Assembly (NCBI GenBank): GCA_936450465.1
Contig: OW388297.1
Coordinates: forward strand, 53,498,989 to 53,562,988
Source: Gibbula magus
Taxonomy: Eukaryota; Mollusca; Gastropoda; Trochida; Trochidae
Direction of reading: 5' to 3'
DNA length: 64,000 nt
In this document: positions 1 to 64,000 of the stretch, piece after piece
How positions within the stretch are numbered: the stretch's first letter is position 1
How the letters are laid out: every line of letters starts with the position of its first letter
The notes under the pieces: model-generated
What the model was told of the DNA's origin: nothing
The model's input: only the letters and a program-made list of their open reading frames with translations
Databases searched by the model: none
Position numbers and translations under genes: made by a program

Positions 1-1455
1 TTAAATACTACTCCTGAATCATTAAAAAAAGAGTTCTAAAACGAATGTAATTGGTTCGTTTAACTTTATCAATGCGAGTCCATTTCCATCACATTAAAAT
101 GGCCGCTCGAACGTAGTTAATGTGATCTGAATGATGACGCTCAACGCTAAGAGTAGAGTTTTAAATATGGTATAAATATGCAATAACGATTTGTAATGCA
201 TTATGAGGGAGAATATGAGTACTTCATTGATAAAACCAAACTGGCTTTATTGAAGTGGTGGATGAATTATTGTTATGCTTAATAAGTTTACAAAGATGAT
301 TTACAGTACAAAAACCAATCGGCATTATTGATTGGTAGATACAAGCAATTACAGGTATTTGGTGACAAAACAGAAGAGCATAGAAGTTGGTGGCCTTTTA
401 GAGATAATTGATCAATACATTAATCACAATGAAGTAGCTGTTATCCAGAACATCTAGTTTGCTAACATTGTTAAAGAACAGAGTGGATTTCGCAAGTGAT
501 TAGGAAAATTTGCATTGGGTATGAATATATGTAGTTGTGAAAATGGGTAAAAGATACCGAATAAACCAGATTGAGTATGAGGATTACTCATCCTTATATA
601 GCTATTATAAGATCATGATAGATAGGAGGTACATAATATAATCACATTGGCTGATTTGGAGTCCTTGTTCTTGACAGATGTTTATTGGGATGTTTTCGCC
701 CCGCAATGGTCAGTCAGTAGAGCTGGCGCTTATGTCAGTTCATTTCAATGTATAACTATTGTTATTAATTACTTTACATTTCCGTTTTTTAATAATTTCA
801 TATAATCATGGGCGGACCATGTCTATAAATATTTGATGACAATTTATAGTTCCTGTGGATACACTTTGTCGATGGTAAAGGAGGTTGTTGTGATTCATAT
901 GTCAATTCTACAGTCACGCACCACTTCCCTGGGGGTCCCTCTGAAGCTGCAGCGCTCCCTCAGGCGTGCATCCTCCACAATATCCACCACACAGGAGATC
1001 GATCTTCCGTCCATTTGCGGATCTCGTCACGCTTGGAGCAAATGATTTAGATGAGGTAACACTCCAGATTTGCTGCACATAGATGCAATTCGTACATCAT
1101 ACATGTGCTTTACGGATCAAGCTTAATTTATATATGTAAATCAATTTTAAAAAGTGAATATTTACATAGTGCCTTATCCACAGATATCAACCTACCAGCC
1201 ATATAACGTGATACTTGAAACGACCTTTCTAAACCGTATCACCCGGTACGAGGGACTTACAACATTGTAAGTCCCACCAGGAGGGTTTACACAGACAGTT
1301 GTAAACACTGTTAGAAGGAATTATAATGATTGTAAACCCTGATATATTTGCTCAGATGACGGCTTGAAAGTAAAGATCTGAAGAAACAAACTTAGACTCA
1401 TTCTGAAAATTTTCTTAAATTTACGACAGAATATAAACAGCAAATGTTTTGCAGA
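1..1455. other. Intergenic DNA, nothing recognised
   Basis: No exon with convincing coding character is seen on either strand. Short open frames around 200-560 are broken by several stops and match no family I know. The segment is A+T-rich and contains no clear terminal inverted repeats. Confidence 0.5.
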
Positions 1456-1458
1456 AAA

Positions 1459-1530
1459 TGCGTCTCGAACCCGTATCCACTAACACCTGTAGTTACTGAG
1501 CTAACGCCTTAGTCTACTGCACCAAAGGGG
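1459..1530 (-). repeat. tRNA-like Pol III promoter relic
   Basis: Read on the minus strand there is an A-box-like stretch (GGTGCAGTAGACTAAGGC, similar to Leu/Ser tRNA A boxes) followed about 40 bases later by a B-box-like GGGTTCGAGAC. The arms do not pair as a full cloverleaf, so this is a tRNA pseudogene or the head of an old tRNA-derived SINE rather than a working tRNA gene. Confidence 0.45.
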
Positions 1531-1593
1531 CAGATGAGATTTCACAGTACAAAAACAACTCATATAGCGCGGCTGTTAACAGGCTGACATCAG

Positions 1594-1635
1594 CCAGGGA
1601 TCCTCAATATAACGCCAGGGATCCTCAATATAACG
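1594..1635. repeat. 21-bp perfect tandem duplication
   Basis: The 21-bp unit beginning CCAGGGATCCTCAATA occurs twice head to tail, directly beside the foldback element at 1684-1819. Confidence 0.8.
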
Positions 1636-1683
1636 CGATAACAAGTAAAAAGCCTGTTTACATTTAAAAACGGTTGATGATAT

Positions 1684-1819
1684 AGAGAAACCATGATACC
1701 GAGGATATGGTAAGGTTGTAGACCCTGATAGTCAGGAAAAACATTCGCATCCTCGGGTTTTTCCTTCTTATCAGGGTCCACAACCTTAAATTACCATATC
1801 CTCGGTATCATGCTTTCTC
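1684..1819. mobile_element. Foldback (snap-back) element 1
   Basis: Two roughly 60-bp arms are inverted copies of each other. The left arm begins AGAGAAACCATGATACCG and the right arm ends CGGTATCATGCTTTCT, with further pairing through GGTTGTAGACCCTGAT. The short centre contains GCATCCTCGG. This is the architecture of a small palindromic MITE. Confidence 0.75.
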
Positions 1820-1965
1820 CTTATATTCATATTCATAAGCGCTGTACAAGTAATGGATGTTCATATCACATATACAAACTATACATATTGTGTTGAGACA
1901 CACAAAGTACATTCAATTTCAATACACATATATAATACACACAATACAAATATCTGATGTCGACA

Positions 1966-2092
1966 TATAACGAATACTACACAAGGTCTCATTTGATACA
2001 AATTATGCGAAACATTTGTCCTTTCGAGTGAAGGCGAGGTCATATACCACATGAAGGTCACGAATTTCGTACAATTTGTATCTAATGAGATC
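1966..2092. mobile_element. Foldback element 2, relative of element at 14.2 kb
   Basis: GGTCTCATTTGATACAAATT on the left pairs with AATTTGTATCTAATGAGATC on the right. The centre reads GAGTGAAGGCGAGGTCATATACC, closely related to the centre of the better preserved foldback at 14199-14345. Both also share GAATACTACAC next to the left arm. Confidence 0.65.
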
Positions 2093-2912
2093 GAGTATGG
2101 TAATTTATTTAAACAAACGTTTTATCATAGATAGCTTAATGTTTTTTCCTGACGATATGTGAACCCGAAATCTGCTTAAAAAAAATTTGCATAACACCTG
2201 CTTTAAACTTCTTCCATCCTGAGAACTAAGTGGAGTGATCTATGTCGGAAGAGAATTTTGTAAAGATGCTTTTGATTGTTTGTAAACATGATCTACAAAA
2301 ACGCAAATAACTGTGAAGTTTAGCCTACTGCTCACTGACGATCAGTCCAGTTCCCTCCGTGTTGATATGAAATGTTCAGACAGGACCACACTGCGGATGG
2401 TTATAACAGTCCTTTGCGCTTCCGTATTGATGCGCAGTGCCGTTCACTGTTGCAAATGTGTAGTCGTACCTTGTCACTATCATAGTCTGAAACCATTAGA
2501 ATATGACGTTACAATTGAAATAAATGATCAACAGAGATAAGCACGATATCAAAGGGAGCAATTTAAATTAATCTCACATGATTTAAACATGTGTGTATCA
2601 TACCAAAAGGTGACTGACTTTTAAGTACAATATATCAAGAACAGGCACATGTCAAGAAGGACATGATACCCGCCAAAATGCATACTTCAAAACCTGTCAC
2701 ACAACTACCCACAAATCAAATGATCTTGTGTGGGATGATTCATTCTGGCACCGAGTGCAGAATATGAAGGACTTTGCCTAATATGGTGTCGATACTGTAG
2801 TTTGAATCGTTGAACAATTTGAATACAAGATGTACAATATCAAAGTGTTAAAATGGATATCATCAGTAACTGTACAACTTGACATAATTCGCACTTGAAC
2901 CATCTCTTCCCA

Positions 2913-2958
2913 CTGTCAGAGGTTACTCCCTTCAAATGTCCGATCCTCACCTCTGTTG
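2913..2958 (+). repeat. Inverted copy of a candidate GON-gene terminal exon
   Basis: About 45 bp match, with few changes, the minus-strand sequence at 3378-3425. Both copies can be read as G-Y-S-L-Q-(M/I)-S-D-P-(H/N)-L-C-(C/S)-F. A shorter relative of the leading part (CTCTTCCCACAGAGGTTACT) sits on the minus strand near 45283-45305. It may be a duplicated exon or a short dispersed repeat. Confidence 0.6.
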
Positions 2959-3341
2959 TTTTAAGCTTGATTGATTGATTGCAATTGAATTTAGTTATGC
3001 AATCAGCGACGCCGTTGGAAATGTGACATTTGCTAATGACACGTCATGATGATAAAATATACGTAAGACCAACGTTTTCTCGTTTAATGTGTTTTTCTCG
3101 AAATATGCCATTTGATTTTGTGAAATAAACATGCTTATCAATAAAGGAAACCAAATCAGAGACAAAACAGTTCATTCTGGTTATTTACATCAGACATATT
3201 CGACTTCATATATGCTTATGAGCAAGACCCTTAAGAGTATAATGCCTAGATCTTTGAAGTCACTCGGTCGAGATGCGACTGAAAGATGAGTTTCCATTGG
3301 TTAAGAAGCAGGGATACAGTATGACATTCAGCTTTCCACCG

Positions 3342-4397
3342 CTAGAGGATATTGCTTCTGCTATCGATTTCAACCGAAAAAGAACAGAGGTTAGGATCGG
3401 AAATCTGAAGGGAGTAACCTCTGTGAGAAGAGAATGCACATAAACATGAGTTTACCTCTATGTTGACACGAATCTTGTTGAATTGAATCGTTCCCGGTCT
3501 TCCTGCAGTAACTGGCCTCTCTTCGTTACAACCGATATTAGTTATATTCGGGTACACTCCGGTGTTGGTTACAGGCAGACTGATGTACTCGGATGGAGTG
3601 GCTGTGTTCATGTTGTGACAGTAGATCTTTGTTGGACACCCCAGGAAGGTGGGAGCATCTGGGTACAGCCAGTACTCGCCGTCCTCCGCATCAGGAGACG
3701 CTGCCTTCACCTCCCTACAGGACTGCTGGACAGATTCTGATCAGAAAGCACATAAACATAGTATTGTCATCAACATCAACATCAACAACTAACAGTTTAC
3801 ATACATTTTATGGTTACAAAGATCTAACTTATATTTTACGAATTCAATCGGCAAATGAACGCTACTTTCAAACATAAAACACAAAAACTTTCGGGCTGTT
3901 ACTCATTGACCTTTCGTTATATGAATGTTATAAAGGTTTGTCAACACTTTAGTAAAATCTTGTGACGTTTCCCTGTTGCTGTGTTGATACATTCTGACTT
4001 CCCCAAACTAAACTAGTGAGACACTCTCTCCAATCAGAGTTGCATCTATTCACGAGTTTATTCTACACATCTTACCTCCTTGTATTCTGTAGAGCATATT
4101 GTTGCTGTTGATCTGTTTTTCTGTTGGTATACCCAAACACTGGCTGGTGACACACTCGCTTCTTCCAGAGTTGTACACGAACCACAGCAGTAGAGGATTT
4201 GATGCTGCAACTTCGGCACATTCTTGGAGACTCATATCAGACAAAGTCTCCAGAAGGGAGCTATACTGACTGTCAATATCAAATATATGACCATCCTTCA
4301 CGAATCGAGACCAGTTGCCTGTGATGTGACCGGTGACGTACTGTTGTAAGGCTAGTATCATAACACATGAAGCAAGGCAGAAATATCTGTCGGCCAT
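3342..4397 (-). CDS. Secreted PAN-like/GON-domain protein, 3' end uncertain
   Basis: Exon 1 (4397-4076, 107 codons plus one base) starts at an ATG in good context (AAGATGG). It encodes a signal peptide (hydrophobic run CLASCVMILAL), then a segment with a PAN/apple-like look (LQECAEVAASN...LWFVYNSGRSECVTSQC). The donor is GTAAGA and the intron is phase 1. Exon 2 (3736-3456) starts after a CTGATCAG acceptor and reads ESVQQSCREV, then DGEYWLYPD, CPTKIYC, SEYISLP and FNKIRVNIE. This is the pattern of the N-terminal half of GON domains (as in ADAMTS9/20): Cys, DGEY, IYC, EYI and a late KIR. The next donor is GTAAAC, phase 0. A possible last exon (3404-3342; ISDPNLCSFSVE... to TAG) follows a CCCTTCAG acceptor, but other acceptors nearby give other frames. 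The second half of a normal GON domain was not found, so the gene may be truncated or continue in missed exons. Such proteins are secreted; the ligand is unknown. Confidence 0.65.
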
Positions 4398-4449
4398 CTT
4401 GGCTTCATTACCGACTGAGTTGAAGACGCGGCTAAATACGCATACACAA

Positions 4450-5285
4450 TGTGTGTTCTCATACGGATCTCATGTTAAATATTAAAGTAAACAATATTTG
4501 CCAGACGTTAATTACTGGTGAGTAAGAGTGTTCTGCCAGTCGAAACAATTTACAGAATATAATGAAGGGAGTTGTTTTACTATTCTCTTTATCACGTGAT
4601 GTATGCGACAATAGGATTTCCGCTCAATATATCGTTTAACGCCGGTACGTAAGTATCCAAACCTATATTGATAGATAAAAAGTATTCAAGCGGAAGAATA
4701 TAATTAACATACTGATCAACGTTTGTCATTCTGTTTAAAACAGGCTTTCCTTACTGATGTTGGTTTCTGAATGATGACGTTGCTGTTAATAGGAATTCTA
4801 CGTGTTAACAATTGTAAAGTATACAACAGGCATGTTTAATATCCAAGACATTCATTTGACTGCAAATTAAAGAGGTGACAAAATTCAAGGATTTCTACGA
4901 TTTCACCATTTTCAGATAACTCAGTTAGTTATTCAGATGACCTCTTCAAAGATGTTATAATGTCTACAACCATGGACTTCCGGAATATTAAATGACTCAA
5001 TAACATATGAAATATATGTTCTTGGAATGACAAACGGAACAAAATCTGCCAGGCTGTTCAGTTTCAAATTAAAACTCTACTTTAGCTCACACGTTCGCTT
5101 TCAGATTGCAGTCCTTTCACGTGTCAAAATTAAAAAAAAACGTATATACACTTAGTACAAAGTAGGATGCAAACGTATGCTAGCTGTAGATATGATTACG
5201 GTATTGAGGGAAAGTATCATAACATGTTTAAATGAAAAATGTATACCAAACAGAGAGATAAAAGTATTCCTACTGTCTTTGGCTA
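4450..5285. other. Intergenic DNA upstream of the GON gene
   Basis: No coding exon or repeat with recognisable ends is seen. The part nearest 4400-4450 would hold the promoter of the minus-strand GON gene; a weak TATA-like TATTTAG lies about 30 bases upstream of its start codon on that strand. Confidence 0.4.
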
Positions 5286-5288
5286 GTG

Positions 5289-5360
5289 GGATATCCCTTT
5301 AGCTCCGCTGGTAGAGTGCAGATCCAGGTGTCCCGGGTTCGAATCCCCCTAGAGGTGATC
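5289..5360 (+). repeat. Degenerate tRNA-like element
   Basis: TTTAGCTCCGCTGGTAGAGTG is a good A box and GGGTTCGAATCC a good B box. The D arm pairs (GCTC/GAGT), but only 18 bases lie where about 26 are needed between the D and T arms, so there is no anticodon arm, and the acceptor stem pairs only in part. It is a tRNA-derived repeat head or pseudogene, not a functional tRNA. Confidence 0.6.
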
Positions 5361-5587
5361 TCATATTCACTTCTGTTACAGAATTCGTCTTACTTCTCTA
5401 GTTCCAAGCATAACGAGAACCAAATGTCATCAGGAGGTCATGAGTGCCAGCGTCATCCCAGAGCTCATTTACGTTTTGTATCTGAAATGTTCTGTAGTAA
5501 AGAAAAATGTGTCCAGTTAAATTGTATAATAATGGACTATTTATTTCAACTTATTTCATAAAATCCATTGAATTTTCTTGAAGTCTC

Positions 5588-6317
5588 AAAAATAGAGCCA
5601 TGGGCTCTGTAGCTCATCAGGCTTTATATACATTAACTAATTCAAAATGTTAACTTCTAGGTGAGAGGTATGACACATAGGAAGCACTTTAAATGGAGAA
5701 GATGAAATAGGTCTTAAGGTCCTTACCCCTCTGATCTATCTTTGAGGCCAGAGATAAAAATTACCTCCCTTTAAAGAGCACAAAAAAACTTTAGATGAAA
5801 TAGCTTTTCAGTTCATGACGTCTGTGACCTATATTTGGGGTCGCAGGATCACGAAATTTAGAATTTAGAATCCCCATTAGCCAAGAAGTCTGCACGCAAC
5901 TTTTCAGCGCTCTATACCTTTTTGAACTGGAGAAGAAGATGAAAATAGGTTTTTTGGGGCTCTGACCCCTGTGACCCCTTTTGAGGTCACGAGGTCATGA
6001 AATCTACAATTTAGAATCCCCATTAGCCAAGGAGCCTGCACACGTTTCAGCTCTCTAGACCTTTTTGAACTGGAGAAGATGAAAAATAGGTTTTTGGGGT
6101 TGTAACCCCTGTGACCCCATTTTTGGCCACGAGGTCACCAAATCTACAATTTAGAATCCCCATTAGCCCAGGAGTCTGCACAGAAAATTTCAGCTCCCTA
6201 GACCAAGTGGTTCTGTAGCAGAAGATGAAAATGCGAAAAGTTTACAGACGGACGGACGGACGGCGGACACCGTGCCACGCCATAAGCCAATCGAGCCTTT
6301 CAAGCCAGATGAGTTAA
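5588..6317 (-). mobile_element. 'GACGGACGG' repeat family, copy 1 (three internal monomers)
   Basis: The element begins with the palindromic AGAGCCATGGGCTCT followed by GTAGCTCATCAGGC and ends in GACGGACGGACGG...AGATGAGTTAAAAA, so its ends are short inverted repeats of TTTTTAGCTCATCA. Inside, a roughly 140-bp monomer (AATAGGTTTTTGGGG, CCCCTGTGACCCC, TTAGAATCCCCATTAGCC) occurs three times, with TCCCCATTAG at 5871, 6017 and 6157. Other copies are at 28037-28300, 38277-38833 and 42567-42890. No protein is encoded. Confidence 0.75.
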
Positions 6318-6588
6318 AAAGTAACATGTGAATTTCAGGGATTCAAGGACTTCACGAAAACCCCACTTTCGCAACCTTACTGTAACATGTACATATATAT
6401 TACACTATATTATATCAGAATATAAGATATAAATATATTTCGGGTATTTGAGTACTACAAATTAGGACATGAATGTTTTGCCGGATTGCTGGTCCACCAT
6501 TAAAACTGTTGCAATGATTTCATGTACTGTAATTAATAATTAATAATGTAGTGCGCGAACTATCGTTTTCTCGGTTTTTTTTCTATCG

Positions 6589-7086
6589 TTAAAGGTCCAT
6601 CCATTGTGTTGGTGGGGGTCAAATATTCCAAACGTTATAAATAGTGTTACTTTATCGAGAAGTACCGACTGTTACCGAAAACTACCATTTTGGTCATAGT
6701 CCACGTAGTATATTGTCGATATGAAGGTAAAAGTAGTGATTTCTGATCGAAAACCGGACAATGCACCGCTTGTGGCGCGCGTCAATCAGTCAAACGTTAT
6801 TTTCGAAACTTATTTACAAAAGGCAAAAAGACAAATTTGTGTTGATAATGTTTAATAGGTCATATAACTACTGTGCATGTAAATGAGTCGTGCAGTTTCG
6901 GTTTCTACACATGCATAATGATGTTACTCGATCTTAATTGGAAACTAGTAATTATGATATAGTTTGCGATTGGGAATGAATATGCAAGCTGGGTGAATTT
7001 ATTTGTACTGTAAACAGCACATATGGTGTGTTGGAACGTATTAGAGCCAAATAAAATTTTATGAAACACAATGGATGTAGCTTTAA
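6589..7086 (-). mobile_element. TTAA-flanked MITE family 1, copy 1
   Basis: A 498-bp element with inverted ends (AAAGGTCCATCCATTGTGTT at the left, AACACAATGGATGTAGCTTT at the right). It is bounded by TTAA at 6589-6592 and 7083-7086, the target preference of piggyBac-type elements. It is inverted relative to the copies at 30858, 54192 and 57999. It has no transposase, so it is non-autonomous. Confidence 0.85.
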
Positions 7087-7089
7087 GAG

Positions 7090-8145
7090 TTCAAGACATT
7101 AAAGTCTCAGCTGGATAGAAAGTATAAATATCGAAAAATCGTGTCACCTTTTGTAAAGCAATTCATCAATGTCATAAGCAACCCCACGGGAAGATGCATT
7201 ATTATTTCTTGAAAGAATAGTTATCATATTTTAACACAAAATTGGAAAGCAATTCATCAGCATGTGTTGCGTGTAACGAATACGCTGCTACACTGTGTTC
7301 ATTAAAATAGAAACAATTCTACTTTTTGGTCTTATGTCGAGTATCTTATCTTGTTATTTTTATAAGAGAAGAAATTATAAATTATCTTTTCCAAGGATCT
7401 TGTTTTTACCATATCGCAAACGTCAAACCAAATCATGTTAATGTATAACCTTTCGAAGTTGTTACTTTAATATTGAAATTGTGATCTGATGGATACTTTA
7501 AAAGGATAACAATAGCTCAAAACAATTTTAAAATTGCTTTAAGAATTTAAAACGAGTTTGACATGAGCTATTGCTTGTCCGATTTCAAGTGATATTTTCA
7601 TATCGCCATCATCAATAATTTGACATGATCAATATTAATTTGACATCATATAACTGACAATCTCACAATCAATGAATTTGCTGCACTGATTTTAATGTTC
7701 AGTTAAGGTCATAAAAGTAGCAAGAAATGTTTTTTGAATCATCAATACCCTGGCCTAGGTCTTCCAATAGCAATTATTTAAACACTCGTTGATGTATTCA
7801 AACTCGAAGGACACGGGGGACAGTTTAATCAAGAAATACAGAAATAAAGCAATTTCAAAACCTATTCATCATCGTCATCTGGTAACTCATGTTGAAAACA
7901 TTTTAATGGGGTGAAGCAATTTTTTAAAAAGTCTTCTTTTAATCATCGTTCCTTGTAAGGTACAATCCGCGCTTGTCAAATGCAATTCTTTGATGTTGCC
8001 TTGCAGCAATTTAGGCATCTTCTTGGCAGTCAGATAATCTTCTTATAAAAGAAGGTAATTGTCTTATTGTTGCACGACCTTGGATCAAAACAGGTGTAAT
8101 CACATGATAGCTCAATATCGCCTTTCTTGTAATAAAATCGCTGAT
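7090..8145. other. Intergenic DNA, nothing recognised
   Basis: A+T-rich sequence with frequent stops in all frames. I see no repeat ends, exons or RNA genes. Confidence 0.45.
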
Positions 8146-8148
8146 AGA

Positions 8149-8368
8149 GGTGAGGTGAGGTGAGTTGGGGTTTAACGCCGCTTTCAAGAGTATTTCACTT
8201 ATATCGCGGCTGCTAGTATTAAGGCAGGGAGAAAGTCCGCAACGCCATGTGGCTATGCATTGCGGTGAAACCTGCGAGCATCGGCTGGAACTAGCGAACC
8301 ATGGGTGGTACTGCACTGAAATTCAGTGTAGCATTGCACCCAAACCTGACTGCGTGTAGAACAGCTCT
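8149..8368 (+). repeat. Dispersed SINE-like repeat, copy 1
   Basis: It starts with GGTGAGGTGAGGTGAG, continues GGGGTTTAACGCCGCTTTCA, TTTCACTTATATCGCGGCTG, and ends near TGCGTGTAGAACAG. The minus strand of 15840-16052 carries a second copy with the same landmarks in the same order. I see no clear A/B box, so the SINE label rests only on size and dispersion. Confidence 0.75.
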
Positions 8369-8877
8369 CTACTGCAGACAAAGATGCCGTGCCCCTGGCG
8401 GGATCGCTGGTAGAAGATAAGGAGCACAACATTATTCAATTGAAGGGTCAGGATACGAAATCGAATTGCCTGGTGATTACGATATGGTTATGTTTGTCGT
8501 CTCAAGTACGTTTTCCATTGAAATATTCCTACTTTCCTCGCTCGAAAGTGGTGATTTCGTGAGGCAGGTTTTTGGCGTACTCATGACAAAATGGCATCTT
8601 CTCGAGTTTCAAACAGTGTATCTCGGCCAAAAATGAACCGATTTTGATAATTTTACACTCAATCGAAAGGGAATCTATTTGGTTTCAATTTTGTATGGAT
8701 TGTGATTGTGTTTTCTTTATTTGCCAAGCTAGAATATGGCCCGGAACGAGGAGGGGTGTTTGGGTGCGTTACATATACATCACTTTTTTATTTATATGAA
8801 GGTAGCTGTCCGAGGACGGAGTTTTTGAGTTAGGACGTATTGTTTGCAGCAATACCAGCCCCTGTGGCTGTAACCAC

Positions 8878-9363
8878 TAGGGGTGTAACAATACATCGAA
8901 CTATCGATGCATCGCAATAGTTGGCTTGGCAATAGTACTATATCGATAGTATATACAAAAACACTATCGCTATTGCAATAGTAAGGTTAACTATCGATAC
9001 TATCGAAAATATTAAATTTCGCTTAATTATGAATGATTTACACAAGCCTCACTGCATTTGATTCAAGATTTGTCATTTTAGAATGTCAAAAGGGAAGAAC
9101 TGGAGATAGGAAATAGCAAAATAACAAAAAGTCTTTGCATTTATTATTTCTTTACTGATTTTGGTTCCATAGTCCTTACATCAATTAAACGTTTCTACTA
9201 AAACCTATAAGAAATCTAGTTGATTATTGCGTATTTGCTATCGCAATAGTTATTGCAATAGTGAGTTACAATAGTCTATCGCTATCGCTATCGCTATCGC
9301 AATAGTAAGTGGCAATAGACTATCGCTATCGCAATAGTCTCTTTGGGTCAATAGTCACCCCTA
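8878..9363. mobile_element. hAT-type MITE with perfect 8-bp target duplication
   Basis: The 486-bp element begins TAGGGGTG and ends CACCCCTA. It is flanked on both sides by the same 8-mer GTAACCAC (8870-8877 and 9364-9371). An 8-bp duplication and a YAGGGGTG end are hallmarks of hAT elements. The interior is packed with short TATCGCAATAG / CTATTGCGATA repeats in both orientations, likely subterminal transposase-binding repeats. There is no coding region. Confidence 0.9.
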
Positions 9364-9547
9364 GTAACCACACCCTATAGCTGTCATTTTGCACATGGGT
9401 GGACATGTCCCTTCCGTACCGCGCCAATGCCTTCCGTAGCTACAAGTGCCTTCTTTTTCCAACGGTGCGTATTATAGTTTGGTACAGTATATCTAATACA
9501 TGTTTTCATTTATGCATTCAAGGATTTAATTAACAGTTAGTTGGTTT

Positions 9548-10939
9548 GACTGTTCTTAAAACCATTGAGGTGAACAAAACAGGTCTAATGTGTTAGTTGG
9601 TTTGGGAATTTTTAATTTAGCTGCTTACAACAATATTAGGATACAAAAGCTTTCAATAATGTAAGTAGTTTTATTTTTACTTTTTCCTAAAATTTTCATC
9701 AATAAGTCTCAAATTCAAATCATTTAAATTTCTTTTGAATAACTCAAAGAGTTTTTATAAAGTTTCTATAATGTCATATTGTAACAACGGTTTCGAAAAG
9801 CAACAAAATGCGTCTAACTGTTTTTCTTTTACAATGCATAGAGTTTATGCTGTTATATAGGTAAGAATACATTTACGAGCGAAACAAATCTAATACGTTC
9901 TCAAATGGGATTCTGTAAATATAACATATTGACTGTTCTTAAAACCATTGAGGTGAACAAAACAGGTCTAATGTGTTAGTTGGTTTGGGAATTTTTTAAT
10001 TTAGCTGCTTACAACAATATTAGGATACAAAAGCTTTCAATAATGTAAGTAGTTTTATTTTTACTTTTTCCTAAAATTTTCATCAATAAGTCTCAAATTC
10101 AAATCATTTAAATTTCTTTTGAATAACTCAAATAGTTTTTATAAAGTTTCTATAATGTCATATTGTAACAACGGTTTCGAAAAGCAACAAAATGCGTCTA
10201 ACTGTTTTTCTTTTACAATGCATAGAGTTTATGCTGTTACATAGGTAAGAATACATTTACGAGCGAAACAAATCTAATACGTTCTCAAATGGGATTCTGT
10301 AAATATAACATATTGACTGTTCTTAAAACCATTGAGGTGAACAAAACAGGTCTAATGTGTTAGTTGGTTTGGGAATTTTTTAATTTAGCTGCTTACAACA
10401 ATATTAGGATACAAAAGCTTTCAATAATGTAAGTAGTTTTATTTTTACTTTTTCCTAAAATTTTCATCAATAAGTCTCAAATTCAAATCATTTAAATTTC
10501 TTCTGAATAACTCAAATAGTTTTTATAAAGTTTCTATAATGTCATATTGTAACAACGGTTTCGAAAAGCAACAAAATGCGTCTAACTGTTTTTCTTTTAC
10601 AATGCATAGAGTTTATGCTGTTAGCTATTTAGCTGCTTACAACAATATTAGGATACAAAAGCTTTCAATAATGTAAGTAGTTTTATTTTTACTTTTTCCT
10701 AAAATTTTCATCAATAAGTCTCAAATTCAAATCATTTAAATTTCTTCTGAATAACTCAAAGAGTTTTTATAAAGTTTCTATAATGTCATATTGTAACAAC
10801 GGTTTCGAAAAGCAACAAAATGCGTCTAACTGTTTTTCTTTTACAATGCATAGAGTTTATGCTGTTACATAGGTAAGAATACATTTACGAGCGAAACAAA
10901 TCTAATACGTTCTCAAATGGGATTCTGTAAATATAACAA
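9548..10939. repeat. Tandem array of a ~384-bp unit, about 3.5 copies
   Basis: Units start with GACTGTTCTTAAAACCATTG at 9548, 9931 and 10315 (spacing 383 and 384). A fourth, partial unit starts at about 10625 and enters at TTTAGCTGCTTACAACAATA; about 140 bp are missing at the copy 3/4 junction (GCTGTTAGCTATTTAGC). Copies differ at only a few sites (CTCAAAGAG versus CTCAAATAG, TTTCTTTTG versus TTTCTTCTG), so the array is young. No open frame is shared. Confidence 0.95.
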
Positions 10940-10944
10940 AGTTG

Positions 10945-12005
10945 ATGAAAACACTCCCCTCAGATGTTTACAATTATCGCATGAATCATGAGAAGAGTTA
11001 CAGTTTTTAATAAAGATTACAAATCTGAACTATTCCTCATGCTAAAACATATTAACGACATTAACACAGAACACACAGAAACAATACATAGCGATTTGCA
11101 TTTAAGTCAAATCATCGCCGCTAACAATAACTCACTCCCTCATGAAGTCAATGCTATTTTGATCGAACATATTACATCGGCAATCAGTTCTGGAAGACCT
11201 AGGGCAAACTAAAACTTGTAACTATAATGTCTTGTTTCGCTCTGCAAAAGAAGTTGCACTATATCATGTTCGCACATTTCATCCAATGATCTGAGAGTCT
11301 AGAAAAAGCTGAAACTGCTGCAAGTTTGAAACCGAAGCATGTCACTTGACTAACACGGATTGCGTCTTGTGATCAAAGTTGCACACAGTTATTTATCTTC
11401 TCTGGACAACTTCAATTTGTTCAGAGCTGTGAACTTAATGAAACATAATTATTGTTCACATGGGATGAAATTTCTTGTCTTGTGCTTTCTTGAAATTCAC
11501 AGATGATTACGTTTCCATTTAAATATTCTCATATAATACCATTAAGTATTGTTATGAAGGTTATGACTGTCTTTAACTTGTGAGCAAAACTTTAGTATTA
11601 ATATTTTAAAGAACACAATCATATCTGATATTGAAATATTAGGATCTAATAAACTATTTACATAGTTAAAATGTCGTTTGCTCGGTATCTGTTCTCTGTA
11701 TTTCTAAAGGATACTGCCATGAAGAGTTGTTTTAGTCACTGTCAATCCACTTTATTCTGATAAAGCTTAGACAGAATTGCCAATGTTTCATAAATAAAAA
11801 ATATTCATGTTCAATGTTTATCTGTTGTAAATAATAAAGATGATAGCATTATATTATTGCACAACATTAAAATCACATTTCGAAGAAATAACGGGATTGC
11901 AATATCTCAAGTTTTCTATGTCATACCTCTTTTCTAATAAGGTTTATCATTATTTTCTTAAAATGACTGTCGTGCGACTGTGGCAGCTTCACTCGAACAG
12001 AACAT
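10945..12005. other. Intergenic DNA, nothing recognised
   Basis: A 74-codon open frame at 10988-11212 (plus) matches no known family and has no signal peptide, motif or splice context. The rest is plain A+T-rich sequence. Confidence 0.4.
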
Positions 12006-12009
12006 GATT

Positions 12010-12085
12010 TTGCAATATGACAGCTAATCAACTTCAAAGAGATGAAGAAAAGCCCAGAGATTCAGCGTACCAAGAGATTCGTCTT
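12010..12085 (+). repeat. Dispersed 'AATGACAGCTAATCAACTTC' repeat, copy 1
   Basis: The core, ATGACAGCTAATCAACTTCA followed by AAGAGATG...AAAGCCCAGAG...AGCGTACCAAG, recurs at 12690-12840, 16440-16600, 21610-21780 and 23120-23260, and on the minus strand at 28510-28640. The copies are diverged. No ends or coding capacity could be fixed. Confidence 0.6.
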
Positions 12086-12689
12086 TTGAAATTGAGATAA
12101 TAATATACAAAAATAACAGTTCCGACGTAGGAAGAACAAAGACAATAACATTGTCAGATTATCAACTAGGCGAATCTTGTCCAGGACGTTATACATTCAG
12201 ACTTTCTGAAATGTAGGCAATGTATGATAAGATTACACCGATTGGCAAAAATAAACTATACCAAATGTTCAACAAAATCATACACAAAATATTTTTGTCA
12301 GATAAAGCCGATGTTGAAAGGGGGCTAATTGGCTTCTGGGAACTTTATTTCCGTCTTTGTATGTTGTATGGTTTCGTTTCTTTTGCAAAACGTGGTACCA
12401 CGGGTGTACTGGTGTACACTTACATTGAGGGTTACACGAGTGTACCATTCTTAAACTGACGTCCATATAAATTGTTTTGTATTTAAAAAATCATATGTAT
12501 TCAGGACAACATTTCATTTCATTTTTTATTGGATTAGATCCAAGACAAATCATTGTAAGAAATGGGATGTTACTGTAAATATTGATAAACCTAAAATTAC
12601 TGTATTTAAAATTATCGGAACATTCTCTGAAAACAGGAATAAATGAGAAAAATATAAATGATGAGTCTTATGACAAGTATCTGTGTGAA

Positions 12690-12840
12690 TGAGTGATTAC
12701 TTTCCAAAACGACTGCATCGGGAAATCAAATGAACCCAAAGCAGAAAACTCAAAATGTCAGTTCAAGTATAAAGTAAAATGACAGCTAATCAATTTCAAA
12801 GAGATGGGACAAAGCGGCAAGGGGTCAGATTTGGCAATCA
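12690..12840 (+). repeat. Dispersed 'GACAGCTAATCAA' repeat, copy 2
   Basis: Longer copy: AACGACTGCATCGGGAAATC, GTCAGTTCAAGTATAAAG, then AATGACAGCTAATCAATTTC and AAGCGGCAAGGGGTCAG. Matches the copy at 16440-16600 along the whole length. Confidence 0.6.
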
Positions 12841-13079
12841 TTTTTTTTTTTAAACTTATGATAATCATTCAGAGCTATATATTATTGTTTTCTTGCATAA
12901 ATGAAATGTTATCAGAATAGAAAAGAGGTATCTGCAATTAGTATGGGTTTTATTTCCGTTATCTTTATATGATATAAATACAATGTCAACTACTGATTCT
13001 GCAGAAATAACATAAACAGTCCTGTTCAAGAATAAAACTAAATGACAATTGATTCAAACATCATAACAAAATCTAGAAA

Positions 13080-13580
13080 ACATACTGTGACCTTGAGAAT
13101 AATATCAATGTCACCAAAATCTAAGTATCCCTTTGTCTTCCCCAGGAGGTGCTTTGTGTAAGATATGATGAAATTCCGGTGAATGGTTCTTGGGATATCC
13201 TGCTGACAAGCTTTACATGTAGATCATCTTGTCGAAAAATTCAAAATTCCACTGTGACCTTGAGAAAAAATGTCACGGTCACTAAAATCTAATCAGCCCG
13301 TCGTCTTTCTTTGTAGAAGCTATGTGTAAGATATTAAGAGAATCCAGCGAATGGTTCTGGAGATATCCCGCTGACAAGGGTAAAATGACAAAGTCTCGTT
13401 GTGACCTTGAAATGAAGGTCATGGTCACAAACCTCTGTAGGAACATTAATCTCCCTATGATGAATCCGTATGCAAAAGATGAAAACAATATTATATTCAA
13501 CCGCTTCGCGCTAAACGTGCGACAGGGGATAAAAATAAAAGTCACGGACCTATTATCTGAGTTATTTGATGCTGAAATTG
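13080..13580 (+). repeat. Repeat built of ~165-bp monomers with GTGACCTTGA motifs
   Basis: CTGTGACCTTGAGAA...GTCAC..AAAATCTAA, then TGTGTAAGATAT, GAATGGTTCT.G.GATATCC.GCTGACAAG, occurs at 13086, again at 13252, with a third start (TTGTGACCTTGAAATGAAGG) near 13400. Open frames on both strands here follow from the repeat and are not read as genes. Confidence 0.65.
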
Positions 13581-13589
13581 AATAATTAT

Positions 13590-14195
13590 GAAAATGTATT
13601 GGTGAAGGGAGACAACTATTCTCTGGAAAAATTTTGTTTTTTTATTATAACAATCATGTATATAAGGTTGTAGCGCAAATATGTTTTTCACCTGTCATTT
13701 GCTATTTAAAGATTAATGTTAAACTAATTCATGTTGATGTTCCTTTGTTCCACTTAAACTGGAACTCTCAAAATTGTTATTGATTAGAACTAATGATGAT
13801 GAGTAAATACCATAGGAACTCGATATCGTAAGTAAAACATAGTTAAAACGTAGGTAAAACAAACCTACCCCCTATATAACATAGAGTAAAGGAGCAAGGG
13901 CAGCCATGTTGCCGATCTCAGGGCCCATTCAACATTAGGTCAAACGTTACGCTAAGAATTGGTAACAAACACAAATGAACGCACGTACTTATCAATTATA
14001 GATTTCTCCGCAAAACCCGACAGATCTCCAACATATGTCACCCCTAAGATTACTAAAATAGCTCTCCAAACTCGAAATTTGACCACAAAAACCTCTCCCG
14101 TGAACGTTAGTCCGCAGTAGACAGTCCGTCGCACGATCTGATTGTGTTTGTATGATTTTGACCTTGCGTTGTCGTGTTGAAACACACTGGGATGC
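13590..14195. other. Intergenic DNA, nothing recognised
   Basis: No exon, RNA gene or repeat end supported. Two overlapping minus-strand open frames of 81 and 103 codons cross into the palindrome at 14.2 kb and have no family resemblance. Confidence 0.4.
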
Positions 14196-14198
14196 AAA

Positions 14199-14345
14199 GG
14201 CGTTGATAGAGAATACTACACGGGGTCTCATTAGATACGAATTATAAGAAACGAGTGTCCTTCCGACGGTATCTGACCGAGCGAAAGCGAGGTCAGATAC
14301 CATAGGAAGGTCATGAGACCCTGTGTAGTATTCTCTATCAACGCC
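14199..14345. mobile_element. Foldback element 3 with GAGCGAAAGCGAG centre
   Basis: The left arm GCGTTGATAGAGAATACTAC is perfectly inverted at the right end (GTAGTATTCTCTATCAACGC), and GGGTCTCAT pairs with ATGAGACCC. The centre contains GACCGAGCGAAAGCGAGGTC, itself nearly palindromic. Same family as 1966-2092. Confidence 0.85.
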
Positions 14346-14846
14346 ATTGTAATAACTTGGAATGAGGGAAACAATTCTACGTAACCGAAACCGGTTTCAA
14401 TAACCAAGTGCGTAATAATTGACGTAAACTAGTCAGGTTGTTCAGTCACCCAGACCATGACGGATCCCCGGTCACATTCACTGACAGTAATGTCCTGAAA
14501 CCGTTACCCTCACCTTCTGAAAACCCGAGCATGACCATCATGGAACTGAAGTGTGTATTAGGACTCATCAATACTCTGGACCATTGTTGACGGTCCCATC
14601 GCACATGAACCAGATATCAACCTTCACATGCTGGTGTGTGGTGACGAAGTAACGATTGTTGCTTATGGATGTCAGTGGCCCATAAACCGTTACAAATTGC
14701 CTGGGCACTAACATAGACATTCGTGGCATTCGTTAACTGCAGACGTAGAGCATTTCCTGTGACAGATTTGCCTCAGGGCTGATGTAAATGATCAGTCCTC
14801 GGTGTGTGTACTACAAACAACAGTAGATACTACCATTTCTGTGTAT

Positions 14847-15640
14847 ATTTTGAAGAATTTAAACTTGATTTTACTTAATGATCACATCTAAGATTTGCGG
14901 AGTTTTCAAGCTATTGCTTGTTCTCGGCCAACTCAAGGTTTTTTTACGAGATGAAATAAACATGGTATTTGTCAACAAAAGACAAATTTTCTATTTATTA
15001 TATGACCAAATCTCTGCATATTCACCGAAATAGACTTGCATTTACGTTAAGTCGGCTCCAGAATGAACCTGTCGCCTTAGCAACAATGTGACGTCATGAA
15101 CGTGTCATGACGTCGGAGCATTGTTTTATGACGTCAGGTCATTGTTATATCAGTCACTAGTGACTGATAACACGTTCCATTGTTATTTTCACTAGTGACT
15201 GATAACACGGTTTATTTTCGTTGATGGATCCCGGTATTTCACCTGCAATCATATAATAAAACATTGTATTACATAGATACGAAGAAAAAGTAATCGTTTG
15301 TGTTGATAGCTGACGCGAATTCTGATACTGTGAATCAACACTCGAGGGTTGTTCGATGCATTTGATTTGAAAAGTGACAGCGCATGCGTCGACTCGACCT
15401 CAGTGTTGTTAAATCAAACGCAGCCTTAATGAAAATGAAGCTGTCAACAGACAAAGTCGAGGACGATAACTGCCTGTTTGATGTGACATATGATGCATTT
15501 CATGAAATTGGTTTCCGTTTTATTAGACTTAAAGGTTCATATTTCATTAGTTATAGAACAGTCACAAAACGTATTCGTCCTATGATCTAGTTTTTCAACT
15601 GCTGTATCGAAGATTGTGCAGGATTGGTAGTCGTTGAAAT
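14847..15640 (+). repeat. Local repeat R4, copy 1, split by an insertion
   Basis: 14847-14892 (ATTTTGAAGAATTTAAACTT ... AATGATCACATCT) and 15424-15640 (TTAATGAAAATGAAGCTGTC to ATTGGTAGTCGTTGAAATTA) are the two halves of a unit that is contiguous at 19965-20310 and in part at 18563-18729. The roughly 530 bp between them look inserted. The second half holds a short open frame (MKMKLSTDKVEDD...FHEIGF...). The later copy at 20094 is also open to the same stop, but most differences between them change amino acids. Confidence 0.65.
15089..15211. promoter_or_regulatory. Cluster of three TGACGTC (CRE-like) sites and a duplicated palindrome
   Basis: TGACGTCA at 15089-15096, TGACGTCG at 15108-15115 and TGACGTCA at 15129-15136 are spaced about 20 bp, or two helical turns. 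They are followed by CACTAGTGACTGATAACACG twice (near 15155 and 15192). TGACGTCA is the consensus for CREB/ATF factors. The cluster lies inside the sequence that appears inserted into R4, so it may be carried by a mobile element. Confidence 0.45.
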
Positions 15641-15839
15641 TACTAATTAAAAAAAATAATGAATTACAAAAACTAAAACTTTCTAACTTGACAACGAATT
15701 AAGTTAACTATATCGAAACTAAATGTCGTATGATGTTGTAATTCAATCGAAATAATTTATCAATAAAAAATCTTTCGGCTTTGGATCAAGAAGTCCAGGG
15801 TTAGATTCCACCAGGGACTCGGCAACTTTGTCTTCTGTG

Positions 15840-16052
15840 AAGAACTGTTCTAAATGCAGTAAGGTTTGGGTGCAATTATAAACAATGCAGTGTCACCCAG
15901 GGTTCGCCTGTTCCAGTCGATCCTAACGGGTTTCAAGGAAATGCATAGCAACCATGACTTTGGGGGCTTTCTCCCTGAAATAATACCAGCAGCCGTGATA
16001 TAAGTGAAATAACCTTTAAAGCGGCGTTTAACTCTAACCCACCTTACCTCTA
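15840..16052 (-). repeat. Dispersed SINE-like repeat, copy 2
   Basis: On the minus strand: AGTTAAACGCCGCTTTAAAG, TTTCACTTATATCACGGCTG, TTGCACCCAAACCTTACTGC, TTTAGAACAG, in the same order as 8149-8368 on the plus strand. Confidence 0.75.
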
Positions 16053-16143
16053 AAAAGTCCATCTTCGAAAACACGTTTATTGACACCGTTTGTCCCCGGG
16101 AATGAAATATCCCCAGGGACAAAGTCCGTCATGTCAACGATAC

Positions 16144-16260
16144 ATGCAGGGGGTATTGAGGCATACAGGGGGTATTGAGGCATACAGGGGGTATTGAGGC
16201 ATACGGGGGGTATTGAGGCATACAGGGGGTATTGGTCTCCTGGGGAGTATTGAGGCAAAC
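16144..16260. repeat. Minisatellite of ~19-bp CAGGGGGTATTGAGGCATA units
   Basis: Five clean units run from 16144 to about 16232, followed by two degenerate ones (GGTCTCCTGGGGAGTATTGAGGC). The unit is G-rich on the plus strand. Confidence 0.9.
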
Positions 16261-16711
16261 TTAGCCGTTGGTCAACACATAGAGCGAATGTGTTTACCTT
16301 ATGGGGTATATTTACAAGTCAAGCATATAACCAATAAAGTGACATCCATTATATTACATACATGTAATATTTCATTTTGCTGTGATACTTGCTAAAATAC
16401 CATACATGTACAAATCTGAGTGGAGAAACCTCTATGGGAAGATAGCAATTCATGAGAAGAAGACGACGGTCAAAGAATTTAATCAACTGAACCATGAATG
16501 TCAGTTGAAGTAGAAAGTAAAATGACAGTTAATCAAAGTCAAAGATATGGAACAAAGCCGCAAGGGATCAGCGTACCATTTGATAATGCTTTTGAGGGTG
16601 AAATAACATTTATAAAGAAATAACGTCACACATTAATTTCATGATAGAGAAAAGCAAGAGGTTATTGAGTTAGCGTATTTTAAAGGAACTAAGGTATACA
16701 ATAATGGGATG

Positions 16712-16841
16712 TCTAACGAGCTTCCCCTTTCATATCAAGTCCCGGGTGAAATAATTTTGCTTTGTCTCGAGCCTTGGCGACAGACAAACCAAAGTTATTT
16801 CACGAGGGACTTAAACTTGATATGAAAGGGGAACGAGTTAT
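16712..16841. mobile_element. Foldback element 4
   Basis: CTAACGAGCTTCCCCTTTCA with ATATCAAGTCCCGGGTGAAA on the left is inverted at the right as TTTCACGAGGGACTTAAACT, TGATATGAAAGGGGAACGAG and TTATG. The centre reads CTCGAGCCTTGGCGACAG. Confidence 0.85.
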
Positions 16842-17631
16842 GTATCCTATTTATTACCAACTTGTATTTCATACGATTTATTGTGGTTTAAAATATATTT
16901 TTGTTGTTCCTATGACGGACGGAACTGCGGATTAATATCAACCTTGTCACAGCCTCTAAGTTCATAATATTGCGACGTTAAATATTCACGCTTTTAAAAT
17001 CAAACAATTCTATAATACGTGATGGTTGATCAGTATGGCGAAACCAGTTGCACTAGTCATGCTGAAGGAAGCGTACGTAATATAACATCTCTCTGCTCGA
17101 GGACATGATATGAGAGTTATCCGTCCTTTGAATAACGTCATGTCATGGCGGCCGCCATTCGGATGTTTCTCGTCGTCGGAATGTGTAACAAGCTAAAACA
17201 ACCTCAATAAATGTAAGTTTTAGATGAACATCGCCGTTGAAATGGCTTACCTTTCGGTTATGTTTGCCTTGTGAGTATGAATTCATTGTGCTCCGTTACG
17301 AACAGGTTATTTTCACCGAGGTACTGGGCGTTTGGTGCAATGTCATTCCCAACAGTAAGATTGAGAGCAAGAACTCTTGCTGCATTCTTAACTTTGTGCA
17401 TGTTAGCTCTGCTCTAGTCATGATGTATTTGTTAATTGTTCATTACAATCAATCATTGCGGTGAGTACGAGTTCATGAATTAACTGAACAATTAGATTAA
17501 TTATATTCAATATAAGTGTTGTCGTAAAATACTTGTAATTTCATGAATGAATTCACGTTCGTTTTATGAATGAAGAAAGTAGTCCAGGCATTGTCAAAGT
17601 TCACCGTTAGGCAATCAAATTACTTGAAGGT

Positions 17632-17660
17632 GTTATGACACATATGTTATGTGTCATAAC
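17632..17660. repeat. 29-bp perfect hairpin
   Basis: GTTATGACACATA, loop TGT, TATGTGTCATAAC: 13-bp perfect arms. No neighbouring gene explains it. Confidence 0.8.
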
Positions 17661-18004
17661 AGTTTGTTATTAAACCCCTTTACGAAGTACCACGTGGGTA
17701 ATAATGCACAATATCAAATGCACAAATTTCTTGCCGGGCTTTAATTTAATGCATATGATATTTGCCGATTATAAAAGCTTCATTAATTTCAGTGGGATGA
17801 TGGAATAGCTCTCTTTGACATCCAAGCACATTCATAACCAGGACATGCTTCTATAATAGAATCATGAGATACATTTATTTTGAATAATTTTTCATGATGT
17901 CTTGCTGAATGTTTTCAGCTTTTTGTACTTTTAATTTTTCAATGGAAACAGAACATACGATTACTCCTTTCTAGAACACTGCATGTATATTTAGTGTCTG
18001 AGCT

Positions 18005-18246
18005 TATTGCAACTCAACTTCCAAACGCAAGGCATAACTCTTGCCAGTCTGCATTACTGGCTGATTTAAGCCTTGTGGTATTTCCCTCGCTTTGTTGTGC
18101 CTAGATAGTGAATCGCTGCACCTGAAATGCATAGCGGGGCTGGATTTCTAAGCACAGATTTTTTAAGGCAATACTGCAAGGCCTAAATCAGCCAGTAAAG
18201 GAGACTGACAAGAGTTATGCCTTGCATTGGGAAGTTGATTGAAGCT
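18005..18246. repeat. Imperfect inverted repeat, ~75-bp arms
   Basis: CAACTTCCAAACGCAAGGCA, TAACTCTTGCCAGTCTGCAT, TACTGGCTGATTTAAGCCTT on the left returns inverted at 18170-18246, with about 90 bp between the arms. The open frames here are by-products. Confidence 0.8.
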
Positions 18247-18545
18247 TGGCAAGTGATACATTATAATAAAAGTATCGCATTTCAACTCATGCTGTTTACA
18301 TTCGTGAGAAAAGTTAAAGCGGTTGATAAATGGAGAAGAGGTATTGGAAATGCAAATAATGTATAGTCGATCATTTTGAGTCCATAAATGGTTTGTTGAG
18401 TAATGACACTTTGCAAATGGACAATTTAGTGTACCAATATCTGTTTTTGCAATTGTTGGACAACTGACCATATTATTCAAATAATGTTATGATTATACTG
18501 TACAACTTCAATTCGTAACTACGTACTTTGTAAAGCATCATCTTT

Positions 18546-18746
18546 TAGGTGATAGATAACAAACATCAGAAGAAATTTTATTTCTTTTCCTCGAGTGCTG
18601 TGAGATGTCAGGTTGCAATGATTAAGGCTGCAATATAATTAAATTTCTGCTATGCTTATTTTGAAAAGTTTAAGCTTGTTTTTACTTAATGACCACATCT
18701 TAATGAAAATGAAGCTGTCAACGGAAATATAGGTGATAGATAACAA
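18546..18746 (+). mobile_element. R4 copy 2, flanked by a perfect 17-bp direct repeat
   Basis: TAGGTGATAGATAACAA at 18546-18562 is repeated exactly at 18730-18746. Between them lies a truncated R4 unit (AACATCAGAAGAAATTTTAT ... ATGAAGCTGTCAACGGAAAT) that matches 19965-20110. Homology with the other copies begins immediately inside the left repeat, as expected for a target-site duplication left by insertion. Confidence 0.6.
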
Positions 18747-18749
18747 GAA

Positions 18750-19920
18750 AAGCCTTTAAAAAGGCATGGTTGGAGGCATCTTGTTAAGGCTAAAATATAT
18801 TATAAAAAGGATATGTATATCATATGTACATATAGCAAAATGCAGCCTGCATTATGGTCATTTTGGGGGATAAAAGCTTTGATTACTAATCACACAATTA
18901 GTTATTCAATTCAAAAGTCGCAAATAAAAGAATTTTACCTCGATCATTTAAGTTGTGTATATGCTTTTCAATTTACATACATTATTCATTCATAAATAAA
19001 ATAAAATTATATATAATCTATCATTTGAAAATGAAAGTGAACATTCAACTTCCCCGATTTATTTTAAAGCGCAACTCCCGGGTGCTTTTGCTCCAATTTT
19101 GAAGTAGGCCTATATTATGAATTTGATCAAAACGTTGTTGACAGTTGTGTCATTGTTAGATTCCAGCAATAATAATATGTAGGCCTATTTTCCCTGAGAC
19201 ACGCAGTCAACCATTTGTTAAACATTTGCAAATTTAAAGTGTACCAATTCGATTGATTATGAAGCATATTCTGTTTATCTGTGGAAGGAAGGCATATGGA
19301 CCTTTTTTAATACAAGGATAATGACCCGGTATCCTCATGCTTGGTGCTATCAGTTTGGACATAAATATGGTTCTATCCAATATGTGCTTAAACATGTACA
19401 AGCTTCACTATCATTAATTCAATAACGGTACATTGAGTAGGCCTACCATTATGCAAGTCTGATTGGCATTGAAAATATTGATAACTGAGTGGAAGGTTGG
19501 TGTGTTGATTGACAACCACTTTTATCGTAAGTATATGCTTGCTCCGCGCGTATAACATTAGCTTGTAAAGTTTCTTGGATTTTCCGAAACTGCAGTGCGA
19601 AATTATGCACTTGAATTGGAACATGTCTGCTCATGGAGGTGTAAAATGGCTTTGAATTGAAAAATCTTATGTTTACTAACATTCAGACTCAGAATAACAC
19701 AACGGTCGTTTCTATTTTAGATGTTTAGACAAAATCTCTTTTCGCAGTAAAAGGGGATAATTATTTCGGATAACCCACATGGTCACGTGGTTACAAATTT
19801 ATTACAGCCGTGTTCGTTGGTCATATGCTTTTTCCAAAGTATGAAGAGGCCAAGCATGATTGGTCGAAAGTTCATTTTGAATATTCCAACAGTAATATAG
19901 CGTGAAATCCAACTGCGTAT
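18750..19920. other. Intergenic DNA, nothing recognised
   Basis: No exon, repeat end or RNA gene supported. Overlapping minus-strand open frames of 77-78 codons near 19.4-19.7 kb have no recognisable features. Confidence 0.4.
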
Positions 19921-19922
19921 CA

Positions 19923-19949
19923 GGTTGGAGGCGGTTTGCGCCTCCAACC
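19923..19949. repeat. GC-rich perfect hairpin
   Basis: GGTTGGAGGCG, loop GTTTG, CGCCTCCAACC: an 11-bp perfect stem standing out from A+T-rich surroundings, just before R4 copy 3. Confidence 0.8.
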
Positions 19950-19964
19950 AATAAACGTCAGAAT

Positions 19965-20310
19965 CATTTTTATTTCTTTTTCCTCGAGAGCTATGTGATT
20001 TCAGGTTGCAATGATCAAGTCTGCAATATAATTAAATTTCGGCTATTCATATCTTGAAAAGTTTAAGCTTGTTTTTACTTCATGACCACATCTTTATGAA
20101 AACGAAGCTGTCAACAGAAAAAGTCAAGGAAGATAACTGCCCCTTTAATGTGACATATGAGGCATTTCATGAAATTGGTTTTCGTGTGATTGGGCTTAAG
20201 GGTTCAGATTTCATTAGTTGTAGAACGGTCAAAAAATGTGTTCGTTCTATCTTCTAGTTTTTCCACTGACGTAGCGAAGATTGTGCAGGATTGGCAGTCA
20301 CTGAAATTAG
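19965..20310 (+). repeat. Local repeat R4, copy 3 (contiguous)
   Basis: The most complete copy, from CGTCAGAATCATTTTTATTT through TTTAAGCTTGTTTTTACTTC to GTGCAGGATTGGCAGTCACT. It contains a short open frame (start 20094, MKTKLSTEKVKED..., stop 20255-20257) at the same place as in copy 1. Confidence 0.7.
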
Positions 20311-20689
20311 TTCTAAAATCTTAACTAATGAATTTCGAAAATCTTAAAACATCAGGTAAAATACTCTTGTTTCTTTCATTTGTCATTTGACAAATATTAA
20401 TTTAACAATCTATCTCAAAACGAAATGGCATATGATGTTGAGTTTTAAATGATTCCTTCAAAGTTGTTTTTGTTTGGTACATTACAATTATATTACAATT
20501 TGCTAGACACCTCGGATGAAATTTACTTATGTTGAAAAGCATTTATTTATATATGACTTCATTTAAATTCGTATTTATTACTTCATTGGCATTTTAAATT
20601 GAATTCTTCTTTGAAACTTGCTTGAATCATAACAAACAAAGATGTATTTATATTGATGCCTAAAAGTGGCTGAGTTCTTTAGAATTATA

Positions 20690-21222
20690 TTCTAAGTTAA
20701 AGCTCTATAAAAGTATCAAGCTTGGGGTTAACTTTGAAGAGTATTTGTCATTGGTAAAAGTTTACGTTTTCCGTTTAGCATTGTGTAAATTGCGTTGTTC
20801 ATATCATCCCCTTATGTTGGAATATGGAGGAAAGTAAATATACAGCGACATGTGCGATTCTGTCCTTTGTGTATTGTACTTAATATTGAATCGGAATATC
20901 ACTTCTGTATTGAATGTCCATTCTATTGTGATTTGAGACGCAGTCTGCTTCCACATTATTACATAAACGATCCATGTGAAACTAAATTTATAAGTCTACT
21001 AAGATCTCACAATTCCACAATTGTGAACAATCTTGCTAAGTTTATATTTCTAGCTTTGAAGAAAAGAGCTTAGTTTTTTAATTTAGAATATAAAAAATAT
21101 TGAGACACTGTACATGATAGCATACAATTTCCATTATATATATAGCGCTAACGTTCGATAATTGTTATTCGTCATTATTGTATTGTATCGGTGGCCCCTT
21201 TACGAAATAAACTCTCTCTCTC
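20690..21222 (+). pseudogene. LINE 3' end: C-terminal zinc-knuckle part of ORF2, broken
   Basis: Translation gives LYKSIKLGVNFEEYLSLVKV, LCKLRCSYHPLMLEYGG, then, after a frameshift near 20815, NIQRHVRFCPLCIVLNIESE, YHFCIECPFYCDLRRSLLP and LAKFIFLALKKRA before a stop at 21073. The C-x2-C-x9-H-x4-C spacing is that of the C-terminal zinc knuckle of non-LTR retrotransposon ORF2. After the stop come about 100 bp of 3' UTR and a 3' end AATAAACTCTCTCTCTCT, a simple-repeat LINE tail. The 5' part (endonuclease, reverse transcriptase) is missing. Confidence 0.8.
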
Positions 21223-21224
21223 TG

Positions 21225-22005
21225 ATCATAACCTAGATATATGTAAAGAGCACAGTCATGAATAACTTCTTTTTTTTAAATAGATATACAGGGAATCTAA
21301 ATGATCGATTATAAGCACAGTATCACACGAAATTATAAGCATATTAGATAATCAATCCATTCATTGTTATCAAAGCCATTTTATCATTGCATATCATAGC
21401 ATTGCTTGAACAAACCTAGGATAAACATATAATATATATGTTATGTGTATTATGTAGTCTTGAGCATTGTTAAAATCAGATTTGACTACCTTGTAAATAA
21501 TGTTTTTATTGAATAAAACATTTTCAAAGCAAAACACTTATATTTGTGTTATAATGTTGTATTTAGATTTGCCTTAAGTTAATATAACGTTGATCAATTA
21601 TTGAAAAATATTGTTTTCCAAAATGATTGCCTCGGGATTTGCAGAATCAACTGGATTTAGAACGTCAATCCACGTAGAATGTAGCACGACAGTTTATTCA
21701 ACTTCAAAGACTTTGGACGAGACTCATGAGGATGAGTCATTCTTTTGAAGTAGAAAAATAACATCTCGGGTCAAAGAGATGAGCTAAAAACAAAAATGCA
21801 AGACGTCAATCCAAGAGTAATAAACGCAACTCATAGTCTCCAGAATTTCATTACATCAAATGTTGAATATTAATTTTTAAGTGGGAGAGGTGGGAAAATT
21901 GTGTCTTTGGGTAATACCACATGCATTTTAACCCACAAATTGTATCTTATTATAAAAAATGCAACACAATGTACATTCACTTTCTGCACATTTCAGTTTC
22001 TATTC
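21225..22005. other. Intergenic DNA with one diverged dispersed-repeat copy
   Basis: 21610-21780 is a diverged copy of the 'GACAGCTAATCAACTTC' repeat (GATTGCCTCGGGATTTGCAG, ACTTCAAAGACTTTGGACGA). Nothing else is recognised. Confidence 0.45.
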
Positions 22006-22006
22006 T

Positions 22007-22367
22007 TTAAAGGGGCAGTAGCACGTTTTTTGCATTTTTTTTTTCAAATTTCCCATTTATAATAATAGTGTATGTCATTTATATTAACTTTAGAAGGCAA
22101 AGCATCTTTTTAAACAAACCAATTATCCTTAGTGGTATTAACGGTGTTGCGTATAAAGCAAAAATTGCCTGGCGGCGATTTTATTGTGAACACATTTTAT
22201 TATTTTGAATTACAAAAACGACTACCATGGCTTTACCGAACCATATACATTCATATTGAACTTGATTTTCCGAAGAGAGAAGGGTGTTTTACTTTGGTGA
22301 CATTATCTTTACATTAATACATTTCGTCGTCTTTTTTGAGCGAAAAAACGTGCTACTGCCCCTTTAA
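22007..22367 (-). mobile_element. TTAA-flanked MITE family 2, copy 1
   Basis: Inverted ends AAAGGGGCAGTAGCACGTTT and AAACGTGCTACTGCCCCTTT, bounded by TTAA at 22007-22010 and 22364-22367. The interior matches 26461-26810 and 54883-55246 in the opposite orientation. Non-coding. Confidence 0.9.
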
Positions 22368-22369
22368 GT

Positions 22370-23550
22370 GCAAAATACATAACAGTAATAATTGTTTTCG
22401 TTAAATGTATTGGCGGTTTTTGTTTTTTTTTTCAGGGAGGCATTAATTTCAGGGAGGCGTGTGCAATTGTTAAGATCTACTTTTACTTCAATTACATATT
22501 TTTCGGTAAATGGAATAGCATGGGTGACAGAGAAATTATTACACTCGAAAGTGTGTGGTGGGACTTTTACGAAACTCCTGCATATTTGGGTGTAACCCTC
22601 GTTTTAGCTCGGGCAATACAAAAATGTACACTCGATCCGTAAAATTATATGACACACTTCCTTCGTTAAGCAGCTTATTTTGATGTATGGTTGTTGTTGT
22701 GAGTCAAACTTGATCAAACTGTACCAGTCATACGATGCGGTCTCAATATCACAATTCGACATAGGCCCTATTTCTTTCTCCCATTTTCTCTATAGTATCA
22801 CCAATTACATGTACCAGGTATTGTCATACTTCTAAATTGATAATTGAAAAATAATTTTATACAATAAAGATAATATGAGTGCGGACTAAAAGTTCAATAT
22901 AGTCTCCAAAAAATATAAGTAGCTTTGCAAGATTAAAATAAGCAAACCCCTAAACATGAAATAATTATTAAGACAAAACGATAATTTATATTCTCTTTAA
23001 ATCAAAAAACTTATTAACCAGACTCCATATTTCAAAAAATGTGATTATCAAGATTAGGACAACTTTAAAAACATGGTCAGAATTCTCGTTGCCTTTAGAT
23101 ATCTCAAGTGTTCTTTTTCTTAAAAACAATTCTTCGAGATTTGCAGAAGATACTTCAATCAAAACATCTGCTCAAGGAAAATGACAGCTAATCAACTTCA
23201 AAGGGTCGAGACAAAACCCAGAGGGATTCCGTGTACCAAGTGATTTGGCTTTTCAGTTCGAGATGATGGTTCTAAGAAATGAGGTCAAAGATTTCCGAAA
23301 TAACTGACGAGCTGTATTCCACAGGAAAAGTATTATAAAGTGTAGTTGAAAGGTATTGAATGTTTCTTCAAATGCATACTGTTTACTACACACATACATT
23401 TTGATGTCTATATAAGAGATACCCTTATAGTATAATAATAACTTCCTGACATATTTGTCTATTACCCATAATAACTTTAAAGTGCCATAGTTTGCTAGGA
23501 AAACATATTTCTTGAACACATTTAAATAATTCCAAACTCTAGACTAAGTC
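22370..23550. other. Intergenic DNA with one dispersed-repeat copy
   Basis: 23120-23260 carries the 'AATGACAGCTAATCAACTTC' repeat (with CAAAACCCAGAGGGATTC, GTGTACCAAGTGATTTGGC). The remainder is unremarkable A+T-rich sequence. Confidence 0.45.
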
Positions 23551-23555
23551 GTTAA

Positions 23556-24856
23556 TACGAGGGCCGTTCAATAAAAGTTTTCCCTGACCAACTTCTCTTT
23601 ACCGGAAGAAGTAGAAATTACACATGTGATATGTAGCATGTCTCCATAGGTCAAGTGATGTATCACACTTTTCAAATATTCATTATTTCTGTCAGCACAG
23701 GATTTACAGCAGAGTAAGGTGTAAAAACAGGGATGAGAATAAGAATTTTCCTTTTCAGCTGAAATAAGTCGGGGGTCTGGGGGCCACCGGCCACCAGCCA
23801 GGTCCAGGGCTATTGAGTACAAAGCGGTTATCAGGTTTTTATTCTTGAAGGGTCGTACACCAAAGGAGACTTTTGATGAGATGAAAGAAACCCATGGAGA
23901 GCTTATCGATGCCACATCGTATGACGTTGTCAAACACTGGCATCGTCAGTTCAAGTGTGGTCGGACCTCCGTGGAAACAGCTTCAATTCCAGGTCGACCC
24001 CAGTCTGCTATTGATGGTGACTCTATCAGGCAAGTGGAAGCTGCAATGTTTGAAGATCGCCGAATTATTGTCCGCCAACTTGCCCAAGATATCAAGATAA
24101 GTGTGGGGTATGTGGAGAAAATAATTCATGACTATTTGCACATGCGTTGTCAGCTTTGTGGATACGCCGACTTCTCACACGTTTCCAAAAGCAGGAACGA
24201 GTCGAGTCGAATGTGCAAAGAAAACCAGGATAACTTTTCGACAGACTAATCACACAGGAAACATGGGTTCATCACTATGACCCTGAAAGTAAAATCAAGT
24301 CAAAGCAGTGGAAGCATCTTCAGTCACCATGGCCACCCACTAAAAAGGCACGGGTCAAGACTTCGGCAGGCAAGGTTATACTAACCGTATTGTGGGGTCA
24401 GCAGGGTGTAATCATAATATATTTTTTGGAAAGGAGTACCACAATTATTTGGGCATACTACGCTTGTTTGCTGCAAAAATCGCGGAAAGCAATCAAAACT
24501 GAGAGACGCGGTATGCTCACTAAAGGTGTCCGTCTGCTTCAGGACAATGCTCCTGTCAACAACTCACGTGTAGCTCAGACGGAAGCGTAGACTTGCGGCT
24601 ATAAAATACTTCCTCACCCACCGTATTCTCCTGACATTGCACCATCTGATTTCTTCTTCTTCCCAAACATGAAGTCATGTTTTAAAGGCACTCGTTTTCC
24701 TGATGATGAAACCCTCATTAATGATGTCAAGCGATGGGAGAAATGTGTCACACTGGGTGGTGCCAATGTAGAGAAAGACAAATAACTGTACCAAATTTCG
24801 TTTCTTTCAGTAAAGTAGAAGTCCATCAGGGAAAGCTTTATTGAACGCCCGTCGTA
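23556..24856 (+). mobile_element. Full-length but dead mariner element
   Basis: The ends are inverted: CGAGGGCCGTTCAATAAAAG...TTTTCCCTGA at the left and TCAGGGAAAGCTTTATTGAACGCCCGTCG at the right. A TA dinucleotide sits at each boundary (23556-23557 and 24855-24856), the mariner target duplication. The length of about 1.3 kb is the usual mariner size. The transposase inside is broken (separate entry). The 5' leader holds a G/C-rich stretch (GGGGGTCTGGGGGCCACCGG) that looks foreign to the element. Confidence 0.92.
23824..24784 (+). pseudogene. mariner transposase, frameshifted and with a nonsense codon
   Basis: Residues in order: KAVIRFLFLKGRTPKETFDE and VVKHWHRQFKCGRTSVET (first helix-turn-helix), IPGRPQSA linker, DRRIIVRQLAQDIKISVGYV (second helix-turn-helix), WVHHYDPES, TVLWGQQGV, LLQDNAP, HPPYSPDIAPSDFFFFP and a C-terminal WEKCVTLGGANVEKDK. 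This is a cut-and-paste transposase of the D,D34D type: the Asp of QDNAP and the Asp of APSD are 34 residues apart, counting the stop. Damage: a one-base frameshift in the T-run near 24234, an in-frame TAG at 24588-24590, and the first catalytic Asp replaced (QETW instead of the usual DETW). The start is unclear because the reading frame continues upstream of the first Met at 23845. Confidence 0.9.
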
Positions 24857-24859
24857 AAT

Positions 24860-25780
24860 ATATTGACATTCATAAATAACTTCAAAATCACATTAATTAT
24901 ATGTATTTATTCAAAGACACCCACACTCTTATCTTATCTTATAGACGCCTATGATACTGATTATTTGTTTTATAAAAGTTATGTTACCAAAACAATGTAG
25001 TATTCACACTTACATTTTTTATAGACTTCTTATACGGATAACCAACTAGAGTACCACAATCCCGACAGAATGCGTGTATGTATAAAGATCTTAAACATAC
25101 CCATTCCCAATATCTAGAATCATTTTTTTTGTTTTAAATTCGTCAGCTACATGTTTAGTTATTGTTATTAAATATGATTTTAAATATTTACCACGAATTG
25201 AGTCATATGTATTGTGTATACACTGTTGACGTTTCCTTTCGTGTTAATTGGTCGTCTTTCTGTCATGTCCAATAACTGTCATATTTTTCTATATAGTTAT
25301 AGATTGTAAACAACAAGGGAAGGACATCCCAAACCATCTTCCCACGGCAAGGTGAAAATGTATCGAGATCTCTCCATTTTTTACCTTTCCTTAAACCTAG
25401 GCAGAGCTGGTGAAACGAATCAGCGACACCTATTGTGATCACGAGTGACGTTCCTTACCATATGCTAACATACAGCCAATGAAATCGCCGTTTACATTCA
25501 GTACCAATTCAAAATAGCGACGATCGACACAGGCACAGAGGCAATACAAGCTGTCTTCTGATTGGCTTATCCGATTAGCCTGCAGTACGTTAAAATCTTA
25601 GCGCTGAAAATGCGAGGGTTGAGGTCAAGGGCGGAAGGAGAAGATATGGAATTCTTTTCATTACGCCTGTAACGTCACAACTTTGACCCGTGCTGTTCAT
25701 CTATCTTATTAATGAGTATTATGTCAATGTAAATTAGAAGTACAAAGATCATGAAATGAGGTTGATTAATGAAATTGTCA
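24860..25780. other. Intergenic DNA with CCAAT-like motifs
   Basis: No coding exon recognised. Around 25480-25580 there are several CCAAT/ATTGG motifs (AGCCAATGAAAT, TGATTGGCTTATCC) within 90 bp. They could be promoter elements, but no gene could be tied to them. Confidence 0.35.
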
Positions 25781-25781
25781 T

Positions 25782-25907
25782 TAATAAAGAATTTCCGTAT
25801 TGGCCGAGTTACAGGTCCTCGGTCCGTTGTATTGGCCCTCGACGTCGTCACCTCTCAATACAACATACCTCGGACCTGTAACTGGGCCAATACGGAAATA
25901 CTTTATT

Positions 25908-25909
<2 letters not shown>
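25782..25909. mobile_element. Foldback element 5
   Basis: ATTTCCGTATTGGCCGAGTT, ACAGGTCCTCGGTCCGTTGT, ATTGG on the left is inverted on the right (AATACAACATACCTCGGACC, TGTAACTGGGCCAATACGGA, AAT). The centre is CCTCGACGTCGTCACC. Closely related to foldback element 6 at 31411-31530. Confidence 0.88.
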
Positions 25910-25945
<36 letters not shown>

Positions 25946-25955
25946 TAATAGTAAT
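25906..25955. repeat. (AAT)n microsatellite
   Basis: TATTATTAATAATAAT... with about 12 uninterrupted AAT units, abutting foldback element 5. The minus-strand open frame across it (poly-Leu) is an artefact. Confidence 0.9.
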
Positions 25956-26460
25956 ATAACACCTTGAGCAGATAACAAGGAAATACTATATTATTATAAT
26001 ATTTTAATATTATTAAAAGTTGAGGGCAGAAGTAACTGTTATTTCCTTTAGATTTTATCCTTTCAGGCATTCATACATGTGAAGACGTCGTCATGGTTAT
26101 AAAAAAAGCAATTAAGAAGAATTAGTATTTTGTGGCAGAAGTTAACTGTTATTTCCTTAAGATTTTAATCTATGTCGATCCAAACTGTGAATATGTTGAC
26201 GTTATAACCTATTGACTCCTTCAGGAGGAATTCGTTCTTTAGTCACCTTTTAACAAATGAAACTGAAGGGATGAATTGCTCACATCTGTTCATGACCTGT
26301 TGCAGTGACGTCATGAGCAAGTGATGTATAAAGTTGCAGATGTCACAAATATGGGAAATCGTCCACAATGACTGCTAGACATTGATATCTGCACAAATGA
26401 ACCTTGAAAGGTAATACCTTTGTTTGAGTGGCTTTTCTCTCCCTTTATTAACTATTTATG

Positions 26461-26810
26461 TTAAAGGGGTAGTAGCATGTTTTTCGCTCAAATGAGTCGA
26501 TGAAATGTATTTGAAAAATAGTGTCACCAATAGTAAAACACCCTTCTCTCTTCAGAAAATCAAGTATAAAATGAGTGTACATGGTTCCGTAAAGGCCATG
26601 GGAATAGTTTTTGTCATTCAAAATAATAAAATGTGTTCACAATATAATGGCCGCCATGCAATTTTGGCCGTTATTACCACTACAGATAATTAGTTTGTGT
26701 AATAAGATGTTTTACCCTCTAAAGTAAATATAAATGACATAAATCATCATTATTAATGGGACATTTGAAAAAATAAAATTTGCAAAAAAGACGTGCTACT
26801 GCCCCTTTAA
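26461..26810 (+). mobile_element. TTAA-flanked MITE family 2, copy 2
   Basis: Ends AAAGGGGTAGTAGCATGTTT and GACGTGCTACTGCCCCTTT with TTAA at both boundaries; 350 bp. Shares GTCACCAATAGT, GTGTACATGGTTCCGTAAAG and AATAATAAAATGTGTTCAC with copy 3 at 54.9 kb. Confidence 0.88.
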
Positions 26811-27096
26811 TAAGGATTAAATAAAGTACTTAACAGATATGCACTTTTCTGCCTTTTTTCGAGTGATATGAACTGTAAAGAATACCTTATCTCAAAGGTG
26901 CAAAACTTTGGACTGAAAATGGAAAGCAATGAATATTATTCTCACCAAACAAATTATAAATAATTCAGACATTATTGATAAGATAGTCCATCGTTTCAAG
27001 GTGTTGTACCAAACTTCGTTCAATTAATTATGATGGGTTTTTTTAATACTGTTAAAACTACTACATGTTTATGTTCCATGCAATCTAGGAATAATC

Positions 27097-27134
27097 ACAA
27101 TCTGCAGATTGTGAGCTCACAATCTGCAGATTGT
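27097..27134. repeat. Nested perfect palindrome, 38 bp
   Basis: ACAATCTGCAGATTGT, itself a perfect palindrome, occurs twice around the palindrome GAGCTC, making the whole 38 bp a perfect palindrome. A third partial copy (AATCTGTAGATTGTG) follows. It sits at the 5' edge of the LINE fragment below. Confidence 0.9.
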
Positions 27135-27159
27135 TCGAATAATCTGTAGATTGTGATAG

Positions 27160-27490
27160 AAAGAATTTTAAGAATATGTCCGTTATGTAAATCTGCTGTA
27201 GAAGATGAAATCCATTTTGCTTTTGTATGTCCACATTATGCTGATTTAAGAAAACGATATATTTCAAATCATTACCTTTAAAGTATCCTAAAACTGCCTT
27301 TATTTCAATTTTGTCCTCGACAAATGAGAATGTAATGAATTTAGCGCTCTTTTTGAAATATGCTGTTGTCCGAAGAGCCAATCTAATATCTGAATATGCT
27401 GTGAATTTTCTGTATATGTGTACCTGGTAAACTTGTATCATTTGTATATGGGCCGGAGGCCTGCATTACAATAAACTTCTTTGACTTTGA
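27160..27490 (+). pseudogene. LINE 3' end: ORF2 zinc-knuckle fragment
   Basis: The plus strand reads RICPLCKSAVEDEIHF, AFVCPHYADLRKRYISNHYL, then after a frameshift ISILSSTNENVMNLALFLKY, AVVRRANLISEYAVNFLY and a stop. The C-x2-C-x8-H-x4-C pattern is the ORF2 C-terminal knuckle. The 3' UTR ends with a perfect hairpin GGCCGGAGGCC, then AATAAAC and the short tail TTTGACTTTGACTT. Strongly 5'-truncated. Confidence 0.82.
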
Positions 27491-28036
27491 CTTGATATAC
27501 CCTAGATGGTTTGTAACCTAAATTATACACACTAGGGAATTCCCTTTCGTAATAATAACACACCTCGACCTGATTGACGTAGACTAAATTTTTATTTGAA
27601 ACTGCATGTAGATGATATTTATGTTATATATACGCATAAATAGTTCCATTCTTATCTGGTGCTTCAATTTCATTGATAAAATACAGCCGAGAGTAAATGT
27701 CATTTTTGAAAAAAATGTCAATCTGGATACACTGTGACAAATTCTTCTTTTCAACATTAAAAACACATTTTGTCTAACAAAACTTTGTATTTTGGAATAC
27801 CCAATACCTGGCCATATGTCTTGAGATATGAGCTTCGAATCGAGTCATGCACCATTTGGACAGCTTATTCAAGATAGCAATTGTTCCTAGTAAGCTTTTA
27901 TTTAGGATCAGGGATAAAGTTTTAATTGAAAGTATCCAAACCATAGACATTGGATGTTCTTGTTCTTGTTCTTGTTTTCTTCACGCTATTATGATGCAAT
28001 GTTGAACTTTTAAATACCTTTTCACTAATGACCAAT

Positions 28037-28300
28037 TTTTAGCTCATCAGGCCTGAAAGGCCCGATGGGCTTATGGCATGGCATGGCATGGCGTCCGTCC
28101 GTCCGTCCGTAAACTTTTCACTTTTTCGACTTCTTCTCCAGAACCAATGACTCCACAGAGCTGAAATTTTATGTGCAGACTCCGTAGCCAATGGGGATTC
28201 TAAATTGTAGATTTCGTGACCCTCTGACTCCAAATGGGGTCACAGGGGTCACATCCTTAAAAACCTATTTTCATCTTCTTCTCCAGTTCCAAAAAGTTTA
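28037..28300 (+). mobile_element. 'GACGGACGG' repeat family, copy 2 (3'-truncated)
   Basis: Starts TTTTTAGCTCATCAGGCCTG, contains GGCATGGCATGGCATGGCG, TCCGTCCGTCCGT, then one monomer (CCAATGGGGATTCTAAATTG, GGGGTCACAGGGGTCAC). It stops abruptly near TTCCAAAAAGT. Opposite orientation to copy 1. Confidence 0.75.
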
Positions 28301-28509
28301 GAGTTGACTTGAAAAGATTGGTATTTTTACTCTAAAATAATCGTTTCATTAAATCAAATCAGTATTCTTTTCTCGACAATTCCCTATCCTGAGAATACAT
28401 TTTAGCTTTGAGATTAATCTTATTTTCATGATTTTGGCAGTATACTCTTTTTTTCATATCGGAAATCATTTGATGTTATTCCTTGATAATATTACCCCGA
28501 CCTCAAACC

Positions 28510-28640
28510 CATATTCATTTGGTTTCGTGATCCCCTGTGGCTTTGTCCAAACTCTTTGAAGATGATTAGCTGTCATGAACTTATTCTGCTTGAAGTGACG
28601 TTTTCAGTGGATTTTTTCTGCAAATCCCAAGATAATAATC
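28510..28640 (-). repeat. Dispersed 'GACAGCTAATCA' repeat, minus-strand copy
   Basis: Reverse complement reads CTTGGGATTTGCAGAAAAAA, TTCATGACAGCTAATCATCT, TCAAAGAGTTTGGACAAAGC, CACAGGGGATCAC, matching the plus-strand copies. Confidence 0.55.
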
Positions 28641-29003
28641 TTTTTGGGAAATAATATAATGGATAATATTAAACTTTCAATTACATCAAAGGGTAATGGA
28701 AATAATGGCTACTCTACAGTGGTCTTGAGTTGTCATTTGGATCACCATCTATCAAAGGCTAGTGACAATATATATCTCAAATATTTGTGCACGAGATATT
28801 TCCCAACTGTGTATAAATCAGCTTTAGACCAACATTTCACATCATTGTCATGTATTTCTTTATTGTGAATTGTGAACATAAGGTCACAGAAGGCTATTTA
28901 AAACGTATATGCGTAAGAAAAACGCAATGTCTGGATAATAACATCAATTGTATTATTTGTAGATTAAATCATCATATATACAAGATACTCACCCAATTGA
29001 TAA

Positions 29004-29116
<113 letters not shown>

Positions 29117-29119
29117 ATA

Positions 29120-30850
29120 TATGTGCTGTAACTAGTGACTTTTGACTTAAAGGCAAATGCTAACGTTTGAGCAGCTGACTTGAAAGAATGGAAATACACA
29201 CATTACAGCAGCCAATATTCACTTTCATTTCTCAGTAAAACGTAGCTCATGTTTGGAAACCAAATTCCAACATTGCATAAATGTAAATATATAAAAGAAC
29301 GTCATCAGAATGAAATTTTCTTTCTGCATCATTTCTTCTTCATTATGATTCTCAGATACGGTTACTATTAATCACACGTTGTTTTTTGTTCTCATCAGAC
29401 AACTGCGTAAAAGGATTTTTATTTAATTTTAAACAGAATAGTAACTTTCATATAAAACATTCATGTCTTCTGCACATCTCTCATTTGCGTTCGAAAACGT
29501 CTATTAAGCGCTCGCTGTTATGGAACGGAGGCCTGCTACTGTAACTACCAATACGTCAATCACTGAAGCGCTAATAAAATATCTTTGATAAGTCCTTCAC
29601 ATCAATAATGCTTTTTGTACAGAAGGGATTGACAAAACTGTGATCTCATTAAATTACAGAAAAACATTCATGTAGAGTCATGTAAAATTATAACCCTTAA
29701 CTGGAAATTACAACACAGTATCCAGAAATTTCAAATTCGAATTTAGAAATTTCAACCAAAATGGAATTTAGCGCTCAAGGTAGCGCATTCTCTCCTGAAC
29801 GACACGGAGTAATTCATCGAGGTTTTCTCGCTTTACGTAGCGCTACATTGAGCAATCGCGTTCAAGAGAGGTTTAATGAAGCGTTCAATGAGCGATTATA
29901 AGCGCTCGCTGTTATGGATGTTATGGAACAGAACCCTGGTTGCACATTTTTCGAAATTACTACCTAATCCCAGACACGTTTTCTCCTTTACATATCAATC
30001 TCTATCAATTGTTTCACAGACACTAAATTCTCTGAGGGTAATACACATACACGTACGATGAGTGTCTGATAGTGCTCTGAAAGTGAGGTAATTAATATCA
30101 AAAGAAATGCATACAAAACAAGTTTACAGATGTTTAACTCATTAGCGCGGCCCAAATGCGACAAATTAATCAGCTCCTCGCAGTGAGTGCCGCAAGCTGA
30201 AAACATCTTTTATTCAGAGAGAGATGCATATATTCGTTTTCAGACTTTATGGAAGAAAATCCGTTCTTTTCGCCATCTTAGCGATGCCAACGAACAAGTA
30301 TTTCAGTCATAGATGCAGTGTAGACATGTTGATGTATTTGATATGTTTTATAGGAATTACTTATCAAACTGTAGCTGTCGATGAGGAAGACCATTTTATG
30401 CTATGGAATTATAATACGTTCTGTGCATGTTCGGTATAGATAAATAAAATACTCTATTTCTATTTCAAAATTGGTTTCTTTGTTTTAATGTTACAGGATG
30501 TATTTTAGTGTGTTGATAGTATGAGAAGACTGGATTGTGCCACTCCTTAGAAAGAGGTTTACATACAAATTATATATGGATATTATATTTAATGCAAGGC
30601 ATAAATGAATATGATACATGCAAAGCACTTGAAAAGAACACTCATTTTGTTTGTTTTGATAATCAGTCTTCATACGCGGTTTTCAATTTGAAATGGAAGT
30701 GAAATGAATAAAAGTAAAGACCCGATTATATTATTTAAAAGTAGGTCATAGATTTAGATCTATCCTATTAACACATGATCATAAACTTGCCAAACTATCT
30801 ATACAAATCTAACTGTTTTGTAATATTTTATGATAAGTTAACGCAACACA
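29120..30850. other. Intergenic DNA; weak homology to the 5.8-kb-downscale flank of locus B
   Basis: 29985-30080 (TCTATCAATTGTTTCACAGA, CACTAAATTCTCTGAGGGTA) resembles 55785-55870 beside cationic-peptide gene B, so it may be the outer edge of the duplication. TAAGCGCTCGCTGTTATGGA occurs twice (near 29504 and 29899). A 71-codon open frame at 30224-30439 with an AATAAA just after it has no recognisable domain. Confidence 0.4.
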
Positions 30851-30857
30851 TTTTTTT

Positions 30858-31351
30858 TTAAAGGTGCATCCATTGTGTTTCATAAAATCTTATTTTGCTT
30901 TAATATTTTCCAACACACCATATGTGCTGTTTACAGTACAAATCAATTCACTCAGCTTGCATATTCATCCCCAGTCGCCAAATATATCATAATTACTAGT
31001 GTCCAATTAAAATCAAGTTATATCATTATGCATGTGTAGAAACCGAAACTGCACGTCTCCTTTACATGCATAGCAGTTATATGGCCTATTTAACATTATC
31101 AACCCAAAATTTAATTTTGTCTGTTATAAATATGATTCCAAAATTACGTTTGTCTCATTGGCGCGCGTCAATCGCGATGCATTGTCCGGTTTTCGATCAG
31201 AAATCACTGCGTTTACCTTCATATCGTCAATATACTAAGTCGACTATCATCATAATGGTAGTTTTCGGTAACAGGGTATTTCTCGATAAGTAACACCATT
31301 TATAACGTTTGGAATATGTGACCCCCGTCAACTCAATGGATGTACCTTTAA
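30858..31351 (+). mobile_element. TTAA-flanked MITE family 1, copy 2
   Basis: Ends AAAGGTGCATCCATTGTGTT and ACTCAATGGATGTACCTTT with TTAA at 30858-30861 and 31348-31351. Interior landmarks CAAATATATCATAATTACTA and CATTGTCCGGTTTTCGATCA are shared with the copies at 6.6, 54.2 and 58.0 kb. Confidence 0.88.
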
Positions 31352-31410
31352 CAATAAACAAACTGTGTATCTCTATTCAAGTTGATGGGTGACCATGTAT
31401 TATAATGTTA

Positions 31411-31530
31411 TTAATTAAGTGTTTCCGTATTGGCCCAGTTATAGGTCCGAGGTCCGCTGTATTGGCCCGAGACGAAGTCAAGGACCAATACAACGGACCG
31501 GGGACCTGTAACTCGCAAATACTTAATTAA
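31411..31530. mobile_element. Foldback element 6
   Basis: TTAATTAAGTGTTTCCGTAT ... TTATAGGTCCGAGGTCCG is inverted on the right as CGGACCGGGGACCTGTAACT ... CAAATACTTAATTAA. The centre is CCCGAGACGAAGTCAAGG. Related to foldback element 5. Confidence 0.85.
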
Positions 31531-31699
31531 TGACAATTTTATTATTGACCTCTTTTCATCCTATTTGCACAACACTAAACATCTCATCTATATTGAAAAA
31601 ATAAGTATAAACAAGATTGGTGAACAGATACCATGGGTCAAAATTGTGAGGTGACAGCATCGGGCTTTCACCAAATGTACGACTGCGCATGCTCAAACC

Positions 31700-31772
31700 C
31701 ATATTGGCCCAGTTTATCCCGTACTGGCCCAGTTTGTCTCGTATTGGTCCAGTTTGTCCGTATTGGCCCAGT
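31700..31772. repeat. Minisatellite of ~20-bp GTATTGGCCCAGTTTGTC units
   Basis: Four units (ATATTGGCCCAGTTTATCCC, GTACTGGCCCAGTTTGTCTC, GTATTGGTCCAGTTTGTCC, GTATTGGCCCAGTTGTC). The unit matches the end sequence of foldback elements 5 and 6 (CGTATTGGCCCAGTT), so it probably arose from one. Confidence 0.85.
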
Positions 31773-32887
31773 TGTCGAACCATATGGTCTAGGCCGTTAA
31801 TACCGTATACGTGCCATAACATTGATAGTTAATTAATAAACTTCGGAAATTCAGGCCACACCCCGTTACTTGTCAGTCTCTGTTACAAGTATCTAACTAT
31901 TGGTCATAATGTACAGGAGCTTGGACTCAGATGTTCCATGGACCATGAAACGTTATTTACGGAAAAATCACAATTTAAGTCATTTCAATATGTATTCCCA
32001 CAGTTGTAAAATAAAAATGTATGCACTGATATGAGTTGAGAGACGAATTTTCCTATCTATACAAGCAATTATGACGTTAAAACTGATCGTAGAAGACGCA
32101 GTATTCACACTTTTTTCATACTTTTCACTTCTGAAATAATGATATAACTACACTGCAAAAATGGTGTTTCGGTTTTAAACATGTTCACAACATGTTTTGT
32201 CCAAAACATGTTCTGAAATATGTTTTTTATCCTAAACACGTGATTTTTCATGTGTTGTAAGTCAAAACACGTTTTGAATTTGAACACATTCCAAATATGA
32301 CGTTTTGAATTTGAACACATTCCAAATATGACGTTTTGAATTTAAACATCTTAATTACATGTTTTACATAAAACATGTTTTCATGTGTTTTGAAATGTGT
32401 TTATATGCTTAACACATGGCTTTTTATATGTTTTATATTGAATTTAGTTATATTTCTAATATAATATTAAAATTAATTACCTCGAATCTTTTTTAGATTA
32501 CATGACGAGATGTAAACAATCAATAAATCTTTGATGAAGTCGTATTTACTTGATATAAACACACCTTTTGCTATATCATCTTATACAATCAGATTCAAAA
32601 CTAATGAGAGCCTAATTAATATGCTAGAATTAGAAATTTATTTGAATTATTTTATGGAAACAAGACACAGGATTCAGTGAACGATTAAAACAAAACCAGT
32701 TGTGTCTTAATTTCCCTGGTCATGTTAGTATAGAACCCATGCTGACCAACACGTGGCCGGGGCCACTCGTTCAAACAAAGGAGTTAAACGTGAAATGAGA
32801 GTTACTTGCCCTTGATCGAGCAATTGCGCGCAATTATTTCCTTTGTTTATCTTTTGTCTCTACTGAAAACTTGTAATATCACCGAAA

Positions 32888-32987
32888 ATGAACATACAGA
32901 GTTTGAATGAAGATTCAACAGTACAAGATGTTGGTGAATGCCTTCAACAAAAGAAGTTTTCACACTATATAATCAACGTTTTTGAAG
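32888..32987 (+). pseudogene. SAM-domain-like first exon inside the TIR element
   Basis: ATG at 32888 opens 33 codons plus one base before a good donor (GAAG|GTAAGA). The protein starts MNIQSLNEDSTVQDVGECLQ and goes on QKKFSHYIINVFE. The pattern, small/acidic residues, then V..V..CL....F..YI..F, matches helices 1-3 of a sterile alpha motif (SAM) domain, a protein-interaction fold. The rest of the domain should follow in a phase-1 exon. None is seen on this strand, but a fitting piece lies inverted at 33290-33380. Whether it is transcribed is unknown. Confidence 0.5.
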
Positions 32988-33118
32988 GTAAGAACTTGTT
33001 GTAGTAGAAGTTGTGTAACGAAATTATGGTACACTAGTAGAATCATATCATTAAAGAGCATGCTTGGGCAATTTTTCTTTATAGCTGTTCTATTGTTTGC
33101 ATGTGGTCTATCAATGTC

Positions 33119-33250
33119 TTAAAGGGGCAGTGGCACAGTTTTTAAAAAAAAAATTCCAATTGTAATAAACGTTTATGTAATACATTATTTCAAAGCGCTC
33201 AACATAATGAAGTCATTGTAGTCATTGTAGTCATTGTAGGATATTTAATT
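33119..33250 (+). mobile_element. MITE family 2 relic nested in the TIR element
   Basis: TTAAAGGGGCAGTGGCACAG with a following A-run matches the family 2 terminus. Beyond about 33200 the sequence diverges, and a threefold GTAGTCATT repeat follows. The other end was not found. Confidence 0.55.
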
Positions 33251-33289
33251 AAGACAGTCCGTTGGATAATATTATAATAATGCTGGTAA

Positions 33290-33380
33290 ACAAGATGTTT
33301 TTCAAGATTTTTTAATGTTGCCATCAATTCTTTCAGATTAACTTCAACCAAGTCCTGTCTTAGTAGGTGAAGACAATTCG
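33290..33380 (-). pseudogene. Candidate second SAM exon in inverted orientation
   Basis: On the minus strand, after an acceptor CCTCTTTCAG, the sequence in the frame required by the first exon (phase 1) reads ANCLHLLRQDLVEVNLKELM, ATLKNLEKHL. This resembles helices 4-5 of a SAM domain (the LL.L...DL.E....G.R...L region). It is on the opposite strand to the first exon, so if the assignment is right the element is internally rearranged. The match could also be chance. Confidence 0.35.
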
Positions 33381-34737
33381 CTGAAAGAGGCATAGTAAGA
33401 AAATCCAGTCTCCTGTCAGTGGAAAAGGAAGAGGAATCACCTTGACATGTACACCATCGAAGGTAAACTTATTGACATAAACACAGAACTATTTGATATG
33501 AATATAATCTCGTTCATCATTAGTGTGCATGGTTAATGTTATGCTTGTACATCTTCATCTTTATTATAATGAATTCCTTCATATTCTTTTATTATGCTCT
33601 TCTTTTTTCAGAAACTCCTGAAATGGATACATAAGATGCATTGAGAACCATTACACCTGAGTTAGCCAAACGACAGATCAACAGGACAAACCTTGATATT
33701 GGAAGCGCAGAGAGCATCGTTTAAAGCCAGGCGACAATTACAAGAGGATTGAAGCATCCAAAATGTGACCAAGACACACCCCATCTTGAAACTTGAGAAT
33801 TATGTATGAACATCTTTAGTAATTCTTTCTATTAGATACCATGAAGTTATCAATACTTAAAATAAGAATTGTTAAGAACTTTAAATTGCATTTTTTCTTT
33901 TGTTTTAACTTAAATAAGATAGTGTCTAAAATTTGTAACTGTGACATAAAAACGCAAGGAATGTGCTGATTTGTCAATGTTGAAGTAAATTTAATGGTAG
34001 AATATGCAGATCCACTAGATGTTAAATTATTTTAAGTACAATTGAAGTTATGCTTTTGACTTTCTGTATCTGACAACATGTCAGAAAACATTGAGAATGG
34101 AATGGAATATTTATATTTTAAATAAACATGTTGAACCATTGAATATTGTTATCATTTCATTGCTGTCGCTGAACTAATCATCATTTGTAAACTTCGTACA
34201 GGTTTTCTTGATTTGGAAGCAAAAATAAAAAAAGCAAAGAGTAAATTTTAGAAAACTCCTAAAGAGTTTAGTTACTTTAAACTTTCAACAATGGATGAAT
34301 GCATATAATTAAATGTAGTTTACAAATGATGATTATCTCACACCTTTATCAGGTGGTCTTATTAAGCTGTCAATGTCTGATTGATATTTCCAGGATTTCT
34401 TCTTTTAAATCTTAAGTATCTACAAAAGCTGTCTGTGCTGCTGAAGGTGCACAACATGTTTCGAAATGAAACATATTTCACAACATGTTTCGAAATGAAG
34501 CACATTTCACAACATGTTTGAAATCAAAACACTTTTCAGAACATGTTTAAAATCAAAACACTTTTCACAACATGTTCTAACCGTGTATGTGTTTTGATAT
34601 TAAACACATTATGCCACATGTTTTGGTTTTAAACATGTTTGGATCTTTCATGTGTTTAAAAAACAGGACAAGCCACGTGTTTTGGTTTGTGTTTAATGTC
34701 AAAACACCATTTTTGCAGTGTAGAAATAGTTTTTTTT

Positions 34738-35324
34738 AAGAAATGAAGGGAGAGAGAAGATAATATTTTCTTTATTCAATGACATGCAAGGGTATATTCT
34801 AAGTGCGATGTATTGTTGAGCGACACCAGACAAAATAGTATGTAGATAACACAGTTCGCCACTATCGGTTGATTGGCAGTGGTTGGCACAAATTATCCCC
34901 AGATTGAGGATCAGTTTCCCGTCTGTCACAACCGAGGAGCAGAAATAGTGAGACCGGACCTATCCCTTTTGACCAATCATCCTCGGTTAGCCAGGGTTTT
35001 ATATATGCTCCGTTCCCCTCAACTATATCACCCCTGGGACACTCTATCAGAGACAGTTGTACTCAAATTACCCACCCTTGGTCGGCGTGAAGAAATCGGT
35101 AACAAATGTAAAGACGGAAATGGTCAAGGGAGATAACCGGTGACGGAAGGCTTACAAAATGACCGCGCCGCGGAGGTGCATGCTTGGCAACGAAGTGATA
35201 TGAATTGTCATTGGCTCGCAGCTCCAAGCTGCATAGCAGTTTGATTGGCTCACGCTGGCCAACGGCGGGTAATTTGAGTACAGATTTCTCTGATGGAGTG
35301 TGGGGCGTATTGCTGTTTCTACCT
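34738..35324 (-). other. Presumed distal 3' UTR of cationic-peptide gene A
   Basis: 34738-34975 is homologous to 55968-56192, which lies just 3' of gene B. Both carry a minus-strand AATAAA (34771-34776; 56004-56009) in the same context (TTGAATAAAGAAAATAT), and both contain AACACAGTTC(G/A)CCACTATC. Homology resumes at 35300-35325 and then at 36680, so the 1.35 kb between are an insertion. I infer this was one 3' UTR of about 550 bases. Short CCAAT-type motifs near 35210-35260 (CATTGGCTCG, GATTGGCTCACGC) may be chance. Confidence 0.5.
34771..34776 (-). terminator. Polyadenylation signal AATAAA, conserved between loci A and B
   Basis: AATAAA on the minus strand, in the same sequence context as 56004-56009 in locus B. 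In locus A it is separated from the coding exon by the LINE insertion. Confidence 0.5.
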
Positions 35325-36685
35325 GTTCAACTGTTCAACTGTTTTATTACTCATAAACCACCTTCGGTGGTACAAGAGCATATACACAAATACAATTTAC
35401 AATTTACAGGCATGCGTCTGTAGACAGACAATGATTACAATTAATAGTTCATTGAATAATACAAGAATATGTGAATATAAAACAGACAGAATACAGATAT
35501 TTACTAAATATTTGTTAGCATATTTTGAAGCTGTATGATAAAACTTGACAAGTATTTCTTATGTACGATGGTTGTTGGCGACAGGACGTATACTAAACTA
35601 GATATATTGTTATTAAAACATTTGTTTGTGGGTAGATTTAAATTTAGTATTGGACAGTTTAAAATATAGTGTAATTCGTCACCGATTACACTTACACCCA
35701 ATACCAAAAGAAACTTTGCATCTCAGTTGATTTTATCATATGTATGTTTTTCAATTACAAATATTTCAAGTTTTGGACTACGTACACTAAAACTGAAAAG
35801 TAATGGCGTATTGTCATCAGTCAAATATTTTTTTCAGAAGTTTTTAATTTTTTTACAAAAAAATGAAATTTAAAAAAATTTAAAAAATTAAACTTTTAAT
35901 TTTGACAAGACACACATGTTAAGCGACTTACGCACTACTGAAACAGTTTCTGATGTTAAAAGTTCGTTGATATTACCCATTAGCAAAGACCACCGAGTAC
36001 GAGACCACCACCGAATCACAGACGAATTGATCAAACACATTTTGATACCCCTCGTATGTTGATGCGTCCAAACTTTTTATTTAAATAAACTTTTGAAATG
36101 AATATTTTCATACATCGAATGTAAAATTTAATAATTATTACAATACTTAAAAACCCAAATCCAATCGTTGCCTATTATGTGATTTATTAAGACAAGAAGA
36201 TGGGTGCAAAGTTTCTTTTGGTATTGGGTTTAGGTTACAAAGTTTACAATATCTTTCATCCCTTGGTATGTTCTGCCATATTCCAGTTTCAATTGGTAAG
36301 TTGAGATTTAAGGTTCTTAATTTAAAAATTGGAACATAAATATGTTTAGGAGAAAGTAAATATTTTTCGAAAACTAATGTTTGTTTATAGTGTTGATAAT
36401 ACATTCACTTTGGACTTGATCTGATATTTTCTCTACAATTTGAGTGAATTGATCTCTGAGAATTTGTCCAGCTTTCAAAACTAGAAAAGACGTGGAACAT
36501 ACCGAGGGGTTTACAAATACATGTGATAATCCAATTCTAACTAATAATATTTGGACAAAGTGAATCCATGGGTCCGAATTAAAGTTTTCGTTACATTTAT
36601 CAAACTATAATGATATAACACGTTGGATAATTTAATTGTATCAGTACATGTTAGTTTGTGCCAAAAGGATAACATACGCTGGTAT
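35322..36685 (-). mobile_element. 5'-truncated LINE inserted in locus A
   Basis: Minus-strand reading: VYQRMLSFWHKLTCTDTIKL, (frameshifts) QILRDQFTQIVEKISDQVQS, YVPIFKLRTLNLNLPIETGI, WQNIPRDERYCKLCN, and, after an interruption, VIGDELHYILNCPILN. This is the C-terminal part of a non-LTR ORF2 with a C-x2-C...H-x4-C knuckle. The 3' end has the hairpin CCACCGAAGGTGG, then AATAAAACAGTTGAACAGTTGAACAG. Both ends coincide with the points where homology to locus B stops (about 35325 and 36680), which dates the insertion after the A/B duplication. It is pseudogenic. Confidence 0.82.
35697..36233. mobile_element. Insertion with inverted ends splitting the LINE knuckle
   Basis: CCCAATACCAAAAGAAACTT plus TGCA is read on the plus strand at 35698 and on the minus strand at about 36229. 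On the minus strand the LINE protein breaks off at CKLCNLN just above 36230 and resumes with VIGDELHY below 35697. The simplest reading is a roughly 530-bp element with 24-bp inverted ends inside the LINE. I could not see a clean target duplication, so an inversion is also possible. Confidence 0.55.
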
Positions 36686-36825
36686 ACCCAAATTGTGGGA
36701 AAACTTTTACAACCTGAGAGTTTGTTGGTTTGCTTCAACTTCCAACACTTAGTCATGAGCTGGACATGGGCCTCGGGTCATCCAGACGAAGTCTGCATCA
36801 TCCGGTGCACGTGTTTTCTCTGACA

Positions 36826-37866
36826 TCAACCAACGAATAGATATGATCGAAATGGAGAATACATCTTCGCAACCTTCTTCTTTGGTACTTTCTTAAGACG
36901 TTTGAAGATATGTTTAACCCTTTTCAATATCTTCAGGAAATGATGTTGAGAATGCCTGAGTTTTATCTCCATCAACGATCTTGACGAGTGACCAGAGTGT
37001 TCAACTGTAACAGAAAATGGCCACATTTAAAGATGCAGAAATAAACTAATGGTAGTGATGTAAGAGGGATAACTTCAAAACGAGAAACCCTTAAAGGGTC
37101 CCTTAAAGAAAATTTTAAATTATCATTGTGTTAATAGATTTATTTTTGTGTTGCTGAAGATATGTTATTAAATTAAAAGAGACATTAATCCAATGGTGAC
37201 AACTACGTGAATGTTTACTCCTTACAAAGGCACCAGATCGTAATTTTTAACATAAATTAAGAAATATACTTACATAAAATTATAACAACTAGTGTATGTG
37301 TTTGAAGACGTCAAAAGGAGAATTATTATGATGCTTTAAATAACATAAGTTGCTTAAAAAAGACTTGTTGGAAACATTTGGATTTGATTATACTAATTTT
37401 GTCTGTGTTTATCATACATATAGTCACTTAGCAATGTAATAATTGAGTAACAGTTATTGACAACCTACCCCTCGGAGACTCGGAGACTAGACAGAGATGA
37501 AGCAAAACGAGCAGAAGAAGAACCTGCTTCATGGACATGTTGACAAAAATCGTCATTCTGGAAAACATAAAAAGTAAAAGTTGAGCACTTTTTTGGAAAA
37601 TTTACTATAGTTCTAGTCTTGTCTAATCCCCTTTTCAAACACTCCCTCCGATGTTTGATCGTTTTGGCACCTACACAAATAAAAGTGTCACAAAAACACA
37701 AAAATTAAGTCTCAGCAAATGCAATACATACCTGATAATTACAGAATGTCAGAATTGAGTTACTATTGGTGTTCAAAATGATGTCAAATATGAAAGGCCG
37801 ACAGCAGAAAAGATGTACTTACAGCAAGGGAAACCTTTCTCAGCCCTTCCTGGATGTGCTGTGAAT
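36826..37866 (-). CDS. Secreted cationic peptide precursor, paralogue A (candidate antimicrobial peptide)
   Basis: Three exons. Exon 1 (about 37866-37823) is an untranslated leader ending at a GTAAGT donor. Exon 2 (37557-37469) follows TTTTCCAG and begins A-ATG. It encodes 29 residues with a signal peptide (MSMKQVLLLLVLLHLCL, then VSES) and ends in phase 1 at GTAGGT. Exon 3 (37004-36826) follows CTGTTACAG and gives 59 residues to TGA: VEHSGHSSRS, RHSQHHFLKILKRVKHIF, KRLKKVPKKKVAK, ending FRSYLFVG. The precursor is 88 residues, or 82 from the better-context Met7. The mature part has no Cys, 11 Lys, 5 Arg, 6 His and only 2 Glu, with hydrophobics every 3-4 residues, as in linear amphipathic helical peptides. 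Paralogue B has identical exon lengths and phases. I do not recognise the family; the antimicrobial role is inferred from composition only. Confidence 0.75.
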
Positions 37867-37888
37867 GATTCATCGACATATGTTCTTC

Positions 37889-37925
37889 TTTAAATATCCT
37901 CATGAGAACTACTCCTTGTTTATCT
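37889..37925 (-). promoter_or_regulatory. TATA box and upstream GATA-like motif of gene A
   Basis: TATTTAAA on the minus strand at 37889-37896, 30 bases before the A of an initiator-like TCATTC (A at 37866). The same spacing is seen in copies B and C. AGATAA, a GATA-factor-type site, lies at 37920-37925 and is kept in copy C but not in B. The initiator is conserved in all three copies. Confidence 0.65.
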
Positions 37926-38276
37926 CATGTTTATTTTGAGCTACATTTCTAGTATGCTTTACTAAGGGCTTTCTACCATAGGGTAAATGTTCTGTTTGGT
38001 TTGTCTCCCAGGGATTTTTTTTTCTCCAATTTGTATTCCCAACTGCTATCTGTAGAAGAGCAGGTAACCGTTAGACAGTAGAAAGACATCCCGGTCCTGC
38101 ACTGCACTGTCGAAAACAATGAAAGACAAAACATACAATCGACGATCAAGCACCTAATGCACTAGGGATGTCCATTTAAGATGACGTTTCAAAATGTTGT
38201 CATGATATTCTACAAAAGCATATATCACTTCAAATCCAATACATCTCCTGTTAGAAAGTGTCACAAGATTACAAAA

Positions 38277-38833
38277 TAGAGCCACTGGCTCTATAGCTCA
38301 ACAGGCTTAATATACATTAACTAATTCAAAATGTCAGGTGAGAGGTACAACAAATAGGAAGCACTTTGAACAAAGAAGATGAACTAGGTCTTAAGGTCCT
38401 TACCCCTCTGACCTATCTTTGAGGCCAGAGATAAAATCCCCTACAAATAAAGACACACTTGAAGATTAAATTCATTACTGTTGTTTCCTTAAAATTACCT
38501 CCCTTTAAAGAGCACATCAACTCTTAAGATGAAAATGGCCTCTGCGACCTATATTTGAGGTCGCAGGATCATGAAATCTACAATTTAGAATCCCCATTGA
38601 ACTAGGAGTCTAGAGCTTTTGGAACTTGAGAAAAAGATGAAAATAAGTTTTTAAGGTTGTGACCCCTGTGACCCCATTTGGGGTCACGGGGTCACGAAAT
38701 CTACAATGTAGAATCTCCATTAGCCAAGGAGTCTGCACATAAAATTTCAGCTCTCTAGAGTCATGCGAAAAGTTGCGGACGGATGGACGGACGCCATGCC
38801 ATGCCATAAGCCCATAGCCCTGATGAGCTAAAA
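38277..38833 (-). mobile_element. 'GACGGACGG' repeat family, copy 3 (two monomers)
   Basis: Begins TAGAGCCACTGGCTCTATAG, CTCAACAGGC; contains two TAGAAT(C)CCCATT monomers (near 38590 and 38710); ends GGACGGATGGACGGACGCCA...CTGATGAGCTAAAAA. It separates promoter copy C from gene A. Confidence 0.75.
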
Positions 38834-38876
38834 ATGTTTAGCGGAATGAATTTCTAGCCTACTTTTCAGGATTGGC

Positions 38877-39146
38877 CTCCAAACTAAACTTACAGCAAGA
38901 AAAACTATTCTCAGCTTTTCCTGGATGTGCTGTGAATGATTCATCGACATATGTTCTTCTTTAAATATCCTCATGCGAACTACTCTTTGATTATCTCATG
39001 TTTATTTTGAGCTAGTTTCTAGTTTCCTTTACTGAGGGCCTTCTACCATAGGGTAATCCTTCTGTGTGGTTTGTCTCCCAGGGATTTTTTTCTCCAATTT
39101 TTATTCCCAACTGATATCTGTAGAAGAGCAGGTAACCGTTGGACAA
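38877..39146 (-). promoter_or_regulatory. Duplicate promoter plus first exon (copy C) upstream of gene A
   Basis: About 270 bp match 37805-38082, including TATTTAAA (38960-38967), the initiator TCATTC (A at 38937), the AGATAA site, the leader exon (CACAGCACATCCAGGAAAAG...TTGCT) and an intact GTAAGT donor (exon end 38894). No coding exons 2-3 follow before gene A, so this is either an orphan fragment or an alternative first exon that could splice to gene A exon 2 at 37557. Confidence 0.65.
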
Positions 39147-39149
39147 TTT

Positions 39150-40660
39150 CCACTCGCCATCAGTTGCAGCACAGCAGATGTGTTGTCCTATGGATAGGAT
39201 GAGTCGCTGAGCCATTGATGTTTTGTGGAAAGTCTGTTCAGTGAAGACAAGTCTCAGTAACATTTCCAGTATGTTTGTGTTTATTTCCAAATCAAGTACA
39301 TTTGGAGGCCACTTTAGCTAATTAGCTTCTTTAAAGTCTTGGTTGATGACACCATACACCTGCATCCCTGATTCCCTGAGTATATCGGATGCCCCAAGGT
39401 CATACCCAAGCTCTGGAGCCAGGATTCATACGCCCATAAACTGCAAATCAGAGAGGTCACTCATTCTCAACGAAAGTGCACAATTAGTAAATAATGACGT
39501 CGTCCTTATAAATCGGTTCTGTTATAATGAATGTAACGTTAATATGGTGCAATGTAAGATCGATACAATAGGAACTTGAATTCGTAGTACGAACGACAGA
39601 TAAAATGTTACGTTTTACTGTTGATATTTTTAGAGAGGCCTTAGCAATCTTGGAACATGTCAAAATAGCAATGTCGCCAACAAGAACTGTCACGTTGACG
39701 TAGGAACTGAGATTCACCGATAAGTCATGGATGCGATAACACATGTCCAAATATAGAATAACCTTTACTAAGGAATTTTCAGAAAGCAGAACTGTTAACA
39801 CTTTTCTCAAATTTCTTAAAATACCAAATGTTTATTGTCGCTATATTCATGTGTTCTACCTTATCTATTCTGTATAAACTGGGAAATAAATGTTATCTGC
39901 AGTGAACCTAAATACATTCAGTTATTCATTTGTGTTGAATATTGAAGAAAAGTAAAATAGAAAAAATTGTCATATTAAATGTATGAATTTTTTAGAAATT
40001 AAAGAACTATTGTTAAGGAAAAAACGTATGGTTAAGCCTGTATTCTACGTTATGTGTCTCCTACAAAAATCTAAAATATAAACTTGCTAAAAGTAATAGT
40101 TACAGCTCGGTAAAGAATAGACTCGTACCACTTAAATTCACACGGTGACGTTATTTCCATTGAGTTTAAATAGTCTCGGATAAATATTGTTCGAAGATAC
40201 GATTCTTTTTGCCCGATCCTATAAACATTAATCAATTTTGTAAGGAATTATCTTGGCTACACCCTCATGATATATGTATCTTTGATGTGTGTTTAGGTAA
40301 AGCAGTAAGTTGTCCAACATATAGGCTTACATAGTTGTGAAATCATTTAACATGACGATCTATGGGGAACGTTTTTATTCAATATCTATGTAAACATGTA
40401 GGTAAATCTAATGACATTAATTAAATTGTCTTAGGAAAAGTTAATTTAAATTATGTACTTCAAGCGGAGATGATTTCCAATCAAGCTTGATAGTTTTACA
40501 TTGATCCAACCAGAACTCATTTCTTGAAAATTGTTTATCCTGGACATGCAAGTCTATGAAAATAACGTCACCGGACGAATTAACTGGCACAGCCCGGGTC
40601 TTGTATACATTGTTCAACAAAGATATAATAAGAGCAAACATTGTTACACTTTCAGGAGAC
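39150..40660. other. Intergenic DNA, nothing recognised
   Basis: A 108-codon minus-strand open frame (39484-39810) has no recognisable motif. The rest has frequent stops and no repeat ends. Confidence 0.4.
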
Positions 40661-40667
40661 GAGCCGA

Positions 40668-40753
40668 ATGGTCCAGTGGTTACTGCCAAGGATTTCTATT
40701 GCGTTCATTTTCGTAGTACAGGTTCGAATCCCGCGGATAATGATTTTTTTTTA
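40668..40753 (+). repeat. tRNA-like element with oligo-T terminator
   Basis: AATGGTCCAGTGGTTACTGC is an A box of the Gln/Glu-tRNA style, GGTTCGAATCCC a strong B box, and a T9 run (a Pol III terminator) follows about 13 bases later. Acceptor and T stems pair poorly, so it is a tRNA pseudogene or SINE-like remnant that may still recruit Pol III. Confidence 0.6.
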
Positions 40754-41469
40754 AAATGACACCCGAGGTTCCTTTGATATTTGACGTTAAAAAGTGATAC
40801 ATCGCATAAGATATACAAACTTAAAATAAGATGGCAAGGAGATAACAAAAACCAAGCAGAGTTTAAGAAAGTAAACCATTTTGACCAATTTAAATCAAAC
40901 TGAAACTTGTGACATGTTAACCGTTAGATAATATATAATTATTGACGTGTATGGTTCATTACCTGTAACAAATAACGTTATATATAACGTAAAATAGGCC
41001 TACTGAGACATATTGACATGTCATGTTTGGACAGCAATTATAGGATATCTGGTTGGAATGATTTGCTCAAACTTCATAATCTTATTTAATGAACAGAGGA
41101 CTTTGGGGTAACACATATTAACACTTCTAATGAAGACTTTCGATTTTTGTGAAATGCACATTTTCAATTGTGCACTTTCATTGAGAATGAGTGAGGTCTC
41201 TGTGGTGCGTGATGGACATGCTTACCTGCTGGAGCCGGATGATGGACACAACGGTCATCAAAACAGAGTTGCCTTCACTGCATTAATCTTTGGAGGAAAC
41301 ATGGTAGATTCATGGTATCATAGTATTGGTTCTTTGCTCTTACTGTGTATAAACTTGCTGTTGTGCAGAAAATGCATACACTGAAATCTCTACATACTTT
41401 ATTGAAAGCACCCATATGTCTTTTCAGGATCATCGTATACATACTGAATGCATGGCAAGAGATGTAGTT

Positions 41470-42190
41470 ACCATACAGTTAAAGTCAAGAGCCCAGGCAG
41501 TTGTTTCTTCTTCCTGTTTTTTTACTATGCATCCAAAATAGAAGATGTCATCATTTTGTTTGACACTGAACTGGAAACAAGAGACGGCTGATGAGTATAT
41601 TTAAACTGGCTAAGGGCATGCCTGACTTACATACAGAAGCATTGTTGTCACATGCATTCACAGGATGTGATTTCACAAGCTGCTTCAAGGAGATTTGCAA
41701 GTTGAAACCTCTGAAAATCCTTCAGAAGATGTCCATTTTGAAGTATTTCTTGCCAGATAAGGCGACTCTAAGGTTTTTCCATCGGATCTGATTGATGAAG
41801 TGGCTGATTTCACGTGAGCTCTCTTTGGTAGACCTGGCATAAACAAATTGTTGATGAACTTCGCTACCTGCAACTGAACGACTATGGTTGTGAAGAACTA
41901 GACAAGCCCAGGAACATAAAGACACTAGCAAGGTGCCACCTGTTCGCTAAAGCCTGGAGCAACATATTAAACGTGTCTACTACCAGGAATCTTATGTTGC
42001 CAAACCTGAAGTTCCTAATGCCAATGAGAATCATGGATGGACTGTTGTTTGGTGGCAGTGCTCTACCTGAGCAGCTGAGCAACATCCAGGTCAAGCCAAG
42101 TGGCAACTTGCATGATGACCCTTATTGGTCGGTGGACTATGTCACATACAGATATCTTAAGTGTGAAGTCTTAACAATAAGTACAAACAA
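41470..42190 (+). pseudogene. Decayed ORF of a multi-copy invertebrate family (ALTGCDFTS type)
   Basis: Pieces in three frames give DVIILFDTELETRDG, MPDLHTEALLSHAFTGCDFT, SCFKEICKLKPLKILQKM, GDSKVFPSDLIDEVADFT, ALFGRPGINKL, ELRYLQLNDYGCEELDKPRN, IKTLARCHLFAKAWSNIL, and a tail to a stop at 42200. The (H)A(L/F)TGCD(F/T)TS...K...K motif is one I know from large, repetitive families of uncharacterised proteins in cnidarian, mollusc and arthropod genomes, probably transposon-linked. Breaks include a TGA at 41815-41817 where a Cys is usual and frameshifts near 41765 and 41848. Function unknown. Confidence 0.55.
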
Positions 42191-42566
42191 TTTTAAATAA
42201 AGAGTTCATTCAAAATATTATTGCATGAATTATATAGTAATTCAGAAACGTTTGTCATTCAGCGCTAAATATCATTTTGTTTGTATTACCATTAGAAATC
42301 AAAATTGTATATATATTTATACATTCAATTCAAGTTCAGTACCTACAATTTCAGACCGTTCATTGCCACTTTCCACTTCAATGACAATTCAACAAAGAGC
42401 AATCAGAAACTGCAACAGAGGAGAAGAGATGGTCCCCGTGTTTCCCAAGAGCAAAGAAAGTTGAAATTGCAGTGGTAAAGTCAGGCAACATTGCACCCAC
42501 CTTTGGTAAGAATCACCATTTTCCGATTAGGGCTTTAATAGTTGGGAATCAAACTAATACCAACTT

Positions 42567-42890
42567 TTTAGCTCATCATTGCCTTATGGAATGGCATGGC
42601 ATGGCATGGCATGGAATGGCGTAAACTTTTCCTTTTTTCGATTTCTTCACCAGAACCAGTGACAGTTACAGTGCGAAAGCTGAATTGTTGTGTACAGACT
42701 CCATGGTCAATGGGGATTCTAAACTGTAGATTTGGTGACCCTTTGATTCCAATTGTGGGTCACATGGGTCATGACCTAAAAACCTTTCTTTTTCTTGTTA
42801 ACAGTGTATTACTTGAGATTGCTTAGATCTTCAAGCTGAGATAATAAATCACTTAAGTCACGATGAGCTACAGAGCTCATGGCTCTATTT
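42567..42890 (+). mobile_element. 'GACGGACGG' repeat family, copy 4 (degenerate)
   Basis: Starts TTTTTAGCTCATCATTGCC, has GGCATGGCATGGCATGGCAT, one monomer (CAATGGGGATTCTAAACTGT), and ends GATGAGCTACAGAGCTCATGGCTCTATTTT. The TCCGTCC run is lost. Confidence 0.7.
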
Positions 42891-43186
42891 TCATTTCCCA
42901 ACTGCCAAGGGCAAATTAGACTAGATTAGAATTAGACTCTTTACTACAGAAATGTTAAGTTCATACCTACAGAAAAAATTGACATTAACTTGATATACAA
43001 GTATAGTTATTCCAACTTTGTTATACTATGTTCAAATGATTTAATCTCATAAAAATGCTATTAATGTTTAATAAATTTGATTTCCTTTTCTACTCTAGAC
43101 TATGTTAACGTTCTTCTGCAGCAAGTATGAACACAGATTGAAAAAAGCCCAGCTACAAGGAAGCGATGCCAGTATATCAAAAGATG

Positions 43187-43902
43187 CGGGAGCATTCTCC
43201 ATCGACCCTTATGGAAGGGGGATGTGTTAAAAAAATCAAGACATGTAAAGTTGTAACTTGTAAAATGTAACACGTCATTCTCAACCATACAAATCTCGAA
43301 AAGACAAGTCAAAGCATGCACAATTAACATTTTACTCCTGTCAATCTTAACTTTCCGTTCTCAACTTTATTAACTTTAGGAAATTGTAATTTGAGTGAAT
43401 TGAATAAAAGTTCGTACTCATTATAATACATACAATGAGACTCAACTCCCCAAAAATTGCTACAAAAGGTTTCTCAACTGATTCTTATGGAAGGGGATTT
43501 GTGCCACAAATGAAGACATGTTGACTTGTAACTTGTAAAGTGTAACATGTCTTTCTCAACCATACACGTCTCGAAAAGACAAGTCCAACCATGCAAACTA
43601 ACATTTTAATTCTGTCAATCGTAACTTCGCATTCTCAACTTTACAAAGTTGAAATGGAATTCTAGAAATCATCAAAGTCGAAAAGTCAACTTGTCATTTC
43701 TAATTATTAAATCTAAATAATATACACATTGTGTATTGTTACAAGTTACGTTTGACAAATGAAAAATGGAAAATGAGGAGTTGCAAAGTCAGCTTTGTAA
43801 AACGGACTTTAGCATTTCGAGACTGACACGACTTACATAGTTACGATTGCAATGTTTCAAATCACATCTCTACACGATTTCGCATTGACCATATTTGGAA
43901 TA
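43187..43902 (+). repeat. ~400-bp repeat with a partial tandem copy; inverted mate at 50 kb
   Basis: 43479-43902 (TTCTTATGGAAGGGGATTTG ... GCATTGACCATATTTGGA) is present nearly unchanged on the minus strand of 49975-50397. 43187-43380 is a diverged, tandem copy of the first part (CCTTATGGAAGGGGGATGTG, AACCATACAAATCTCGAAAA). No inverted ends or coding region found. Confidence 0.85.
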
Positions 43903-44219
43903 TGACGGAAATTAGCGGAAAGGAACGAATAATCCCGATCTGATAAACACAATGTTCAACAATGACTTCTCCCTTGGCAAGCATCTCTCAGCAACTACTA
44001 ACATATATTTGAAAGTTGCATACTAGTTTTCCCATTATTAGCATACTGTTGACAAAAGCATATTGACTAAAACATTATAGGAGACCATCGCATTTTACTG
44101 TGGAGGGAGTAACTGCCCGCCCGAACGCTCGAGACGCGGTTATTTCTGTCGCGAGCCCGATGGTCGGGCACATATTAAATGTCACATTGTGTAATCATGA
44201 CCTCCATTTTTTTCCCCAT

Positions 44220-44240
44220 ATCCGGGGGGTGGGGGGGCAC
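44220..44240 (+). repeat. G-run (possible quadruplex-forming tract)
   Basis: CCGGGGGGTGGGGGGGCAC: two long G-runs separated by one T, in a small G+C-rich island (44100-44240) that includes CCCGCCCGAACGCTCGAGAC. Confidence 0.5.
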
Positions 44241-44244
44241 TGTA

Positions 44245-45440
44245 TGTTCATAAATTATGTTTATGATATAATCAATACATTTTTTACGTCAGATTGATCA
44301 AAGTAATCCAAATATACGACATCGGAGTTTCAGCAAATGTGTTTGTTATATGTGGAGGGCCAATCTACATTTTCACGTGGTGGAAGGTACTGGTCAATCA
44401 CAAAAAAGGAAAATAAATCATTTGTTTATCTACATTCTTTCCAGGATGACCATACAAATAGGTTTACAGTTCAAAATGCAAGCAGAATCAACATAAATAA
44501 TTGAACACATTTACAGAAAAGTTGGAAATTGTCTATTCATTTGTTCTAAATAACATAGGAATAGCTAGACCGCACTTTTAAGAAATATGCTTCCTGGTCA
44601 AGATTAATATATATGTATTTTGTGATATTATAGTATTGTATGTATGTATGATTTGTTTGGGGTTTGTTTTAAATATACAAGATAGTTGGAGTAAATCCTT
44701 TCTTGCTACATGCAGTTGTATATGTATAAGCTAAAACACTCCCAATCCAGATCAGTGTATTTCGAATCAGTGACGTATTCCCATTTATGATAGTAAGTTA
44801 GTTTATGAAAATGTGTGAGTCAAGTAATAAATCGTACCTTATCTTGTGACCCAGAAGGGTGTTGATTTGTTTGTTTGTTTTGCATTTGATTGTAAAAAGG
44901 TATACGGGATTGCAAAAACAAACAAAAAAACAGTTGGTCGGGAAATTTGATCGCATTCGATTTTTGTTAGATAATTTATCGACATTTTAAAAATAAATAC
45001 ATGATGGTAAATATTTGTAACTTTTCAAAATAAACCTTACGTAATTTCAAGTGGTTACGAAACATAAATTACTGTCAGTGTCACGGACTGCTTTGATTTG
45101 GGTCTACAAAATTATTGTCATTTTCCTGTCTCAGCTTTGGGATCGTCGCCACACTGGTCACAGTTCGGTATTTTTTTTCCCCGTTTCCATGGAAACGCAA
45201 CTTGGATTCCTTTCTGGGGCAGAACTAAAAATCCGTAAGATAAAGCTCAATGAAACATTATTTTCAAATGTTTTATTAAGTAACCTCTGTGGGAAGAGAA
45301 TGAAGGTATACAGACAAAAGTGAAACACACATAAAGGAAGTGCAGAGCTAAGAAACAATTTTTAAACCTGAAAATATTGTTAAAAAAATTCCATTTCGCA
45401 TGGAAAGAAGGCGTTGTTTTTAATATCCGAGCGAATAGGA
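44245..45440. other. Intergenic DNA with one X-box-like palindrome
   Basis: No gene recognised. A 16-bp perfect palindrome CGTTTCCATGGAAACG at 45182-45197 resembles an RFX X-box. A relative of the repeat at 2913 lies near 45283-45305. Confidence 0.4.
45182..45197. promoter_or_regulatory. X-box-like palindrome (RFX-type site)
   Basis: CGTTTCCATGGAAACG. X-boxes have the form GTNRCC-N0-3-RGYAAC; this has GTTTCC-AT-GGAAAC, a near match. Two microsatellite-rich kilobases separate it from any coding signal, so a role is unproven. Confidence 0.3.
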
Positions 45441-45444
45441 TTAA

Positions 45445-45999
45445 GCGGGGTTTACACTACGTCCGTTTTTTGGATGCGATGCGTTAAAAATAATCGCATC
45501 AGAACGCAACACGTTATTTTCAATGAGTTGTCATACACTACGTCCGTTTTTTCAATCGCATTGGAATTCCCTATATGACGTCATAATTCATCATCTGAAG
45601 GGGTATTTCCCACCACGTGTAGGCAAAGCAGTCATACAAATAGTATGCCAACATACATCTGTACCTCAATATATACAAACATACATTCAGCTTTGTATAC
45701 ATACACACATGTGTACATATATGCATATGTACCTACATACATATACATACATTTGTTCATACCGTACATACATAATATTCTATACATAAAACCAGTACAT
45801 ACACCCATTGTACACACACCTACAGTAATTACATGCATCTAAACATATATACATATACATGTACATACATAACATATGGAACTAAACAATAAAATAATGA
45901 TATTCGCATTAAAATCGCATGCAAAACGCGTGTAGTGTAAACCCCCAAATCGCATGCGTCAACGCAATGCGATTTATTCGGACGTAGTGTAAACCCCGC
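45445..45999. mobile_element. 555-bp TIR element, GCGGGGTTTACACTACGTCC ends
   Basis: GCGGGGTTTACACTACGTCC at the left is perfectly inverted at the right. Shorter subterminal copies (ACACTACGTCCGTTTTTT near 45536; CGTGTAGTGTAAACCCCC near 45928) and GCATGCGATT repeats lie inside. The middle is an ATAC/ATAT microsatellite (45640-45870). No target duplication could be fixed. Non-coding. Confidence 0.85.
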
Positions 46000-47270
46000 C
46001 GAAGATTTGATTTTAGCGTTATCTACAATGTAGATATCGCTTGTCGATATCGCATGATCTCACACAAGCAGGGAGCCAGTTTTGGCTGATAAAAGACGAT
46101 TGTTCATGGAACTTTCGATTCCCCAAAATTCATTTACGTGATTACATTTATGAAAACATATTGAAAACTTTCTGGTTCAGATTTACAGAAAGAACAAATA
46201 TTTGAATGACTTATTTTCATTTTCAGCAGCTCTCTTGTGTAGATTGCTCTATTTATAAATATATACTGAACATCTAAAATGTCACACTCTTAGTACAGTT
46301 TCTGGACTTTTCAAACACACTAATCCTTGAAATATGTGTATAAAGAAGCCCATTCTGCAACTTCTAGTCGGATTGTGTTGTGTTTTTCCTTGACAACACA
46401 TTAATTGAATGATCATTTCTTTTCTTTGAACTTTTAAATTAATAATTTGATATATATTTCTACTACAATTAGTTTGTTACATTAACGACTAACAAACAAA
46501 AGTGTTAATAGACACGGCAAAGACGTATGTTTAGGGGAGACATATTGTTGTAAAACATAAATTATCGGAACTATTATCTAAATAAAAATTATCATCGTTT
46601 CATATATGAGTTAATAAAACACATATTTAATTTATTAAAAACAATACGCATGTCAATGTATTCATGAATGACCATTTTAGTGAAATTGTACTTTTTATTT
46701 ATATTTTTTTATATCCTGTATATGTTACAGTCAATTAAATTTCTAAATTCAACAGTGCAATTATATTTCTGAAATTACCAGTGATACAATTCTTTTTTCA
46801 TTTTGCATTCTATATTCATAATTATTTTCATATTGAAAATATTGCATGTTGAATGTTTATTGTTTAAAGTGTGAAACAACTGATCTAGGCTTATGATTTA
46901 CATTTAATACTTGAATTCAGTAATGTGATTAAAATAATAATAAAATTAATGGACATATGAATCATGGACAAATATATTTCTGTCCCACAACAATACACTT
47001 TTCACTGCTTCAAATATTAAAAATATAGTTTGCTTGATAAGTATATGAAAATAGATAAATTAACATATTCAAAACCAATAAATAATTTAAACTTGTTGAG
47101 AAAAGTTTGTAAAATAATTAAAAGAGATAAATTCAACTCAGCTAAAGAACAATTCCCCTTGATTATTTGTCTGTAAGAATAATACGTATTGACACTCAGA
47201 ACGGTTTCCAATTATAATTAAAGTGCAATGCATTTTTTTAAAACAAATAATAATAATAATAACTAGGATT
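46000..47270. other. Intergenic DNA, nothing recognised
   Basis: Very A+T-rich; no exons, RNA genes or repeat ends supported. Confidence 0.45.
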
Positions 47271-47275
47271 GACGC

Positions 47276-48738
47276 GTCAATACTTAGGTCTTCAAGACTT
47301 TTGCTTGACCTAGAACTCCATGTTGGACTCTCGATTATTCATCAGTTTCTCCGCTTTAAAATGAGCTATCAAACATGTCTCTATCTTCAGTAGTTTTTTT
47401 ACAAAAATTCACCAAAGAAGGTACCCCTCTGAAAACGGAAAAATCACATATTAATGGACCCCTACATTACATTTCTCACGATTAAGACAAAATGGTTAAT
47501 ATTTCCATACTAAGGGGCAACATAGAAAATGTTGTGCTTTAATTTCCACTTAAGAAGATGTAATCATCATTTAGATTGCATACATACATAATGCTTTATG
47601 CTGTTCTGAATATTCAAGAAAATACTCAAAAATGCTTAAATTATGACCCCTAGACATCGCTTGCGATGTTCGAGGCTTAACTATCAACTTTTTGATGAAA
47701 GCGGTCCACATAAAAGTTGTTCTTCTTGAAATTGTGCATACGTTGGTGTATGCAAAATTCCAATAGCGTAAGAAGTTAAGCAGGAATGATCCTTTAAACA
47801 TGGCTGAAAATGGCGAGTTCTGAAAAATGGCAATCTTCTATGACTTGTCACACATAAACTATGACAGAAAAATGTTTGAAATGTATTTACCTTCATAAAG
47901 GACATCTCTACTTCAGGATGATATATTAAACATAAGTGTATCTTCAGTGGTTTACAATGGATAATTCTACAAAGAAAGTACCCCTCGAAAAGTCTCAAAA
48001 TCCCAAAATTTTACTTTTTTGGGAAAACGTCCAAATTGTGTCGATACTATCAACTTTTACATGATAAGGATATATTGTGGAATTGTTTAACTAGTTATAT
48101 GTAAGAGATAGCAATAAGTAACTTTGACATAACTTCATTTGTAACAGAGTTATGCCCCTTTGAACATCCATCCGAAAAACGCCTTTTTCAAAAAGGCCCA
48201 TATTCAGGGGCATATTCCTGAAATTGGAGGACGAAATTCAAAATTCGGAAAAGATCATGTTCTTGTACATTCATTTAGCTTTCAGATGAGCTATCACACA
48301 TAGCTGTATGTATTGCCGTGATTTAGGAGAAGAGTTTTGAAGACGCGTACCCTTAAAACCGCGAAAGTTGACAACATTTTCAGTTTTTTCGAAATAACAA
48401 AAAATTTATTCACACGGCCGAAAACCGCTATAGGCCTGATCGATAGGGAATGTTGTTGCCCACATTTTGGTGAAAGTTTTATGAAAATATCTTGGTTAGA
48501 TTTCGAGCTATTAAGGTTTAAAGTTTTGACTTCAAGGGGAGATAACTCAAGACAGAAGTCGAAAATCAAAATTCGGCCGACGTACAAGGCTAGTTTTTGT
48601 TACAGGCTATCATTCCTGAAAATTTCATGCAAATCGGTTCAGCCGTTACTTCAGAATCCGTGCCACAAAAAACGTACAAATAATAATAAGAAAAAAAACC
48701 GGATAATAACAATAGGTCTTCCAGACATTCGTCTTGAA
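47276..48738. repeat. ~1.46-kb repeat bounded by AGGTCTT/AAGACCT motifs, three internal monomers
   Basis: The left edge reads TTAGGTCTTCAAGACTTTTG and the right edge AGGTCTTCCAGACATTCGTC, TTGAAGACCTAATAATAA. Inside, a monomer (GAGCTATCA.ACAT, TGTATCTTCAGT, AAGTACCC(C)T, AAAA) recurs near 47360, 47920 and 48290, and near the end is TTTCATGCAAATCGGTTCAG. Long open frames here, one of 153 codons, follow from low stop density and are not conserved proteins as far as I can tell. Confidence 0.55.
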
Positions 48739-49290
48739 GACCTAATAATAATAATAATACTTTATTTCCCGATGAAGGAATTCGTTTTACAACAGTGATA
48801 CAACATTTTGTGACATTAAAATACAAACATACAAAGATGAGACATATAAATATTAAATACAGATAAAACGTGTGTAGTGTGCAAGCTACAAAGACATAAT
48901 AAATTAGGAGCATAAATGTACATAGTTAAAAATATATGCATGGTTGTATAGTTAAAGTTCATTTAAAAGTTTAATACTTGTAGGTAAAAACGATGAGCGG
49001 GCCCTCTTCGTCCGCGTTTTGGGAATAAGAAACCTCCGGCCAGATGGTAAAAGGGTGTAACAATTGTATAAGTCGTGGGAGGGGTCTGATAAAATTTTGT
49101 TGGCAGACTTTAAAACATTAGTTTCATATGTTTGACATAGGGAGTTAAAAGATGTGCCAGTGATTTTTGAACAGGTGTTAACTATTTTTTTAAGTTTGTT
49201 TTTGTTTTGGAGGGAGAGAGCACCGAACCAACACTGTACAGAAAATGATAAGATTGATTGAATACAACAATTATATGAAGTATATGAAGT
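48739..49290 (-). pseudogene. 5'-truncated LINE, ORF2 C-terminus
   Basis: The minus strand encodes TSYNCCIQSILSFSVQCWFG, ALSLQNKNKLKKIVNTCSKI, TGTSFNSLCQTYETNVLKSA, LPSGRRFLIPKTRTKRARSS, FLPTSIKLLNEL and a stop at 48952-48954. This matches the extreme C-terminus of a non-LTR reverse transcriptase ORF (SV.CWFG...NK..L..IV..CSKI...LPSGRR). About 200 bp of 3' UTR end in AATAAAGTATTATTATTATT. The coding part is intact but covers only the last ~120 residues. Confidence 0.8.
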
Positions 49291-49974
49291 TGCCTGATTT
49301 AGATCATTGCTTTGTGGTACATTTAACATATTTTAAAATTAATAATAAAGTTATCAACACTGGCTTAGGTATTTCTTTCAAGTTCTTCCCCACTCACGGT
49401 TATATGCTTTCAATATCTGGATTGTAAATGATTGTAAATGATGTAAATGAACGCACAGCAAGTAATTAATTTTTTCGGGTGTAGGATGTCTTGTAAATAA
49501 GAAGTTTTATGATAACGGATCGGAAACATTTATCATAGCATCAATGCCAATCAAGCTATGCGATCCTTTATGTCTGTCAGTGTCATCCCACATTTACATT
49601 ACTTCCGCATTCGTTTTGCGTCACAAACAAAAATAATTGTTTGTCAAATGTCCTTAATTTTTTTTGAAATAATAATTAGAATACCTAAGAATGAATTTTC
49701 AATTGGTATTTTCGTTTGGCATTTAATTAGTAAGCGACACTATCAAACGGAATGTAAGTGACAGTAGCGCTCCGTGAACTGACAACGTGCGTTTGTTTGT
49801 AGGACATAACAAGAGTTACGTCCCTTGATTTTCAGGGGGCGTGATCAATTCGTCCAGCTTTGGGCTCAAACTAGACTAAGGGATTCCCCATCTGGGACAG
49901 CGGCAAGGGAGGTCTCGTTTTTTCGCAAATGCCTCTCGTCCTCGGAAACATCGGCAATGTTTGGGAAACTTCCA

Positions 49975-50397
49975 AATATGGTCAATGCGAATTCATGTAG
50001 AGATGTAATTTGAAACATTGCATTCGCAACTATTCAAGTCATGTCAGTCTCGAAATGCTGAAGTCCGTTTTACAAAGCTGACTTTGCAACTCCTCATTTT
50101 CCATTTTTCATTTGTCAAACGTAACTTGTAACAGTACAAAATGTGCATATTATTTAGATTTAATAATTAAAAATTAACAAGTTGACTTTTCGTCTTTGAC
50201 GATTTCTAGAATTACATTTCAACTTTGTAAAGTTGAGAATGCGAAGTTACGATTGACAGAATTAAAATGTTAGTTTTGCATGGTTGGACTTGTCTTTTCG
50301 AGACTTGTATGGTTGAGAAAGACATGTTACACTTTACAAGTTACAAGTCAACATGTCTTCATTTGTGGCACAAATCCCCTTCCATAGATTCTGGTGG
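49975..50397 (-). repeat. Inverted mate of the 43.5-kb repeat
   Basis: Reverse complement of 43479-43902 with few changes (GTTACAAGTTACGTTTGACA, GGAGTTGCAAAGTCAGCTTT conserved). The two copies are 6.5 kb apart. Confidence 0.9.
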
Positions 50398-51144
50398 GGT
50401 TTATGGTCTTTTTAGAACATACTAAAAGTTTACCAAAGTTGGACCCCCGGGAAAGTGTTTTTGTCCAAGATCGCCGCCAAAACCTTAATAATCATAACTC
50501 TGTAACCATCAACTCGAATGTGATGCTCTTGGTGTCTATCCCTAGGTTTTCGGGGGCAACGAACACATTAAGATCATAAAACTGATATTTGACTTTAATA
50601 CAACATGGAAATCCAATATAGCGTCAAAAATGGCCGCCGACACCTTCAAATGACCGCAAGTCCATTACTGTATACTCAAATTTGACGTTCTAGATGTCTA
50701 TTTCAACGTTTTGGGGGAGCAAGGAACACATTAGAACCATTAAAAATGAAATTTATTACAAGTAAATCTAAATTTGTCCATCATGGCACTACGATTTGAC
50801 CTACGTTTCAGTCTGATTTTATCAAATATGGGTCTAGATCTATCCCCTGGGTGTACCTTGAACCCACGTTTCATCAGTTCTCCCCAAGGCCTCGACACTT
50901 TCGGAATATTCACCTAAGTGTATACCAATGTACTTCCTTTTGGTAATATCCAAAATCCAGTGGCTAGGTTTTTTCTCTGCAAATACACAATCTTTGTCCA
51001 AAAACTTGCTATGTAGATGGCCCTATGTGTGTGCCGAATAAGAGCATCCTGTGTTGGTGGAAACAATGCTACAGTTAAGTGTGCTCTCCTTGGCAGAATA
51101 AGTCTTGTTTAAGAACGTTCACAATGGTAAATGAGGTGGTGTGG

Positions 51145-52262
51145 TCATACATGACAGGCAGAATGGTGAAATGATTGTGCACTTTGGGTGAAAAGTACCA
51201 AACTTTGCACAAAGATAGCTTATGGTATTATGTCTCCCCCCGAAGGGTCGGGAGACATATTGGTTTTAGCTGAGTTCCCGTCGGCGTTGGCGTCGGCGTC
51301 GGCGTCGGCATCGGCGTTGGCGTTTGCGTTGGCGTTCCCATTTCGTTTCCGGAGCAGATCTCTAAAACTATGTGACCAATCATCACCAAACTTGGTATAC
51401 TGTCTCTCCATACCGTGCAGATTTGCCTTTTGGGGGTTAGAGATTTTTTTTTTTTTTTTTTTGTTATTTCCATGGCACCGATTTGGACTTAGTCTATTTC
51501 AAGGGTAGTGTTTGTTTCCGGAGCAGATCTCTAAAACTATGTGACCAATCATCACCAAACTTGGTATTCTGTCTCTCCACATCATGTAGATGTGCCTTTT
51601 GGGGGTTAGAGATATTAATTGGAAATTAATTTGACCATATGAACTACATTTATTTGATTGATTTCAAGATTTATAAGAATACCAACTTACATAGTAACAA
51701 GATTAAAGAAAATAACTCAATTCTAGATAATCGAAGGATACCATTCAGCAATAAATTTGCGGCCATATTGGATTGTGTTTGCTATTGTGAACAACGGGAT
51801 TAATTGTAACTCATGGTATATCTAGTCTAAACTAGCCAGATTCAAAATCAAATTGGATGATATAGACACGTAAAAACGTTCAAAAAGATAAATCACCTTT
51901 GGTGACAAAATTGGCCGCCATTTTCGTTTTTCGGCTTCCATGAATCATTTGTACCATCGTCAACAAGGGTTTTATCAATATAGTATCAATCCTTGTATTT
52001 CTTGGTTTCAAAGGTTGCATGAATAACAATAAAATAGCATGAATGGATCATATAAATATGCAAAAACATGTACAAACAGATAAGTTTTAACAGTGGCGGC
52101 CATTTTGAATTTGGCGGCAATCTTGGATCGAAATTGAGTTGGCCCTCAGACCAAATTTAATCACAATACCATAAGCTATCTTTGTGCAAAGTTTGGTACT
52201 TTTCACAAAAAGTGCACAATTGACTTGATTTTCTGCACCATTCTGCCTGACTAACACAACTC
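51145..52262. mobile_element. ~1.1-kb element with ~85-bp inverted ends and a GTCGGC minisatellite
   Basis: GCAGAATGGTG, GTGCACTTTGGGTGAAAAGT, ACCAAACTTTGCACAAAGAT, AGCTTATGGTAT at the left is inverted at 52168-52260. Inside are a (GTCGGC)n-like run (51283-51330), a T15 run, and a 100-bp direct duplication starting TTTCCGGAGCAGATCTCTAA at 51347 and 51513. Three blocks mention GGCGGCCATTTTG-type sequence. Non-coding. Confidence 0.75.
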
Positions 52263-52734
52263 TTTCTATGAGAGCAAACTGTTTCCATCTCTGTCAATCG
52301 GTTGGTAGGGATTCTTGCTTTGGAAAATAAAAGCTTCTGTCACCTCTGGATAGGATACCTGGATAGGCTTGCCAAGTCTGCCATGACGATTTCTTTCCTC
52401 TACCAGCAAACTGAAAGTTGTGTCACGTCCTGTACATGCATGGATAAAAGGAAGAGCTAATGCACAAGTGTCTCCAAACTCTCAATAAATAGCATTCACA
52501 TTATATAATGTATAGTTTACCCAAATTAATTTTTAAGAATTTATAAATTTAAAAATTCTCCTTTTTCACAAAACTTTTTTAAAAAAGGGATTCCTTGGCT
52601 GATGACTAAATGCCTATACAGTTTTAGAGTACGACGTCGAAAACATACGGTATTTGTAATTGAAAATGAAACATATGATAAAACCAATTGAGCTGTACAT
52701 TTCTTGTGTACTACAGTTTAATTCTGCTCTTTCT

Positions 52735-53125
52735 TGAAAATTCAGTGAAGTGATACAGTGTTTGATTATCAACGATATAAATCCAGCTCTTACTTCAACA
52801 TTATTTGAAGTGATAGTGTTTGACCATCACTGATATAAATCCAGCTCTTGCTGCAAAATTAATTGAAGTGGTAGTGTTTGATCATCAACGATATAAATCT
52901 AGATCTTACTTCAACATTATTTGCAGTGATAGTGTTTGATCATCAATGATATAAATCCAGCTCTTACTTCAAAATTAGTTGAAGTGATATAGTGTTTTAT
53001 CAACAACGATATAAATCCAGCTCTTACTTCAAAATTATTTGAGGTTATATAATTTCTGTTCCACAATGATATAGATTGAGCTTTATCTTCACAGTTGAGT
53101 TAAGTAATATAGCGTTTGCTCCTAA
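52735..53125. repeat. Tandem array of ~60-bp units, about 6-7 copies
   Basis: Unit: GAAGTGATAGTGTTTGATCA, TCAACGATATAAATCCAGCT, CTTACTTCAAAATTATTT. Central copies are well conserved; the last two (53040 onward) are degenerate. Confidence 0.9.
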
Positions 53126-53129
53126 AAGA

Positions 53130-54190
53130 ATTGAATGTATTCCTAGGCTTTAAACTCTGTGGGCATCTGCTTCGCTGCTTCTCATGTGTGACTTGGTTTA
53201 ACCAAGGCGCTTAATTTAATTTGATATTGAATTTTCAACCCATAAATCCAACTCTTCTTTCTTGATACATACGGACTAGTATTATTATGTGGTAATTTTC
53301 AGTTAAAGGGGTTATCAAACTATGTGTACTAAGCCGTAAAAAGGTTTCTTTAATTTAAGGAGATCTCTCTTTCAGAATCCCTTCTATACAAACAGCAATA
53401 TCGATGTGAATTACCAATTGAATAAAGATTATTAAGCAAGTGCGTTTCAGTATGATTGGTATCATATGTCGGAAATATACGAGTTTAATAATCTATCTGT
53501 CGTTTTATGTCATTTTTAAAATAAAGACTTATAAGGCAAATTTGATATAAACAAATAACCCAGATACAGCGAGGTGAAGATAATTATTTCGTTGATATAT
53601 AGCTGTGAACTAGATCTCAAATTTCCCGTTCATGAGGAATTTTGTTATCAGTTCATAACTATCTAATACTTAAAAAACATCGCATTGTCATGTAGCTAGA
53701 GCAAGGGAAGTAACTCTAGTTTAAATGTCTAAAAAGCTGCTATGCTTGGCTTGTGTCATTTGTTCATGACATACGTACATACGTACATAGAGTACCTTCA
53801 TCCCTCAAAGATGTGCTAAATGTTTAGTTCAACGGCGCCATCGTGGGATCATGCTAACGTGTGTTGCTAGCCAACACACCAAGATTTTAATTTTATACTA
53901 ATTTTGTCCACATGGAATTGAATCTACTCGCGCCTTCCTGTTGGTCAATGATGCATTTAACGTTTGTATTCACTCAAAAATAAATACCCCTGTGAACTCG
54001 CAGTGAAGATCATAAAACGGTAGGTGAACAATTTTAGGATTCGCAGAAGATTTATGAAATTGTGTGAAAGTACTTAACCTGTATTTAACCTGTGACCTGT
54101 TTTGTATATTCTTCAGATTTGGATACCCAGTTTCTCAGATTGCTTTATTGTACTAACCTTCAGTATATGATATAACTATTTACACCAGCG
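53130..54190. other. Intergenic DNA, nothing recognised
   Basis: No supported exon or repeat; a small CATACGTACATACGTACATA run near 53769. Confidence 0.45.
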
Positions 54191-54191
54191 C

Positions 54192-54689
54192 TTAAAGGTA
54201 CATCCATTGTGTTTCATAAAATTTCATTTGGCTTTTATATGTTCCAACTCACCACATGTGATGCCTACAATACAAATAAATTCACTCAGCTTGCATATTT
54301 ATCCCCAAACGCCAAATATATCATAATTACTAGTTTCCAATCAAAATTGAGTAACATCATTATGCAAGTGCAGAAACCGAAACTGCACGTCCCATTTACA
54401 TGCAAAGTAGTTATAAGACTTATTGAACATTATCAACTCAAAATTATCTTTTTGCCTGTTATAAATAAGATTCCAAAATTACGTTTGACTCATTGGCGCG
54501 CGCCACACGCTGTGCATTGTCCTGTTTTCGATCAGAAATCACTACTTTTACCTTCATATCGTCAATATGCTAAGTCTACTATCATCAAAATGGTACTTTT
54601 CGGTAACAGTCGGTACTTCTCGATGAAGTAACACCATTTATAACGTTTCCAATATGTGACCCCCAACAACACAATGGATGTACCTTTAA
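54192..54689 (+). mobile_element. TTAA-flanked MITE family 1, copy 3
   Basis: AAAGGTACATCCATTGTGTT at the left, AACACAATGGATGTACCTTT at the right, TTAA at both edges (54192-54195, 54686-54689); 498 bp, the same length as copy 1. A 140-codon open frame runs through it, but the copies at 31 and 58 kb keep only its last ~55 codons in common. Confidence 0.92.
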
Positions 54690-54882
54690 GTAATTGTTGT
54701 TTTGGTAGTTACAGCTGCTGAACAAAAGTTTGATAAAATGTTCCCCCAAATCAGTTACGAAATAGTGCCAAATTGTATTTTTCGAAAAGTGAGGATTTTA
54801 CGTAGGACATCTTGCATAGTTAAACAGGACTTTTGTTCAACAGCTGTACATAATAATCAGTCAAATATGTCTCTCCTATAAT

Positions 54883-55246
54883 TTAAAGGGGCAGTAGCAC
54901 GTTTTTTCGCTAAAATTAGTCGATGAAATGTATTTGAAAAATAATGTCACCAATAGTCAAACATCCTTCTCTCTTTTCCGAAAATCAAGTTAAAAATCAG
55001 TGTACATGGTTCCGTAAAGCTATGGGAATCGTTTTTATCATTCGAAATAATAAAATGTGTTCACAATAAAATGGCCGTCATGCAATTTTTGCTTTATACG
55101 CAACACCGTAATTACCGCTACGGATACTTGGTTTGTGTAATAAGATGTTTTACCCTCTGAAGTAAATATAAATGACATAAACTATCATTATAAATAGGAA
55201 ATATGAAAAAGTCAATTTTGCAAAAAACGTGCTACTGCCCCTTCAA
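54883..55246 (+). mobile_element. TTAA-flanked MITE family 2, copy 3
   Basis: AAAGGGGCAGTAGCACGTTT and AAACGTGCTACTGCCCCTT ends; TTAA at the left, mutated to TCAA at the right. 364 bp. Confidence 0.88.
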
Positions 55247-56003
55247 CTTAGATCTCTACATAAACCCTGGAGGCGTGTTTACTCCAATACATTATCTGTG
55301 TGGTAGCTCTATTGCATCTTTGAGAGCAGTAATGTTGATGAATGAAAGAACTTCAAATATGGGTTGCAATTCAAGCTACCAGAGCTTTGATATAACTGCA
55401 AATGGCGATCAATGACCAGCATGATCACTGGTCACGTGTGTAATTCATGCATTGTTAGCCTTAATTTCAGATATTTGCTTACTCACTTATAATGTTTTAA
55501 ATCCTGAGAATTTTAAAAATAAATTTACAACTTATTCGAAATGTTAATTAGCTTAATTGCGTATTTAAGTGCGTGACAATAGAGCACCAAATCACCAATC
55601 ATGTTCGTATATATTGCTTCATGAGAGATGATTCAAGTTTGAAAACTTCGGGGTTGTTTAATTTACTTTTTCACCTGCATAATATTCAACTGTGTCAATC
55701 AGATTTCTTCAATTAATAAAGTAAGAGGGAAATGAAATCTTTAAATAGCCACATTCTATGAGTTCTTACATGTTTCAATTTCTATGAATTGTTTCACAAA
55801 CCACTAGACACTCTTAGGGTTAATTCGTGAACAAAGACACTTACTGTGAGTGTTTCTTAGTGTTCGGAAAGTAATAACAGTATAACAGAAATTATCGGTA
55901 GTTTAAAACAATAAATAAGTACTTGTCTCATCCAACCTCATTATATTATAATATGAAAATATTTTTGTAAATGAAACGAAAGGAGAAAGAAGATTATATT
56001 TTC

Positions 56004-56009
56004 TTTATT
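56004..56009 (-). terminator. Polyadenylation signal AATAAA downstream of gene B
   Basis: Minus-strand AATAAA in TTGAATAAAGAAAATAT, conserved with locus A (34771-34776). It would give gene B a 3' UTR of about 550 bases. A nearer AATAAA at 56399-56404 is an alternative. Confidence 0.55.
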
Positions 56010-56546
56010 CAAGGACACGGCAAGGGTATATTCTATGTGCGATGTATTGTTCTGGGACGCAAGACACAAAGGTATATATGCATAACACAGTTCACCACTA
56101 TCTGTTCTTCAGCAGTGGTAGGTGCAGATTATCCACGGATTGGAGACCCGCTCATGTCTGTCTTATCTGAGGGGCAGACATAGTGAGACCTATCCGTGAA
56201 TAAAAGTCAATAGACAACTTTGACCGTTTTCACCTGCATCCACATGTAGTTAAACAGCTTGGTACCTTATTCAGCATGGGACAGATTATCAATTGTTGAG
56301 CTTTTTCAATAGAAGGGGTACCCGGCTTACGACTTGCTAATCTGAAGGTTTAAAAGTTGGCCTTGAACTGGTACATCTGTCCATCATGGCCCTAAGAGTT
56401 TATTCAAATGTGTTGCTGTTCCTACCCAACTTGTGGGAGAACCTGAGAGTTTGTTGGTTTGGTTCCGCTTCCAACACTTATTCATGAACTGGACACGGTC
56501 CTCGGTTCATCCAGACGAAGTCTGCGTCATCCGTTACTCTCTGACA

Positions 56547-57596
56547 TCAACCAACGAATAGGTGTGATCGGAAAGTAGTATACGTTTTGGCAACCTTCTT
56601 CTTCTGTAATTTCCTAAGACGTTTTAAGACATGTTGAACTTTTGGCAACAATTTTTGGAAACGATGTCGAAAATGCCTGATGTTTACATCCATTCTCGAT
56701 CTTGATAATTGACCAGAGTGTTTAACTGTAACAGAACATGGTTATTTGTAAATGCAGATGCAGAAAAAAATCAAAAGTAGTGAGGAATAAAACTTTAAAA
56801 AAAACAACACTTGGTACCCATTAGGAATGATAAGTCAAACTTCATTGTGTTATTAGTTATACTATTTGTTGTGTAAATATAAGTAAACTTTCGTCACATA
56901 TTAAGATAGACATTGGTCAAATGGTGACATTTATGTGAAATTGTACTACTTCAAAGAGGTCACGTCATACAAAATAATTAAAAACTATTAAGGAATATAC
57001 TGACATAAATGATAGCAATAGTGTATAAGCAGTTAGATGTCAATAGGAGAAGTATTATGCTTGTGTAAATTATATAAATTAAATCGTTAGAAACATCTGG
57101 ACCTACATTACAATTTATCACTTGGGTCCGAATACATATAATTAATTGTCAAAGCAATAGAATAATTGAGTAACAGCTATTGACAACTTACCATTCCTAG
57201 ACTCAGAGAATAGACAGAGATGAAGCAAAACGACCAGAAGACGAACCTGCTTCATGGACATGTTGACAAAAATCTTCATTCTGAAAAAACATAAAAAAAT
57301 AAAAGATGAGTACTCTGTTTTGAAATTTAGCGTTTACTACAAAACTTGAAGTGTCAAGACAATACATAATGAACTATGTAAAAAAAATAACAAAGACAAA
57401 AACAAAAACAAATAATTTTCTCAGCGAAAGCAACTCCTATCTCTGTATTAGAATTGCGTTACTGAAGATGATCCAAAATTTGTTTGATAGAAACATAGTA
57501 AGTATGAAAGGTTAAGAACAAGAAAAATGTACTTACAGCAAAGGAGAATATTCTCAGCTCTTGGCAGATGAATGCGATGCGGTGAATGCAGTGAAT
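56547..57596 (-). CDS. Secreted cationic peptide precursor, paralogue B (candidate antimicrobial peptide)
   Basis: Leader exon 1 (about 57596-57537, GTAAGT donor); exon 2 (57280-57192; ATG at 57279, 88 coding bases, GTAAGT donor, phase 1); exon 3 (56725-56547, 179 bases to TGA). The coding segments have exactly the same lengths as in gene A. The signal region MKIFVNMSMKQV / RLLVVLLHLCLFSES is 23/29 identical to A. The mature part (VKHSGQLSRSRMDV, RHFRHRFQKLLPKVQHVL, KRLRKLQKKKVAK, FRSHLFVG) is 34/59 identical. The invariant parts are HSG, SRS, KKKVAK, FRS and the LFVG end. No Cys in the mature peptide; very basic, with one acidic residue. All splice sites and the frame are intact, so it is probably functional. 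Secretion is supported by the signal peptide; a membrane-active or antimicrobial role is inferred. Confidence 0.77.
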
Positions 57597-57619
57597 GATT
57601 CGTCGACAGGTATGTTCTC

Positions 57620-57627
57620 TTTATATA
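57620..57627 (-). promoter_or_regulatory. TATA box of gene B
   Basis: TATATAAA on the minus strand, 31 bases before the A of the initiator TCATTC (A at 57596). Matches the layout at gene A and promoter copy C. Confidence 0.65.
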
Positions 57628-57998
57628 TCCTGATACGAACCAATCCTTGTTTATGGCACGTTTATTTTGAGTAACAAATGTACATTTTCCTTTACTGGGG
57701 GTCTTCTACCATAGGTTATTCGTTCCATGTGGTATATCCCCCGTTAATCTGTTCTCACGTGGTGAAATAAATTTCATCTCAATCACGTTTTCAAGAACGT
57801 TTCAACAGTTTTCAGCATTTTCAATTGTACAACGTTTGCGACAAGGAACCCCCTAACGAAGTTTATAACATGTATAGAACAGGCGATACGAAAATCCTTT
57901 AGAAATATCTGCATTTAGTATATCAAGGTTTAGTTATATATTTGACTATGAATATTTAATGAAGAGCTCTCTCTCTCAAATTGCACGGATATAGATGT

Positions 57999-58472
57999 AA
58001 AATGTTATTTGTCTTTAATACGTTCCAACTAACCATATGTGCTGTTTACAGTACACATAAATTTACTATACCTGCATATTCATCATCAATCGCCAAATAT
58101 ATCATAATTACTAGTTTCCAATTAAATCGAGTAACATCATTATGCATGTGTAGAAACTGAAACTGCACGTCCCATTTACATGCACAGTAGTTGTATGACC
58201 TATTAAACATTATCAAACCAAAATTGTCTTTTTTCCCTGTTGTAAATAAGATTCAAAAATTACGTTTGACTTATTGGCGCGCGTCAATCGCGATGCATTG
58301 TCCGGTTTTCGATCAGAAATCGCTCCTTTTACCTTCATATCGTCAATATACTAAGTCGACTAATATCAAAATGATAATTTTCGGTAACACTCGGTACTTC
58401 TCAACAAAGTAACACATTTTTTATAACATTTGGAATGTGTGAACCCTAACAACACAATGGATGTACCTTTAA
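57999..58472 (+). mobile_element. TTAA-flanked MITE family 1, copy 4 (left end lost)
   Basis: Homologous from AAAATGTTATTTGTCTTTAA to the right end ACACAATGGATGTACCTTT with TTAA at 58469-58472. The left terminus is replaced by unrelated sequence (TCTCTCTCAAATTGCACGG). Confidence 0.85.
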
Positions 58473-58860
58473 GGTGATCTGTAGGGTTATAGTAGGTGAT
58501 TTGTAGGGCCATCATGTAACGATCCGCATTAGATTACCTTGGACCACGACCACTTCCTGTCTACAGTTGTAAGACATGCATGGCGCATGTTAACGTTACA
58601 TCTTGCTGATGATTCATATTTGACGATTTTTTTTATGCTTGTACTCACGAAAACTTTTACATTTTCAGGTCTCCGTTCCGAAGATGCTTATTAGAGGTGG
58701 GTATTGCTAAGATTTTTCATATTACGATATATTGCGATTTTAACTCATGTATTGCGATATGAAATGCAATATATTGCAAGACATTTCTTTTAAGAATAAA
58801 TTACTTGGTTTAGTTATTGCTTGATTGAGAGATAATGAAAGTATACAAAAGTTAACATTG

Positions 58861-58909
58861 TGACGTCAACCAAAAACGACTATGACGTCACGCGCCGATT
58901 ATGACGTTA
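58861..58909. promoter_or_regulatory. Three CRE-like sites at ~20-bp spacing, duplicated at 59.78 kb
   Basis: TGACGTCA at 58861-58868 and 58883-58890 and TGACGTTA at 58902-58909. The same set is repeated from 59776. Spacing and number resemble the cluster at 15089-15136. Each unit also contains CACACATGTGTGT and a CATTGTTATCTAATG palindrome. Confidence 0.45.
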
Positions 58910-59534
58910 CGGCAGCACGCGGTGGTATCACACATGTGTGTAACCAACTCATTGTTATCTAATGAGTGATCTCACCACGGTTGAGTAATACATATTGTTA
59001 TAAATATTAGAGGTGGGTATTGCTAAGATTTTTCATATTACGATATATTGCGATTTTAACTCATGTATTGCGATATGAATTGCAATATATTGCAAGACAT
59101 TTCTTTTAAGAATAAATTACTTGGTTTAGTTATTGCTTGATTGAGAGATAATGAAAGTAATATCCTTGGTTAATAAATCTTGAATAAAACCAGAATACAT
59201 GACTAATTATTGAAAATAAGCGCGTAATTTTGGATTAGGCATGAATAAAAATGCCCTTAGTCTAGTTTCTCTAAAGTAATTATAATCGAGACAAAACTTC
59301 ATTTTAGTCAACTGGACTGGTCAGTCCAATCGTCCAAATATGGAAATAATTATATAAGAATTATTATATCATTATGAGTTTACAAGACGCACTTATCAAC
59401 AGCATCATCTGATCTACAGTCCCAGGACTGGAAATTAACACAATTTAGATCTAATACTTAAATGTTTACACAATATGACAAAAACGAGATGTTACCGAGT
59501 ACATGACAACATATTAACGTATATATATATATAG

Positions 59535-59676
59535 AATACTAAACGATGTATCGTTTGATAACATGTTTATTAAACAAGTAAATGGTTTGGTATTTTAACG
59601 AGCGAAAGCGAGTTCAATACCGATGCCATTCACGAGTTTCATAAACATGTTATCAAACGGGACTGAGTTTAGTATT
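59535..59676. mobile_element. Foldback element 7 with GAGCGAAAGCGAG centre
   Basis: AATACTAAACGATG...CGTTTGATAACATGTTTAT on the left is inverted on the right (ATAAACATGTTATCAAACG...GAGTTTAGTATTT). The centre, TTAACGAGCGAAAGCGAGTT, matches that of element 3 at 14.2 kb although the arms are unrelated. Confidence 0.85.
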
Positions 59677-60156
59677 TTATTTATTACTCAATGATGTAAA
59701 TAGCGCTGAATTACAAGAAAATCGAGTTTTGTGACGCTTACTTCACCCGCTATTGCAGTCGCGCGGTTAACATTGTGACGTCAACCAAAAACGACTATGA
59801 CGTCACGCGCCGATTATGACGTTACGGCAGCACGCGGTGGTATCACACATGTGTGTAACCAACTCATTGTTATCTAATGAGTGATCTCACCACGGTTGAG
59901 TAATAAATATTGTTATAAATATGCCCGGTTAATTTGTTTGTAAAAGACTTGCAGTTTGCTGTTTAAATAAACTATTTCTGGCTGTAATGTTAAACTTTGA
60001 ACAAATATATATTTGTGTTTCAGATTCATGCCATTATTCACGTCATACTCTTGAAACACTCCCCTATACCAAAGAACAAAGTGCATGTTATGCAGTGTAT
60101 AAAATAGTTTCAAAATGTTGCCAGTCCAAGGACTATAGTTGATCCATAAGCTTGTT

Positions 60157-61383
60157 TTTTTTTTGTTTTTTTTTATGTTTTTATTCCCAAGAAATCACAT
60201 TACATATATATGCAAGCATATAGGACAATGTTTACACTTGTTTGTATATAGGAATATGAAGATAAAACAAAAAACCTGTTGATTTGCATGATGTCATCTC
60301 AAATTAAGAAGAGTGTTGACATTCTTGTACACAATGATATGGCCTATTCATTGTAAACAGTAGTTTCTTGCACATGAAATAAAGGGATTGAAATAGAAGA
60401 AACATTGGAAGATCATTGTGAATAAGGTTATATTAATAGAGTGTGGAGTGATGACCAAAACGCAAAGAATTTTGTTTGTTCATTGTTTGAGTAAGCAATG
60501 TATTTGCATAATTTATAGTATCTTCTTATTTCATTTTTAATATGATTAAAATTTGGCTTTGAATCTTTTCTGCTCATATTGTAAATGGTTTTTTTCACAA
60601 TCAGGCAGATTACATTTAACGGATTGTTATTTTTCCCTTTAAAGCCAAAAAGTATATTTTCAAGATTTAATTCAATATGTCCTTCACTCAAGGTTCCAAG
60701 CCATGATGCCAAATCTCTCCACACTCCATATACAATGTTACATTCAAATAATAAATGCTGTACAGATTCTTGCGTCTGTTTACAGAATATGCATAGTGGT
60801 GAATCAATCAAACCAATCTTGTACAAAAACTTATTGGTTGTTAAAATGTTTTGAGTTACCTTGTATTGAAAATATTTCAAATTCACACTTTGTGTGCATC
60901 TATTGGGCATTAAATTAATATTTTCCCATTCAGTCTGTGTAAGTTCTCGTCCCAATCTTTCTTCCCATTTCAGCTGACCTGATGTTCTAGCAAATGCAAA
61001 ATTACATAGTATTTGATAATAATATTTACTTTTCTTACCCATGCTCATCACACCTATGTTAAAAGGGAGAATAGGATATAGTTGTCTATTTTCCAGCATC
61101 TTGACTTTTTTTCTTCAAGTAGTCAGCTACTGCTTTTTTTATACTAAGATATTCAAGGAAGTTGATATTAATGTTAAACTTATCTTTCAGATGTCCTAGG
61201 GAAGCAAAATTTCCATCTTCTTTTAAAATATGACAGAGAAATACAATTCCCTTTTCTTCCCATTTCTTAAAGTAAACTGGCTTCCTATCTATCAAAATAT
61301 TATTATTGCACCATAGTGCCTGGCATAGAATATCTTTTCCTTCAGTAATGTTTTTATAGTGAATATTTAGGTATTCTGACCAT
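60157..61383 (-). mobile_element. 5'-truncated LINE with poly-A tail and perfect 15-bp target duplication
   Basis: ATCCATAAGCTTGTT is found at 60142-60156 and again at 61384-61398. Directly inside the first copy lies a T-rich run (T10-G-T10), which is the poly-A tail on the minus strand. The rest is ORF2 C-terminus reading on the minus strand (separate entry). All signs of target-primed reverse transcription are present, and the empty site can be read directly. Confidence 0.95.
60428..61383 (-). pseudogene. LINE ORF2 C-terminal region (L1/Tx1-like zinc-binding domain), one frameshift
   Basis: From the truncated 5' end: SEYLNIHYKNITEGKDILCQ, ALWCNNNILIDRKPVYFKKW, EEKGIVFLCHILKEDGNFAS, then LSIKKAVADYLKKK. 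A one-base slip in the A7 run near 61107 follows, then MLENRQLYPILPF..., ERLGRELTQTEWENIN, FQYKVTQNILTTNKFLYKIG, LIDSPLCIFCKQTQESVQHL, LFECNIVYGVWRDLASWL and onward to a stop at 60428. C-x2-C...H-x4-C in SPLCIFC...HLLFEC is the zf-RVT motif of L1/Tx1-type ORF2. The endonuclease and polymerase domains are missing. Confidence 0.88.
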
Positions 61384-61399
61384 ATCCATAAGCTTGTTA

Positions 61400-63175
61400 G
61401 TCCTTAACAAATAGTGCCAGTCCCAGAAAGTAGAGCTGACCAGTGTGAGGTAGGTAGACTGGCATTATTGGCATAACTGTGAACATACATGTATATGTAT
61501 ACACTAAAAAAAAATCACAACGATTTCGTTTCCATATATCGACGGTCATCTTCGTCTACTAATGCCTACATAGAATAAAAGCTACAGGGAATGATAGCTA
61601 CACTGTTTGTTGTGATAGTGATACGTTTACCTGGACACAAGTGAACTGTTCCAATATGAGTGTATTAGAGTGCCTAGTACCGTCGAAAATATTCACACAA
61701 CCCAAGAGATAAGTGGATTAAGGAGCAATCTTAGCTAATCCTGGACGTTGACTGAGGCACTTTAAAAATAAGGATAAATCACATTAGAATCGGGGACACA
61801 TATGAATACTGTGTTTATAATGTGAATAATAATATATACATGGAACTAAGCAGCGAATAACAACAATTAAGTTTCCCATTTATCACTTAGATATGTGACT
61901 TTAAATAAAACTAGGTGTTATAAATTATACGTATCTCCAACATTTGTCGTCTGGGGAATCAATATTTCTTAAGTTTGACAATAATGGTTAAGTTACGAAT
62001 GAGTACGTCAGTATGAATTGAAGGAAATTTCATTGAGTGTCTATCAATATTCTATAGATGTTGAGAACTTATGTTACAGGGCTGTACAGTAATTGCATGA
62101 CACCTGGAGCCAATATATAATATCAGTAAGTTTAAGTTATTGTCATAAATATAATAAAATATTGAATTCGTTCGTGTGAATTAAACAAACATTTTATTGG
62201 GTATTTAGTTCATATACTAAATAGTCTATAGACCTATAGGGACATATCTTAAATTGATATGACTTTATTAAATGAACTGGAAGGAATTATAATTTATATA
62301 TAATGATCACATGAGTCAGAAAGTCACAGCAACTATTGGGACTCAGAAGGTGTCCTTCGCCGTTTCAACAACAACGTAAGTAAAATGCTATAAGATAATT
62401 TAAATATTGATACGTATGTTACGTATTACGTATGGTAATTATTTTAAAGTTCTCTATATAATGTTTCTGATTATCTGACATTTGTGACGATCGATTTGAT
62501 CTCAAATGGACAATTACAGGCCCGATGTCATTAACAATTTAAAGTAGAGTAGATAGAAAAAAGCAAGCGGTGAAAAAGAGGTTTTGCTGTTAAATGTTCA
62601 CCAGACGTGTCAATTACAGAGCAACATTTAATTTCAAATGACATTATAACTACTTCGAAGCCTGTTTGTGATTTGCAATAGATACACGTGTATCTTATAT
62701 TAAGGAGAAGGTGAATGCGAATATATAAAACCATAAGAAATACATAAGAAAACATTATTTTCGGGATAACAATTGCTTCATCAGGGAAGATGATATTCCA
62801 CCTGATGAAGGACTTTGTGAGAACTATTTCTATACAGAAAAACATCAAAATGTTAAGCAGACATCATTTTCTAACTTCACAGTCATATAGACGCTGCTTC
62901 CAAGTTATAATCCGTGTAATCCTTCACCGTTTACATGACTTAATTAACGTTTATGCACTCATTAAAAAACGTATAGGCTTACATCAGTCCCAATTGTACA
63001 TTTACTTTGATAACTGAAGAAAACTGCGACACAATAAGCCTTACTATAGTATATAGCATGCCAGTAAATGTGTATCGTCTACAATCACCATTTTATGAGA
63101 AAGCATGATATTCGATGTGGAAAAAGCGAAATATATCAGAAGATTTCCGAATGCTACAATGTGTTATAAATGTAT
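61400..63175. other. Intergenic DNA, nothing recognised
   Basis: A+T-rich, no supported exon. A 105-codon minus-strand open frame at 62531-62848 has hydrophobic stretches but no signal-like start, splice context or family resemblance. Confidence 0.4.
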
Positions 63176-63179
63176 TGTA

Positions 63180-63270
63180 AAAACCGGTTTTCAATAAGCA
63201 TATCGCAATGCGTATCGATTTCATCTTTGAACCGGTTAATACCGGTAAACCGTTTATATTGTGCACCTCT
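63180..63270. repeat. Possible end of a hAT-like element
   Basis: AACCGGTTTTCAATAAGCAT, GAACCGGTTAATACCGGTAA and a terminal GTGCACCTCTA. CACCTCTA is the inverse of the TAGAGGTG start seen at 58692. The other end was not found. Confidence 0.35.
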
Positions 63271-63356
63271 AGTCACCTACCAGACAACAATGCACAAGTA
63301 CACTGATGCTGCAGCTCACAGTTTGAGTACATACATAGTCCATTCTGTGTTTGTAC

Positions 63357-63440
63357 AATCTAAATACATATAGATCAACTGTTCTACATTATGCTAACAA
63401 TCTAAATAAATTTAGATCGACTGTTCTATACTGAACGTAA
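63357..63440. repeat. Two tandem ~43-bp units
   Basis: AATCTAAATACATATAGATC, AACTGTTCTACATTATGCTA is followed by AATCTAAATAAATTTAGATC, GACTGTTCTATACTGAAC. Each contains a TCTAAAT..ATTTAGA palindrome. Confidence 0.75.
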
Positions 63441-64000
63441 TATGAAAAAACTGATTGGTGTTTATGAACAATGGAGGATGAAAAGAAAAAAATCATTCAC
63501 ATGTAAATAAATAGAATGTCATCTGAATCTAGTGTCTCTTCACTAATATTAAACATACATAAGCATATACATCTAAAATAAAGACTATAGATTTTTAAAA
63601 GAATTTCATACTTTGATACTTATTACACGGCTCGAATCTCTCACCTAGCCACACAGAACCTTAACTATACACAGTGTGAACACAAACCTTGCATGCAGTG
63701 AATGGAACGTCTAAAGGCTATTTATTTATGTGCTATTTGTATGAATGAGATAAGGCAAACAAAACAAAACAAATTTTCTCATATCTTAAAAAGAAACTGA
63801 ATTTGAATTTTAGAATTCATGTACTATTTTCTGATCTTGCTCAAGGTGCAATGAAGGTTAAGAATGTATGCAGAATATCATCCTGAATTCTTTTATCTTT
63901 GCCATTTGCCTCGCTCTCATGCTTAAGCGCTTTCTAGATGTGGTGTTGATCCTCTAAGAATAACATGTTTAGCTCGTAATGCTTTTATTGGGAACCACAT

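What the first reader, a model, noticed from the sequence alone, without database searches (positions are those of the whole stretch)
36826..37866. Undescribed family of small secreted, linear, highly cationic peptides (paralogue A)
Assembling three exons by their splice sites gives an 88-residue precursor with a clean signal peptide and a 59-residue, cysteine-free, Lys/Arg/His-rich tail whose hydrophobic residues recur every 3-4 positions. That is typical of helical membrane-active peptides. It is invisible to simple ORF calling because the start and tail are on separate exons. The identical gene structure of paralogue B makes chance very unlikely. I know no named mollusc peptide family with the HSG...KKKVAK...FRS.LFVG pattern.
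Basis: partly seen in the sequence, partly recalled or inferred. Interest (0 to 1): 0.93.

Follow-up and report, generated by a model that had tools for sequence, protein, structure and literature searches.

The report
Paired cationic secreted peptides in snail
Two neighbouring, duplicated genes in a marine snail (likely the turban top shell) are predicted to make small, secreted, strongly positively charged peptides that matched no known protein in our searches and that likely help kill microbes by disrupting their membranes.

Summary
Three minus-strand exons with the stated junctions give an 88-residue precursor. Paralogue B, about 20 kb away, has the same exons, phases and length (57 of 88 residues identical). 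Both have a TATA box 30-31 bp before an initiator, a 5'UTR-only exon 1, the first AUG at the head of exon 2 and a phase-1 intron 2. No indel falls in the 268 bases of exons 2-3, against 16 in 683 intron columns. A third copy (C) of promoter plus exon 1 lies 1 kb upstream of A. By size the genome is Gibbula magus, chromosome 9. Protein A finds only A and B there; Pfam, PDB and a 5.8-billion-protein set (which holds abalone proteins) give no relative. The mature region is cysteine-free, +15/+17, predicted helical and ends Gly-stop in both (amidation signal): like cecropins in chemistry, not by homology. Best reading: a lineage-restricted host-defence peptide pair. Caveats: amino-acid conservation does not exceed neutral expectation, amphipathicity is not shown to be selected, transcription is untested, and searches with B and the 3'UTR did not complete. 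A real, probably undescribed family of a known kind.

The parts
37867..38009 (-). A: proximal promoter conserved with B and C (TATA-like TATTTAAAG starting at 37896, 30 bp before the initiator A at 37866)
37823..37866 (-). A: exon 1, 5'UTR only, starting in the initiator TCATTC, donor GTAAGT
37469..37557 (-). A: exon 2, start ATG at 37556, signal peptide (residues 1-29), donor GTAGGT, phase 1
36826..37004 (-). A: exon 3 coding part, mature cationic region to stop; ends Leu-Phe-Val-Gly-stop
36690..36825 (-). A: 3'UTR conserved with B (89% over 119 aligned columns); first poly(A)-signal-like ATTAAA starts further on at 36636
57597..57742 (-). B: proximal promoter (TATA-like TATATAAAG starting at 57627, 31 bp before the initiator A at 57596)
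57537..57596 (-). B: exon 1, 5'UTR only
57192..57280 (-). B: exon 2, start ATG at 57279, signal peptide, donor GTAAGT, phase 1
56547..56725 (-). B: exon 3 coding part, mature cationic region to stop; ends Leu-Phe-Val-Gly-stop
56399..56546 (-). B: 3'UTR, conserved with A down to about 56423; AATAAA starts at 56404
38888..39145 (-). C: third copy of promoter plus exon 1 plus donor only, 91% identical to 37817-38077; homology stops right after GTAAGT; no exon 2 or 3 of its own was found

Best explanation
A and B are two duplicated three-exon genes predicted to encode 88-residue secreted precursors whose roughly 60-residue, cysteine-free, strongly cationic mature peptides likely fold into amphipathic helices that would disrupt microbial membranes as host-defence peptides. 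Steps: (1) a TATA/initiator promoter would start a short mRNA whose first exon is 5'UTR (elements shown; use inferred); (2) splicing would join the signal-peptide exon to the mature exon in phase 1 (sites shown; splicing inferred); (3) signal peptidase would remove about 27 residues (inferred); (4) the terminal Gly, present in both, would be converted to a C-terminal amide ending Leu-Phe-Val-NH2 (inferred); (5) the Lys/Arg/His face, with no acidic residue in positions 44-88 of either, would bind anionic microbial surfaces and the hydrophobic face would insert, more strongly at acid pH because of the 5-6 His (inferred). As far as the answered searches reach, the family is confined to this lineage.
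For: Real gene: same architecture, splice phases and length in A and B; TATA-to-initiator spacing 30/31/30 in A/B/C; no gap event in exons 2-3 against 16 in the introns, and exon 3 less diverged than the introns (P = 0.003). Chemistry: net K+R-D-E +15 (A) and +17 (B) for residues 28-88, no Cys there, no Asp/Glu in 44-88; only A and B of 242 frames combine high charge and helical moment. B's net charge is reached in about 1% of stop-free neutral simulations starting from A. AlphaFold2, best of five models: A helices 10-38 and 41-57 of the 58-residue exon-3 piece (mean pLDDT 73), B one helix 5-56 (76). Gly-stop in both; Gly-extended C-termini and a Val-Pro hinge are reported for cecropins (PMC11554196, passages), and predicted C-terminal amidation for the linear mussel AMPs (PMC5577615, passages). 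The mature exon diverges faster than the signal exon (P = 0.027) and the 3'UTR (P = 0.019), uncorrected.
Against: No transcript, peptide or activity was tested. Amino-acid identity between A and B is what random placement of the same substitutions gives (46% of simulations reach it); hydropathy, class and BLOSUM conservation are likewise unremarkable. The helical moment of B's core is reached by 13-30% of neutral simulations from A, and A's by 5-27% from B. In the direction B to A, net charge is not unusual (9% for residues 28-88, 31% for the CDS). The hinge predicted in A is absent in B, pTM is 0.36 in both models and the five models of each average down to pLDDT 64-65. At about 61 residues it is longer than the 3-5 kDa cecropins.
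Confidence: 0.58

Rival explanations
1. Reproductive peptide: A and B are fast-evolving cationic sperm (acrosomal or seminal) peptides, acting on egg coats or in packaging as the abalone acrosomal proteins do.
For: Vetigastropods have duplicated, rapidly evolving acrosomal proteins, lysin and sp18 (PMC9022041, passages; PMC6952181, start of abstract in listing). A and B are duplicated and cationic, and the mature exon diverges faster than the signal exon and 3'UTR.
Against: No Pfam match above cut-off. The abalone paper implies that lysin's signal peptide is in exon 1 of 5; here it is in exon 2 of 3 after a 5'UTR exon. The models show extended helices, not a compact bundle, though at pTM 0.36. 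dN/dS over the CDS is 0.76, not above 1.
Confidence: 0.16
2. Amidated neuropeptide or hormone: the C-terminus after Lys-Lys-Lys is released as a short peptide ending Leu-Phe-Val-NH2, and the cationic stretch is a spacer.
For: C-terminal Gly-stop and KKK site in both; dN/dS 0.28 for residues 66-88 against 1.06 for 37-65. LFVa peptides occur in an annelid prokineticin precursor (PMC3890597, passage).
Against: The gradient is not significant on identity counts (16 of 23 against 18 of 38, P = 0.11); no repeated copies; two diverging paralogues; the 'spacer' is an amphipathic cationic stretch; one paper search for LFVamide-type terms listed only the annelid paper.
Confidence: 0.13
3. Other secreted cationic peptide (mucus or shell-matrix component) without antimicrobial purpose.
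For: Nothing here fixes the tissue or the target (inference; no call bears on it).
Against: An amphipathic helix plus an amidation signal is not expected of a simple matrix filler (inference).
Confidence: 0.08
4. Not a functional protein gene: decaying duplicates or a non-coding transcript with an accidental open frame.
For: Amino-acid identity equals neutral expectation; a stop-free CDS is expected by chance in 19% of simulations.
Against: No gap event in exons 2-3 against 16 in the introns (P = 0.005), with intact splice sites, start, stop, promoter and 3'UTR in both copies.
Confidence: 0.05

Closest known systems
Cecropins (insect linear amphipathic AMPs)
   Same: Cationic, helical, linear; Gly-extended C-terminus for amidation; Val-Pro at the hinge, as in A; exon 1 with the signal peptide more conserved than exon 2 in An. 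gambiae cecropin D (PMC11554196 passages).
   Different: No Pfam cecropin match; residues 28-88 weigh 7.4 kDa against 3-5 kDa; no hinge predicted in B; three exons with a 5'UTR exon instead of two.
Myticalins / modiocalins (mussel linear cationic AMPs)
   Same: Three exons: exon 1 only 5'UTR, ATG at the 5' end of exon 2, intron 2 in phase 1; cysteine-free; clustered paralogues; predicted amidation (PMC5577615 and PMC12294457 passages).
   Different: In myticalins the mature peptide is in exon 2 and an anionic C-terminal extension follows; here the mature peptide is in exon 3 and no acidic residue lies in 44-88. Myticalin mature regions have over 10% Arg (modiocalins Pro and Arg); here Lys/His dominate. 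Reported as restricted to Mytiloida. No myticalin sequence was compared directly.
Abalone lysin / sp18 acrosomal proteins
   Same: Secreted, duplicated, fast-evolving, vetigastropod; cationic (recalled).
   Different: Signal peptide in exon 1 of 5 by implication of the paper; no sequence match.
Histone H2A-derived AMPs of molluscs (molluskin; abhisin recalled)
   Same: Mollusc antimicrobial peptides; basic and cysteine-free (recalled).
   Different: They are histone fragments (PMC4890874, title and start of abstract in listing); here a dedicated secreted-type gene without a Pfam match.

Membership tests
Cecropin family | Sequence match to the family profile | tested here: not met
   Pfam scan: no family for A, only sub-threshold non-cecropin families for B
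Cecropin family | Two helices separated by a hinge | tested here: inconclusive
   predicted in A, not in B
Cecropin family | Gly-extended C-terminus | tested here: met
   A and B both end ...LFVG-stop
Cecropin family | 3-5 kDa mature peptide | tested here: not met
   7.35 and 7.44 kDa for residues 28-88; further trimming not excluded
Myticalin family | Exon 1 5'UTR only, ATG at head of exon 2, phase-1 intron 2 | tested here: met
   (predicted structure), compared
Myticalin family | Mature peptide encoded in exon 2 | tested here: not met
   exon 2 holds only the signal peptide
[quoted passage not shown]
   no Asp/Glu in residues 44-88 of A or B
Abalone lysin / sp18 | Sequence match to a family profile or solved structure | tested here: not met
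   Pfam, A and B; PDB, exon 3 of A only
Abalone lysin / sp18 | Testis expression | not testable with these tools
   no RNA data held
Amidated neuropeptide precursors | Gly amidation signal and dibasic cleavage site before the peptide | tested here: met
   KKK at residues 71-73 and Gly88-stop in both
Amidated neuropeptide precursors | Known mollusc peptide motif | tested here: inconclusive
   one paper search only; LFVa reported in an annelid prokineticin precursor
Linear alpha-helical antimicrobial peptides (functional class) | Cationic amphipathic helix | tested here: inconclusive
   charge met; moment high in A, weaker in B; helix predicted at mean pLDDT 73-76
Linear alpha-helical antimicrobial peptides (functional class) | Kills or permeabilises microbes | not testable with these tools
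   needs an assay

The most novel reading that the evidence does not exclude
A gene family confined to top shells makes dedicated, linear, helical, amidated host-defence peptides, perhaps the first gene-encoded ones of this sort from a gastropod, built on the same three-exon plan (5'UTR exon, ATG at the head of exon 2, phase-1 intron) as mussel myticalins. This would mean that molluscs reuse one promoter-signal cassette to mint unrelated mature peptides, with the orphan promoter-exon-1 module C as that cassette caught in the act.
Probability: 0.15. Interest if true: 0.8.

Novelty: new variant of a known kind. Interest (0 to 1): 0.5.

Why it matters
The overwhelming majority of mussel antimicrobial peptides studied are disulfide-stabilised, and myticalins are called one of the very few known molluscan AMPs lacking cysteine (PMC12294457, abstract passage). 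A lineage-restricted linear family in a top shell would be a new scaffold, and a public polyA RNA-seq run of the species (ERR10123686, named in PMC10394393) makes its transcription directly testable. The duplicated promoter-exon-1 module offers a way to see how such genes multiply.

Tried and rejected
Homologues: protein A and the A+B alignment against about 5.8 billion proteins gave 2 and 8 word-sharing candidates, none at E <= 10. Viral contigs (A only): 14 pattern matches, none confirmed. PDB (exon 3 of A only): 0 matches at E <= 10. Pfam: none for A; weak sub-threshold matches for B (DUF3473, PARG_cat_N, FadA and, at E 0.3, the insect AMP family Stomoxyn with two residues mistyped; FadA, PARG_cat_N, ATG1-like_MIT1, Peptidase_S49_N with the right letters), treated as chance. 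Paper search for peptide fragments: no paper holding two of four.

Whole genome: at E <= 0.001 protein A found only the exons of A and B (4 matches among 5 scored candidates). Promoter-exon-1 DNA found only A and C; B, about 74% alike there, was not found, so copies as distant as B can be missed. Searches with B and with the 3'UTR did not complete. The flanks on either side of the window (8989 and 8912 bases) hold no further copy (best A match 24 bits, E 0.008 for that small database, 25% identity, not taken as a copy). No structure-library search was run because pTM is 0.36. Whether the published Ensembl annotation of the species already lists these genes could not be checked.

Rejected: exons as parts of a larger gene or of a transposon. 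The A-B homology covers just promoter to 3'UTR (about 1.33 kb), and the coding exons occur twice in the genome as far as sees.

Scan for acceptor-ATG-hydrophobic-donor exons listed only B in the window, probably because A's donor is GTAGGT and the scan asked for GTRAG (0 in each of 20 random windows).

Full report
What is in the sequence. The stated exons are there. On the minus strand, exon 1 (37866-37823), exon 2 (37557-37469) and exon 3 (37004-36826) carry GT/AG borders and read without a stop into an 88-residue product with a hydrophobic signal segment and a basic, cysteine-free tail. Exon 1 is non-coding; the first ATG after the predicted start of transcription is the start codon at the head of exon 2. 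Intron 2 splits a Val codon in phase 1.

Paralogue B lies about 20 kb away on the same strand (exons 57596-57537, 57280-57192, 56725-56547). It has the same phases and length, with 57 of 88 residues identical. The homologous block is just the gene: about 1.33 kb from 140 bp of promoter into the 3'UTR, at 69.7%. Identity by region is promoter 74%, exon 1 75%, intron 1 60%, exon 2 90%, intron 2 70%, exon 3 78%, 3'UTR 89%, with 2, 1, 5, 0, 11, 0 and 2 gap events.

Promoter. A, B and a third site C all have a TATA-like element 30, 31 and 30 bp upstream of the same initiator TCATTC. C (38888-39145) is a 91% copy of A's promoter plus exon 1. It ends immediately after the donor GTAAGT, and no exon 2 or 3 of its own was found. 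In the whole genome, A's promoter-exon-1 DNA matches only A and C at that search's sensitivity, which misses B. C may be an alternative first exon of A or a partial duplicate; this was not tested.

Where it is. The window is 53,498,989-53,562,988 of contig 9 in a genome of 1,470,318,725 bases in 140 contigs; that contig is 78,278,488 bases long. The published Gibbula magus assembly spans 1,470.4 Mb with chromosome 9 of 78.28 Mb (PMC10394393, passages). The published scaffold count is 151, not 140, which I did not explain. A neighbouring GON-domain gene is closest to Haliotis proteins (49% and 46% identity for the top two of 5 matches; the third is Haliotis too, two are unnamed), which agrees with a vetigastropod. 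I treat G. magus as almost certain.

Is it coding? For: no gap event in the 268 bases of exons 2 and 3 against 16 in 683 aligned intron columns (P = 0.005); exon 3 less diverged than the introns (P = 0.003); intact start, stop, splice sites and promoter in both copies. Against: with the same substitutions placed at random on A, 46% of simulations reach the observed amino-acid identity and 19% stay stop-free; class, BLOSUM and hydropathy conservation are unremarkable. Nei-Gojobori dN/dS is 0.76 over the CDS, 1.06 for residues 37-65 and 0.28 for 66-88. The gradient is not significant on identity counts (18 of 38 for residues 28-65 against 16 of 23 for 66-88, P = 0.11). B's net charge is reached in about 1% of stop-free simulations from A, but the reverse test gives 9% (residues 28-88) and 31% (CDS). 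So the gene is very likely real, while selection on its protein is only suggested. The mature exon changes faster than the signal exon and its own 3'UTR (P = 0.027 and 0.019; uncorrected).

What the product looks like. Residues 28-88 have net K+R-D-E of +15 (A) and +17 (B), with 6 and 5 His, no Cys and pI 11.5 and 12. No Asp or Glu occurs in residues 44-88. Among 242 open frames of at least 58 aa in the window, 4 hold a 58-residue stretch of net charge +13 or more and only A and B of these also reach a helical moment of 0.64; in 8 random windows 5 of 1326 frames reach the charge and 0 reach both (thresholds post hoc). The best 24-residue moment is reached by 8 of 2000 shuffles of A and 33 of 2000 of B; for 18 residues 12 and 196 of 2000. 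AlphaFold2 from a two-row alignment gives A two helices (10-38 and 41-57 of the exon-3 piece, mean pLDDT 73) and B one (5-56, 76), with pTM 0.36 in both. Both precursors end Leu-Phe-Val-Gly-stop, a substrate for C-terminal amidation (inference from established PAM chemistry).

Relatives. None found: searches (A; A+B), Pfam, PDB with exon 3 of A, viral contigs with A. The protein set does hold abalone proteins, so the lack of a relative has some weight, though its word filter misses distant short peptides. In its own genome, protein A finds A and B only. Whole-genome searches with B and with the 3'UTR were requested repeatedly and never answered.

How it most likely works. It would be made as a secreted precursor, trimmed and amidated. 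As a cationic helix with His-dependent charge it would adsorb to and disrupt microbial membranes. Shown: exon sequences and borders, composition, Gly-stop. Predicted: splicing, secretion, helix. Inferred: amidation, membrane action, defence role. Rivals are a sperm peptide, an amidated neuropeptide or another secreted peptide; tissue expression would separate them.

Comparison with what is known. It would work like cecropins (Gly-extended, cationic, helical; PMC11554196 passages) but is not one: no profile match, 7.4 kDa, no hinge predicted in B. Its exon plan equals that of mussel myticalins (exon 1 5'UTR, ATG at head of exon 2, phase-1 intron 2; PMC5577615 passages), but in myticalins the mature peptide is in exon 2 and an anionic extension follows; here neither holds. 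I cannot say whether the shared plan means common descent of the 5' part or convergence. The paper searches showed no description of this peptide; they cover open-licence papers only and were read as listings, except for the passages cited from PMC5577615, PMC12294457, PMC3890597, PMC10394393, PMC9022041 and PMC11554196.

Noticed in passing
window 38888-39145 (-): Orphan copy (C) of A's promoter, exon 1 and donor, 91% identical, homology ending right after GTAAGT; possible alternative first exon of A.
   Followed up: partly
window 2376-4397 (-): Likely three-exon gene for a secreted-type protein with a GON domain; closest to Haliotis 'ADAMTS 9-like' proteins at 46-49%.
   Followed up: partly
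window 23743-24587 (+): Mos1/mariner-type transposase matches in two adjoining frames (HTH_48 and Transposase_1).
   Followed up: no
window 60431-61114 (-): LINE-like reverse-transcriptase C-terminal zinc-binding domain (zf-RVT).
   Followed up: no
window 37563-37429 against the aligned stretch of B (-): Exon 2 and the first 30 or so bases of intron 2 are 82-95% identical in A and B in 40-column windows, with very few synonymous changes in exon 2, against 60-70% over the introns as a whole; local gene conversion or constraint on the signal exon.
   Followed up: partly
window 9546-10867: 384-bp unit repeated 2.8 times at 99%, overlapping a 244-bp unit repeated twice.
   Followed up: no
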